In this document: in pieces, positions 1-43,681 of the stretch
How the letters are laid out: every line of letters begins with the position of its first letter
How positions within the stretch are numbered: position 1 is the stretch's first letter
Source: Pirellulales bacterium
Lineage (GTDB): Bacteria > Planctomycetota > Planctomycetia > Pirellulales > UBA7805
Length of the DNA stretch: 43,681 nucleotides
Direction of reading: 5' to 3'
NCBI GenBank assembly: GCA_030751095.1
Contig: JASMGX010000003.1
Location: forward strand, 7,366-51,046
The notes under the pieces: generated by a model
Told to the model about the DNA's origin: nothing
Database searches by the model: none
What the model saw: the letters and a program-made list of their open reading frames with translations, nothing else
Position numbers and translations under genes: made by a program

Positions 1-402
1 TTGGTGAAGGCGGAGATCGATCGGATCGTCACCCGGGGACCGGGCGCTGAGCCGACCGATCGCGGGCAAATAGAACAGCTCGATAAGATTTTTCCTGCCT
101 TGAGCTATCAGGAAATAGAGCTCGATGATGGACGGCCCGCAAAGGAGCCTCCTCGGGAACAAGCGGTTTTAGAAGAGCCCGCCGAGCAGGCACCGGAAAA
201 GACCGATCTGCCGGCATTAGAAAAAGAAGAAATCTCCGTAGCCCTTGCGGCATCGCCAACTCCTGCAACAGTCAGGGAAGATCATGTAGACGCGGAGGCA
301 GACCTGCCAGCGGGTCGCTGGGCCTGGATGCTGCTCGCCGGTTGCGCCGCTTTGGTCTTGGCAGTCGGCTGTCTCATTTTGTTGCGCAAGCGGGAGGTGT
401 AG
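1..402 (+). CDS. C-terminal part of a tail-anchored membrane protein (5' end outside the window or at its first base)
   Basis: The frame is open from the first base to a TAG at 400-402. It begins with TTG at base 1, so the true start is probably upstream and the gene is partial. The visible 133 residues are mostly a charged, Pro/Glu-rich low-complexity linker (about residues 40-100). One hydrophobic helix follows (about 107-127, from AWMLLAGCAALVL on) and then a short basic end, RKREV. This layout suggests a protein held in the membrane by its C-terminus with the bulk outside. The stop lies 2 bp before the GTG of an FtsX-type permease, so the gene is probably in that operon and may be an accessory or substrate-binding part of the exporter. 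I do not recognise the family and no catalytic motif is visible. Confidence 0.6.
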   Translation: MVKAEIDRIVTRGPGAEPTDRGQIEQLDKIFPALSYQEIELDDGRPAKEPPREQAVLEEPAEQAPEKTDLPALEKEEISVALAASPTPATVREDHVDAEADLPAGRWAWMLLAGCAALVLAVGCLILLRKREV

Positions 403-404
403 TG

Positions 405-1568
405 GTGAAGCTTGGCTGCACGCTCATTTTGAAGGAGGTCGCTCACCGCCGGGTCGGTTTTTTTCTCTCTTTGGTGGCAGCGACCGTCGCCGTTGCACTC
501 TGTGTGGCAATCTGGATGACCCAGTCGGCTGCGGAAAAAGAGACGCGCCGTAACGCTCGTGATATTGGCTCGAACGTTTTTATCATTCCCGGTAGTGTCG
601 ACATTTACGATTACCATCAAAGTGGATATTCCCAAAAAACAATGGGCGAAGAAGCGGTGGATAAAATGGTCTCCGCCGGAAAAATCTCCTACAACCATTT
701 GATCCCTACACTCACGGCAGAGTTATCGCTGCGTGGACGCAAGGTGCGACTCACCGGCACCGCGACAGCCAAGCATCCGCAGCAACGGCCGAGCAAATCC
801 AAGATGGGGGTGGTCGTTGAGCCGGGCCACGTGCATCTCGGTAGCGAGGTGGGACGGCTGCTGGGAGCAAAGAAGGGGGAGGAGATTGTTTTGTTTGGAC
901 GCAACTGGAACGTTGAGCGCATCGCCCCGGAGATGGGTACCGTCGATGACATTACGATCCTCACCGATCTCGGTGATGCCCAGAGCGTGCTAGAGCGTCC
1001 CGGCCAAATCAGTGAAATTAAAGCGATCAGTTGCGTGCAGTGTGATACCCCGGAAGATCGTTCACTGGCAACACTCCGGACCGAGCTGGCAAAGATTCTC
1101 CCCGATACCCGGGTCTATCTGATGAAGGAAATTGCCGATGCCCGCGTCAAGCAGCGGCGAATGATGGATTCCTATTCGCCCTTTGTGATTGTTGTACTTT
1201 TGATCGCCAGTGCCGTCTGGCTCGGAATTCTCGCAGCGATTAATGTCCGGGATCGCATCAATGAAATTGGCCTGATGCGAGCGATCGGTTATGGATCGGG
1301 CATCATCGGTTTTCTGGTGCTTGGTCGTGCCGCTTTGGTTGGCGTTCTTGCTGCCCTCTTCGGTTGCGTAATCGGTTACTTTTTGGCCCTTGCATACGGG
1401 CCGGAAATGTTTCCTGTAACTGCCGGGGCGATCCGGGCCGATTGGTCGCTTTTTGGCTTTGCACTCCTGGCAGCACCGCTGCTGGCGATGTTTGCCAGCT
1501 TTGTCCCTGCGGCGGTGGCCGTACGTCACGACCCCGCCATAACCCTGCGACAGGACCGAATTGGGTGA
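405..1568 (+). CDS. FtsX/MacB-type ABC transporter permease
   Basis: Membrane subunit of an ABC system of the FtsX/MacB/LolC superfamily, which typically moves lipoproteins, peptides or envelope-active molecules rather than importing solutes. I chose GTG at 405 because GGGAGG at 392-397 sits at good spacing and the product (387 aa) then begins just before the first transmembrane helix (about residues 17-36). A periplasmic MacB-PCD-like domain follows (about 40-260). Three C-terminal helices come next, the first followed by the FtsX-like stretch NVRDRINEIGLMRAIG. One N-terminal helix, a large extracytoplasmic domain and three C-terminal helices is the usual four-helix permease topology. The stop overlaps the start of the ATPase gene (GTGA), a sign of translational coupling. 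The substrate is unknown. Confidence 0.85.
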   Translation: MKLGCTLILKEVAHRRVGFFLSLVAATVAVALCVAIWMTQSAAEKETRRNARDIGSNVFIIPGSVDIYDYHQSGYSQKTMGEEAVDKMVSAGKISYNHLIPTLTAELSLRGRKVRLTGTATAKHPQQRPSKSKMGVVVEPGHVHLGSEVGRLLGAKKGEEIVLFGRNWNVERIAPEMGTVDDITILTDLGDAQSVLERPGQISEIKAISCVQCDTPEDRSLATLRTELAKILPDTRVYLMKEIADARVKQRRMMDSYSPFVIVVLLIASAVWLGILAAINVRDRINEIGLMRAIGYGSGIIGFLVLGRAALVGVLAALFGCVIGYFLALAYGPEMFPVTAGAIRADWSLFGFALLAAPLLAMFASFVPAAVAVRHDPAITLRQDRIG

Positions 1569-2257
1569 TTGCACTTGCGCACGTAACACGAAGTTTCACA
1601 ACCCGCAGCGGCCGCGTGCGTGTGCTGGAAGACTTGGATCTCCAGATTCCTGAAGGCAAGTTGGTCTGCATTTGTGGCCCGAGCGGTTGTGGCAAGACGA
1701 CCCTTTTGATGACCCTCGGTGGGATGTTGCGGCCCGATCGGGGAAAGGTATCGGTGCTGGGAGAGGATTTGTATGCGCTCTCCAGCGCTGCCCGCGCTTC
1801 CTTCCGGGCAACGCAGTTGGGGTTTGTCTTTCAATTGTTCCATCTGGTCCCCTACCTGAGCGTCCTTGATAACATACTGCTCCCGGCGGGCCGATTGCCC
1901 GCCCACGAGCAGCCCGCTGCCCGCGAGGGGGCAATCGCGCTGATCGATCGACTCGGTCTGGCAAATCGCACAAATCACAAGCCGGCCCAACTGAGTGCGG
2001 GCGAGAGTCAGCGGGCTGCCATTGCCCGGGCAACATTGCTCCAGCCACCGGTCCTTCTGGCCGATGAGCCGACCGGGAATTTGGATGAGCAGTCGGCTAC
2101 CGAGGTGTATCGGATTCTCACCGATTATCGGGATCGGGGAGGGAGTGTACTTCTCGTGACGCACGGCCGGGACGCCCTGGATCATGCCGATCACATAATC
2201 CGTTTTGAAGACGGGCACTTTTGCTCCGTCGGCGACCCACCCATTCATGATCGTTGA
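1565..2257 (+). CDS. ABC transporter ATP-binding protein (MacB/LolD type)
   Basis: Cytoplasmic ATPase that powers the upstream FtsX-type permease. All landmarks are present in order: Walker A GPSGCGKTT, Q-loop region (FVFQLFHLVPYLSVLDN), signature LSAGESQRAAIARA, Walker B with D-loop (LLADEPTGNLD) and the H-loop histidine in LLVTHGRD. The signature is LSAGE rather than the commoner LSGGE. The open frame extends well upstream inside the permease gene. I place the start at GTG 1565, which overlaps the permease TGA at 1566-1568 and gives 230 aa, the usual length for LolD/MacB-type ATPases. LolD-type systems export lipoproteins and MacB-type systems export peptides or drugs; the sequence alone does not separate them. 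Confidence 0.9.
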   Translation: MIALAHVTRSFTTRSGRVRVLEDLDLQIPEGKLVCICGPSGCGKTTLLMTLGGMLRPDRGKVSVLGEDLYALSSAARASFRATQLGFVFQLFHLVPYLSVLDNILLPAGRLPAHEQPAAREGAIALIDRLGLANRTNHKPAQLSAGESQRAAIARATLLQPPVLLADEPTGNLDEQSATEVYRILTDYRDRGGSVLLVTHGRDALDHADHIIRFEDGHFCSVGDPPIHDR

Positions 2258-2280
2258 GACAATCCTGAGACGAGTACACT

Positions 2281-5200
2281 ATGATGAACACGACTGTGCC
2301 TAACATGACTGCGACGACTTTTATTCCAAGAACGTATAGGCCGAGTCGCAAGAACGTTGTGCCTCTCATCGTTCTGTTTTTCATTGTTGCCACATCGGCA
2401 ACAACCGCAGTGGCTAAGGACTGGCCTACGTACCGGCATGACAATTACCGCAGCGGCGAGACAGACGAATCACTCGATGCGGCCAACCTCACGCTCGACT
2501 GGGTATGGCAATCGGCCCAACCGCCGCAGACCGCTTGGGCGGGGCCAGCCAAGTGGGATGCCTATAACGATATTCCCCGCCTCAATTCAATGCGCAACTA
2601 CGATGCGGCGTTTCACGTAGCGGTCGCTGGCGATGCGGTCTATTTCGGGTCTTCTGCCGATGATGCGGTGCGCTGTCTTGATGCTCGCACTGGCAAAGAG
2701 CGTTGGCGATTCACCGCGGGTGGACCTGTCCGGATTGCTCCTACACTCTCCGATGGCAAGGTCTACTTCGGATCGGATGACGGTACCGCCTACTGTCTGG
2801 ACGGAGCCTCCGGAAAACTTCTTTGGAAATTTAATGCCCGCCCGGACGAGCGGCTGGTGATCAACAACGGGCGCCTGATTTCATTTTGGCCGGTACGGAC
2901 CGGAGTGGCCGTCGAAGATGGGACTGCGTACTTTTGCGCTTCGATGCTGCCCTGGAAACGCTCCTACCTCTGTGCAGTCGATGCAGAGACCGGAAAAGTC
3001 GAAGGGGAGGGGAGATTCGTCAAAGAGGTGAGCGACAGCAACTCTTTTGAAGGCGCTATGCTCGCATCGAAAAACCGTCTGATCATCCCGCAAGGCCGCA
3101 TCGCACCGCTGCTTCTCAGTCGTAAGGACGGAAGCAAACAGGGGGAAGTGGATTATCACGGCAGCGGCTGTTTTGCGCTGCTCACGCCCGACAATCAGCT
3201 CTATCACGGACCCGGTAATCGCGATGGGAATTTCACGGCCAGCAACGTGAAAACCGGCGAGCGACTGGCAACGTTTCCCATGGGGCAGTCGCTGATCGTG
3301 GCGGGAACCCATGCCTACCTCTTGAGTACTCCGACCAAAAATGCCATCAATCCGGAGAAGAAGGAAAGGCTCAATGTGGCGCTCTCGCCCGACAAGAAAC
3401 CGATGATCAGCGCCGAGGTCCAACGGTCTGCGCTCGGGATGCCGACAATTACCGCATTCGATCGCAAGACCAAGAAGATCCAATGGCGCAAAAACGGACC
3501 CTCGTTTGTTTCAATGATCCTCGCCGGTGATACCATCTATGCCGGCACGGTCGATGGGGTGGTGGCACTCTCGGCAGTCGATGGCAGGCAGCTCTGGCAA
3601 GCACCTCTCAAAGGACGCGCTTTCGGGTTGGCGGTGGCCGATGCGGCACTGTTTGTCAGTACCGACGAGGGCGACATTTACTGTTTTCGTCCGGGGAAAA
3701 AAGAAGAACACCCACTCACCCGCCCCGAACGGAAAAACAGTCTGCCAGGTGCGCCCGCGCCCGACGGAGTCGCCTTTTCCTGGGGACCGGTGCTGCAGTT
3801 TGATGGCCCAAATTCGGCGGTTGTCCGCTGGGGGACCGTTGCGGCCGTTCCGACAGAGCTTGAATACAGGCTCACCGAGGGCAGCCGGCAGGTTGTCGAC
3901 GCCAAGCCCAAAAAAGAGCATGTCGCCCGTCTGGAAAATCTGGAACACAAACGGATTCATCGCTACACCATTTCAGAACCGGGCGATGGCGCTCGAAAGC
4001 GACAGAGTTCGTTTGCCTGCGACACCTTTTTCAATTACAGCCCTGCTGCAGTGGCGAGAACAGAGACTCCGGAAAATGCGGGCGGCGATTTACAGACCGA
4101 ACAGATCGTACAAAACATTTTGTCCGAATCGGGAATAGACCGCGGAATCTGTGTGATCTTTGGCGCCGGCCCCTTGGCTGCAGAACTTGCCCGGCAGAGC
4201 GGGCTGACCGTTCTCGTCGCCGAGACCGATGAGGAAAAAATAGCTGCAGCCCGCTCGAAGTTGCAGAGAGAGGGAATCTATGGCACGCGGGTTTCGCTGC
4301 TGCCGGTCGATTCCCTGGAAACATTGCCCTTACCGAGCCACTTTGCCAACCTGGTTCTCTCGCAAGCACCACTCGAGGAAAACATTGTCGCGCAGGCAGC
4401 CGAGGCATTTCGACTGCTCCGGCCGATCGAAGGCGAAGGATTCTTCGGGCCGCTAGCGGGCAACGCGCAGCAACAGACGGCCAATGTTCTTCAAACCCAT
4501 TTTGCACAGAACGGTGTGAAGGCCGATGTCCGTTCCGGTGACAGAGGCAACTGGGTCCATTTCCAGAAGCCGCCCCTGGCCGGCGCGGGTGAGTGGTCGC
4601 ACCAGTACGGCCGCGCCGACAATTCGGCGTTTGGGGGTGAGGTGCTGGCCTACACCTCGGTTGCGAATGAACTTGAAACGCAATGGGTGGGCCGTCCCGG
4701 CCCTCGCTACCAACCGGATCGCAATGGTCGTAAGCCGGGGCCTTTGTCCACTTCCGGGCGACTCTTTGCGCAGGGACTTGAACGGATTGTGGCAATCGAC
4801 GGCTACAACGGCACGATTCTCTGGTCGGCAGAAAGACCCGATTTGGGCCGGTTCAATATTCCCCGCGATTCGAGCAACTGGTGCGCGGATCGCGATTCGG
4901 TCTTTGTGGCCGTCAAGAATCGTTGCCTGCGCTTTGATGCCCGGAGCGGTAATCTCATCGGGCAGTTCGCGCTCCGGCAAGAGGATCCGCAAGCGCGGCC
5001 CGAGGAGTGGAGTTATCTTGCCAGTCAGGGAGATCTTCTGCTCGGCAGCGCAACTCGTGAGGGGGCCGCCTATCGCGAGTTTCGCGGGCATGCAGCTTGG
5101 TACGATCAGCCGACCGGGGCGGGAACGTTTAAGGTCTGTAGCGACCGGCTCTTTGCACTCGATAAAAAAACAGGCAAGCAAAAGTGGCAGTATCAGAATG

Positions 5201-5901
5201 GTTTGATTATCAATCCAACGATTACCGCCTCCGGAGCGAGCATCTATTTTGTCGAATCGCGTAATCCGAATTTGAAAACCGCGGCAGACCGCCGGATCGG
5301 TAGCACCGGGCTTTGGGAGGATCAGTTTCTGGTAGCACTCGATGCAAAGACCGGCAAGCCGGTCTGGCAGGAGCCGATCGACACCGACGACGGCTTGTCG
5401 GTATTTTATCTGGCGCATCAGCGCGAGAAGCTAGTGATCGTCGCTTCCGGCGAAGGGATGTACCACGTTTCTGTCTTCGATGCGAACAATGGGAAGCTGA
5501 CCTGGGAGGATCGCTTCAGCTGGCCTGGGGGAAATCATGATCACGGCAAGGCGATGTCGCGACCGGCGATGATCAATGGCAACCTCTTTGTGCGGCCACG
5601 CGTCTATGATCTAGCCACCGGCGAGACACGGGCGAGTGTCATGCCGGGTGGAGGTTGTGGGACGTATGCCTGCGCGGGTAATTTTCTTATTTATCGCGCG
5701 GGAAATATTACGCTCTGGGACTACCGTTACGGAATCCCCTCACAGTGGGCCCGGTTGCGACCCGGTTGCTGGCTCAGCGCGATTCCGGCGGGCGGCATGT
5801 TGCTGGCTCCGGAGGCGGGGGGCGGTTGTAGTTGCGGCACCTGGATGGAGACATCGGTCGGTTTGATGCCCAAGACCGCGAAAGTAGTAAAACCAAAATA
5901 A
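2281..5901 (+). CDS. Secreted PQQ-type beta-propeller protein with an internal SAM-methyltransferase-like domain
   Basis: A 1206-aa exported protein. A signal peptide (about residues 1-45, hydrophobic core VVPLIVLFFIVATSA) is followed by a first PQQ/BamB-like propeller (about 47-470) with repeated blades such as LDARTGKERWRF and LDGASGKLLWKF. A small Fn3/purple-acid-phosphatase-N-like module follows (about 500-570). Next is a Rossmann-like segment with a glycine motif (FGAGPLAAELA, about 627-637) and an acidic strand end (LVAETD), as in class I SAM-dependent methyltransferases (about 615-745). A second propeller fills residues 770 to the end (ALDKKTGKQKWQY, ALDAKTGKPVWQE). The start ATG lies 23 bp after the ABC ATPase stop, so co-expression is likely. 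Propeller proteins of this kind are abundant in planctomycetes; the true ligand is unknown. A methyltransferase fold in an exported protein is odd because SAM is cytoplasmic, so this domain may be a degenerate scaffold. Confidence 0.8.
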   Translation: MMNTTVPNMTATTFIPRTYRPSRKNVVPLIVLFFIVATSATTAVAKDWPTYRHDNYRSGETDESLDAANLTLDWVWQSAQPPQTAWAGPAKWDAYNDIPRLNSMRNYDAAFHVAVAGDAVYFGSSADDAVRCLDARTGKERWRFTAGGPVRIAPTLSDGKVYFGSDDGTAYCLDGASGKLLWKFNARPDERLVINNGRLISFWPVRTGVAVEDGTAYFCASMLPWKRSYLCAVDAETGKVEGEGRFVKEVSDSNSFEGAMLASKNRLIIPQGRIAPLLLSRKDGSKQGEVDYHGSGCFALLTPDNQLYHGPGNRDGNFTASNVKTGERLATFPMGQSLIVAGTHAYLLSTPTKNAINPEKKERLNVALSPDKKPMISAEVQRSALGMPTITAFDRKTKKIQWRKNGPSFVSMILAGDTIYAGTVDGVVALSAVDGRQLWQAPLKGRAFGLAVADAALFVSTDEGDIYCFRPGKKEEHPLTRPERKNSLPGAPAPDGVAFSWGPVLQFDGPNSAVVRWGTVAAVPTELEYRLTEGSRQVVDAKPKKEHVARLENLEHKRIHRYTISEPGDGARKRQSSFACDTFFNYSPAAVARTETPENAGGDLQTEQIVQNILSESGIDRGICVIFGAGPLAAELARQSGLTVLVAETDEEKIAAARSKLQREGIYGTRVSLLPVDSLETLPLPSHFANLVLSQAPLEENIVAQAAEAFRLLRPIEGEGFFGPLAGNAQQQTANVLQTHFAQNGVKADVRSGDRGNWVHFQKPPLAGAGEWSHQYGRADNSAFGGEVLAYTSVANELETQWVGRPGPRYQPDRNGRKPGPLSTSGRLFAQGLERIVAIDGYNGTILWSAERPDLGRFNIPRDSSNWCADRDSVFVAVKNRCLRFDARSGNLIGQFALRQEDPQARPEEWSYLASQGDLLLGSATREGAAYREFRGHAAWYDQPTGAGTFKVCSDRLFALDKKTGKQKWQYQNGLIINPTITASGASIYFVESRNPNLKTAADRRIGSTGLWEDQFLVALDAKTGKPVWQEPIDTDDGLSVFYLAHQREKLVIVASGEGMYHVSVFDANNGKLTWEDRFSWPGGNHDHGKAMSRPAMINGNLFVRPRVYDLATGETRASVMPGGGCGTYACAGNFLIYRAGNITLWDYRYGIPSQWARLRPGCWLSAIPAGGMLLAPEAGGGCSCGTWMETSVGLMPKTAKVVKPK

Positions 5902-5919
5902 ATGATGGGAAAGAATTGT

Positions 5920-8139
5920 ATGCCAACACACTCGACAATCGATCGCCGTAGCGCTCTAACTTTGCTGGCCGGCTCTCTGGCGACCGCTGCCTTGCCACCG
6001 GCAGGTGGGCTGACGTTTGCGGATGAGCCGCCTACCGCCGGATCGCTTCCTGAGGACCGGCGATTAGGCCCACTCAAAAATTTGACCGGCTCTTTTCCCT
6101 TCGATGCTCCAGAATCTCTCGAGGAGTGGAAAGTGCGTGCCGCGGCGGTGCGGCGGCGAGTGCTATTGGCCGCAGGGCTCTGGCCCAAGCCGCCGGAGAC
6201 ACTCGTCGATGCGGTGGTCTGGGGCGGCGTCGAGCGTGACGGCTACACCGTGTCGCGGGTCTACTTTCAAAGTAGCCCGGGACTCTGGGTAACTGGCAGC
6301 CTGTACAAGCCCTCGAAGATCGAGGGCAAAATTCCGGGCATCCTTTGTCCGCATGGACACTGGCAGCAGGGACGATTTCATGCCCACAGCGAGGAGCAGT
6401 TTGCCAAGGAACTCAAATGGGGATCGGAAAAGAATCGCCCCAGCGGTCGCCATCCGCTACAGAGCCGATGCGTCACGCTTGCCCGCATGGGCTGTATTGT
6501 TTTTCACTACGACATGCTGGGCTATGCCGATAGTGCGCCGATCGAAATGATTGCTCACGGGACCCGGCAAAGACCCCAGATGGAGTCGCCCGATCACTGG
6601 GGCCTCTTTAGCGCACAGGCGGAACTGCGGCTCATCAGTCCGCTGGGACTACAGACATTCAATTCACTCAAGGCCCTCGATTGGTTGAGTGGTCTTGCCC
6701 AAGTCGATCCAAGCCGCATTGGAATCACCGGCGCCAGCGGAGGCGGTACCCAGACCTTCATACTCACCGCAATCGACGATCGGATAGCGGCGGCGTTTCC
6801 GGCCGTGATGGCATCGACATCGATGCAGGGAGGCTGCCCTTGTGAAAATGCCTGTTACTTGCGGATCGGCACCGGGAATATCGAATTTACCGCGCTGACG
6901 GCGCCCCGGCCGTTGGGGCTCGCTGCGGCCAACGACTGGACGAAGGATCTGGAGACGGATGGACTGCCGGAGCTGAAGAAGCTCTACGCGCTTCTCGGTG
7001 CGGTGGAGAACGTCCGTGGAAAACATTTTGATTTCGAACACAACTACAATGCACTCAGCCGGGCGATGATGTATGCCTTTTTTGACGAGCATTTTCATCT
7101 CGGTCTGCCGCAGATCATTGAGAAGGAGTACAAACCACTCAGCCGCGAAGAAATGACCGTTTGGGGAAAGGGGCATCCCAAGCCGCCCTGTGGCGCCGAA
7201 GCGGAAGTCCGCGCCCTTGAGGCGTTCAATACTGCCCGCCAAAAGCAGGTTGATGCATTGACGCCCAAAGATTCGCAGTCGTTGGCCAAATATCGAGATG
7301 TTGTTGGCGGGGCGCTTGAGGTGATGGTCGGTCGCAAGCCACCGGCAGCAGGTGCCATCGAGCAGAAACTGCTCGAGAAAACCAAACACAATAATTATCT
7401 CCGCCAAAAACTTCTGGTCCGCTACGCGAAAATGAGCGAGGAGATTCCCGCGATCCTTTACACGCCCACATCTTCTACAAAGAGATCCGAGCAGATTACC
7501 ATCTGGGTCCACGATGCGGGTAAGTCGGCCCTGGAAGATCCTTCCGGGGCGCCGGTACCGGCACTGGCACACCTGCTTTCCGCCGGCATGCCGGTCATGG
7601 CCGCCGATCTTCTCTACCAGGGCGATTTTTTACAGGACGGTCCGCTCACCCAGGCACGTCAGGTGCCGCACGTTCGCTATTCGCTCGGCTACACGATCGG
7701 CTACAACAACCCCCTGTTCATCCAGCGGGTTCACGATCTGCTCTCGTTGATTGCTGCCTGTCCCGGTAGCCGCGTGAATCTGGTGGGCATCGGTCGCCAG
7801 GTGGGGCCGATCGCCGCGGCGGCCGCAGCGGTTTTGGGAAATGCGGCACAAAAAGATACCGTTGACAGGCTCGCTGTCGGGACGGACGGTTTTCGCTTTG
7901 CAGAGATCACCGACATCCACGACCCGATGATGTTGCCCGGTGCGGTCCGCTATGGTGACGTTCCCTTTTTATTGGCATTGCGGGTCCCGCACAAACTGTG
8001 GATTGCCGGTGAGGGAATCTGCGGCCCGCCACTGGTAAGGTGCTGTTATGAAGCGGCCGGAAAGCCGGATCGGCCTGAGATTTTTGCGGGCAAACCGATC
8101 GATCAGCCAGATGCGGCCGCCGATTGGCTCCTCGGCTAA
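5920..8139 (+). CDS. Secreted alpha/beta-hydrolase of the acetyl-xylan-esterase-like type
   Basis: Exported serine hydrolase. The frame opens directly after the previous stop (ATG at 5902 and 5905), but ATG 5920 is preceded by GGGAAAG and gives a compact signal peptide with twin arginines (TIDRRSALTLLAG), suggesting Tat export. The product is 739 aa from this start. The nucleophile elbow is GASGGG, with the serine at about residue 273. Upstream, LCPHGHWQQGRF is the usual loop near the oxyanion hole, and a GCIVFHYDMLGY segment is typical of secreted acetyl-xylan esterase/dienelactone-hydrolase relatives. A second, weaker hydrolase-like half follows (about 470-730), making the protein twice the length of a single domain. 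It sits with no gap behind the PQQ protein, so the two are probably co-transcribed. The substrate is probably an esterified polysaccharide (inference). Confidence 0.75.
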   Translation: MPTHSTIDRRSALTLLAGSLATAALPPAGGLTFADEPPTAGSLPEDRRLGPLKNLTGSFPFDAPESLEEWKVRAAAVRRRVLLAAGLWPKPPETLVDAVVWGGVERDGYTVSRVYFQSSPGLWVTGSLYKPSKIEGKIPGILCPHGHWQQGRFHAHSEEQFAKELKWGSEKNRPSGRHPLQSRCVTLARMGCIVFHYDMLGYADSAPIEMIAHGTRQRPQMESPDHWGLFSAQAELRLISPLGLQTFNSLKALDWLSGLAQVDPSRIGITGASGGGTQTFILTAIDDRIAAAFPAVMASTSMQGGCPCENACYLRIGTGNIEFTALTAPRPLGLAAANDWTKDLETDGLPELKKLYALLGAVENVRGKHFDFEHNYNALSRAMMYAFFDEHFHLGLPQIIEKEYKPLSREEMTVWGKGHPKPPCGAEAEVRALEAFNTARQKQVDALTPKDSQSLAKYRDVVGGALEVMVGRKPPAAGAIEQKLLEKTKHNNYLRQKLLVRYAKMSEEIPAILYTPTSSTKRSEQITIWVHDAGKSALEDPSGAPVPALAHLLSAGMPVMAADLLYQGDFLQDGPLTQARQVPHVRYSLGYTIGYNNPLFIQRVHDLLSLIAACPGSRVNLVGIGRQVGPIAAAAAAVLGNAAQKDTVDRLAVGTDGFRFAEITDIHDPMMLPGAVRYGDVPFLLALRVPHKLWIAGEGICGPPLVRCCYEAAGKPDRPEIFAGKPIDQPDAAADWLLG

Positions 8140-8255
8140 GCCACAGAGGGTAAAAATAGAGACTTTCGAGACCTGCACAACGAACCGCTGGGAATCTACA
8201 ATGGACCCCCGGTAGAAACAGTTTTAGCTACGCGCCTTTTGATGTTGAGTAAACA

Positions 8256-9716
8256 ATGATAAATAAACTCCCTACGACTTTGGTTGTCTGCACATTGCTT
8301 TCGTTCTTTTTTTCATCTTTTGTAATCGCTGAAGATGAGAAGAAAGAATCCAAATCCCCGAAGACCGTTACGGTCAAGGCAGAGCCTCTGAGCGTGAAGG
8401 TAACGCTCAAGGGGGTTTTTGAGGCCGTTGAGACGAGCGAGATTTCCATCCGCCCCGAGGTCTGGAGCGGGCTCTCAGTGGAATCGGCAGCGGGCCATGG
8501 CGATCAGGTAAAAGCGGATGATACAGTCCTCAATCTCGATACAAAAAAGATTGATGTGGCCATTGAAGATCTGGAATTGCAGATTTCCAGCACAAAGCTT
8601 GCATTCGAGCAGGCGGAGTCTTCGCTGGAGGCTCTTCGTAAAAGTGTCCCACAGGAGTTGGAGTCTGCAAAACGGGCAGCGGATGAGGCTGAAGAAAACA
8701 TGCAGCGGTTTATTGAGATTGAACGGGAAGAATCGATCAAAGATATCGAGCAGCAACTCAAATCGACCCGTAATGGTCTGATGTACCAGAAAGAAGAACT
8801 CGAACAGCTGGAACGAATGTATAAGGCAGATGATTTGACGGAGGAGACCGAAGAGATCATTCTCACGCGGGCCCAGCATGGAGTCGATGCGGCAAAATAT
8901 CGTTTGAAAAAAGCAATTGCAGCTCAGGATCGATTTCTTAATGTGGTGCTGCCGCGACAGGCAGAGGATTTTCGCCACCGAGAACAACAAGCGGCACTCG
9001 CTTTGGAGAAAGCTGAATTTATGCTGCCCGCATCGATTAAGGATCGCGAACTGGCTCTGGCAAAACAGCAGGTCGATCTGGAAAAGATGGAGCGAAAGCT
9101 CGCGCATATGGTAAGCGACCGCAAATTGTTGACGTTGCACGCTCCGCACGCTGGTACGGTGTATTACGGGCAGGCTGTCCGCGGACAGTGGCCCGATGCC
9201 ACCGCTAAAGAAAAAGCACTTGTTTCCGGGTCGTCGGTGTCGCCAGGGGCCGTTGTGATGACCATCGTTCGGAATGAGGATCTGGTTGTCCGCGCAACGA
9301 TTGAAGAGAAACAACTCAGTGACCTCAACGTGGGAGATGATGTTGTTCTCACGCCTTCTGCACGGCCCCACGATAAAGTTACCGGTTCGCTGAAGCAGAT
9401 TTCGTCCATTCCGGTGTCGCCGGGCAAATTCGATGCTGAGATTGATGTGGAGTTGGATCGATTTGGGGGCGGCATTGTTGCCGGCATGGCATGCAAAGCC
9501 GTGATTGAGGTTTATAAACATCCGAATGCCATCCTGGTTCCCACCACAGCAGTGGGCAATGATGGAGATGAGGATGAGGAATTTGTCTATCTGGTCGATA
9601 AAGAAGGCGAGAAGGAGCAGCAGCAGGTACGGACTGGTCGTCACGTGGGAGACCGCGTAGAAATTCTCAAAGGACTCAAGCCGGGTGATGAGATTCTCGC
9701 GAAAAACCCTGACTGA
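8256..9716 (+). CDS. HlyD/MacA-type periplasmic adaptor (membrane fusion) protein
   Basis: Adaptor subunit that links an inner-membrane exporter to an outer-membrane channel. A signal peptide (about residues 1-25) is followed by the first half of a lipoyl-like hairpin domain (about 60-97). A long charged, heptad-rich alpha-helical hairpin (about 98-290) carries many Glu, Lys, Gln and Ala residues. The second lipoyl half follows (LHAPHAGTVYYGQAV, about 295-310), then a beta-barrel region with the family phrase NEDLVVRATIEEKQL, and a C-terminal membrane-proximal part ending GDRVEILKGLKPGDEIL. The 486-aa length is somewhat above average because of the long coiled coil. No permease gene is adjacent; the FtsX/ABC pair 6 kb upstream on the same strand is a candidate partner. 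Its end overlaps the next gene by 32 bp in another frame. Confidence 0.85.
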   Translation: MINKLPTTLVVCTLLSFFFSSFVIAEDEKKESKSPKTVTVKAEPLSVKVTLKGVFEAVETSEISIRPEVWSGLSVESAAGHGDQVKADDTVLNLDTKKIDVAIEDLELQISSTKLAFEQAESSLEALRKSVPQELESAKRAADEAEENMQRFIEIEREESIKDIEQQLKSTRNGLMYQKEELEQLERMYKADDLTEETEEIILTRAQHGVDAAKYRLKKAIAAQDRFLNVVLPRQAEDFRHREQQAALALEKAEFMLPASIKDRELALAKQQVDLEKMERKLAHMVSDRKLLTLHAPHAGTVYYGQAVRGQWPDATAKEKALVSGSSVSPGAVVMTIVRNEDLVVRATIEEKQLSDLNVGDDVVLTPSARPHDKVTGSLKQISSIPVSPGKFDAEIDVELDRFGGGIVAGMACKAVIEVYKHPNAILVPTTAVGNDGDEDEEFVYLVDKEGEKEQQQVRTGRHVGDRVEILKGLKPGDEILAKNPD

Positions 9717-10956
9717 TCGGTCCCCGCAGCGATGGTTCCTGTTGCTGGTAGTTTTGCTGCCGGCTCTCGGCCTGATTGCTGCCGCTCCGGCAGAGGACGC
9801 TGCACCTGACAACAGCGGTGCGCTTGCACCAATTGACTCCTACCGCCCGCCAAAAGATATCGAGATCCCACGACCGGCTCCAATCGCGCCACCGAGCCGT
9901 GACCAAATAGAGGAGAGTATTCGGCGCGGTGTCGACCATCTCTGTGCCACCCAAAACAAAAATGGTTCCTGGGGTGGTCCGCGGCGGACAAAAGCGCTCG
10001 ACATCTACGCGCCTGTTCCTGGTGCGCATCATGGATTTCGCGCTGCGGTGACCTGTATGGCCGTGACCGCCATGATTCAGTCTGGCGACTCGCGCGACAG
10101 AGTCCAACAGGCGATCGATCGGGGTGAGAAGTGGATCCTCGAACAGTTGCCTAAAGTCCGTCGGGCCAATGCGACGGCCCTCTACAATATCTGGACGCAC
10201 GCGTACAGTCTGCAAACCCTGATGCTTCTACAGGATCGCGCTGGAGATGACCCAGCCAAGGCAGAAAAGCTCGCGCAATACGTGCGTGACCAGATTGAGC
10301 TGCTCACCCGTTATGAATCGATCAATGGGGGATGGGGGTATTATGATTTTACGGTGGGCGCCAAGCGGCCCTCCAGTATCGTAACCAGTTTTAGTGCCGC
10401 CACCTGTGTGATTGAACTGCAGCGGGCACGCGCGAAAGGTTTTAAGGTTCCCGATTCGGTAACCGACAAAGCGGTCGTTTCGATCAAACGCATGCGAAAG
10501 CCCGATTTCAGCTATCTGTATGGCGCGCATCACTGGTTCAAACCGATGTATTCCATCAATCGGCCAGGCGGGAGTCTGGGCCGCAGCCAGGTTTGCAACT
10601 TGGCTCTCCGCCGCGATGGCGATAAGGCTGTAACGGATCAGGTCTTGATCGACTGGTTGGACCGTATTTTCGCACGCAAGTTGTGGCTTGATATCGCCCG
10701 CAAGCGGCCGATTCCTCACGAATCCTATTTTGCGGTGGCGGGCTATTTTGTCTACTACGCCTACTACTATGCTTCGGGATGTATGTTGGAATTGCCGGCT
10801 GAGAAGCAGGCCATCTACAAGGCCCATCTCGCCCACCTGCTGCTTGGGCTTCAGGAAAAAGATGGCTGCTGGTGGGACTTTCCTCTTTACGACTACCACC
10901 AGCCCTACGGAACATCCTTCGCGGTGATGAGTCTGGTCCGTTGCCGAGAGCCATAG
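9685..10956 (+). CDS. Secreted prenyltransferase/squalene-cyclase-like alpha-toroid repeat protein
   Basis: Exported 423-aa protein built of alpha/alpha-toroid repeats like those of prenyltransferase beta subunits and squalene-hopene cyclases. The start is GTG 9685 or the adjacent ATG 9688, inside the end of the adaptor gene (32-bp overlap, different frame), with AAGGA about 10 bp upstream. A signal peptide (about 15-35, FLLLVVLLPALGLIAAAP) is followed by a Pro-rich spacer. The repeats then carry glycine/aromatic turns such as NGSWGG (about 92), NGGWGYYD (about 213) and DGCWWDFPLYDYH (near 400). No DXDD cyclase motif is visible, so a catalytic cyclase role is unlikely; the fold probably serves binding. 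The overlap suggests translational coupling with the adaptor gene. Confidence 0.75.
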   Translation: MMRFSRKTLTDRSPQRWFLLLVVLLPALGLIAAAPAEDAAPDNSGALAPIDSYRPPKDIEIPRPAPIAPPSRDQIEESIRRGVDHLCATQNKNGSWGGPRRTKALDIYAPVPGAHHGFRAAVTCMAVTAMIQSGDSRDRVQQAIDRGEKWILEQLPKVRRANATALYNIWTHAYSLQTLMLLQDRAGDDPAKAEKLAQYVRDQIELLTRYESINGGWGYYDFTVGAKRPSSIVTSFSAATCVIELQRARAKGFKVPDSVTDKAVVSIKRMRKPDFSYLYGAHHWFKPMYSINRPGGSLGRSQVCNLALRRDGDKAVTDQVLIDWLDRIFARKLWLDIARKRPIPHESYFAVAGYFVYYAYYYASGCMLELPAEKQAIYKAHLAHLLLGLQEKDGCWWDFPLYDYHQPYGTSFAVMSLVRCREP

Positions 10957-10994
10957 CCGCACATTTATAGCCGCACACTTATAGTCGCACGTTT
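10953..10994 (+). repeat. Three tandem 14-bp units at the 3' end of the prenyltransferase-like gene
   Basis: Units at 10953-10966, 10967-10980 and 10981-10994 read ATAGCCGCACATTT, ATAGCCGCACACTT and ATAGTCGCACGTTT. The first unit contains the gene's own TAG stop (10954-10956). Each later unit repeats a TAG, so the array looks like tandem copying of the gene's terminus. Confidence 0.8.
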
Positions 10995-11041
10995 TCTGGC
11001 GCAGGCCGGTACCCCGGGCCGATTATTGGGAAAAGCCACGC

Positions 11042-12463
11042 TTAATCTCGCAGAACCTTCCGCAGCGCGGTCTGTGCGGCGTGAAATCCACACATCCCAT
11101 GGACTCCGCCGCCCGGTGGCGTGGATGCCGAACAGATAAACAACTTTTTGTTGGGCGTCGTATAGGGTGGAAGTCGCAATGTGGGCCTTGCAAAAAATTG
11201 TCCTAATTCCAGCACCCCTCCCGTAATGTCGCCCCCCGGATAGTTGGCATTGTAGCTCTCCAGCTCAGTCGGATTCATCGTGTGCCGCTGGAGAATTAAA
11301 TCTCGAAATCCCGGCGCAAAACGTTCTACCTGGGTTTCAATCTTCTCGGTCATATCCTCGTTGCACCCGCTGGGCACATGGCAATAGGCCCAGCCGGTCT
11401 GTTTGCCCGCAGGGGCTCGCGATGGGTCGAAGAGGCTTTGTTGGGCCAGGAGGACAAACGGTTGCTCAGGTACGGTGCCTGAGCATGCTTCCGCTTCTGC
11501 TTTTGCAATCTCTTCAAAAGTACCACCAACGTGTACCGTGCCGGCGCGTCTTGCCGCCTCGTTTTTCCAGGGGATCGGCCCGGAGAGTGCCCAGTCGATC
11601 TTAAACACGCCCGGACCGTGACGAAACGCTTGGAGTTTACGGCAATACCGAGCGGGAAGCTGATCGGCCGCAATCCGCTGTACCGCTTGAGGCGTCAGGT
11701 CAAACAGGATTGCTTTGGCGGGAGGGAGATCGGCCATCGACTCAACGGGACATCCGGTCGTTACTTCTCCGCCCAGACTTTCCAGACAACGGAGCATGGC
11801 ATCTGCAATGGATTGTGAGCCCCCTTTCGGCAGGGGCCATCCGCTGGCGTGTGCGGTGATACAGAACATCAGCCCAACGGCAGCTGTAAGTTTTGCATCG
11901 AGTGGTCTTACGCTGTGGGCGGCCATGCCGGCAAACATTCCTCGGACCGCATCGGTTGAAAAATAGCGGTGGGCGATTCGCTCGGCGGACCGGAGCCCCT
12001 TGAGGGCAAAGCGGGCAACAAGCAAGGGCCGGCTCGGAAAAAGTGGCGGTGCGAGAAGTTGGGGCAACAGCTTGTCGGCATGATCGAGAAAAGGTTGGAT
12101 CAACTGTTCGTATCGCTGGCCATCTGTGCCGAACCGGTCCATGGTGGCCGGCAGTGATCGCTCAAGTACAGCCGCCGTGCCGTCAGCCATCGGGTGTGCG
12201 ACCGGAAGGTCGGGATCGATCCACTGCAAGCCAAAATCTTCCAGCCGCACTTCGGCAAAGAAGGGTGATGCCATCGCCAGGGGATGGATGGCCGAGCAGA
12301 TGTCGTGCACAAATCCCGGCAAGCTGCAGTTCGCCGATCGCATGCCGCCTCCGACCTGGTCCTTAGCTTCGAGCAGGAGGACTTGTCGTCCTTCGCGAGC
12401 GAGTGTGATAGCGGCCGCCAGACCGTTGGGCCCTGAGCCAACAATGACTGCGTCATACGCCAT
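11042..12463 (-). CDS. Phytoene-desaturase/PYROXD2-like FAD-dependent oxidoreductase
   Basis: FAD-dependent oxidoreductase of the carotenoid desaturase/amine oxidase superfamily, 473 aa. The N-terminal dinucleotide-binding motif is intact (VIVGSGPNGLAAAITLAREG), followed by the ribose-binding glutamate (VLLLEAKDQVGGGMRS). The C-terminus has the second FAD contact region (LFICSASTPPGGGVHGMCG), which in this subgroup reads PPGGGVHGMCG. Length and motifs fit the group annotated as NAD(P)/FAD-dependent oxidoreductase related to human PYROXD2, rather than a classical CrtI. The ATG at 12463 has AGGAG with 6-bp spacing. No carotenoid genes lie nearby, so the substrate cannot be assigned. It is separated by about 200 bp from the glycosyltransferase gene upstream of it on the same strand. 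Confidence 0.8.
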   Translation of the reverse strand: MAYDAVIVGSGPNGLAAAITLAREGRQVLLLEAKDQVGGGMRSANCSLPGFVHDICSAIHPLAMASPFFAEVRLEDFGLQWIDPDLPVAHPMADGTAAVLERSLPATMDRFGTDGQRYEQLIQPFLDHADKLLPQLLAPPLFPSRPLLVARFALKGLRSAERIAHRYFSTDAVRGMFAGMAAHSVRPLDAKLTAAVGLMFCITAHASGWPLPKGGSQSIADAMLRCLESLGGEVTTGCPVESMADLPPAKAILFDLTPQAVQRIAADQLPARYCRKLQAFRHGPGVFKIDWALSGPIPWKNEAARRAGTVHVGGTFEEIAKAEAEACSGTVPEQPFVLLAQQSLFDPSRAPAGKQTGWAYCHVPSGCNEDMTEKIETQVERFAPGFRDLILQRHTMNPTELESYNANYPGGDITGGVLELGQFFARPTLRLPPYTTPNKKLFICSASTPPGGGVHGMCGFHAAQTALRKVLRD

Positions 12464-12594
12464 GTTGTCTCCTGGGAAGATGGCTGCCTGCCGGCGCGAA
12501 ACAAGTCAGAAAGGCGAGGTGCGTGGCCGAAGAGAAAACGGCTTTCAGAGAAGGCGGTGGGCTGTTTGGCATCTGACGATGATGTTTATCCGGG

Positions 12595-12612
12595 AATTGA
12601 TCGGAATCAATT
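12595..12612. repeat. Short inverted repeat upstream of the FAD oxidoreductase gene
   Basis: AATTGAT (12595-12601) and ATCAATT (12606-12612) form a perfect 7-bp inverted repeat around the spacer CGGA. It lies in the 204-bp gap between the glycosyltransferase stop and the oxidoreductase start. It could be an operator; no promoter is clear beside it. Nothing else is visible in this gap. Confidence 0.3.
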
Positions 12613-12667
12613 ATCCGTTCGCTGGAGCGACTTTTTCGATCCATTTTCAAGTTTGGCTCTGTCGCAC

Positions 12668-13789
12668 TCACTGCATCGGTTCTCCCAGGGCAGCGGCGAT
12701 TAAAAGTTGTGATTCCTCTCCCACAGTATCCCGAACTTCGGGAGCAACAATCTTCTTGCAGTAGTCGGAATGGTTTGCCAACACCTCGCAAACCGCCGCA
12801 CACATTGCTTGAGGATCATCGGCGGGGTAGGTTACCACACTCTCCGGTCGGTTATTGTTTTCCGCCGCCACAACAGGGATACCGAGCAGCAGGCATTCAA
12901 AGACGGAGCTGCATTGACCGTCGCTGGTCGGCGTCCGCAAATAGAGTTTTGATTTCTGCATCAGTTTCATAAACGCTTCGTGCGAAAGATCGCCCGCAAA
13001 GCAAAGGTTGGATTCCAAACGCGCTGCATCGATCTGTTCGAAGATCCGTTTTTTAACGGGTGGCTCATTGTCGTCGAGGGACCCGACGACAATACATCCC
13101 AGGCTTGGTCGTTCTGTTTTGAGCAGCTTGAGCCCTTCAATCATGGTGTCCAAATAAAAGCCTTCTCGCATGAAGACATACGTGAAGATGACCGCATCGT
13201 GAGCCGCAAAAAACGCCTCTACTTTTTCGGGCAGGGGAACATCCCCGGTTGGTTGATCCGATTGTATGTAAGAAGTTCCAAATGCCTGGATCGGAAAAAC
13301 CTTCTCGGGCGAAATACCATACTCGACGATTTTTTCTTTTACAGCCTCGTTATTGCAAATGATCGCTTTTGGAAGCTTGAACATGAAATAGAGGATTGGA
13401 AGAAAATACTTGCTCCGCTCTCGCGGAAAGTAGCGTTGGTGCGTACCGGCATGCATCGTGAGTACGATCCGCCGACAAAATACGCATCCAGCGACCGCCG
13501 CGATCAGCGTCAGCAAAAAACCGATCGGGCCGTCTCCATTGGCGTGCATATGCATGGTGTAACCGCGAGCGGCATAACGAAACGTTTTTAGGAGATAATC
13601 GAGGCCGCTATTGACCGTAATATATCGCGAGTCGGGAATCTTGCGATTTTTTCCCAAGTTCAAAGCTTGAGAATCGTGCCCCATCTCTTCCAATCGCTCG
13701 CGAACAAAGCCGATCCGAATCGACCAGCCGGCTCGGGGTGGCGGGTAGGGACCGACTTCCAGAATTTTCGCCACTCGCTCCGGTTTCAT
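12668..13789 (-). CDS. Family 4-type (group 1) glycosyltransferase
   Basis: Cytoplasmic GT-B glycosyltransferase that transfers a sugar from an activated donor to a glycan or lipid acceptor. The open frame reaches 13870, but ATG 13789 has AAAGGA about 8 bp upstream and starts at MKPERVAKILEVGPYPPPRAGW-like sequence, the usual first beta strand with its glycine/proline loop. The product is 373 aa. The N-terminal half holds the acceptor side. The C-terminal half has strand IVVGSLDD, the helix SHEAFMKLMQKSKLYLRT and the donor-binding region SVFECLLLGIPVVAAE, which matches the E-x7-E area of GT4 enzymes. The gene lies 144 bp downstream of the metallohydrolase gene on the same strand. The acceptor is unknown. 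Confidence 0.8.
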   Translation of the reverse strand: MKPERVAKILEVGPYPPPRAGWSIRIGFVRERLEEMGHDSQALNLGKNRKIPDSRYITVNSGLDYLLKTFRYAARGYTMHMHANGDGPIGFLLTLIAAVAGCVFCRRIVLTMHAGTHQRYFPRERSKYFLPILYFMFKLPKAIICNNEAVKEKIVEYGISPEKVFPIQAFGTSYIQSDQPTGDVPLPEKVEAFFAAHDAVIFTYVFMREGFYLDTMIEGLKLLKTERPSLGCIVVGSLDDNEPPVKKRIFEQIDAARLESNLCFAGDLSHEAFMKLMQKSKLYLRTPTSDGQCSSVFECLLLGIPVVAAENNNRPESVVTYPADDPQAMCAAVCEVLANHSDYCKKIVAPEVRDTVGEESQLLIAAALGEPMQ

Positions 13790-13933
13790 ATGGTGATCCT
13801 TTTGGACTTTCGGTGTCGCAAAAACTGCCGCACTCTCCGAAACCTTGTCCGATTTGGATGTCAAAGTCAAGGCTTGACGGAAGCGGGGCGATGAAGCATT
13901 GGAACCATCGGCTTTGCAGACGAATCAGTGAAG

Positions 13934-16312
13934 CTATTTTTCTAGATCGTCATACGACTCGGCAAGGATTTTGCGGTAGGCTTCGCGAGCAACCTCAAAC
14001 GCTGCCGCTGCCGCCGCTCGCTCATGCTGGCGGATTTGTGGCATCTTTGATTTCCAACAGACATCGACGGAGTCCAGACACCACTTGGCACTCTTCTTAC
14101 TTGCGCGGATCGGTTTGCCATCAAGCTCAACAAAGATCGGATTGGTATGGGCAGCCGGCAGAATGCGTAACGCGATCCAGCTAGAGAGAGTCGGCTGATA
14201 ATCGAAACTCAGTTCGTTGATGCTTCCGTCGGCGACAATTTCCTGGCGCTCGACCGGCTCTCCGTTGACAATAAGTTCCACCGGAACACGCCGCGAATCT
14301 CCGATTCTGGCCCGTTCAAGATGCCAATACGGTTTTTGGGTCAGGGGCTTTTTGCGGATCGCTTCATCCGGCTCCTCGCCAAGAAGGGCCGCCGCCTTGA
14401 CATTGATTTTCAGCGGCTCGCCACTCTTCACCTCGAGCGTACTAACTTGGCCTGCGGCGCGCTGCTCGCCAACACCCAGACCGTTAATCTCAAAATCGAA
14501 CAGGTGGCTCAGGCCGTCACTGCAATAGCTGCGACCGTCACGGATGCCACGAATCCACCCTTCATAGGAGAGTTGGCTTCCCTCTTTGTTTTCATCATCG
14601 AGTTTCACATAGACTCGCCCCAGGCCAACTCGATCCCCATAAATGCAGGGAAAATCGGTCTCGCCGCTAATGCGACAGCGATAGCCACAGTTGAGCGTGT
14701 GGTACCAGATGTTGAGTTCCCAACTGATCGGGGTATCGACGGCCGATATAAAGTCGCAAGCGTCGTGGACCACATCGACGATGTACTCATTGGCCCCGAT
14801 TCCGTCGAAAGGTGGCACATGGTAGTTCGGCAATGACGTTTCGGGAACCGCCAGCCCCCAACCGCTATGCGAGTAGCCAACCACACCCCCTTGCGCTTTG
14901 CCCCACTTGAGAATTGGAAGGTTCCAACTCGGCCACTCGCCGAGCCGTTCTGTCTTGCGGCCCTCGAACCGGCCACTCTCGCCGTCATAGGTCCAATCGA
15001 AGGCTTCATCTTCGGCGTAGCTATAATCGTCCTCTTGAAGGTTTAAGAGGCAGAGGTGGCCGGCGTGAGACGAAGGAAAACCAGAAACCTCGACATCGTA
15101 GCGCATCAGGTAGCCCGGACGGGATGACTTGTCGATCTTCCCGGAGAAAAATTCTTTTTGATAATACCAACACGGTCCCCACGAGAGAACGCAGCCGACA
15201 TTGAGATCCTCACCTAAGATGTGCCGCATCATCGCATCGGGATCGACGCCCTCGGAGGGTGTCTCGTAATGCGCACAACCCGCAGCATGGATATGGTGGT
15301 CACCCGAGTACCAATCATGGTCTGTCAGCTTGATCCAACGCCTGAGAATGAAGGTCTCTTGATGTCGGGAACCACGGGGAACCGTGATGTTTCTCTTGAG
15401 GATCCGGTATTCCGGTCCGCGCGTGTAGGTCACCTCATACTCTCCGGCCGGCAGCAGCACCACTTCGCCACTGTGGCGATAGATCTGATCGTGAAAAAAG
15501 AAATCGGGGGCGAGCCGCTTGGAGCGAGCGGGAAAAATACGACCGCTTGCATTACGGATAATAAATTGCCCCGTTGTTGGCTTTAGATCCTTCTCGAGTA
15601 CTCGCAGTTCGACCTCTACTGCCGGCTCACAGTCGAACAACAGAGCCAGTTCGTTGCGAAAGCCTAGATCCTGCGTCCCTTGCCCCACGTCGAACGACAG
15701 CGTCGCCTCTCGCTTGCCCGCATCGCGGCTATAGATCATCAGAATGCGGTACTCGAGTTCCAGCCCCGACAGCTTTGGCATCATCGGCCTTTTGTCATAG
15801 GTCTCCAGTGACATCCAGCGATTCTTGATCTGCTCGGGCTTGATCGGTTTAGAGGGTTTTGAGGATCCGCTCGACCGGCGGTAGACCGGTTCAGAATTCG
15901 GGCTGCTCACCCGTAGCGGCGCCGTTACGCCCCCCTGGTTATGGATCTTCACCAGGAACATGGTCCACCCCTGTTGGAGCAATTTCCGTTTTGCAGGCCC
16001 GGGAGCGACCTTCACGCGGCTTTCCGGACTGATATTTACCGCCGCAAGCACAAGCGGATCGAGTACCCGCTGGATCGCACGGATCGTCTTTTTCTCATCT
16101 GTTTCCTTCATTGCCGCTTGCAGGGAAGCCTGTTGCAATTCGGTCAACGGCTGGCCGAGAAACTTGAGAGACTGTGCAACCCGCCGAACCTGGGCCGTGA
16201 GCGGTTGGGCCGCGACACCCTTAACGGACGGGAGCGGCTCGTCTGCTTCGAGTGTGGCCGCGACTGGGCATACACAAATCGCAAGGAAAATCGCCTTCGT
16301 GAGCTTCTTCAT
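13934..16312 (-). CDS. Secreted CehA/McbA-family (PHP-like) metallohydrolase
   Basis: Large exported protein, 792 aa from the chosen start. The open frame reaches 16456, but ATG 16312 follows GGGA by 9 bp and begins directly with a signal peptide (MKKLTKAIFLAICVCPVAAT). The N-terminal third (to about residue 330) is beta-rich and probably a carbohydrate- or protein-binding region. The catalytic part begins at DHDWYSGDHHIHAAG, the metal-binding HxH strand of PHP-type hydrolases. It continues through GVVGYSHSGWGL with another likely metal histidine and ends near GIRDGRSYCSDGLSH, which resembles the G-R-T/S-Y-x-S/T segment of CehA/McbA proteins. CehA and McbA are carbaryl hydrolases, but most family members have unknown natural substrates. 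A C-terminal helical tail rich in Ala and Arg follows. Confidence 0.75.
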   Translation of the reverse strand: MKKLTKAIFLAICVCPVAATLEADEPLPSVKGVAAQPLTAQVRRVAQSLKFLGQPLTELQQASLQAAMKETDEKKTIRAIQRVLDPLVLAAVNISPESRVKVAPGPAKRKLLQQGWTMFLVKIHNQGGVTAPLRVSSPNSEPVYRRSSGSSKPSKPIKPEQIKNRWMSLETYDKRPMMPKLSGLELEYRILMIYSRDAGKREATLSFDVGQGTQDLGFRNELALLFDCEPAVEVELRVLEKDLKPTTGQFIIRNASGRIFPARSKRLAPDFFFHDQIYRHSGEVVLLPAGEYEVTYTRGPEYRILKRNITVPRGSRHQETFILRRWIKLTDHDWYSGDHHIHAAGCAHYETPSEGVDPDAMMRHILGEDLNVGCVLSWGPCWYYQKEFFSGKIDKSSRPGYLMRYDVEVSGFPSSHAGHLCLLNLQEDDYSYAEDEAFDWTYDGESGRFEGRKTERLGEWPSWNLPILKWGKAQGGVVGYSHSGWGLAVPETSLPNYHVPPFDGIGANEYIVDVVHDACDFISAVDTPISWELNIWYHTLNCGYRCRISGETDFPCIYGDRVGLGRVYVKLDDENKEGSQLSYEGWIRGIRDGRSYCSDGLSHLFDFEINGLGVGEQRAAGQVSTLEVKSGEPLKINVKAAALLGEEPDEAIRKKPLTQKPYWHLERARIGDSRRVPVELIVNGEPVERQEIVADGSINELSFDYQPTLSSWIALRILPAAHTNPIFVELDGKPIRASKKSAKWCLDSVDVCWKSKMPQIRQHERAAAAAAFEVAREAYRKILAESYDDLEK

Positions 16313-16514
16313 CGCAAACATTCCCGGGTGTCGTTTACCGCTCATTTCTACGCCTACTATATGTGTTCTATTTTTACGTCTAGTTTTAGCCTGCTCGTGC
16401 AGCCGCGTGAGGCACATTCTTTGTATGCCACGTGCTGGAGCGAACAACAAATCCAATACGTACAGGAATGCCAGCAGGAAAAGATTCCTGGCCGCTCTCG
16501 GTGAGAGAGCTAAA

Positions 16515-16600
16515 TGGCCGAGGAGGGGATCGAACCCTCACGGGAGTTACCTCCCACGGGATTTTAAGTCCCGTGCGTCTGCCAATTCCGCCACTCGGCC
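16515..16600 (-). tRNA. tRNA-Leu (anticodon TAA)
   Basis: On the minus strand the 86-nt sequence folds as a class II tRNA. The acceptor stem is GGCCGAG/CTCGGCC with discriminator A. The D-arm is GTGGCGGAATTGGCAGAC. The anticodon stem (CGGGA/TCCCG) encloses the loop CTTAAAA, giving anticodon TAA. A long variable arm (GTGGGAGGTAACTCCC) and a T-arm with GGTTCGATCC follow. The long variable arm and anticodon agree on leucine (UUA codons). CCA is not encoded. Confidence 0.97.
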
Positions 16601-16806
16601 CTGGCTTGTGTTTCCCATGGTATCGCTCGCACAAGCCGCTGACAACGAGTCTTTGTGGAGGTTGCCGATCGCTGCTTGTCTGGGTGGTCTTGATGCGACA
16701 TACTGCCGAGTACCATTTCGGCCAGTCGGGTGGTGTCCTGGAGAGAGACTCCACGGCTTCTTGCGTAAAAAATATTGTGAATATCTTATTTCTACGGAGT
16801 CCTATT

Positions 16807-17073
16807 ATGAAAATGTGTCATGCCGGAATCGGGTGTTTTGTCGCAACCGCTCTTTTATTTATTGGCTGCGAAAAACCGAAGCCCACGATTGGAGAGCAGA
16901 TTGGAAACACCATCGACAGTACCATCCAAACGGCTACGGAAAATAGTTCCACAATAAAAAAGAATGTGAAAGACACAGCCGATCAGGCCAAAAAGAGTAG
17001 CGAAGCATTGCGCGGAGAGGTCAAGCAGGCAGTCGATGACCAATTCAAGCAGTTAGAGGGCGACAACAAGTAG
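16807..17073 (+). CDS. Small lipoprotein (88 aa) with amphipathic helical domain
   Basis: A short lipoprotein. The open frame runs from 16432, but that region crosses the tRNA. ATG 16807 is preceded by GGAG with about 8-bp spacing and starts a good lipoprotein signal, MKMCHAGIGCFVATALLFIGC, whose last cysteine (residue 21) would be the acylated residue. The mature 67 residues are highly charged and helical (KKNVKDTADQAKKSSEALR), resembling entericidin-like or apolipoprotein-like surface helices with heptad spacing. No enzyme motif is present. It is convergent with the HEAT-repeat gene 67 bp away. The function is unknown; a periplasmic or outer-membrane structural role is plausible. Confidence 0.75.
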   Translation: MKMCHAGIGCFVATALLFIGCEKPKPTIGEQIGNTIDSTIQTATENSSTIKKNVKDTADQAKKSSEALRGEVKQAVDDQFKQLEGDNK

Positions 17074-17090
17074 AGAGCAACAACAAGTAA
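17059..17090 (+). repeat. Imperfect tandem duplication over the lipoprotein stop codon
   Basis: The segment reads GCGACAACAAGTAGAGA followed by GCAACAACAAGTAATAT. The first copy ends the lipoprotein gene (TAG 17071-17073); the second repeats the same terminus just outside the gene with TAA in place of TAG. Most bases are shared between the copies. Confidence 0.6.
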
Positions 17091-17140
17091 TATCGTGATG
17101 CCCTGTGTTTCGTCGCCCGTTTTTTGGAATGGCACCCGAG

Positions 17141-18799
17141 CTAACCACCCTGAATGATTTTGATCGCTGCCGCCGCTGCTTTTGCAGCCTCGGGATTTTT
17201 GTCTCCGGTCGCTTTTTTCAGCGCGGGCAGTGCGCTTTTGGCGGGCTGGCCAAGTTTTCCAAGTGCGATAGCGGCTTCACGCCGGACGTTGGGATTTTCG
17301 GAGTCGAGAGTCTCGACAAAGAGGGGAACTCCTTTGGAGATCAGATCGGGATCACCTGGGTCGATCATTGCCAATGCCCAGGCAGCCGTCGCCGCGTGGT
17401 AGCGGTCGTCACTGTCGAGATGTGCCTTCAGGGCATCCTTGGCGCGCATTGCCTGAGGTCCAAGTTGCCCCAGCACATACATCGAAGCGTAGCTAATTCC
17501 TTTGTCATCATTACAACAACCCTCGATCGCAATATCGGTAGCCTCTTGTGCCGCCGGCCCGATATGCCCGAGAGTAAAGAGGAGTTCCCGGCGGACATCC
17601 GCCCGCTGTTCATTCCCGTACGCCTCGATCAATGCGGCAACCGCAGGTGCTGCTTTGGGCCCAAGTTGCTGGAGCAAGTAGGCCGCCTGCATACGAACTC
17701 GATCGTGCTGAAGTGCATGGATGAGTACCGGCAAGGCATCTTGGCCCAGTCCGGCAATTGCCGTGAGTGCGTCTTCGACAATCGAAAGGTCCGCGTCCTT
17801 TAGTGCATTTTCCAGGGCGGGCAGCATGATCGCAGGCCCCGGTTTTATATTCAACAACGCCTGTGCCGCTGCCCGGCGGACCTGCTGGTCCTCATCGGTG
17901 AGCATTACCGCAAGAAATCGGGCAGTCGTTTTTTGGATGGTTTTGTTGTCGGGATATATCTTGGCCAGTGCCCAACTTCCGGCAACCCATTGGAATGGAT
18001 CCTCGGTGTCGAGGTGGGTACGTATTTGTTTCGCGGCCGGTTTCGCGGCCGGGCCGATCATTGCCAGGGCATACACGGCCGCATGAGTAACGCCTTTCTC
18101 AGGATCGTCGAGCAGTTCGACGAGTTGCGGAACGGCACTCGCAGAAGCAGGGCCAATTTTGCCTAATGTTATGGCCGCTTCCATGCGTTGCCATGGTTCA
18201 TCCGGTTCTTTGAGGACTCCAATAATTGCCGGCACCGCTTCTTTTGCATCAGGTCCGATGGTCTGTAATACCAGAAGTGCCCAGTACTCGGTTCGATCAT
18301 CCTTCAAGGCCTCAATCATTGCCGGGACGATACTTGGCCCCCGATCGGCGAGAGCGTGGAGTGCTTCTCGGATTACGGCAGGATTTTGATCCCCAAGCGA
18401 TGCAATCATCAGCGGGACGACCATTTCCGGGCCGGGTTCAATTTCGCCGAGTGCATCGAGGGCGGCATAACGAACCGCAGGTTTCTCGTCCGTAATCAAC
18501 TTGGCAAGTGCACCCGCGGCCGGCAGGGCAGCTTTGCCAATTTTGCCGAGGGCATGTGCAGCATGGGCGCGAGTGTTCGCATCTCCGCTGGTGAGCAACT
18601 TTGTAAGTTCGGGGACTGCTTTGGCTGCGGATGGACCCAGATCGGTGATTGTTTCGATCGCAAGCTCAACCTTTTGTGGATCGTTCGATCGAAGGTCTTG
18701 GAGAAGTTTCGCCATATCGGCGGCAGAGGCCGAAACGGGTGTCCCCAGGCAGGAAACGAGCAGGCATATGGGACCGAGCAGAGCTATTTTTGAGATCAT
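17141..18799 (-). CDS. Secreted HEAT-repeat protein
   Basis: Exported 552-aa solenoid of HEAT repeats. A signal peptide (about residues 1-26, MISKIALLGPICLLVSCLG then ASA-like cleavage) is followed by an almost unbroken run of about 13-14 helical hairpins of 35-40 residues. Typical units are RAHAAHALGKIGKAALPAAG, RMEAAITLGKIGPASASAVP and VRREAAIALGKLGQPAKSAL. The conserved Asp/Arg in helix A and the A-x-x-A-L-G-x-I-G core of helix B are visible in most units. HEAT solenoids are protein-binding scaffolds; nothing here points to a specific ligand or to phycobilin-lyase activity. The gene is divergent from the secreted protein at 19036 and convergent with the small lipoprotein. Confidence 0.85.
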   Translation of the reverse strand: MISKIALLGPICLLVSCLGTPVSASAADMAKLLQDLRSNDPQKVELAIETITDLGPSAAKAVPELTKLLTSGDANTRAHAAHALGKIGKAALPAAGALAKLITDEKPAVRYAALDALGEIEPGPEMVVPLMIASLGDQNPAVIREALHALADRGPSIVPAMIEALKDDRTEYWALLVLQTIGPDAKEAVPAIIGVLKEPDEPWQRMEAAITLGKIGPASASAVPQLVELLDDPEKGVTHAAVYALAMIGPAAKPAAKQIRTHLDTEDPFQWVAGSWALAKIYPDNKTIQKTTARFLAVMLTDEDQQVRRAAAQALLNIKPGPAIMLPALENALKDADLSIVEDALTAIAGLGQDALPVLIHALQHDRVRMQAAYLLQQLGPKAAPAVAALIEAYGNEQRADVRRELLFTLGHIGPAAQEATDIAIEGCCNDDKGISYASMYVLGQLGPQAMRAKDALKAHLDSDDRYHAATAAWALAMIDPGDPDLISKGVPLFVETLDSENPNVRREAAIALGKLGQPAKSALPALKKATGDKNPEAAKAAAAAIKIIQGG

Positions 18800-18858
18800 G
18801 GAAGATTCCGCTTCTCTAATTCCGGATTTTATGGTTGCACGACGACCACGCTCTATTT

Positions 18859-18887
18859 AATCTAAACAGATTGGTGTGCGATTGCAA
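18859..18887 (-). promoter_or_regulatory. Candidate sigma-70-type promoter for the HEAT-repeat gene
   Basis: On the minus strand TTGCAA (18882-18887) and TAGATT (18859-18864) are separated by 17 bp, each matching four or more consensus positions. The predicted start of transcription lies about 50 bp before the HEAT ATG. The prediction is by eye only. Confidence 0.3.
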
Positions 18888-19035
18888 TGATTCAAACCCA
18901 CATGTAGGGTATAAGGTGGTCGGTTTTTTCCATGGGCTGCCCTTGAGATTGGTCGCTTCCAGGCGCCGTTCTTTCGGGTCAGCCCCTGGCTGATTGAGAC
19001 AATAGCATAAGGCTCCAACAAAATAGGACTCAGCA

Positions 19036-19689
19036 ATGAAATGTGGAACGATTTTAGCGGTGGGTGTCGTTCTTTTGATGGCTGTGGATGCCAGGGCGCA
19101 GATGTGGGGCGTCGGGGGAGGCATGGGGTCTGATATGGGCTATCACGCATCCACCGTTGCTGAGGGTGAAGGGAACGCCATGTCTTCGGTAACCAGATCT
19201 AAGGGACAGTACCAACTGGATCAATCAAAGGCGCGGATCAATAACGCCCAAGCGCGTACCCTGGAAATCCAAAACCGGGTAGATTTGGCCAAGAGCTATT
19301 TTGAAGCCCGCAGTATCAATAAGCAGGCCCGCTTTGGTGATTATGCGGAAAAAAGAAAAAAGAATTTGGCCCGTTATGGGCAGGAGGATCTTCCCACTCG
19401 CCTGACGAGCACCGAATTGGACCCGGTGACCGGACAGATTACCTGGCCGATTGCGCTGGAAGCACCGACCTTTACACCTTATACCAAACCGATCGACGAA
19501 GCCTTTGTAAAACGAGCTGAAACAAAGGCCCGTTTTTCTTACGACACGTACCAGAACGTGACAAAAGATTGTAAGGACATAAACACCGAACTGAGATCAC
19601 AGGTCAATACAATCAATGCAGAGAATTGGACACAGGCCAAGAGTTTTGTCGATCGCCTGCGGCGGGAAATAAAAGCCGCCGCCAGTTGA
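19036..19689 (+). CDS. Secreted hypothetical protein (217 aa) with helical central region
   Basis: A short exported protein. The ATG at 19036 has AGGA 8 bp upstream and starts a clear signal peptide (MKCGTILAVGVVLLMAVDARA, cleavage near residue 21). A glycine/methionine-rich stretch follows (MWGVGGGMGSDMGYH). The central and C-terminal parts are hydrophilic and helical, with QLDQSKARINNAQARTLEIQ, a basic patch EKRKKN, and then a proline-containing segment resembling ITWPIALEAPTF. I do not recognise the family; proteins of this kind with an ITWP segment occur in planctomycetes as I recall, without known function. No catalytic residues stand out. It stands alone, divergent from the HEAT gene. 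Confidence 0.65.
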   Translation: MKCGTILAVGVVLLMAVDARAQMWGVGGGMGSDMGYHASTVAEGEGNAMSSVTRSKGQYQLDQSKARINNAQARTLEIQNRVDLAKSYFEARSINKQARFGDYAEKRKKNLARYGQEDLPTRLTSTELDPVTGQITWPIALEAPTFTPYTKPIDEAFVKRAETKARFSYDTYQNVTKDCKDINTELRSQVNTINAENWTQAKSFVDRLRREIKAAAS

Positions 19690-20026
19690 TCCCCGACGGG
19701 ATTGCGGTGGCCCGTTGTCTGTGTATGGGATCAGGTCGAACGATCGGCATCTTGGATCCGCTCCGGATCGGAAGCCCACTTTTCTTCTGCTTTTCTGCCA
19801 CTTTTCTACTGCGGCACCCCAGGACGTTAAAGCCCGAACGATCGCTACGAGCGTGCCGACCGGGACAACCACTAAAAGGATCGATCTGAACCTGTAATCG
19901 GGTTCTCAAATTCGACAAATTTTGCATTTCTACCGCAATATTTTGAGCTACCCTCTCGATGGTAGGATTTGCCGGTCACGGACGATGGGCAATTTGACTT
20001 GAGTTCATTGATTCTTTGGTGCTGCC
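19690..20026. other. 337-bp intergenic stretch without a recognisable gene
   Basis: Between the secreted hypothetical gene and the GAF gene. Short open frames exist on both strands but none has a good ribosome site or family-like composition. A 6-bp hairpin GATCCG-CTC-CGGATC near 19753-19767 is followed by a T-rich tract and might be a weak terminator for the upstream gene. Nothing else is visible. Confidence 0.5.
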
Positions 20027-20893
20027 GTGACCATTCAAAATTCTCAACAACTGAAAGTCTTTTCGGGACCAACCCACAGGTTGGCGAGGCGGGACCCATC
20101 GAGTGGCCCTGCGACGCTCGAGATGCTTTGCGGGGCCTTTGCGGCCGCGACCGGATATTCGCTCAAGTGGGTTGCTGACGTCGAGAAGAGCGGGCCGAGC
20201 GAAGATTCCGCACCCCAGGGCGACACAGCGGGATGGCCGGTAGCGGTGGAGACAGATCATGGAATGGCTTGTGGAGAACTCCAAATGGATGTTCGCGGGC
20301 GTGAGCCGAGTCTCCCGGATCAGACAGATGTTGTTGCGTTGGCCAGCCTGCTTGCCGGGCTAGTGAGCCAGTTGAGTGAGGCCCGGAGTGCACTCCGTAG
20401 CAGTACCGCAGAACTTGCCTCACAGGCAGCGACGAACGTCCAGATCAAACGCAGCGGTCCGTTGGGCGATCGCATCGAGTCGATGTTGAAGGGGGCTGTC
20501 ATGTCACTCGATTGTGCCGCTGCCGGCATGTATCTACTCGATGAGGAGACCACCGAACTACAACTGCGGGCAACCTGGGGACTCTCCCGAAACCGTCTGG
20601 CTTTAAGTCCACGGCCCCTTGAAGGAGCGAACGCCGATCTGGAAGCGATGTTGGGCCATGCCGTGGTACTCACGAGCAACGCCTTATTTGATTTGTGGAA
20701 TGTTCCCGAAGAAGATTTTGGAGCCGCAGTCTGTGTGCCTATCTCAACGGCATCGAGCGTGTTGGGAACGCTTTGGATTTTCGATCACGAGCCGCGTGAG
20801 TTTGAAGAGCGGGAAACGAATTTGCTCGAGATTCTCGCGGGCCACCTGTCGGTTGAATTGGAGCGGGAAACCCTCTTGCGACGGAATCGGTAA
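20027..20893 (+). CDS. GAF-domain protein
   Basis: Cytoplasmic 288-aa protein. The start is GTG 20027; there is no strong ribosome site, so the start is uncertain. The N-terminal part (about 30-110) may be a degenerate GAF/sensor-like module. The C-terminal half (about 140-285) is a GAF domain: helix GDRIESMLKGAVMSLDCAAAG, strand MYLLDEETTELQLRATWGL, then AVCVPISTASSVLGTLWIFD and the final helix TNLLEILAGHLSVELERE. GAF domains bind small molecules or mediate dimerisation in signalling. No kinase, cyclase, GGDEF or DNA-binding output domain is attached, so it may act through a partner, as in planctomycete one-domain sensors. No obvious partner lies beside it; tRNA-Leu follows 88 bp downstream. 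Confidence 0.7.
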   Translation: MTIQNSQQLKVFSGPTHRLARRDPSSGPATLEMLCGAFAAATGYSLKWVADVEKSGPSEDSAPQGDTAGWPVAVETDHGMACGELQMDVRGREPSLPDQTDVVALASLLAGLVSQLSEARSALRSSTAELASQAATNVQIKRSGPLGDRIESMLKGAVMSLDCAAAGMYLLDEETTELQLRATWGLSRNRLALSPRPLEGANADLEAMLGHAVVLTSNALFDLWNVPEEDFGAAVCVPISTASSVLGTLWIFDHEPREFEERETNLLEILAGHLSVELERETLLRRNR

Positions 20894-20981
20894 CAAACCC
20901 TGCCGACTTGACGCCTAGGCCCGGCGATCTTTAGACTCAAGGTTACTCTGAGCCGTTCGGAGTCTAGAATTGCCAAAAGCT

Positions 20982-21066
<85 letters not shown>

Positions 21067-21073
21067 TTGAAAT

Positions 21074-21134
21074 GTGATCTCGGAAAACTGGGTGATCTCG
21101 AAAAACCGTGTGATCTCGGAAAACCGTGTGATCT
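21074..21134 (+). repeat. Tandem 18-bp repeat array just after tRNA-Leu(GAG)
   Basis: Three 18-bp units (21074-21091, 21092-21109, 21110-21127) share GTGATCTCGGAAAACCGT with one to three differences. A partial fourth unit begins at 21128 (GTGATCT). The array starts 8 bp after the tRNA 3' end and lies in the leader of the DUF5993-like/DsbB pair. There are no unique spacers, so it is not a CRISPR. Confidence 0.85.
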
Positions 21135-21192
21135 TGACCGCATGCTCGATTAGCGTGAGGCAGAAACTCCCATACAAGGAGACAAGTGTGCC

Positions 21193-21351
21193 ATGATCGC
21201 CTCCGGAATTTTCTTCTGCCTGTTGTTCTTGCTGATTTCGACGCTCAGGCGTCATGCGTGGCTGTCGGTCATTTTCTTCTTCATGACGCTCGGGGCCATC
21301 ATCCTGCTGTTTCTGCACCACGCCACCGATTCGCTGCACCTGAATCTCTGA
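21193..21351 (+). CDS. 52-aa DUF5993-like membrane peptide beside DsbB
   Basis: A short gene opening with ATG 21193, with AAGGAG at 21176-21181 upstream. The 52-residue product is almost all membrane: a first helix (about residues 4-17, GIFFCLLFLLIS), a basic turn LRRHAW, and a second helix (about 24-41) ending FLHHATDSLHLNL. The two-helix layout and the HHATD-x-L-x-L-x-L ending match what I recall of the DUF5993 family, small proteins encoded next to disulfide bond formation protein B. The DsbB homologue begins 35 bp downstream on the same strand, which supports this. It is probably a partner or stabiliser of DsbB in the inner membrane; this role is inferred from context. Confidence 0.75.
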   Translation: MIASGIFFCLLFLLISTLRRHAWLSVIFFFMTLGAIILLFLHHATDSLHLNL

Positions 21352-21386
21352 GATGAGAACATACTCTCAACCGCCAGGAGTCGGTC

Positions 21387-22100
21387 ATGCCTGCACCCAA
21401 CGACCCACAAACTATGCAGACGGAACATCCGATCTGGAAAATATGGCCGAGGATTGAGTTTGTCATCCTGCACTTCTGCGTGTTTGCAATTTGTGCCGTT
21501 CTCCTCGGGGCACTGTGGGTTCAATTCGTTGCGGGTGAGTATCCCTGCCCGCTCTGTTTGCTACAGCGGATGGCTATGATCCTCACTGCCATCGGCTCAA
21601 TCTTCGTGATCACCCACGGCCATTACGCCCGCGTGCAGGGATTTTCAGTCATGGGCTTGGGATATGGGATATCGATCCTTTCCGCCCTGGTCGGGCTGAT
21701 GATCTCCACGCGACAGGTTCTTTTGCACATCGCGCCCGGGGATGCCGGCTATGGAAGCCCGGTCTTCGGTATGCATCTCTATACTTGGGCGGGGGTCGTA
21801 TTTTTAGTCGTGATACTGGTCAGTGGTATGATGTTGATCTTTGGTCGCACACCAATCCTCCATTCCCCCGAATATCACGAAGCAGAATCGGGGAACATTG
21901 CAAAAAATAAGTACGTCCGGCTCAGCTGGTATTCCTGGTGCACATTTTGGATTTTCGGCGCAATTATTTTCATCAACGCACTGGCCACCTTCGCCGAGTC
22001 GGGTTTTCACGCATTTCTTCCCGACAATCCGACGAGTTACCGGCTCTTTGATGAATGGGGAAATCCAGAAGCCACCGGCGACGATGTGGGTCCCTCTTAA
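21387..22100 (+). CDS. DsbB-family disulfide bond formation protein
   Basis: Inner-membrane quinone-linked oxidase family that re-oxidises DsbA-like thiol oxidants in the periplasm. The 237-aa product has an N-terminal helix (about 28-48) followed by the classic active-site segment EYPCPLCLLQRMAM (CXXC at about 56-59 and the quinone-site arginine after it). Three more helices follow; between helices 3 and 4 lies GDAGYGSPVFGMHLYTWA. That second periplasmic loop has no cysteine, whereas E. coli DsbB carries a second essential pair (Cys104/Cys130). A fifth hydrophobic segment with one cysteine (WYSWCTFWIFGAIIF) and a hydrophilic tail extend it beyond the usual ~170 aa. It follows the DUF5993-like peptide by 35 bp and probably forms an operon with it. 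Confidence 0.85.
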   Translation: MPAPNDPQTMQTEHPIWKIWPRIEFVILHFCVFAICAVLLGALWVQFVAGEYPCPLCLLQRMAMILTAIGSIFVITHGHYARVQGFSVMGLGYGISILSALVGLMISTRQVLLHIAPGDAGYGSPVFGMHLYTWAGVVFLVVILVSGMMLIFGRTPILHSPEYHEAESGNIAKNKYVRLSWYSWCTFWIFGAIIFINALATFAESGFHAFLPDNPTSYRLFDEWGNPEATGDDVGPS

Positions 22101-22103
22101 CGC

Positions 22104-22124
22104 GATCTTTTCCAGAAGATCTTT
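22104..22124. terminator. Weak hairpin between convergent dsbB and EEP genes
   Basis: GATCTT (22104-22109) and AAGATC (22116-22121) form a 6-bp stem with a 6-nt loop, followed by TTT. It lies in the 70-bp gap between two converging genes and could end transcription, though the stem is short. Confidence 0.3.
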
Positions 22125-22170
22125 AGTGGCTTGACCCCGGCAGGCAGTCAGTCACAGGCCAAACATGACG

Positions 22171-23535
22171 CTAGTCGATCCGGAAGCGGGCCACGACTGC
22201 GTTGTGATCTGAGCCAGTCTCGCTCGGACTGCCCGGAAAGATCTGATAAGAGCCTTTGACGTACTCCGCTGCCATAGCAGGGGAAGCGAGGATAAAGTCG
22301 ATCATCGATTGATAGGGTTCTAGGTTGTATGTAATCCTCTCGGCGGGTGGCACTTCATCGAAAAAAGTTTTTAATGCACCGCCTCCGGTTCCCACAATCG
22401 CTTTCATGCTCGGACTCTCAATGGTGTCATTAAAGTCACCGCAGAGGATGAACCGACGTTGCAGATCTTTTTTTAGAAAGCGGTCCAACAATTTGCGAAC
22501 CATGCGGGCTTCACCGAGCCGAATGACATCTCCCGACTCGCCACCATATTTGCTTTTCAGGTGCACCGCAAAAACATCAAACGGTTTGCCTTTTTCGGGT
22601 TCAATCCGAACTTGCAGGAAATCGCGCCGAAAATACATCGCCTCGCCATTGGCGTCCGGGAAAGTCAGGTGACGGTAGGAGGTAACCGGGCCGACCGGCA
22701 GCCTTGAAAGAACGGCAACGTCAATCCCGCGCTTGTCATTTCCCTCTGTCAGGACAACGTGCTGATAGCCAAGGTCTGAGAGCAGTGCCCGATTAAAATC
22801 GTTCAGGTAGCCGCGATTTTCCACTTCCTGTAAGACCAGCACATCGGCATCAATGTGGCGGATACTTTTGGCGAGCAGGTCAAGGTCTTCACGTAATTTG
22901 GCATTGGTGTCCTCATCCTTGTGGTAAGGATTGTCTATCGAGTCAAACAGGTTGAGCACGTTTAAAGTACAGATTTTTACAACATCTCCGATCTCTCTCA
23001 CCACCGGTTCTTTGGTCGTCAACTCAGAAAAGGCCGCATCGTCTGGAAGGACAACAACATCGGCACTCTTTTCAATGCGAATGTTGGGTTTGCCGCGGTA
23101 GCGATAAAGTTCACCGCGTATGCGAACGTTTTTCCCCTTGAATGTTTCTTCCGGGGGTGCGGAAAATTGCTCCGCGACATCGCGGCCGATAAAGCCAGTG
23201 ACGTCGTTGCGGCGACGACCAAAATTAAGAAAATGATGTCCGCTGGAACTTTTGCCGGTGTTCGCTACCTGTCCGACCAAAAACACTTTCTCACCGATAT
23301 GAAAAGGGGCATCCTGCCAGCGGATCGTCGGCCGCAATTCATTGCTGCTGATCGCCGGTGGATCAGCAGGCTCGGCAACGTCCGACTCGGGTTTGTCTTC
23401 ACTTTGCGTTGTGGCGATCTGGTCCGCCTCGGCTGTTAACGTCTCCCGGCCATCAACATGCTCCCGGCAGCCTACGGCGAGTAGAAGACACAACAACAGA
23501 CCAGGATACAATTCTTTCTGCAGCACTTTTCTCAT
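22171..23535 (-). CDS. Lipoprotein endonuclease/exonuclease/phosphatase (EEP) family protein with OB-like domain
   Basis: Exported EEP-fold hydrolase. I take ATG 23535 (454 aa); a TTG three codons earlier is also possible. The N-terminus is a lipoprotein signal ending LLLCLLLAVGC, so the protein is probably membrane-anchored. After a low-complexity linker comes an OB-like domain (about 70-165, FHIGEKVFLVGQVANTGK to RIRGELYRYRGKPNIRI). The EEP domain follows (about 185-454) with all the family marks: strand KICTLNVLNLFD, metal glutamate in LVLQEVENRGY, FAVHLKSKYGG, catalytic GDFNDT, SMIDFILASP and the final GSDHNAVVARF. Family members cleave DNA, RNA or phosphoesters; a secreted nuclease or phosphodiesterase is the best guess. 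Confidence 0.85.
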   Translation of the reverse strand: MRKVLQKELYPGLLLCLLLAVGCREHVDGRETLTAEADQIATTQSEDKPESDVAEPADPPAISSNELRPTIRWQDAPFHIGEKVFLVGQVANTGKSSSGHHFLNFGRRRNDVTGFIGRDVAEQFSAPPEETFKGKNVRIRGELYRYRGKPNIRIEKSADVVVLPDDAAFSELTTKEPVVREIGDVVKICTLNVLNLFDSIDNPYHKDEDTNAKLREDLDLLAKSIRHIDADVLVLQEVENRGYLNDFNRALLSDLGYQHVVLTEGNDKRGIDVAVLSRLPVGPVTSYRHLTFPDANGEAMYFRRDFLQVRIEPEKGKPFDVFAVHLKSKYGGESGDVIRLGEARMVRKLLDRFLKKDLQRRFILCGDFNDTIESPSMKAIVGTGGGALKTFFDEVPPAERITYNLEPYQSMIDFILASPAMAAEYVKGSYQIFPGSPSETGSDHNAVVARFRID

Positions 23536-23605
23536 TCCTCGCAAGGGTTACTTGCCCCCGTGTCCCAAAAATGAATGGGGCATTCGGTCTTCTTCGCCGG
23601 CCATT

Positions 23606-23989
23606 TTAGATCACAGCAAAACCGACGTCTGTAGGATCATCAGGATCACCATTATAGTTGATGGTTATTTCGGTGCCCTCTGTAATATCACAAATTGCAG
23701 TGAAAACCTTAATTTGGCCTCTCGCATCGTCGTAACGGGCGTTGGGATTGTAAGAGTGGTTGTAAAGCGATCCATAGCCCAATGCCAGTGCCACCGTCCG
23801 TTTTCCCCACGCAAATGTGTACTTTACAAAGGGAGAATCACCATCGGGCAGCCACATGCTCGATGTCGGGACGACGAGCACCGGTACGCGTTCAATAACG
23901 GTCCGCTCGGCGATAAAACAACTCGCAAATACGCCATAGCCCCTATTGGATGTTTTCTCGACATGGATCAGCGACGAATGCGAAAGCAT
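23606..23989 (-). CDS. SET-domain protein-lysine methyltransferase (127 aa)
   Basis: A minimal bacterial SET protein, almost exactly one SET domain. The visible marks are the N-terminal SET-N strand with GYGVFAS (SAM-binding GxG-like turn), the core GYGSLYNHSYNPNARY (the NHSxxPN motif that forms the SAM pocket pseudoknot) and EGTEITINYNGD near the end, containing the catalytic-site tyrosine (I-N-Y). No pre- or post-SET cysteines are present. Such proteins methylate lysine side chains using SAM. The start codon lies 6 bp after the stop of the dihydrolipoyl dehydrogenase gene, so the two are very likely co-translated from one message. The target is unknown. Confidence 0.85.
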   Translation of the reverse strand: MLSHSSLIHVEKTSNRGYGVFASCFIAERTVIERVPVLVVPTSSMWLPDGDSPFVKYTFAWGKRTVALALGYGSLYNHSYNPNARYDDARGQIKVFTAICDITEGTEITINYNGDPDDPTDVGFAVI

Positions 23990-23995
23990 AGTGCA

Positions 23996-25417
23996 TCATC
24001 GGCTCCGCTTGGGGCGATACACTTCGGTTGCCAGACCAAGTTGTACCTCGGCGGCAAAGGCAAGCGTTTCGCTCAAGGTCGGATGAGGATGGACCGATTC
24101 AGCCAGGTCGCGAACGGTCGCCCCCATTTCAATGGCGACCACCCCCTCGCCAATCAATTCACCAGCGCCGCACCCGACGATGCCGATTCCCAGGATCTGC
24201 TCTGAATCCGGTTCAACAACTATTTTTGTCAGGCCCGCAGTCGCCCCCACGGCCTGTGCCCGCCCGCTCGCTGCCCAGGGATATTGGGCCACTTCGTAGG
24301 CGACGCCGTCCCGCTTGGCCTCTTCTTCGGTGAGCCCCGCCCAAGCAATTTCCGGATCGGTGAAGACGACCGCCGGCATCGCACGTTTATCAAACTCAGC
24401 CGGCTGGCCCGCCACGACTTCCACGGCCACCTTGCCCTGATGGGACGCTTTGTGCGCGAGCATCGGTTCACCGGCAACATCGCCGATTGCCAGGATGGAG
24501 GGGTCGGCGGTCTGCTGTTGGTTGTTGATGAGCACAAATCCATCCTCATCGATTTGCACCCGGGTCTTCTCCAGTCCAATGCCCCGACTGTTGGGTTGCC
24601 GCCCGATCGCGAGAAGCACGCGGTCGAACCGTTCGGTGGCAGCCACGCTGCCGGACATTTCCACTTCAATCTGATCGCCCCGATCGACCAGGGCGATCAC
24701 CTCGGTTTTCAGGTGGATGTTTTCAAAAAGATTCTCCAGACGCTTTTGCACCGGTTTGACGAGGTCGCGATCGACACCCCCCAGCAGCTCATCGGTCAGT
24801 TCCACAACGGTGACGCGCGTTCCCAACTGGGCATAGATGGTACCCAACTCCAGGCCAATATAACCGCCGCCGACTACCAGCATCGTCTCGGGAATATCGG
24901 CCAACTCGAGCGCGGCGGTGGAGTCCATCACCCGATCGCTATCAAGTGCGAACGCCTCGGGGACTAGCGGCAAAGCCCCGGTCGCGAGGATCAACCGGTC
25001 GAAGCGGAGCAGGTCTCCCTCTTCGTAGGTTCCAGGATCTCCGCCACTGAGCCGGAGTGACTGAGAACTTTCCAGCATGCCATCGGCCTTGATGATGCGG
25101 ACCTTCCGTTTTTTTGCGAGTTGCGCAAGGCCGCCCGATAATGTGCCAATCACCTTTTCCTTACGGCCACGCATCTGATCGAGATCGATTTCAGCGTCGC
25201 CAAACCGGACGCCCCAGTCCGCGATTTGACGGCTTTCATCGATGACCTTAGCCACATGCAGCAGGGCTTTGGAAGGAATGCATCCGTGCGCGAGGCAGGC
25301 TCCGCCAAGCCGACCCTCACGATCGACGATCGTAACGTCCAAACCGAGATCGGCTGCCAAAAAAGCAGCCGCATATCCACCCGGGCCACCACCGAGCACT
25401 ACCAGTTGTCTCTGCAT
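23996..25417 (-). CDS. lpdA: Dihydrolipoyl dehydrogenase (E3)
   Basis: FAD enzyme that re-oxidises dihydrolipoamide and reduces NAD+, serving 2-oxoacid dehydrogenase and glycine cleavage complexes in the cytoplasm. The open frame extends to 25765, but ATG 25417 has GAGGAAA upstream and begins MQRQLVVLGGGPGGYAAAF, the expected FAD-binding strand, giving 473 aa, the normal length. The redox disulfide is GGACLAHGCIPSKALL (two Cys five apart). The NAD-binding motif is LVVGGGYIGLELG, the second FAD motif is ILAIGDVAG, and the C-terminal catalytic pair is HPHPTLSE. The codon context LAHG replaces the usual LNVG between the cysteines. It is followed after 6 bp by a SET-domain gene. No E1 or E2 gene is adjacent. 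Confidence 0.93.
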   Translation of the reverse strand: MQRQLVVLGGGPGGYAAAFLAADLGLDVTIVDREGRLGGACLAHGCIPSKALLHVAKVIDESRQIADWGVRFGDAEIDLDQMRGRKEKVIGTLSGGLAQLAKKRKVRIIKADGMLESSQSLRLSGGDPGTYEEGDLLRFDRLILATGALPLVPEAFALDSDRVMDSTAALELADIPETMLVVGGGYIGLELGTIYAQLGTRVTVVELTDELLGGVDRDLVKPVQKRLENLFENIHLKTEVIALVDRGDQIEVEMSGSVAATERFDRVLLAIGRQPNSRGIGLEKTRVQIDEDGFVLINNQQQTADPSILAIGDVAGEPMLAHKASHQGKVAVEVVAGQPAEFDKRAMPAVVFTDPEIAWAGLTEEEAKRDGVAYEVAQYPWAASGRAQAVGATAGLTKIVVEPDSEQILGIGIVGCGAGELIGEGVVAIEMGATVRDLAESVHPHPTLSETLAFAAEVQLGLATEVYRPKRSR

Positions 25418-25526
25418 CCCTGTTTCCTCTCGCGGCGCCGCAGCAGCGGCGAGGTTGTTAATAGAAAGGGCCATTCTTCCCCGACCTTTCCCTGAATGCA
25501 ACCGGTATCTCGAAACATCGGCGCCG

Positions 25527-26630
25527 CTAGGGCAAGCGGGCCGATTCCCGTTGCCCCGTATTGCCACAGCTTTGGCAGGTCGGCAGCAGACTGTGGCGGA
25601 TCTCGCCACACTGCGAGCACTTTTCATACAGCCCCGTTGAACAGGTGGGACAGGTATATGCGGTTTCATTTGCGGTTTGTTCGGCAGAAGAGGGGGCCAT
25701 TTTTTTGATTGTTCGACGGGTCCAGAAGCGGTACTTGAGCGGCCCGCGACGGATAGGATAGGCACAGATCGGGCAGAAAAAAAACTCGTAGGCTTCCCGG
25801 TACTGCCGCAACAACCAGTCTTTCTTCGGGAAGGCCATCATCCGCAGCAAGTAGACGAGAATCCGCACCACGATCGCCAGGGCGGTAAGAATCAGCACGT
25901 ACTTGAAATAGCGCGATGGGAAATGCTCGTGCATCACCACGGCCACCTTGAGCACCACGGCGATTCCAAAAGCATAGATCAGCGGTGTATAGGTGCCACC
26001 GCGGAATTTAAAAAAGAGAACCATCGTCACGAGCAACAGCGGCAGCAGCAGTGCAAGCTTGAACATTGCGATTTTAAATTCATGCTGATCCCACAGGCGA
26101 TAATATTGTTCCTTGATCGGTTTGCGCAACTTTTCAATTTCCGTCTCCAGAGCGCGCCCCCCATCCTCCAAATGGGTAAGCTCTTCGTTGAGTTGGACGA
26201 TGGCCTGATTCAATAACTGGTATTGTTTCTGGTTTGCCAGAAAACGCCGTTGGCTCTCGGCCAGCGCCTGCTTCTCCTCCGCAGAAGGTGTCACATTCTT
26301 CTGTAGGTTCAATCGCTGGAACTCGAGAAGCTGGTTCATGGTTTTCTGAGAGCTGCTTGTACTGTCGCGCAACAGTGTCTGCCGTTGGCTCTGTGCAGAT
26401 ATTTGCCGCTTGATCTCCGCCACCTGGTCCCCGAGCGACTTTTGTTTCTCTATCAGACCCGGATCGAGTAACTCCTTTTCAAATTTTTCGTAATTGGGTC
26501 CGGGCCAGCTACCGATATCGTTCACCACAAACCCGAGCAGCCAGAAACAGAGAATTCCCATGATCACACTGAACAACATGATCAGAAATCGATGTGTCCA
26601 GGGACCTTTGTTTTTGTGTTTTATGTTCAT
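25527..26630 (-). CDS. Membrane protein with coiled coil and C-terminal zinc ribbons
   Basis: A 367-aa inner-membrane protein. One N-terminal helix (about 16-37, FLIMLFSVIMGILCFWLLGFVV) is followed by a long charged coiled coil (about 50-180) rich in Gln, Glu, Lys and Leu. Three hydrophobic helices lie at about 188-262. The C-terminal cytoplasmic region holds cysteine pairs: CPIC (about 288), CPTC, CSQC and CQSC, which fit two or more zinc ribbons of the rubredoxin/DUF7577 kind. I recall similar planctomycete proteins carrying misleading labels such as serine endopeptidase; no protease motif is seen here. The gene is about 110 bp upstream of lpdA on the same strand, and the function is unknown. 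Confidence 0.7.
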   Translation of the reverse strand: MNIKHKNKGPWTHRFLIMLFSVIMGILCFWLLGFVVNDIGSWPGPNYEKFEKELLDPGLIEKQKSLGDQVAEIKRQISAQSQRQTLLRDSTSSSQKTMNQLLEFQRLNLQKNVTPSAEEKQALAESQRRFLANQKQYQLLNQAIVQLNEELTHLEDGGRALETEIEKLRKPIKEQYYRLWDQHEFKIAMFKLALLLPLLLVTMVLFFKFRGGTYTPLIYAFGIAVVLKVAVVMHEHFPSRYFKYVLILTALAIVVRILVYLLRMMAFPKKDWLLRQYREAYEFFFCPICAYPIRRGPLKYRFWTRRTIKKMAPSSAEQTANETAYTCPTCSTGLYEKCSQCGEIRHSLLPTCQSCGNTGQRESARLP

Positions 26631-26792
26631 TGCAGTTCACCTGTACAAGAAGGCGGTTGCAACGTGTGCGGGGCATGCTGGGGCAAGTTTGGTCTCCAAC
26701 TCAATCGCAAGTTTTCCCCGGCTGCTTTCATGGCACGCAACGCCCATCCTCTGCAGCGCGACAACGGCGCCAGAATCTTGCCCCTCCGTGGC

Positions 26793-27437
26793 CTAGTTCT
26801 GTTCCAGTTTCAGCGAGGCTGGTTGACCACCGGTCAACCATGGAGGCATGAAGTTCCTAGGGAGAATCTGCCCCACGGCAACCGCCAACCCGACCACCGC
26901 ACCGACCAGGTGGACCAACGGAACCGGAACGAACAAGTGGGACGAACCACGGACGAAGATGGTGCCGTTGGTGTAAAATTCCCAGCCGATCTTAAGAACC
27001 ATCCCCAGCAGGAGCAGCCCGGTCATCACTGTCCGGCCGTGACGGCCCTCCCGACAGCTTTGAGCGCACATCATCACACCCAAGAAGGCAAACAGGGCCG
27101 TGTCGAGTCCACTCAGTCCACGGTAGGTTGTAATCTCCGGCATCAGCAGCCAGACCGCAGCGGGAATCAGAACCGCTGAAACACCGAGACAGGCAAGCGT
27201 GGCCATTCGGTGACGACGCTCGCAAATGACGCCAAGAACGGCGAATACCACCGTATCCCACACAAGGTGTTCAAATCCGAAGTGGGCCAGATGTCCGGTC
27301 AGTATCCGCCACCAGTCTCCGGCACCCACCGCGACGCGATCAAATTCCAACACCGCGGACGCGCCCGGCCAGAGTGCCACCACCAGACTGGCCACAGCGA
27401 TCGTTGTCGTCACCTGCCAACGGCTCGTCGTATTCAT
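26793..27437 (-). CDS. rrtA: Rhombosortase-like rhomboid intramembrane serine protease
   Basis: A 214-aa polytopic membrane protein of the rhomboid superfamily, rhombosortase branch, which cleaves and processes proteins carrying a C-terminal GlyGly-CTERM signal. The start ATG 27437 has AAAGGA 6 bp away. The family marks are visible: the loop-helix WWRILTGHLAHFGFEHL (about 42-58), the nucleophile motif YRGLSGLDTALF with Ser109, and the catalytic His176 in VPLVHLVGA, about 67 residues later as expected for a Ser-His dyad. In typical members, HLxxN follows the second helix start; here the segment is HLVWD, so the asparagine is replaced by Asp. Its likely substrate is the VIT/vWA protein encoded just upstream on the same strand, which ends in a GlyGly-CTERM-like tail. 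Confidence 0.85.
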   Translation of the reverse strand: MNTTSRWQVTTTIAVASLVVALWPGASAVLEFDRVAVGAGDWWRILTGHLAHFGFEHLVWDTVVFAVLGVICERRHRMATLACLGVSAVLIPAAVWLLMPEITTYRGLSGLDTALFAFLGVMMCAQSCREGRHGRTVMTGLLLLGMVLKIGWEFYTNGTIFVRGSSHLFVPVPLVHLVGAVVGLAVAVGQILPRNFMPPWLTGGQPASLKLEQN

Positions 27438-27508
27438 GGTTCATCCTTTAGATTGTTTTTTGTTTTGCTTGTACGGGAACACCGGCACCCCGACCCTTCC
27501 CACCAAAA

Positions 27509-27553
27509 TGGTACGCCGGCCCACCCGACCTGCGGGCAGTTGCCGACGTACCA
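27509..27553 (-). promoter_or_regulatory. Long RNA hairpin between the VIT/vWA and rhombosortase genes
   Basis: TGGTACGCCGGC (27509-27520) and GCCGACGTACCA (27542-27553) are inverted with one mismatch. In minus-strand RNA the mismatch becomes a U-G pair, giving a continuous 12-bp stem with a 21-nt GC-rich loop that can pair further. Only four U residues follow soon after, so it may be a leaky terminator, processing site or stability element that lowers protease expression relative to its substrate. Confidence 0.55.
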
Positions 27554-27579
27554 TCATTCTGGCAGGTAATCTGTCACGG

Positions 27580-29757
27580 CTAGGCTTCTATCCCATCATC
27601 ACTGGACTTTTTACCCGTGGACTTCCTGCGGCGCAGTCGCCTGGCCAGCGCGGCGCCGGCCAGACCAAGGGCAATCGCGCCACTGAACGGGTCGATCGCG
27701 CCACCACCACCGCTACTACGATTGCCAGAACGACTACCCGGTGTCACGATATCAAATCCGCTCGGACGGTTGCCGGACGTCGGTGGACGCCCTATTTCTG
27801 GCTGCGAGATGGTTTTCACAACCACAGGCTTTTTATTGGCCGCGTGTTCGGCCGGTTCGTTGAGCGGTTGGATCTGGTCCAGTGTCCGTTCACGCAATTG
27901 TGCAAGTTCTTTGTTGACAATCTCGCGACCAGATCGGTCGCGAACGATACGATTCGCGTTGCGTCGTTTGATCTTCCAACGCTGATATTCGGCGTCGTTT
28001 TCCAACACGATAAACGAGGCGTACTGACTGATGATGGAATACTCCTCACAAAGTCGAATGATCTCGTTCGTATCCATCTGGGTTCCCAACCGGCCAGCAC
28101 GCATCAACTGCTCGACCCTTCGATAGGCCCACATCCGTTCGATTTCGGAATTGCCAGCGGTTTTTTTCGGAAAATCCACCTCGACGCTCTGATCGACTGC
28201 CTGACCGAGCACTTCACCCTTGAAGGTGACAGACCCGGTACCACCGTTCTTGTAGCGTCCGTAGAGACGCAGTGGCGCCCCGTAAAAGAGATTGGGTAAT
28301 TCTTTAGGTTCCAGGTCGTAGACTTCGACGCCGTCGAAGGTGAAGTTCACATTCGTGGCAGCCGGACGCAATAACTTACGACGGAAGGCGGTAGCCGCCC
28401 TTTCAAAATCATCCTCCTGCGAAATAAAATCGGCGATACCGCCCGCCTTCTGGGCCAGTTGATTGAGGATCGGCCGGTTCACCTCGTTACCTACTCCGAT
28501 ACAGAACACCCGTGACCCGGCGGGTCTCTGGTCGATCGCACGCAACAGTTCCTGTTGCTCCGCTTGCCCGGTCATTCCGTCCGACAGGACCACAATGTTG
28601 AGTACGCGGTCAGGATCGTCGTAACGATAGGCGGCGCTCACTGCAGGCCATAGCGATGTTCCACCCCGCGCCTTCTGCTGGGCTAGAAATTCCGACGCCT
28701 GTTGTTGTGTCTCCTTGCTCACTGCTTGAAGACTGGCCCACAAAGGGTTTGGTGAAATGTTGAACGCCATCATCTCGAAACGATCCTGGGGGCCGAGCGA
28801 TTCAATAAATGCCTGCAACGAATTTCGCGACATTCGCATTTTTCCGTCGTTGGCCATGCTTCCAGAAACGTCCAGGATGAACACGTAGTCCATACCGTGG
28901 TTGATCTCTTCCAACTCCTGGCCAGCCGTAAGCGTGAGTTGAAAGTAGCCGTCTTCACCACCTTGCTTGGAAGTGATGATATCAAAGCCGGTTCGTGGAC
29001 GTTCGGTATCGAAGTGCAACACCACGTCACGACTCAAGTCGCCCCCGCTGACTTCCAAACTCGCCTGGCAATAATTCGGCGAGTGTTCCACTGTGATAAA
29101 TTGATCCGTGTGCGACGGGCTACTCAGGCGCACGATCGGCACCTCGCTCTTGACATCCAACGAAAGAGCAAACTTACCACTGGTACGCTGGTCGATGGCA
29201 CCGGTCCTCGCAGTGCCTGACGAAACGGTCGTGGCCAATGGATAAACATACGTTGCCTCGTCATGGTCGAAATCGAGTTCCTGATAATAGGTCACCTTGA
29301 TGCGCTGTTCGGCGTTTGCCGCGATCGGATAGATCCGCATCTCGAAACGCTTGTAATCGACCTGTTCCAACAGCCCCGGATCGACCTTTGTCGCTTTATA
29401 GCTTTCGTAAATCTCCCGGGCACGCTTCTTCTCGACCACTTCGCCGATCATTTCCTTGCCGTTGATCCACATGCTGAAGTTGGCCACGCTAGCTCCTGAA
29501 GGGACAGGAAACGTGTAGAGTGCCTCGACCATCCGGTTTTCCTTGTTCACAAAAATTTGTTCCAGTTCGGTCACCGCAACGCCGTTATTGACGACAACCT
29601 TGACGTTGTGTTCCTTGATTTCGAGTTCGCCACCGAACCTGCCTTCGGCCACCAACAGCCCGGCGGCATGTAACGAGCTCGACCCGCCAACGGCGAGCAG
29701 TGTCAGCGTGACGAGAACCGTAAGAGTGCGTGTTAGGAAACGTATTTGGGTAGACAT
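27580..29757 (-). CDS. Secreted VIT/von Willebrand A protein with a GlyGly-CTERM-type sorting tail
   Basis: A 725-aa surface-directed protein. ATG 29757 has GGAGG six bases away, making it better than the GTG one codon earlier. A signal peptide (about 1-32) is followed by a VIT domain (about 37-165, from GGELEIKEHNVKVVV to KVTYYQELDFD) and a vWA domain (about 290-455). The metal-ion site is complete: DVSGS at 296-300, the GGTS threonine and the SDGMTG aspartate. The C-terminus has GGGG at 683-686, a hydrophobic helix (691-705, FSGAIALGLAGAALA) and the Arg cluster RRLRRR, then a further 14 residues. That layout matches the GlyGly-CTERM signal recognised by rhombosortase, which is encoded next. 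Transcription is probably from the sigma-54 site at 29809-29823. vWA/MIDAS proteins bind metal-dependent protein partners, so an adhesive or sensing role outside the cell is likely. Confidence 0.85.
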   Translation of the reverse strand: MSTQIRFLTRTLTVLVTLTLLAVGGSSSLHAAGLLVAEGRFGGELEIKEHNVKVVVNNGVAVTELEQIFVNKENRMVEALYTFPVPSGASVANFSMWINGKEMIGEVVEKKRAREIYESYKATKVDPGLLEQVDYKRFEMRIYPIAANAEQRIKVTYYQELDFDHDEATYVYPLATTVSSGTARTGAIDQRTSGKFALSLDVKSEVPIVRLSSPSHTDQFITVEHSPNYCQASLEVSGGDLSRDVVLHFDTERPRTGFDIITSKQGGEDGYFQLTLTAGQELEEINHGMDYVFILDVSGSMANDGKMRMSRNSLQAFIESLGPQDRFEMMAFNISPNPLWASLQAVSKETQQQASEFLAQQKARGGTSLWPAVSAAYRYDDPDRVLNIVVLSDGMTGQAEQQELLRAIDQRPAGSRVFCIGVGNEVNRPILNQLAQKAGGIADFISQEDDFERAATAFRRKLLRPAATNVNFTFDGVEVYDLEPKELPNLFYGAPLRLYGRYKNGGTGSVTFKGEVLGQAVDQSVEVDFPKKTAGNSEIERMWAYRRVEQLMRAGRLGTQMDTNEIIRLCEEYSIISQYASFIVLENDAEYQRWKIKRRNANRIVRDRSGREIVNKELAQLRERTLDQIQPLNEPAEHAANKKPVVVKTISQPEIGRPPTSGNRPSGFDIVTPGSRSGNRSSGGGGAIDPFSGAIALGLAGAALARRLRRRKSTGKKSSDDGIEA

Positions 29758-29808
29758 CACATTCCTCCTTTTTTGATAGATTGCCTGGTTACTACAGTAG
29801 CCAATAAA

Positions 29809-29823
29809 GCAAAGACCATGCCA
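29809..29823 (-). promoter_or_regulatory. Sigma-54 (-24/-12) promoter of the VIT/vWA-rhombosortase operon
   Basis: On the minus strand the sequence TGGCATGGTCTTTGC matches the sigma-54 consensus TGGCAC-N5-TTGC at all but one of the conserved positions, with the correct spacing. It is preceded by T and followed by T, as the extended consensus prefers. Transcription should start near 29797, leaving a 40-nt leader before ATG 29757. A sigma-54 activator gene lies on the other side of the same intergenic region. Confidence 0.8.
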
Positions 29824-29913
29824 AGCAGCCTGACAACACGCATAAAACGTTTTCCCAAAGGGACTTACGCCCGATCGATCAAGGCAGTGATGAACCTACA
29901 CGAACCATCGAGA

Positions 29914-29942
29914 TGTACATTTATTGAAGGCTGCTATACATT
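29914..29942 (+). promoter_or_regulatory. Possible sigma-70 promoter of the activator gene, inside the inverted repeat
   Basis: TGTACA (29914-29919) and TACATT (29937-29942), 17 bp apart, each match four of six consensus bases. If real, the activator's own promoter lies under its likely binding site, suggesting autoregulation. The match is weak. Confidence 0.25.
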
Positions 29943-29950
29943 AAATGTAC
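29915..29950. promoter_or_regulatory. 9-bp inverted repeat, likely enhancer site for the sigma-54 activator
   Basis: GTACATTTA (29915-29923) and TAAATGTAC (29942-29950) are exact inverted copies separated by 18 bp. The centre is about 135 bp upstream of the predicted sigma-54 start and about 88 bp before the activator gene. This is the usual position for an upstream activating sequence bound by a Fis-type helix-turn-helix dimer. Confidence 0.55.
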
Positions 29951-30020
29951 GTTTTGGCTGTGGACGATGGGCCCAGCGGTCGGGTGCAGACCCAGCCAGT
30001 CGTTCGGAAGGAGGGGTGAT

Positions 30021-31580
30021 ATGGCGGTCTTTTCCGAGGGCGAACATCGGTTTGTCGACGCACTGTCACGTTTGGCCTACGCCAATCCATTCTCGCCCGA
30101 GCGAATCAATCTGGAGCGGGAAGCACTGGGTGGAGATTTCAACGACCCATCGCCGGTCTGGAGCCAGCAAGTCGGCCTGGCCGACGATCGGCCCAACGTC
30201 CGTAAACTGGCCTCCCGGGCTGAACAACTGGCCAAGAAGATCCGAAAAAAACTCTGTGGCAAGGTCCCGGCGACTGACAGCGAGTTAGCGCTCTATCAGG
30301 ATCTTTGCTACTACGTACTCTACTATTGCTACTGGCCCAAAATGAACACAATGGTTGAACCCGCCTTGCGGGACGGCGCAACGTCCCCTTCTGGTAAGGT
30401 CGCATGGTGGAAACCCTACCGGGCCGATTTTGCTCACTACCTGGAGTTACCGGCACGGGAGTTACCATCTCGCGTTGAACCGGACCACCTGCTCGCCTGC
30501 TTCTTTCAGATTCGCCAGGCGTTCCATCACATCTTCACGTTCCTGGTAGGTGGTTCGATGCCGGCAGCCCGCCTGCGGGCCGCAGTGTGGCAGTCCATTT
30601 TTACACATGACATGCGTCGTTACCGCCGCACGCTGTACCAACGAATGGGTACGATTACCACGCTGGTAACGGGACCCTCCGGCACGGGAAAGGAACTGGT
30701 CGCCCGCGCAGTCGGCATGTCCCGGTACATTCCCTTCGACGCCAAAACCGAGACCTTCAGTGATGGTTTCTGTGGTGCGTTTCACACCTTGAATCTTTCG
30801 GCTTTGTCACCAACGCTCATCGAATCGGACCTGTTCGGCCACCGCCGCGGGGCCTACACCGGTGCGTTGGAAGATCGGGCGGGCTGGCTGGAGAAATGCC
30901 AGCCGCTCGGCACCATGTTCCTGGATGAAATTGGGGAGTTGGATGCGGCGATTCAGGTGAAACTATTGCGTGTGTTACAGAACCGCACGTTTCAACGCAT
31001 CGGTGAAAGCGAGGACCGCCACTTCCATGGCAAGCTGATTGTCGCAACGAACCGGGACCTGGCCACCGAAATGCACGCCGGTCGTTTCCGCGAAGACTTT
31101 TATTATCGCCTCTGTTCCGACATGATCACCACCCCCAGCCTCCGCGAGCAACTTGCCGACGAATATGGCAATCTGCGGAACCTAATCCTGTTCATCGCCC
31201 GTCGGGAGATCGATGACGAGGCAGAAGCTTTGGCTGACGAGGTCCTGCACTGGATCGACGAGAACCTGGGTTGTGACTATGCCTGGAAGGGTAACATTCG
31301 CGAACTGGAACAGTGTGTACGCAATGTCATGATCCGACGGGACTATCGTCCGACGGCCAGCGGGGAAGCGGGACCGCAGGAGCGTCTTATTACCAGGATG
31401 ACTGCGGGCACCCTCACCGCTGAGGAATTGTTACGTCAATACTGCACGCTAATCTACGCAAAGCTGGAAAGTTACGAGGCAACTGCCGGTCAACTCGGCC
31501 TGGACCGTCGCACCGTCAAGAGCAAGATCGACCGGAAGTTACTGGCCGAATTAAAATCCCCCAACGGCGGGACAGACTGA
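30021..31580 (+). CDS. Sigma-54-dependent transcriptional activator (AAA+) without a receiver domain
   Basis: A 519-aa bacterial enhancer-binding protein. ATG 30021 has AAGGAGGGG just upstream. The N-terminal 200 residues are an alpha-rich region I do not recognise; it lacks the phosphate-accepting aspartate layout of a response-regulator receiver and any GAF or PAS signature. The AAA+ domain (about 205-430) has Walker A GPSGTGKE (218-225), the sigma-54 contact loop GAYTGA (277-282, Tyr for the usual Phe) and Walker B GTMFLDE (297-303). It also has the arginine-finger region (NRTFQRIGES, FREDFYYRL). A C-terminal Fis-like helix-turn-helix (about 478-510, TAGQLGLDRRTVKSKID) binds DNA. It is divergent from the VIT/vWA gene whose promoter is sigma-54-like, so that operon is its probable target. 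Confidence 0.88.
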   Translation: MAVFSEGEHRFVDALSRLAYANPFSPERINLEREALGGDFNDPSPVWSQQVGLADDRPNVRKLASRAEQLAKKIRKKLCGKVPATDSELALYQDLCYYVLYYCYWPKMNTMVEPALRDGATSPSGKVAWWKPYRADFAHYLELPARELPSRVEPDHLLACFFQIRQAFHHIFTFLVGGSMPAARLRAAVWQSIFTHDMRRYRRTLYQRMGTITTLVTGPSGTGKELVARAVGMSRYIPFDAKTETFSDGFCGAFHTLNLSALSPTLIESDLFGHRRGAYTGALEDRAGWLEKCQPLGTMFLDEIGELDAAIQVKLLRVLQNRTFQRIGESEDRHFHGKLIVATNRDLATEMHAGRFREDFYYRLCSDMITTPSLREQLADEYGNLRNLILFIARREIDDEAEALADEVLHWIDENLGCDYAWKGNIRELEQCVRNVMIRRDYRPTASGEAGPQERLITRMTAGTLTAEELLRQYCTLIYAKLESYEATAGQLGLDRRTVKSKIDRKLLAELKSPNGGTD

Positions 31581-31722
31581 AGCGTCGTCGGGGAGATTAA
31601 GGACAATCGATTATTGTATCTACACACCCATAAATTACATATCAGAATCAGGCCACTTATCTAAAAAATGGCCCCGGCGTGTGTTAGTCTGCACCGACGA
31701 ATTGTTCCTGAAGGAATCCGTA

Positions 31723-32562
31723 GTGGCAGAAAGAAAGTGGATGGCCTCGCTCGCCGGAAAAACGTTACTGATCACAGGCGCAAGTCGCGGCATTGGCCGC
31801 GCCATTGCCCTGAGGGCGGCCCGCGACGGTGCCGCGGTCGCGGTCCTTGGCAAGACCAACCATCCCGATAAGCGGCTTCCGGGGACGGTGGTGCAAACGG
31901 TACAAGAGATCGAGGCTTCCGGCGGCCGGGGCTTAGCGTGCATCACAGACATCCGCTTTGAAGAACAGATCCTCGAAGCGGTCGGGCAGTGTGTCGACAC
32001 ATTTGGTGGAATTGATATTCTAGTGAACAATGCCAGTGCCATCTTTCTGGCCGGCACGCTCCAGACGCCCGCCAAGCGATACGATTTGATGCAGGCGGTG
32101 AATGTCCGGGCCACTTTTCTCGCCAGCCAGGCCTGTTTGCCGTATTTGCTGAAGGCCGAGAATCCCCACATCCTCAATCTTGCACCGCCGCTGAACATGG
32201 AGCCCCGCTGGTTTGCCGGCCATGGAGCCTATACGATGGCCAAATACGGAATGAGTATGTGCGTGCTCGGGATGGCCGCCGAGTTTGAAGAACAAGCCGT
32301 AGCGGTCAACGCCCTCTGGCCCCGTACAGCAATTGCCACCGCGGCCATCCGCAACCTGCTCGGTGGCGACGAGGCGATGGACCGGTGCCGCAAGCCGGAA
32401 ATTGTCGCCGATGCGGCACACGCCATTCTCTGTCGCCCGGCGGCAGAGTGCAGCGGGAATTTTTTTATTGATGAGGAGGTCCTTGCATCGGAAGGAGTGC
32501 GCGATTTTTCAACCTATGCGGTAAACTCCGATGCAGACCTGCTGCCCGATTTTTTTCTCTGA
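31723..32562 (+). CDS. HSDL2-like short-chain dehydrogenase/reductase
   Basis: Cytoplasmic NAD(P)-dependent oxidoreductase of the SDR superfamily, 279 aa. I chose GTG 31723 because AAGGA (31711-31715) is 7 bp away; ATG 31741 is an alternative. The cofactor motif is LLITGASRGIGRAIAL, the structural NNAS motif is DILVNNASAIF, and the active-site Tyr-Lys pair is GAYTMAKYGMSM. The length, the GTVVQTVQEIEASGG stretch and the ending DADLLPDFFL closely resemble what I recall of the SDR domain of animal HSDL2, an enzyme linked to fatty-acid metabolism in mitochondria and peroxisomes. The SCP2 lipid-binding domain of HSDL2 is absent. The substrate is unknown; a fatty acyl or sterol-like compound is a guess. 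It is followed after 24 bp by the next gene on the same strand. Confidence 0.85.
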   Translation: MAERKWMASLAGKTLLITGASRGIGRAIALRAARDGAAVAVLGKTNHPDKRLPGTVVQTVQEIEASGGRGLACITDIRFEEQILEAVGQCVDTFGGIDILVNNASAIFLAGTLQTPAKRYDLMQAVNVRATFLASQACLPYLLKAENPHILNLAPPLNMEPRWFAGHGAYTMAKYGMSMCVLGMAAEFEEQAVAVNALWPRTAIATAAIRNLLGGDEAMDRCRKPEIVADAAHAILCRPAAECSGNFFIDEEVLASEGVRDFSTYAVNSDADLLPDFFL

Positions 32563-32586
32563 ATGCTGTCAAGGAAATAACGAACG

Positions 32587-34248
32587 ATGATAAAATATGT
32601 TGCTCCGAATAGTCGGCTAACTGCTGCGGCCAAGAAGCGACGTGTGTTGCTCGTTGCCAATGGCGATCTTCGCCTTTCGGCCAACCAGAACTGTTGGGCA
32701 GCCCAGGAGAAGATGGAAGAAGATCTTGCCCGTAGCGTGGCAGCGGCTGGCTATGAACTGGTCCGCGCCCATCCCTACAAGAAAAAAGAAAAACACGGTT
32801 TTATCAGTTCCCAAAAAGAGGGCATGCAGGTCTTCGCGGGCATTGATCCGAAGATGAAACTCATCGTCGCCGAGGCGGTCTGGCAATATTCGCACCATCT
32901 GCTTCACGGCTTGATTTCCCGCGAAGGGCCGATTCTGACCGTAGCCAATTGGTCCGGAACCTGGCCCGGACTGGTCGGGATGCTCAACCTCAACGGTTCG
33001 CTCACCAAGGCGGGAGTACCGTATTCGACCCTCTGGGGCGAGGATTTTGGTGACCGGCAGTTTGTAGCCGCTCTCAAAAAGTGGCTTCAGACCGGTTCAT
33101 ATCGGCATCGAACAGGTCATGTGCGCGCACTTTCGCGGCTGAAGGTACCCGCCGCAACCCGCCGGGTGGGAGAAAAGCTGGCCCGCGAACTCCAGCACGA
33201 TAAAGCGATCATGGGTGTTTTCGATGAGGGGTGTATGGGAATGTTCAATGCCATCATCCCCGACCATCTGCTCAATGCGACCGGCGTCTACAAAGAACGG
33301 CTTAGCCAGTCGGCACTTTACTACGAATCGACCCAGGTAAGCGACCGGGAGGCGAAGGGGGTACGGAACTGGATGGACCGCAAGGGAATGCAGTTTCAGA
33401 CCGGCACGCGACACAAGGAACTGACGAACGCCCAGATCCTTGACCAATGCAAGATGTACGTAGCAGCGCTGCGAATTGCCGACGATTTTGGTTGCCATAC
33501 GATCGGTATCCAGTACCAACAGGGGCTCAAGGATTTGATGCCGGCAAGCGATCTTGTCGAAGGAACTCTCAACAACCGGGATCGCCCACCGGTCAAGAGT
33601 CGTGATGGCCGGCGGACACTCTATGCCGGTGAGCCGCTACCGCACTTTAATGAAGTGGATGAATGTGCAGGTCTCGACGGACTGATGACGTACCGCGTTC
33701 ACAAAGCCTTGGGACAGCCTGTGGAAAACACGCTGCACGACTTGCGCTGGGGAGATTGGGATCAGAGCGGTACGGTCGAGGACTATGTCTGGGTCTTTGA
33801 AATCAGTGGGAGCGTCCCCCCTGCGCACCTGATCGGTGGCTGGAAAGGGGCGACGAGTGAGCGCCAGCCAAATATGTTCTTCCCGTCCGGAGGTGGAACC
33901 ATCAAGGGAATCTCTAAACCGGGAGAGATTGTCTGGTCGCGAATCTTTGTGGAGGATGGCCGCTTGAAGATGGATTTGGGTCGTGCTGGGGTGGTCAAAT
34001 TGCCCTTGTCCGAGACAGAGCGCCGCTGGCAGGCCACCACGTCCCAGTGGCCGATCATGCATGCGGTAACCTATGGGGTCAGTCGCGACCAGATGATGGC
34101 ACGTCACAAGAGCAACCATATCCAGGTTGCGTACGCGCGATCGGCCGCCGATGCAGATCGTGCCATGCTCGCCAAGGCAAGCATGGCCGCCGCACTCGGC
34201 CTTGAGGTAGCAATTTGCGGAACAGGAAAGAATGGACGCACCTGGTGA
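32587..34248 (+). CDS. L-fucose/arabinose isomerase-like protein
   Basis: A 553-aa cytoplasmic protein. The overall pattern resembles the fucose/arabinose isomerase superfamily: a Rossmann-like start ([13 protein letters not shown]), [13 protein letters not shown], a [22 protein letters not shown] segment, [13 protein letters not shown], and a late domain with [21 protein letters not shown] and a histidine-rich [12 protein letters not shown] near the end. In true FucI enzymes, Glu, Asp and His residues bind Mn2+; E and D candidates lie at [10 protein letters not shown], and the terminal RHKSNH is like the family's metal-side end. I recall such planctomycete proteins being labelled fucose isomerase. 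It may be an isomerase of another sugar. It follows the HSDL2-like gene by 24 bp and is probably co-transcribed. Confidence 0.6.
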
Positions 34249-34376
34249 CGGGCCGATCCGCAAACCGTAATGACACCATTGTCGATGCAAACATGCCTTT
34301 GAAGGTGACATCCCGCCGCGCGAGCACAGCGCCCGCCGGTTGTTGCATAACTCGTTGTTAGGACTCCGAACGTTCC

Positions 34377-35831
34377 ATGGAACATTCCCGTTGGATCATC
34401 GCCGTTGTTCTGGTTGAGTTTTCGATTCGTTTCGGACTCTCAGTCCGCGTCATTATGCGCCGCCGGTCTGTCGGGGTAACGATGGCATGGCTGGCTCTGA
34501 TTTTTGTGCTTCCCTTTGTTGGGGCATTTGTATATTTGTTATTCGGAGAACTTCGACTGGGAAATCGCCGGGCCAAGAGAGCTGAAAAAATCCATTGTCC
34601 TTATGTCGAATGGATCAAAGAGCAACACGAACTGTATCACGTCAACTGGGAAGGCTTGAGTGATGAGTCTGAGTCTCTCTCCAGGCTTGCTGAAAGCATT
34701 TCAGAGATCCCCGCAGTTCCGGATAATGATTTGCAACTGATTGACAAATGGAATGATGCCTTTGACTTACTTCTGGCCGATATCGAATCCGCAGAGCGGA
34801 CCATCCACATGGTGTTCTACATCTGGTCTTCTGGCGGACGCGCCGATGAAGTGGTCGAAGCTCTGATTCGGGCATGTGCGCGGGGCGTATGCTGTCGCGT
34901 GCTTGTGGATGATGTTGGCAGTAAAAAGTTTCTAAAAACCAAACAGGTTCAGCGTCTTCGAGAGGCGGGTGTCCAACTCAATGCGGCCCTGCCGGCGGGT
35001 TTGCTGCGGATGCTCTTTGTCCGCTTCGACCTGCGGATGCACCGCAAGATTGTTGTTATCGATGGATCGATTGCGTATACCGGGAGCCTGAATCTTGTCG
35101 ATCCGAGATACTTCAAACAGGATGCCGGGGTCGGGCAGTGGGTCGACGCGATGGTGCGCGTTCGGGGACCGGCCGTAGAGGGGCTCGCGATCACTTTTCT
35201 TGAAGACTGGGAGCTAGAATCCGAAGAGGGTGTTGAAAACTTGCAGCAGATAGGTGATGTGCATCACCTCAAGGCATGTGGGGAGACAGCCCTTCAGGTG
35301 ATTCCCTCAGGTCCCCTGAATGAAAGCACCGAAATTCAAGATATTCTGTTGATGGCCATCTATGCGGCGCGGAGTGAATTGATTCTTACAACACCCTATT
35401 TCGTTCCGGAGGACGCGCTCCTCACGGCACTCATTTCGGCGGCACGCCGCGGGGTCGATGTTACACTGGTCGTACCGGCACGGGTCGATTCGATGTTGAT
35501 CCGCCTGGCCAGTCAAGCGGTCAAGGGAGACATGCTCCTCGCAGGAATTCGCGTCATGCTTTTTAATGAGGGACTGCTGCACACCAAGTCGATTACGATT
35601 GATGGCGAGATTAGTCTGTTTGGTTCGCTCAATCTTGACCCCCGCAGCCTGCATCTCAATTTTGAGATTACACTGGCTGTCTATGACCGCGACTTCACCT
35701 CTCGATTGCGGGATTTGCAGCAGTCGTACATTGCACAATCGTATCCGATGGATCTGGAAAAGTGGCAGAGGCGTACACGCTTCACGAGCTTCACTGAAAA
35801 TGCGGCCAGGTTGCTCGGACCCTTACTGTGA
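34377..35831 (+). CDS. cls: Cardiolipin synthase (phospholipase D family)
   Basis: Membrane enzyme that joins two phosphatidylglycerol molecules (or related donors) into cardiolipin. The 484-aa length is the family norm. Two N-terminal helices (about 7-25 and 38-57, MAWLALIFVLPFVGAFVYL) are followed by the PLDNc-type linker and two phospholipase D domains. Each has its HxK(x)4D motif: HRKIVVIDGSIAYTGSLN and HTKSITIDGEISLFGSLN. Both GS-L-N tails are intact. The chosen ATG lies within a 12-bp palindrome and has only a distant AGGA, so expression may be modest. The gene stands alone between the isomerase-like gene (128 bp upstream) and the convergent glycerate kinase gene. Confidence 0.93.
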   Translation: MEHSRWIIAVVLVEFSIRFGLSVRVIMRRRSVGVTMAWLALIFVLPFVGAFVYLLFGELRLGNRRAKRAEKIHCPYVEWIKEQHELYHVNWEGLSDESESLSRLAESISEIPAVPDNDLQLIDKWNDAFDLLLADIESAERTIHMVFYIWSSGGRADEVVEALIRACARGVCCRVLVDDVGSKKFLKTKQVQRLREAGVQLNAALPAGLLRMLFVRFDLRMHRKIVVIDGSIAYTGSLNLVDPRYFKQDAGVGQWVDAMVRVRGPAVEGLAITFLEDWELESEEGVENLQQIGDVHHLKACGETALQVIPSGPLNESTEIQDILLMAIYAARSELILTTPYFVPEDALLTALISAARRGVDVTLVVPARVDSMLIRLASQAVKGDMLLAGIRVMLFNEGLLHTKSITIDGEISLFGSLNLDPRSLHLNFEITLAVYDRDFTSRLRDLQQSYIAQSYPMDLEKWQRRTRFTSFTENAARLLGPLL

Positions 35832-35864
35832 ACCGGTACGTTCCCGATAGGCCCAAGTGCATGC

Positions 35865-37214
35865 TCAGGGTTCAATGATTGCCACCCTCAGGTCCATCAC
35901 ATTGGTGTGGGTAGGCCCGGTGCGAATCAGGGCGCCAAGGGGATCAAAAAAGGCATAGGCGTTACACTGCCGGAGACAATCTTCGGGCTGCAAACCTTGC
36001 TGGCGGGCAGCCTCGAGAATGCCCGCATCGGCCCACGCGCCAGCGGCGTCCGTAGGACCGTCTTCCCCGTCGGTACCACCGGAGAGGAGCGTGATTTTTT
36101 GCATCCCGTCCGCCCAAAGCCGATCTAGGGCCGAGAGTACCAGGTGTTGGTTGCGGCCTCCCTTTCCCGGACAGTCCGTCAATTCGACCACAGGTTCACC
36201 GCCACTAAGGATACACGTTCCGGGAGCTGCCCGATTTTTTTGTCCGCGAATTTTCAGACAACATTCTGCAAGATGTTGCCCTTCGAGGACCGCTTGCTGG
36301 TCATTGTCACTACCGAGCGAGAGGACCTGATAGCCAAGTTGTTTCGCTGCCACGGTTGCCGCAGCAAGAGCCGTTTGGTTGTCGCCGATAATCACGTTGT
36401 AGACATTTTCAGGAAAAGGGGGCGGCGACTCGGGCCGATCATCGTTCTCGAGATACTCATAAACCACCTTCGGCACCGCGTCGCGATTTTTGTCGAATCG
36501 CTCCAAGATCTCTTTCGCATATCTGCGACTCGTATGGTCGGGAACGGTCGGTCCGGAGGCAATGATATCGAGTGGGTTATCAATGACGTCCGAAACAATC
36601 ATGCTCCAGAGGGTTCCGGCCCGACTCGCTTGTGCCAGCTTGCCCCCTTTTATTCGAGAGAGGCATTTTCGTACGGAATTGAGTTCATTGATGCTCGCGC
36701 CCGACCGCATCAGCAACCGCGTTACAGCGAGCAGATCGGCAAGTGTGATCGGCGATTGGGGTGCCGGGAGAAGGGCACTTCCGCCCCCGGAGATCAGGAC
36801 AAGGCAAAGATCGGTCGGCGCGAGAGAACTGAGAATTTTTAAAATTTCATCCGTACCCGCAACGCCCTCTTCGGTCGGTTCATTCACACTGGCGGGCCTT
36901 GCCGCATGGAGATGGATTTTTTGTAGTGGTCTCACACAATCAGCAGGTATGTTGACCCAGCCAACAACTTTGTTTTTAACGAGATCCGGGCCAAGAACAT
37001 CCTCGATGGCAGCCGCCATGCTCGCTCCCCCCTTGCCAGCACCGACAACCGCAATCTGATTGACGTCGCTCAGATCGCAGGTCTGCCCACCCAGAGACAA
37101 AATATTTGCCTCGCAGCGCAACGCCTTATGGACTAGCCGGTCTGCCCGGACCGCATCGACACCAGATAGCCAAATCTGTCGGGCATCATCTCGAGCTTGC
37201 GTTGAATTTTCCAA
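35865..37214 (-). CDS. Glycerate 2-kinase (MOFRL/DUF4147 type)
   Basis: Cytoplasmic kinase that phosphorylates D-glycerate to 2-phosphoglycerate, feeding it into glycolysis. The start codon is TTG 37214, with GAGG six bases upstream; the product is 449 aa, typical of the class II family. The N-terminal DUF4147 domain is marked by AVVGAGKGGASMAAAIEDVLG and the nucleotide loop LVLISGGGSALLPAP, followed by the conserved SVRKCLSRIKGGKLA. The C-terminal MOFRL domain contains ILSGGEPVVELTDCPGKGGRNQHLVL, LLSGGTDGEDGPTDAAGAW and the ending TGPTHTNVMDLRVAI. The gene starts 21 bp after the stop of a sugar phosphorylase gene, which suggests that phosphorylase releases the glycerate consumed here. Confidence 0.93.
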   Translation of the reverse strand: MENSTQARDDARQIWLSGVDAVRADRLVHKALRCEANILSLGGQTCDLSDVNQIAVVGAGKGGASMAAAIEDVLGPDLVKNKVVGWVNIPADCVRPLQKIHLHAARPASVNEPTEEGVAGTDEILKILSSLAPTDLCLVLISGGGSALLPAPQSPITLADLLAVTRLLMRSGASINELNSVRKCLSRIKGGKLAQASRAGTLWSMIVSDVIDNPLDIIASGPTVPDHTSRRYAKEILERFDKNRDAVPKVVYEYLENDDRPESPPPFPENVYNVIIGDNQTALAAATVAAKQLGYQVLSLGSDNDQQAVLEGQHLAECCLKIRGQKNRAAPGTCILSGGEPVVELTDCPGKGGRNQHLVLSALDRLWADGMQKITLLSGGTDGEDGPTDAAGAWADAGILEAARQQGLQPEDCLRQCNAYAFFDPLGALIRTGPTHTNVMDLRVAIIEP

Positions 37215-37235
37215 GGGAAACCTCAGGACACGGTG

Positions 37236-38951
37236 TTACTTGAGCCAGGCAATGTCGAAGGCATGGAGTATATATTGTTCGTTTTGCACTGGATTGCCAG
37301 TGAGCAGATCGCCGTTGGGCAATTTTCCCGCAATTTGGGGTACCGCTACAGAGACCGGCTCACTACCCATATTAGCAAGGACGAGTATCGATTCTTCTCC
37401 ACAGGGGCTCGTCCGCACAAAGCCGATCGTCGCTGGATCTTCGGTAGGAACCATCTCCTGACCGCCATCGGGATGAAATGCTTTCTGCTCGCAGCGGATG
37501 CGGAGCAACCGGCAATATCCCTCAAAGACGATCCGTTGTTTTGAGTCCGAACGGCTGAGCAGCTCGTTCAGTTCCTCCAGGTCAAATTTCCGCCGATTGA
37601 TTGAACGATTGGCGCCAGTCTGTTTTACGCCATCGGTATCGTTAGGAGTTCCGATAAGACTATGGAAGTAGATGCCAGGGATACCTCGCAGAGAAAGCAT
37701 GAAGGCCTGCGAGGAAAGGAATTTGCGGACATGCAATTCAGGGGCCAGCCCTTCGGGCGAGTCCAAGGCGGAAAAGTAGGTGATGTTTAATTCATACGGA
37801 CTTTTTTTGCCATCTGGAGTTTCTCTCCAACTGACGAGCCCGCCGCGCTGCGAAACGCTCTGGACAAGTGCATCAAACCGCTGCTGTGAAACAAGACCTT
37901 CTAAAGGACGTACTCCAACGCCATCGTGGGATGCGGTGAAATTGAAAAAGGTCATACCGCGCTCGGGGTATTCAAGTTGCGAGAGCCAGTCGGCAAGCGA
38001 TCTTGCATCCTGCTGGAGGTAGGCATCGAGCAGTAAAGGGGCAAGGCTGAACTGATAGACGGCCCGGGCTTCATCGCCCTGTCCAAAATAACTCACATTT
38101 TCTTTGTGCGGGACATTGGTTTCCGTCAGCAGAATGGTTTGTGGTGCAATTGCATCGAGCAGATGCCGCATCAACTTGACGACCGCATGTGTTTGAGGCA
38201 GATGCATGCAAGAGGTGCCGATCTGTTTCCAGAGAAATCCAATGGCATCGAGTCGCACAATCCGGGCGCGGTGCTCTACATACAGCAAGAGAATATCCAG
38301 CATCTCGATCAGCAGTTCTGGCGTGGCAAAATTAAGATCTATTTGATCTGCGCTGAAGGTTGTCCAGACGTGCCGCATTCCGCGAGAGGTCTTTACAGGC
38401 GTCAGGAGAGGGCTGGTGCGGGGCCGGATCACTGCCGATAGATCGACCGCAGGATCGACTTCGATAAAAAAATTCTCGTAGGGCGTCTCGCCGCGCACGT
38501 AACATTGAAACCAGAAGTGCTTTTGGGAGCAGTGATTGAGCACAAAATCAATCGCCAGATCGAAAGACTCTCCTAAAAGTTCTACATCCGACCAATCGCC
38601 CAAAGGTTCATCAATCTGCCGATAATCGATCACGGAAAATCCGTCATCCGATGAGAAGGGAAAAATAGGCAGCAAATGGACTGAGTTGATAACTTCCTGG
38701 ATCGCGTGTTTGAGAAGAAATTTTCGAAGCGTCTGCAATGTGGGAGTCTCTGCATCCCGGATTTGATCGCCATAGGTGATCAAAACGATGGTCTTTTCAT
38801 CCCAGAGTGTTGGTTCTTCGTCGGCCGTCTTCTCTATCGGGTGCCGGTCGAGGAGGCCGTCAATGCGCTTAAGAACACTCGTAGCGGAGTCACCATAGAG
38901 AAATTGCAGCTGTTTGAAAATCAACCCGCGAAAGGGCTCGGAAACAGGCAT
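37236..38951 (-). CDS. GH13_18 sugar phosphorylase, probably glucosylglycerate phosphorylase
   Basis: Cytoplasmic enzyme of the sucrose-phosphorylase group, which splits an alpha-glucoside with phosphate to alpha-glucose-1-phosphate. ATG 38951 has AAGGGG 5 bp upstream and is preferred over the TTG at 38969; the product is 571 aa. The family marks are SVHLLPIFPFSSDDGFSVIDY, DFVLNHCSQKHFWF, the nucleophile in RIVRLDAIGFLWK, the acid/base glutamate in ILLTETNVPHKEN, and FTASHDGVGVRP. Length is greater than the ~490-aa sucrose phosphorylases and fits the glucosylglycerate and related phosphorylases. The glycerate 2-kinase gene 21 bp downstream argues for glucosylglycerate, a compatible solute, as substrate. 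Sucrose or glucosylglycerol are alternatives. Confidence 0.8.
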   Translation of the reverse strand: MPVSEPFRGLIFKQLQFLYGDSATSVLKRIDGLLDRHPIEKTADEEPTLWDEKTIVLITYGDQIRDAETPTLQTLRKFLLKHAIQEVINSVHLLPIFPFSSDDGFSVIDYRQIDEPLGDWSDVELLGESFDLAIDFVLNHCSQKHFWFQCYVRGETPYENFFIEVDPAVDLSAVIRPRTSPLLTPVKTSRGMRHVWTTFSADQIDLNFATPELLIEMLDILLLYVEHRARIVRLDAIGFLWKQIGTSCMHLPQTHAVVKLMRHLLDAIAPQTILLTETNVPHKENVSYFGQGDEARAVYQFSLAPLLLDAYLQQDARSLADWLSQLEYPERGMTFFNFTASHDGVGVRPLEGLVSQQRFDALVQSVSQRGGLVSWRETPDGKKSPYELNITYFSALDSPEGLAPELHVRKFLSSQAFMLSLRGIPGIYFHSLIGTPNDTDGVKQTGANRSINRRKFDLEELNELLSRSDSKQRIVFEGYCRLLRIRCEQKAFHPDGGQEMVPTEDPATIGFVRTSPCGEESILVLANMGSEPVSVAVPQIAGKLPNGDLLTGNPVQNEQYILHAFDIAWLK

Positions 38952-39020
38952 GATGCCCCTTCTTCCCAAAGTGGCGGTTCAAAATATTGTTCCAAGAACG
39001 CCCGTTTACCTGACTGGAGA

Positions 39021-40037
39021 CTAGGCAAGAGTGCGGCCTAGCGGCGCTGCCAATTTCTTGAGCGAATCGAGCAGGTGGTCGAACTCCTGGAAGTCCAAAG
39101 TTTGTGCACCATCACTCATTGCGTTTCCAGGGTCAGGGTGGACTTCAATCATCAAACCATCGGCGCCAGCGGCCAACCCTGCCAATGCCATCGCCGCCAC
39201 ATATTTGCGACGTCCCGTGCCGTGACTGGGATCGATCATGATCGGCAGGTGTGAGTTTTCCTTGACCGGCGGCACAACAGACAAATCGAGAGTATTGCGC
39301 GTATGGTCCGTAAAGGTCCGCACGCCCCGTTCGCAGAGCACCACATTCGGGTTGCCTCCCGCAAGCAAATATTCGGCGGCCATAAGCCATTCATCGAGTG
39401 TCGATGACATTCCCCGTTTCAACAGAACCGGCCGGCCACAGACCCCGACTTTTTTGAGTAGAGAAAAATTTTGCATGTTTCTTGTGCCGATCTGCATCAT
39501 ATCGGCAGCCTGAGCCACTGCTTGTACCTGCTCGGTGTCCATAACTTCCGTGACAATTCCGATTCCGGTTTTTTCTCTTGCCCTCGCTAGAATATCGAGT
39601 CCCTCATACTCCATGCCTTGAAAACTGTAGGGGCTGGTTCGAGGCTTGAACGCCCCGGCTCGCAATAGCTGCACGCCACGGCTCATCAGATAATCGGCCA
39701 CCTGCAAAATGTTCTCTTCACTTTCCACACTGCAGGGACCGGCAATGATCGTAAAAGTCCCCGGACCGATATTGGCTACTCCCGCTTTGATTGTGCTGTC
39801 ATCCGGATGCATTTCCCGACTGGCCAGCTTGTAAGGCCGGGTAACTCGAATAAGCTCCCGTACACCGGGCAAAACCTCGAGGCTTCTGGGATCGACCATC
39901 GAGGAATTTCCGGTAATTCCAATTGCCGTGCGCGTCGGCCCTGGCATCGGATGGGCAGCAAGCCCCATCTTTTGAATCGTTTCAATGACCTGCTCCACCT
40001 GTTCGGTGGTCGCCTGGTGCTGCATGACAACTAGCAT
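39021..40037 (-). CDS. aroF: 3-deoxy-7-phosphoheptulonate synthase (type I-beta, with N-terminal regulatory domain)
   Basis: First enzyme of aromatic amino-acid synthesis: phosphoenolpyruvate plus erythrose-4-phosphate gives DAHP. The 338-aa protein begins at ATG 40037 with GGGAG 7 bp away. Residues 1-70 form a ferredoxin-like regulatory domain (MLVVMQHQATTEQVEQVIE onward) as in Thermotoga-type enzymes. The barrel has GPCSVESEEN, GAFKPRTSPYSFQG, the metal cysteine-region motif in GPCSV, LKRGMSST, ERGVRTF, the DPSHGTGRR segment and IEVHPDPGNAMSDGAQ. All expected substrate-binding residues (Lys in FKPRT, Arg in LKRG, His in DPSH) are present. It lies 29 bp behind scpB and 69 bp ahead of the phosphorylase gene on the same strand. 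Confidence 0.95.
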   Translation of the reverse strand: MLVVMQHQATTEQVEQVIETIQKMGLAAHPMPGPTRTAIGITGNSSMVDPRSLEVLPGVRELIRVTRPYKLASREMHPDDSTIKAGVANIGPGTFTIIAGPCSVESEENILQVADYLMSRGVQLLRAGAFKPRTSPYSFQGMEYEGLDILARAREKTGIGIVTEVMDTEQVQAVAQAADMMQIGTRNMQNFSLLKKVGVCGRPVLLKRGMSSTLDEWLMAAEYLLAGGNPNVVLCERGVRTFTDHTRNTLDLSVVPPVKENSHLPIMIDPSHGTGRRKYVAAMALAGLAAGADGLMIEVHPDPGNAMSDGAQTLDFQEFDHLLDSLKKLAAPLGRTLA

Positions 40038-40066
40038 CTTCGTCTCCCGCTAAAAATGGACGGAGC

Positions 40067-41131
40067 CTAGTCGTCCGCGATATCTTTTTTCTCGTCTTCG
40101 TCTTCGTCCAGATCGTCATCTTCATCTAATGTGTCGTCCCATTCCTCATCCTCCCATTCCTCATCCTCTTTATCTTTATCACCTTCAGTCGGTTCGTCTT
40201 CTACCTCTTCCCACTCCTCGTCGCTGAATCCGTCATCTTCCTCGTCTTCGTCTGCCATGTCGTCATCATCAAGATCGTCAATAGCATCATCTTGATCCGG
40301 ATGTTCGTCCGCTAACACTTCCCGAGATGGTTTCAGGTTATCCGTGTCTTGGACTTCTTCTGTGGGGCCTTTGATAATCACGTTGGACTCCTCTGTCTCC
40401 CCCTCATCGCACGGATCTTTTTCAGCGCCGCTTGCTGAATCATCTCCATGCACACCACCTGCTCGAAGCATAGACGCCCTGGGTAGTTCGTCAAGACTCC
40501 GGAGCCCAAAGACCTCCAAAAAATTGCGGGTGGTCCCATAAAGAAATGGTCGTCCAAGTTCATCGGCCCGTCCGGCAATGCGCACCATGGCGCGCTCCAT
40601 AAGTTGTCTAAGAATCTCACCACATTGTACGCCACGGATTTTCTCAATTTCAGCCCGCATGACCGGCTGTCGGTATGCCACGACAGCGAGCGTTTCCATG
40701 GCCGGTCCGGACATGCGTATTTCGGGTGGTGCAGCTGACATCCGTCGCAGCCAGGGAGCAATCTCGCTGCGCGTGCGAAGCTGGTAGCCTCCCGCTACCT
40801 CCTCCGCTCGGAATGCCCGCCCCAATGCGTCGTAGGAATGATTGAGAGTCTTAATTAAGGTCCGAGCTTCAGTGCCATCGATAAGCTTGGCTAACTTTGC
40901 CAGTTTGCGAGTTGGTAAAGGTTGGCGTGCCAAAAAAAGAACCGATTCAAGACGGGCTAAACGGGGGTCCCGATGATCGGCCGTCTCAGCGTGCGAATGA
41001 CATTGACCGATTTGTGGGCGGCGACTGCCGGGCGGGGCAGTACCACGTATTTGACGAACAAGCGTCCCATCATAACGGAGGGCAACACTCTGTAATTGCA
41101 GACCCAGGCTGCCAGCAGGATTTTGAAACAC
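40067..41131 (-). CDS. scpB: Segregation and condensation protein B with a long acidic tail
   Basis: Kleisin-associated winged-helix protein of the SMC-ScpA-ScpB condensin. The ORF starts with GTG 41131, without a clear ribosome site, so the first ~50 residues are uncertain. The ScpB core spans about residues 57-215: RLARLESVLFLARQPLPTRK, the first winged helix, GPAMETLAVVAYRQPVMRAEIEKIRG and GRPFLYGTTRNFLEVFGLRSLDELP. That is the complete family. The C-terminal ~140 residues form a low-complexity Asp/Glu tail (many DDDMADEDEEDDGF-like runs) ending DEDEKKDIADD; ordinary ScpB is only 170-200 aa. The tail is encoded by GAT/GAC/GAA/GAG repeats and may be a protein- or polycation-binding extension. 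It heads a run of same-strand genes with DAHP synthase. Confidence 0.88.
   Translation of the reverse strand: MFQNPAGSLGLQLQSVALRYDGTLVRQIRGTAPPGSRRPQIGQCHSHAETADHRDPRLARLESVLFLARQPLPTRKLAKLAKLIDGTEARTLIKTLNHSYDALGRAFRAEEVAGGYQLRTRSEIAPWLRRMSAAPPEIRMSGPAMETLAVVAYRQPVMRAEIEKIRGVQCGEILRQLMERAMVRIAGRADELGRPFLYGTTRNFLEVFGLRSLDELPRASMLRAGGVHGDDSASGAEKDPCDEGETEESNVIIKGPTEEVQDTDNLKPSREVLADEHPDQDDAIDDLDDDDMADEDEEDDGFSDEEWEEVEDEPTEGDKDKEDEEWEDEEWDDTLDEDDDLDEDEDEKKDIADD
40070..40390 (-). repeat. Low-complexity Asp/Glu-encoding tract in scpB
   Basis: The 3' third of scpB is a GA-rich (on the minus strand) repetitive sequence encoding mostly Asp and Glu, with repeated TCATCTTCC-like units on the plus strand (for example CATTCCTCATCCTCC). 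It is a substrate for slippage, and length could differ between strains. Confidence 0.7.
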
Positions 41132-41353
41132 GGATGAACTCGTAGGAAAATTGCCCTAAATTCGTTTTTCTGCTGCCGACTTTGAGAGCGACGCTCCTCT
41201 CATGCCGTGACCGACCACCTAATGTAATGGTCGCAGTGGGACCACGTCTATGCGAAAACGCACTTTGAGGCGCCAGCCGATCTACAGAGAACTACCAGCT
41301 ATCAAACAGACGGCCCTAAAGAGAAACATTGGGGAAAGGGCTGTATCGAGAAA

Positions 41354-41443
41354 TTACTTCTTGCGATGCCTGATTTTGGCCCGCATGCGACGTTTTTTAC
41401 GGCCTATTTTTCGGCGACCCTTGCCGGACTTCTTGGTACCCAA
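41354..41443 (-). CDS. 29-aa basic AURKAIP1/COX24-type protein
   Basis: A very short gene that starts with TTG 41443, with GGGAG about 7-8 bp upstream, and ends with TAA 41354-41356. The product (MGTKKSGKGRRKIGRKKR followed by RMRAKIRHRKK) has 16 Lys/Arg residues among 29. The order KKSGKGRRKIGRKKRRMRxKIRHRKK fits the COX24/AURKAIP1 domain (mitochondrial ribosomal small-subunit protein mS38); small bacterial members are known in Bacteroidota and Planctomycetota, as I recall. It probably binds rRNA on the ribosome. It lies alone between scpB and the oxidoreductase gene. Confidence 0.8.
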   Translation of the reverse strand: MGTKKSGKGRRKIGRKKRRMRAKIRHRKK

Positions 41444-41642
41444 ATGACACTCCCACACAGATTCTCATTGTACGCGAACTTACTCAAACGGCCTCTATTC
41501 TAAATGCAAAGCATCTATGCAGCAAGACGGCTAGCCGGAAATAGACCCTTTGAGACAATCTAGCGGTGGCGACTGCTTTGCCCCTGTCGGTGCTAGCCTC
41601 TCCGATACAACTAAAACTGCCGTTAGTATCCGGTCTCGGCGC

Positions 41643-42551
41643 TCAACGATTTTGCCAGTCGATTCCTGAAGCGGTCGCCAAAGCTACTTGCAGGGCTTGG
41701 GTGCCGCTGCGGGAGTGCCCTTGTGCGGCAAGGGCGATATATAACTCGTGGGCCAATGCCAATCCGGGCATCGAAAGTTTCATGCGGCGCGCTTCTTCCA
41801 GGGCAATGCCCATATCTTTGATGAAGTGTTCCACAAAAAAACCGGGGTCGAAATTGTTTGCCAGAATTCGAGGCCCCAGATTCGAAAGCGACCAACTCCC
41901 TGCCGCTCCCCCGGCTACTGATTGGAGGACCTGCTGCATGTTCAATCCGGCACGATAGCCGTAGAGGAGCGCTTCACAGAGGCCAACCATGCCACTGGCG
42001 ATCAGCGTCTGATTGACCATTTTCGTATGCTGGCCCATGCCCGCTTCGCCCTGGTACACAATGGTACTTCCCAGTGCCTGCCAACAGGGATCAAGTGCAT
42101 CGCAAGTTTCCTCTGGGCCACCAATCATGATCGACAACGTGGCATCACGAGCACCGACATCCCCCCCTGAAACGGGCGCATCGATAACGGTTATATCTTT
42201 GACTGCTGCCTGCTGGGCGATCTGTTTTGCCAGTAAAGGCTGGCTGGTTGTCATATCGATCAGAATCGTGCCAGGGCGACTTGATGCGAGAAGACCATTG
42301 TCATCTAAATAGACCTGTCGTACGTCGTGCGGGTAACCGAGCATCGTAAAGACAATATCTGCTGACTCTGCAACCTCGGCCACGGCAGCCCGCCACCGGG
42401 CCCCGCGATCGAGCAACGCATCGGCTTTTTGCTTTGTCCGATTGTGGAGACTCACCTCAAATCCGGCATCCAAAAGATGGCCGCACATGCTTTGGCCCAT
42501 CACCCCCACACCAATCCAACCGAGATGCGTATTTGCGGGTGAAATTTCCAT
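41643..42551 (-). CDS. NAD(P)-dependent beta-hydroxyacid dehydrogenase-like protein
   Basis: Cytoplasmic 302-aa dehydrogenase of the 3-hydroxyisobutyrate/tartronate-semialdehyde reductase family. The N-terminal Rossmann motif is [18 protein letters not shown] (GxGxMG). The substrate-binding signature is [19 protein letters not shown], the catalytic lysine lies in [11 protein letters not shown] (HTKMVNQ; the usual is G-x-x-x-K-x-x-N), and the C-terminal helical domain includes [18 protein letters not shown]. Length and order are normal. Its ATG at 42551 follows the TAG of the upstream gene with no gap, so the two are co-translated. The exact substrate (3-hydroxyisobutyrate, glyoxylate or tartronate semialdehyde) cannot be told. 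A link to glycerate metabolism 4 kb away is conceivable but unsupported. Confidence 0.85.
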
Positions 42552-43271
42552 CTACCACCGATCAACCGGTCTGGAAAAAACTTCACTCAGGATAACCGCT
42601 TTGCGAATTCCATCTGGTCGGCTGAGCAGGTCTCGAATTTCCTCAGCGGTGGTTGGAATCTCCACATCGCGCTGCTCATCCTCAGTCATGTCCTCCACAT
42701 CTGAAAACCGTTTTTCTGAAAGGTTTGTCTTCTCACTGTCTTGGGGGGTTTGGGAAAGATTGCCGACCTGATGGTCAAAGGTCGCGTACGGGTCCTGTTC
42801 CATCTGCCGCTGCTCCACTTGAAAAACATTGTCTCCGGAGCGGTCTGGCAATGTTGTGGCGGCGGTGGCGAACTGGTTTTCTCTTTGCTCTTCCGGAGTC
42901 GCTTTTGAACGCAGTGGTTTCACCACATCGCGATCCACGTCTGCCAGATCAATGACCTCCGCCTCCACGACCTGTGGAGGGCCTTCTTCAGGCTCCGTCG
43001 TCTGCCCCCGTCGCTGGACCCTGCGGAGGAAATCCTGGATTTCATCGACAAGTTCCTCGTTCTGGGGCGCTTCTGAAGCCTCATCTTGTGTGGGATGCAG
43101 CGTTTTTTGGGGATCCTTATTTTTTGCACTCCGCGATGCCGCCATCACCTGGCTGACGACCCAGATGATGACAAAGATGATGGGCACGATTGCACCAAGC
43201 AAATCCTCGAAAGCGGCCACTAGGGTTGGGGTGGTCGCGTACAGTCCGTATCCGGTGAGAGAGAAAACCAT
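42552..43271 (-). CDS. Membrane-anchored hypothetical protein with a charged cytoplasmic region
   Basis: A 239-aa protein if it starts at ATG 43271; the frame is open further upstream to 43580, but that part (Arg-rich, no family look) lies over a good promoter for the divergent gene. One transmembrane helix (about 25-42, LLGAIVPIIFVIIWVVSQVMA) near the N-terminus is followed by a highly charged, Gln/Glu/Asp-rich tail that includes EIQDFLRRVQRRGQTTEPEE and ends with EEIRDLLSRPDGIRKAVILSEVFSRPVDRW. That last stretch looks like a conserved interaction motif seen in planctomycete hypothetical proteins, by recollection. No enzyme motif is present. Its stop touches the start of the dehydrogenase-like gene. 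I do not recognise the family. Confidence 0.65.
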   Translation of the reverse strand: MVFSLTGYGLYATTPTLVAAFEDLLGAIVPIIFVIIWVVSQVMAASRSAKNKDPQKTLHPTQDEASEAPQNEELVDEIQDFLRRVQRRGQTTEPEEGPPQVVEAEVIDLADVDRDVVKPLRSKATPEEQRENQFATAATTLPDRSGDNVFQVEQRQMEQDPYATFDHQVGNLSQTPQDSEKTNLSEKRFSDVEDMTEDEQRDVEIPTTAEEIRDLLSRPDGIRKAVILSEVFSRPVDRW

Positions 43272-43391
43272 GTACGATAGTCTAAAAGAACTCGGGCATC
43301 TGGAAAAGCAGTTCCGTCGCAGATAGCCAATTCTGAGACAAAAAATTGCATGCCAAATCGACCGGGTCTGAGTGCTACCGAAGAATTGCGT

Positions 43392-43400
43392 GCTATAATC
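43392..43400 (+). promoter_or_regulatory. Extended -10 promoter for the gene at the right edge
   Basis: TGC followed directly by a perfect TATAAT (43395-43400) forms an extended -10 element; no good -35 is seen. Transcription would start near 43407, about 65 bp before the ATG at 43472. Confidence 0.5.
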
Positions 43401-43471
43401 GGGTCGAACCCTCTGCCAATGCCCGGTTAAGATGGAATGGGCATACTCGTTTGTGTACACAGGTTTACACA

Positions 43472-43681
43472 ATGTTGTTTCCGGTACCACCACGCGGCCG
43501 CTCCCTGAAAATCGCCCTCGCCGCAATGTTTCTGTGGATCGTTTGCCCACGGGCAGGTTTTTCCGAAGTGCCGGTTGCAATCGAAGTGATCACCAAAGGG
43601 GATCATTCTCTGTTGGCACCGCAGCAGTGGAGTCGCATACTCGGCGAGTCCGGGTTTCGCCGCACGACGATCCGCAGTGGA
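43472..43681 (+). CDS. N-terminal part of a secreted protein (cut by the window end)
   Basis: An open frame begins at ATG 43472 and runs to the last base without a stop (70 codons seen). The first residues, MLFPVPPRGRSLKIALAAMF then LWIVCPRAGFSE, look like a signal peptide with a likely cleavage site near residue 32. The remainder (VPVAIEVITKGDHSLLAPQQ and WSRILGESGFRRTTIRSG) is ordinary secreted-protein sequence I cannot assign. It is divergent from the membrane hypothetical gene and has an extended -10 promoter upstream. Confidence 0.65.
   Translation, partial: MLFPVPPRGRSLKIALAAMFLWIVCPRAGFSEVPVAIEVITKGDHSLLAPQQWSRILGESGFRRTTIRSG

Follow-up and report, generated by a model that had tools for sequence, protein, structure and literature searches.

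Introduction

Dedicated pairs of a rhombosortase and its GlyGly-CTERM target were described by Haft (2011), including a pair in R. baltica and targets with von Willebrand A (vWA) and VIT domains (PMC3237569). The word 'sigma' is absent from that paper, and sigma-54 control is unreported there. Rhombosortase cleavage and lipid conjugation were experimentally demonstrated for VesB of V. cholerae, in which the protease exposes a glycine that is then joined to a glycerophosphoethanolamine-containing moiety (PMC6219818). Sigma-54 is known to control another C-terminal sorting system, as PEP-CTERM/exosortase genes are under sigma-54 with PrsK/PrsR (Haft 2006, PMC1569441). More generally, sigma-54 has been proposed to control mainly the cell exterior (Francke 2011, PMC3162934).

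Here, we analysed a locus in a 43.7-kb stretch of DNA from a Pirellulales bacterium, termed the window. As in the GlyGly-CTERM pairs, a TIGR03902 rhombosortase adjoins a tailed target, but the tail, of the form GGGGA[ILF]DP, escapes detection by TIGR03501. The locus resembles the PEP-CTERM regulon in that genes for surface proteins sorted by their C-termini are preceded by a -24/-12 site and, further upstream, an activator motif, whereas the sorting enzyme and the arrangement differ, and PrsR is a response regulator with a receiver domain, which the activator in the window lacks. It also resembles the system of the marine sortase target TIGR03788 and the TIGR03784 sortase, in which a VIT and vWA protein is encoded next to the gene for its dedicated sorting enzyme; in the window, however, this neighbour is a rhombosortase and not an LPXTG sortase. 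The activator shares an AAA+ core, the GAFTGA motif and the lack of a receiver domain with PspF and other receiver-less enhancer-binding proteins. The target operon of PspF is transcribed divergently, as in the window. Unlike PspF, the activator in the window carries an unclassified helical N-terminal domain of 210 aa.

Among the papers searched, none combines GlyGly-CTERM with rpoN, and a 2025 survey of sigma-54 regulons that included Planctomycetia does not mention von Willebrand or rhomboid targets. The first-pass annotation of this DNA had regarded sigma-54 control of a rhombosortase/vWA pair as possibly new. This holds for the link between activator and rhombosortase, but rhombosortase/target pairs, including one in Rhodopirellula, have been known since 2011, and the sigma-54/exosortase parallel (PEP-CTERM/PrsR) was also already known. 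The new elements appear to be a subfamily of activators whose helical N-terminal domain is unclassified, the operator of this subfamily and the connection of the subfamily to a rhombosortase; Studholme and Dixon (2004), on enhancer-binding proteins of Pirellula, could mention the regulator.

Results

Organization of the locus

The features read from the window are listed in Table 1. An AAA+ activator with a GAYTGA motif, a divergent operon with a near-consensus -24/-12 site, a vWA substrate and a sortase-like protease had been claimed in the first-pass annotation, and all of these were identified. One correction concerns the protease, a rhombosortase whose gene is located downstream of the vWA gene and thus outside the interval 27580–31580 to which the module had been assigned.

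Table 1 Features of the activator/vWA/rhombosortase locus in the window.
Feature	Position	Strand	Evidence
ZNR, coiled-coil membrane protein with C-terminal zinc ribbon	25527..26630	-	ortholog positions in L078, L101
Rhombosortase (rhomboid-family sorting protease)	26793..27437	-	TIGR03902, 112.5 bits (cut-off 84)
Intercistronic hairpin between vWA and rhombosortase	27438..27579	-	z -2.93
vWA/VIT exported protein, presumed rhombosortase substrate	27580..29757	-	VIT 6.4e-30, VWA_3 9.4e-24; MIDAS DxSxS
C-terminal sorting tail SSGGGGAIDP-hydrophobic-RRLRRRK	27580..27717	-	conserved in orthologs
Sigma-54 -24/-12 promoter TGGCATGGTCTTTGCT	29808..29823	-	0 mismatches to TGGCAYRN4TTGCW
Operator dyad 1 GTACATTTATTGAAG, 13.0 bits	29915..29929	.	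de novo motif
Operator dyad 2 ATACATTAAATGTAC, 21.6 bits	29936..29950	.	de novo motif
Sigma-54 enhancer-binding activator, 519 aa, receiver-less	30021..31580	+	Sigma54_activat 6.7e-45 (Pfam)
Unclassified helical N-terminal domain of activator, presumed sensory	30021..30650	+	AF2 model; conserved in 28 aligned relatives
GAYTGA sigma-54 contact motif	30849..30866	+	sequence; GA[FY]TGA retained in aligned relatives

The tail of the vWA protein has the layout of GlyGly-CTERM, namely a Gly-rich motif, a hydrophobic stretch and a basic end. A search of this tail with TIGR03501 gave no match at E<=1. On its sequence, it is described here as a GlyGly-like variant tail, not as a member of TIGR03501. 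The DxSxS motif was retained in all 27 vWA proteins compared, and GGGGA[ILF]DP was present in most of the tails. Against the TIGR03788 model the vWA protein scored 245 bits, below the cut-off of 551.7. The rhomboid Ser motif GLSG was found in 24 of 25 rhombosortase homologs, the remaining one being a fragment, and YRGLSG and the His were conserved across the rhombosortases. ZNR is probably the third gene of the operon; in L078 its ortholog lies between the activator and the vWA gene, and in L101 the ortholog and the activator are transcribed divergently. No Rfam family was detected in the region.

A receiver-less activator with a helical N-terminal domain

The translation start of the activator was set at 30021, which is probably correct rather than 29967, because a Shine-Dalgarno sequence AAGGAGG (30008–30014) is located 6 nt upstream. 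Both Walker A and GAYTGA are present in the AAA+ core, and residues ~200–450 align to the structures of NifA, ZraR, FleQ and PspF. Pfam scans detected neither a receiver domain in the protein nor a family match in its first 210 residues. The activator belongs neither to PrsR (TIGR02915, 160.9 against a cut-off of 502.6) nor to the pspF model (TIGR02974, 138 bits against 443.6). A putative C-terminal helix-turn-helix DNA-binding domain yielded weak matches only (best E 0.011), and the motif YEATAxxLGLDRRTVKxK was conserved.

The N-terminal domain had no convincing sequence match in the PDB. Its AlphaFold2 model, calculated from four input sequences, was all-helical with moderate confidence (pLDDT 72), and a fold search with this moderate model gave no match (best E 1.1). 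This domain is presumably the signal-responsive part of the activator. Among named relatives, the activator was most similar to one from a Planctomycetota MAG (54%). The genome of the window also encodes rpoN (8e-64) and six further loci resembling enhancer-binding proteins.

The -24/-12 promoter

TGGCATGGTCTTTGCT was the only site with at most one mismatch to TGGCAYRN4TTGCW in the window. Such sites are expected 1.48 times by chance in this length, and the count alone is unremarkable; the significance of the site instead comes from its placement and conservation. The predicted +1 is near 29797, ~40 nt before the vWA ATG at 29757, which is preceded by AAAGGAGG.

Conservation was assessed in 66 activator upstreams with the plain consensus, without any training, and with dinucleotide shuffles as the control. 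With at most one mismatch, the box was detected in 23 of 66 on the divergent strand and once on the activator strand, against a shuffle mean of 0.43 (max 3). Allowing two mismatches, the numbers were 37/66, 7 and 5.7, respectively. At the 22 loci with a divergent vWA gene (see below), the core GGCAYN6YGC was present 12 times on the divergent strand and never on the other (shuffle mean 0.9, max 5), and a relaxed core 18 times against 5 on the other strand and 3.6 in shuffles. L083, L103, L150 and L161 had not even a relaxed box among these 22, and several others showed a degenerate -12 element with TGA or TGT replacing TGC. When trained solely on the sister C1 loci (see below), a matrix recognized 7 of the 22 vWA loci at p<0.05; therefore, some of the vWA loci have a degenerate box.

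Two tandem operator dyads

The perfect inverted repeat claimed in the first-pass annotation is present at 29915–29950, with 9-bp arms, ~90–130 bp upstream of the -24/-12 box. Its reading as a single long operator was rejected, since comparative analysis resolved it into two tandem 15-bp dyads; the arms correspond to the left half of dyad 1 and the right half of dyad 2. An unseeded de novo search for palindromes over the 66 activator upstreams converged on GTACATTnAATGTAC with a log-likelihood of 310, compared with 25.5 for shuffled input. This motif was present in nearly all of the upstreams and was often paired at a distance of 21–22 nt. In the window, the centres of the two dyads are 21 nt apart, at about -125 and -146 relative to the predicted vWA +1. 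The activator is presumably the protein that binds the dyads.

We also searched with a composite pattern of operator and promoter, which was strict, so that weak sites would escape. The window locus was its sole match in its own 3.7-Mb genome (82% complete), in which the reversed control also gave one match, and in G014 the sole match was the C1 promoter.

Conservation of the divergent arrangement

To map the gene neighbourhoods, we used purpose-built HMMs of the families. A contig scan for the activator was dominated by AAA+ pattern matches, with four true relatives among them. The N-terminal domain was identified in 27 of 147 relatives and also in Sumerlaeota and Verrucomicrobiota; within the phylum, 43 of 392 genomes carried it at 1e-30. 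The divergent activator/vWA layout was found at 22 loci (the window, L066, L078, L079, L080, L083, L103 from Opitutaceae, L147, L150, L154, L156–L161, L164, L165, L173–L175 and L184). These represent two phyla and 17 groups at the family level, among them Opitutaceae EW11 from Verrucomicrobiota. A rhombosortase gene was alongside in 20 of the loci and missing from L165 and L173, both cut off by a contig end; the score of the L184 rhombosortase was weak.

The rhombosortase/vWA pair is one among several targets of the activator family, judged from the gene neighbourhoods. Other divergent targets were ZNR, small membrane proteins and, in one clade, C1, a polytopic membrane protein that takes the place of vWA in this sister clade. 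A search for C1 in genomes of the vWA type detected it only in G007 and G009, unlinked.

The promoter box accompanies unlinked vWA genes

Some activator-bearing genomes carry the vWA gene unlinked, and these loci had not been used to train the matrix; gene starts were assigned heuristically. The sigma-54 box (>=10 bits) was kept by 5/5 unlinked GG-tailed vWA genes and by 1/20 other vWA relatives, which lack GG tails, in activator-bearing genomes (Fisher p ~1e-4), and the spacing in this lone case was wrong. The boxes scored 20.7 bits in G009 (AATTGGCACTGCGATTGCTTTT), 17.0 in G119, 16.1 in G191, 10.9 in G165 and 12.1 in G059, the last accompanied by an operator GTGCATTCAATGCAC and a second one 22 nt away. 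A dyad pair with the 22-nt spacing precedes the unlinked vWA gene of L098, and the operators upstream of those in L094 and L096 were weak. In G117, which has a vWA-rhombosortase pair and in which the activator was not found, no -24/-12 box was present. A lack of conservation of the arrangement or of its two kinds of site in relatives would have spoken against the first-pass annotation; both proved to be conserved, and the box stays with the vWA gene where this gene is separated from the activator. This cross-genome conservation supports the first-pass reading of a sigma-54-regulated surface module, in which surface display itself is presumptive.

Evolution of the activator family

In the activator tree, rooted at the midpoint, the C1-linked loci formed one clade in 100% of bootstrap trees. 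Because the vWA-linked loci are scattered over the tree and include its deepest branch, the vWA-rhombosortase linkage is probably ancestral, with C1 having replaced it later, as far as the midpoint root can indicate. We consider it somewhat probable that these proteins constitute an undescribed family of receiver-less sigma-54 activators that occurs in Planctomycetota, Verrucomicrobiota and Sumerlaeota and has a sensory domain and an operator of a new kind. The ancestral role of this family would have been to control vWA surface proteins anchored by rhombosortase, and one clade would since have switched to a polytopic membrane protein. If so, sigma-54 control of C-terminal surface sorting arose at least twice, with exosortase and with rhombosortase.

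Discussion

We propose, with considerable confidence, that the locus serves as a dedicated module for surface anchoring and that sigma-54 controls it. The activator would bind the tandem dyads and loop to the -24/-12 complex, where ATP hydrolysis via the GAYTGA loop would remodel the RNA polymerase/sigma-54 held closed at the promoter. The vWA gene would then be transcribed, followed by the rhombosortase gene and probably ZNR. The vWA protein would be exported and retained in the inner membrane by its GG tail, at which the rhombosortase would cut and pass the protein to a membrane anchor, resulting in surface display. The steps after activator binding are modelled on sigma-54 biology and on VesB. 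As the operator sits between the activator and vWA genes, the activator probably controls its own gene as well.

A different role for the activator also deserves weight, though we hold it to be the less probable one: it may regulate the envelope more broadly and act mainly at other promoters, with vWA-rhombosortase as one regulon member. The variety of divergent targets (C1 in one clade, ZNR and small membrane proteins) and the GG-tailed vWA genes addressed in trans in five genomes are consistent with this, but the strict composite pattern singled out the window locus in its own genome and the C1 promoter in G014, and linkage to vWA occurs widely and is probably ancestral. It seems unlikely that the dyads serve another DNA-binding protein or only repress the activator gene, with a different enhancer-binding protein driving the divergent promoter. 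Their closeness to the activator's own start and the six further enhancer-binding-protein-like loci would allow it; however, nearly all of the 66 upstreams of this activator family carry the motif, and the L098 pair stands before an unlinked vWA gene. We give very little credence to a fortuitous -24/-12 match with vWA-rhombosortase using another promoter. Chance alone would supply ~1.5 near-matches in the window and four vWA relatives lack the box, but its strand and position are conserved over the 66 loci and it persists upstream of unlinked vWA genes.

A dedicated module of this kind would provide a candidate on-switch for a rhombosortase system and a second case of sigma-54 acting over C-terminal surface sorting, which fits the cell-exterior proposal (PMC3162934). 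With one activator and one promoter, the timing of vWA display becomes directly testable, and the activator family and its conserved operator may aid in reading regulons in poorly studied phyla. Like the window, four relatives have hairpins in the spacer between the vWA and rhombosortase genes; as a guess, the strong hairpin of the window may lower the amount of protease relative to its substrate.

Spacer hairpins and sorting tails

The spacer between the vWA and rhombosortase genes was folded at five loci, and a strong hairpin was found in all five (z -2.0 to -8.1); the hairpins were unlike one another in sequence. The hairpin is possibly a leaky terminator or a stoichiometry control.

Two vWA homologs, at L222 (genome G119) and L207 (G078), showed 56-57% identity to the window vWA and ended in PEP-CTERM-like rather than GG tails; here the sorting signal was apparently swapped. 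Neither had a sigma-54 box scoring >10 bits.

Genes around the activator family

In one clade, the divergent target was C1, a polytopic membrane protein family (about 600-985 aa, C-terminus usually VLKWR) without a Pfam match, in place of vWA. Judged by eye, the divergent genes at L149, L152, L153, L168, L178, and L179 encode, among other products, radical-SAM-like proteins, a membrane protein of 1418 aa, and small membrane proteins. ZNR, a coiled-coil/membrane/zinc-ribbon protein, was repeatedly encoded close to the activator and was itself divergent from it at L078 and L101.

An in-frame stop splits the activator homolog of a Verrucomicrobia MAG (L102 2161-3750). In the window, 31681-34248 encodes an SDR oxidoreductase (PRK08278 family) and, after it, a protein in which L-fucose isomerase domains match weakly (Fucose_iso_C at 6e-7).

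Positions of spacer hairpins and ZNR genes, and loci bearing C1
Feature	Locus	Position
Hairpin spacer	Window	27438-27579
Hairpin spacer	L066	10696-10800
Hairpin spacer	L078	11698-11790
Hairpin spacer	L083	5615-5728
Hairpin spacer	L094	7480-7607
ZNR	Window	25527-26630
ZNR	L078	8091-9269
ZNR	L101	3636-4802
ZNR	L181	702-1829
C1	L069, L071, L072, L074-L076, L081, L082, L084-L090, L092

Follow-up and report, generated by a model that had tools for sequence, protein, structure and literature searches.

A very probable sigma-54 promoter with helically phased upstream boxes ahead of a VIT/vWA–rhombosortase gene pair in a Pirellulales bacterium

Results

The window, by which we mean the whole stretch of 43,681 nucleotides that was analysed (Pirellulales bacterium, contig JASMGX010000003.1), contains a gene for a VIT/vWA surface protein, followed on the same strand by a rhombosortase gene, and, divergent from both, a gene for a sigma-54 activator. 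The region between the divergent genes holds a putative −24/−12 promoter element and three candidate upstream activator site (UAS) boxes. These features, in window coordinates, are as follows.

25527–26630, minus strand: membrane protein with C-terminal cysteine (zinc-ribbon-like) CxxC pairs; no Pfam or NCBIfam match
26793–27437, minus strand: rhombosortase, a rhomboid-type intramembrane protease encoded immediately after the VIT/vWA gene; TIGR03902, 112.5 bits (cut-off 84)
27580–29757, minus strand: VIT/vWA surface protein, 725 aa, with a signal peptide-like N-terminus; PF08487, 104 bits; PF13768, 84.7 bits
27583–27711, minus strand: C-terminal sorting signal in the translation of the VIT/vWA gene (GGGGAIDP, hydrophobic helix, RRLRRRK)
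29758–29797, minus strand: predicted leader of 40 nt, with the Shine-Dalgarno sequence GGAGG at 29764–29768
29797, minus strand: transcription start predicted by the spacing rule, 12 bp past the −12 C at 29809
29808–29823, minus strand: putative −24/−12 sigma-54 promoter element TGGCATGGTCTTTGCT, with GG at 29822–29821 and GC at 29810–29809
29914–29919, no strand assigned: candidate UAS box 1, the palindrome TGTACA, at −94 from the −24 GG
29935–29940, no strand assigned: candidate UAS box 2, TATACA (TGTATA on the minus strand), at −115 from the −24 GG and 21 bp from box 1
29946–29951, no strand assigned: candidate UAS box 3, TGTACG (CGTACA on the minus strand), at −126 from the −24 GG and 11 bp from box 2
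30021–31580, plus strand: sigma-54 activator (enhancer-binding protein), 519 aa, divergent; PF00158, 153 bits

The original prediction placed TGGCAT-N5-TTGC on the minus strand, with exact GG/GC spacing, and a direct read-out of the sequence confirmed the positions: 29823 to 29809 reads TGGCATGGTCTTTGC, with the 10 bases between the −24 GG and the −12 GC (GG-N10-GC) that are expected of a sigma-54 promoter. The 40-nt leader and strong GGAGG site that had also been proposed agree with the ATG of the VIT/vWA gene at 29757 (complement of 29755–29757), the position of the GGAGG and the predicted start. This site is the single match within the window to TGGCAY-N5-TTGC at zero mismatches, and it has the top sigma-54 score on either strand, 16.8 of a possible 19.0, the next site reaching 13.7, as judged by an approximate, unpublished matrix of our own. 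A search of 29700–30100 for a sigma-70-like promoter found none. A terminator-like hairpin at 29835–29819, which overlaps the −24 element, was dismissed as chance, with 1 found against 0.4 expected.

A match of this kind could be a chance likeness, with some other promoter driving the VIT/vWA gene. The match alone does not exclude this, because sites as good by the approximate matrix were present in 3 of 40 Markov-1 random windows, and because a pattern search of the bacterium's own draft genome (3.69 Mb, at 82% completeness) returned 16 matches to TGGCAYN5TTGCW, roughly half of which fall within long ORFs, while the pattern reversed as a control returned 3. The activator does lie alongside, as had been noted, but the argument that its adjacency makes chance unlikely was too strong, since perfect matches also fall in genes. 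The draft genome encodes sigma-54 itself (rpoN; PF04552, 215 bits) and seven proteins with strong PF00158 activator domains. Some of the other genome matches outside ORFs look real. Good intergenic sites are found 108 bp ahead of a CsrA-like gene (L143) and before a gene with a strong ribosome site (L150), whose 166-aa product looks by eye like a small heat-shock protein.

To assess conservation we used 80 loci with VIT/vWA orthologues (49–69% identical), which by their record labels come from Planctomycetota, Desulfobacterota, Nitrospirota and other phyla. In 54 entries, the window included, a gene for a full-length activator homologue stands divergently upstream; at one exceptional locus, L065, the activator is downstream on the same strand. 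After removal of near-duplicates, 46 non-redundant activator-linked intergenic regions remained, and 39 of these have a −24/−12 element scoring at least 9, compared with a mean of 2.4 and at most 7 in dinucleotide shuffles and with 2 on the opposite strand. At a score of 15 the element is found in 19 regions, against 0.09 in shuffles. Its usual position is 47–67 nt before the start codon. In distant VIT/vWA paralogues that lie outside this context, TGTACA was found in 0 of 21, and a score of at least 9 was reached in 5 of 21, in none of them 47–67 nt from the start. The prediction of a sigma-54 promoter facing the VIT/vWA gene is thus supported by rpoN, by the divergent activator and by this conservation, and it is the conserved position across orthologous loci that excludes chance: the same element stands at the same distance in several phyla, it is gone (as described below) where a genome lacks such an activator, and no sigma-70-like alternative is at hand. 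We therefore regard a chance match as extremely unlikely.

Some activator-linked loci have a degenerate −24/−12 element (L043, 4.0; L035, 5.4; L052, 6.6) and keep their boxes. Two loci, L005 and L185, were considered as promoter-less and rejected as such, because the activator gene and the VIT/vWA gene are separated there by another gene, ahead of which stands a candidate site (12.0). At L185 that gene encodes a homologue of the 25527–26630 membrane protein.

Upstream of the −24 element no hexamer is more enriched than TGTACA, which 32 of the 46 regions contain, against 2.2 in shuffles. Family-wide, the boxes fall at −88 to −94, −102, −111 to −113 and −121 to −125 from the GG; a period of 11.0 bp fits them best, and in 19 pairs the two boxes are separated by exactly 11 bp. 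Only two consensus sites anywhere in the draft genome have a TGTACA box at such a distance, one of them being the window locus. An activator that loops to its promoter needs whole-turn spacing at such a distance, so that the boxes fit an enhancer of a sigma-54 promoter, and by their sequence pattern they would qualify as a helically phased upstream activator site. It might be argued that they belong instead to the activator's own promoter, as sites of self-repression, or to an unrelated regulator. In the window they are about 70–105 bp from the activator's start codon, and dual control is possible; however, the 11-bp phase and the fixed range of distances to the −24 GG are those expected of an enhancer facing the promoter, and the same boxes together with a −24/−12 site also precede a different target gene of the activator family (below). 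We consider it unlikely that the boxes are something other than the enhancer of the VIT/vWA promoter.

The boxes go with the activator. Among the 72 mixed-phylum loci whose upstream sequence was long enough, 54 have a linked activator, and 38 of these carry TGTACA boxes, versus 3 of the 18 others (p = 9e-5); the −24/−12 element, at a score of 9, occurs at 46 of the 54 versus 13 of the 18 (p = 0.29), p-values that overstate the strength of the association because the loci are related by descent. The expectation that loss of the linked activator would remove the −24/−12 element thus failed in this set, where only the boxes vanish. In a sample of whole Planctomycete genomes, boxes were found in 11 of 11 cases where the activator immediately adjoins the gene versus 0 of 15 others. 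In the same sample the −24/−12 element, taken here at a score of at least 8, was present in 16 of 20 with the activator in the genome (the 20 omit G016, which has a gene in between) versus 0 of 6 without it (p = 0.0009, overstated by the same shared descent).

The promoter could be real and yet answer to a different activator from the one encoded divergently. There are seven strong PF00158 proteins in the draft genome from which to choose, and several loci keep a −24/−12 element without a linked activator or boxes; at these, another activator or an altered box is possible. Against this, the TGTACA boxes go with the linked activator and hardly occur otherwise, and the layout of activator, boxes and promoter is conserved together with the whole gene pair, which makes control by another activator very unlikely.

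At four loci with the activator elsewhere in the genome (L127, L132, L133 and L136) the −24/−12 element is kept at 51–57 nt and the TGTACA boxes are lost. L132 and L133 have other upstream words in common, perhaps a changed box.

The activator (P0002) has the AAA+ features of an enhancer-binding protein, namely Walker A GPSGTGKE and GAYTGA, the latter being GAFTGA in most homologues. Its AlphaFold model (mean pLDDT 91.7) gave PDB matches of the AAA+ part to FleQ, FlrC and NtrC. A Fis-type HTH at the C-terminus, SYEATAGQLGLDRRTVKSKID, is conserved in the alignment by inspection, without a Pfam match, and the model has terminal helices there. Residues 1 to about 205 are all helical in the model, and this N-terminal domain gave neither a Pfam match nor, with Foldseek at E < 0.001, a PDB match. 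The best rows of a second look, 14-3-3 helical bundles, were rejected as its relatives, their Z of about 6 being too low to be meaningful for a helical domain.

The activator family numbers 57 copies in 52 of 397 genomes of the class, of which about 12 adjoin a VIT/vWA gene. About ten other copies (L169–L177 and L181; e.g. L171:4348-7017:-) are divergent to a gene for a multi-pass membrane protein of 740–990 aa, with a −24/−12 element ahead of it and, in many, TGTACA boxes. These proteins end in a conserved ...VYMMVGGG...YRDRLL...FRVLKWR, and the two that were scanned had no Pfam or NCBIfam match. Because boxes also precede many of these genes, the TGTACA box tracks the activator family and not the target, as would be expected of its binding site.

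The C-terminus of the VIT/vWA protein, GGGGAIDPFSGAIALGLAGAALARRLRRRK, has the GlyGly-CTERM architecture of a Gly-rich motif, a hydrophobic helix and a basic end. GGGAIDP is invariant across 6 orthologues, and a tail of the GG-x-DP type is present in 61 of the 80 loci. None of the curated GlyGly-CTERM models reached its cut-off with this tail, which scores 17.8 bits with MYXO-CTERM (cut-off 20) and 9.7 with the MprA tail (cut-off 19.7). A rhombosortase lies downstream of the VIT/vWA gene, by profile, in 66 of the 71 loci with enough sequence. The membrane protein encoded at 25527–26630 is possibly the product of a third gene of the operon.

In 18 of the 80 loci (L051, L064, L096, L100, L101 and others, from Desulfobacterota and others) the tail is GSGPVGPLFV...W.RRRR instead, apparently an unlisted variant of the sorting signal; a rhombosortase above the cut-off is still the next gene in 5 of 5 of these that were checked.

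Discussion

Because the element, the boxes and the activator accompany the same gene pair in many bacteria that are only distantly related, the short site at 29808–29823 is very probably a genuine sigma-54 promoter. The original prediction is supported as regards the promoter; it did not recognise the enhancer boxes, the sorting signal at the C-terminus or the rhombosortase gene, which are the features that indicate the promoter's purpose. We consider it highly probable that the site serves as core promoter to an operon dependent on sigma-54, switched by the divergent activator via the boxes and making the VIT/vWA protein and its rhombosortase. The conservation of promoter and boxes, the positional rule, the co-occurrence with the activator and the gene pairing on which this reading rests were established by comparing sequences among loci.

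For the mechanism, we infer that the activator binds and activates in response to a signal and that the tail is cleaved and the protein displayed, in the following way. RNA polymerase with sigma-54 would rest at 29808–29823 as a closed complex, while the divergent activator would occupy the TGTACA-type boxes at 29914–29951 and loop to the promoter. Its N-terminal domain would sense the signal, and its AAA+ ATPase would remodel the closed complex by ATP hydrolysis. Transcription would then begin near 29797, the operon giving the surface protein and its own rhombosortase. The VIT/vWA protein would be exported through its signal peptide, and the adjacent rhombosortase would cut its tail at the glycines or close to them; by homology to Vibrio, a lipid-type attachment and surface display would probably follow.

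Since promoter, boxes and activator recur before the same gene pair, cells seem to turn on one surface protein on demand. It is likely that the locus represents a cross-phylum module that had not been described, in which a family of one-component sigma-54 activators, with an unclassified helical sensor domain, recognises a TGTACA enhancer in 11-bp phase and turns on a dedicated surface-protein/rhombosortase pair, and has been re-used in some Planctomycetes for the large multi-pass membrane protein. VIT/vWA surface proteins that have a sorting enzyme of their own are widespread; the conservation of a tight sigma-54 switch with them across phyla points to production on demand, and the activator and its boxes would offer direct access to the question of when. 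A further indication is that sigma-54 control, seen for sorted PEP-CTERM proteins in Proteobacteria, has arisen or spread in rhombosortase systems too. In open-access literature text we found no published description of a sigma-54 switch for a VIT/vWA–rhombosortase pair, and literature searches combining rhombosortase with sigma-54, and GlyGly-CTERM with VIT, gave no matches.

Sigma-54 activators and the regulon of Pirellula sp. strain 1 were reportedly treated by Studholme and Dixon in 2004. Planctomycete sigma-54 promoters near activator genes have been predicted earlier, and csrA, a known Planctomycete sigma-54 target, was among them (2025 survey, PMC12316311); the present genome likewise has a −24/−12 site before its CsrA-like gene. 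The text of that survey makes no mention of vWA, rhomboid or sortase genes.

With respect to the sorting enzyme, Haft and Varghese (2011, PMC3237569) described dedicated GlyGly-CTERM/rhombosortase pairs, which the window locus resembles in having one target gene adjoining its rhombosortase; VIT/vWA-type proteins with alternative tails are already noted there. The GGGGAIDP tail of the window protein, in whose place other phyla have GSGPVGP, falls below the curated GlyGly models, and sigma-54 control, unlike here, is not described in the available portions of the GlyGly-CTERM/rhombosortase papers that we found. The one-target arrangement can also be likened to the rhombosortase pair of Vibrio cholerae VesB; in Vibrio, rhombosortase cuts such tails and the new end gains a glycerophosphoethanolamine-containing group before surface display (PMC6219818). 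The dedicated sortase target of marine proteobacteria, TIGR03788, has the VIT/vWA architecture in common with the window protein, whose similarity to that model is partial, at 245.4 bits, below its cut-off of 551.65; there, unlike here, the sorting enzyme is a sortase and the tail is of the LPXTG type.

A close parallel in regulation is the PEP-CTERM/PrsR system of Proteobacteria, in which C-terminally sorted proteins are likewise under a sigma-54 promoter with an upstream activator motif. PEP-CTERM/EpsH genes have a sigma-54 motif and a second upstream motif (motif 1), about 63 nt apart on average, motif 1 being the presumed activator site (Haft et al., 2006, PMC1569441). PEP-CTERM genes have as their activator PrsR, a response regulator of the two-component type that acts with PrsK, whereas the activator here is one-component, is encoded next door and has a different N-terminal domain. 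It scores 161 bits with the PrsR model TIGR02915, below the cut-off of 502.6, which places the window locus outside the PEP-CTERM PrsR system. The sorting enzymes differ too, being EpsH (exosortase) for PEP-CTERM and a rhombosortase here, where the box is TGTACA.
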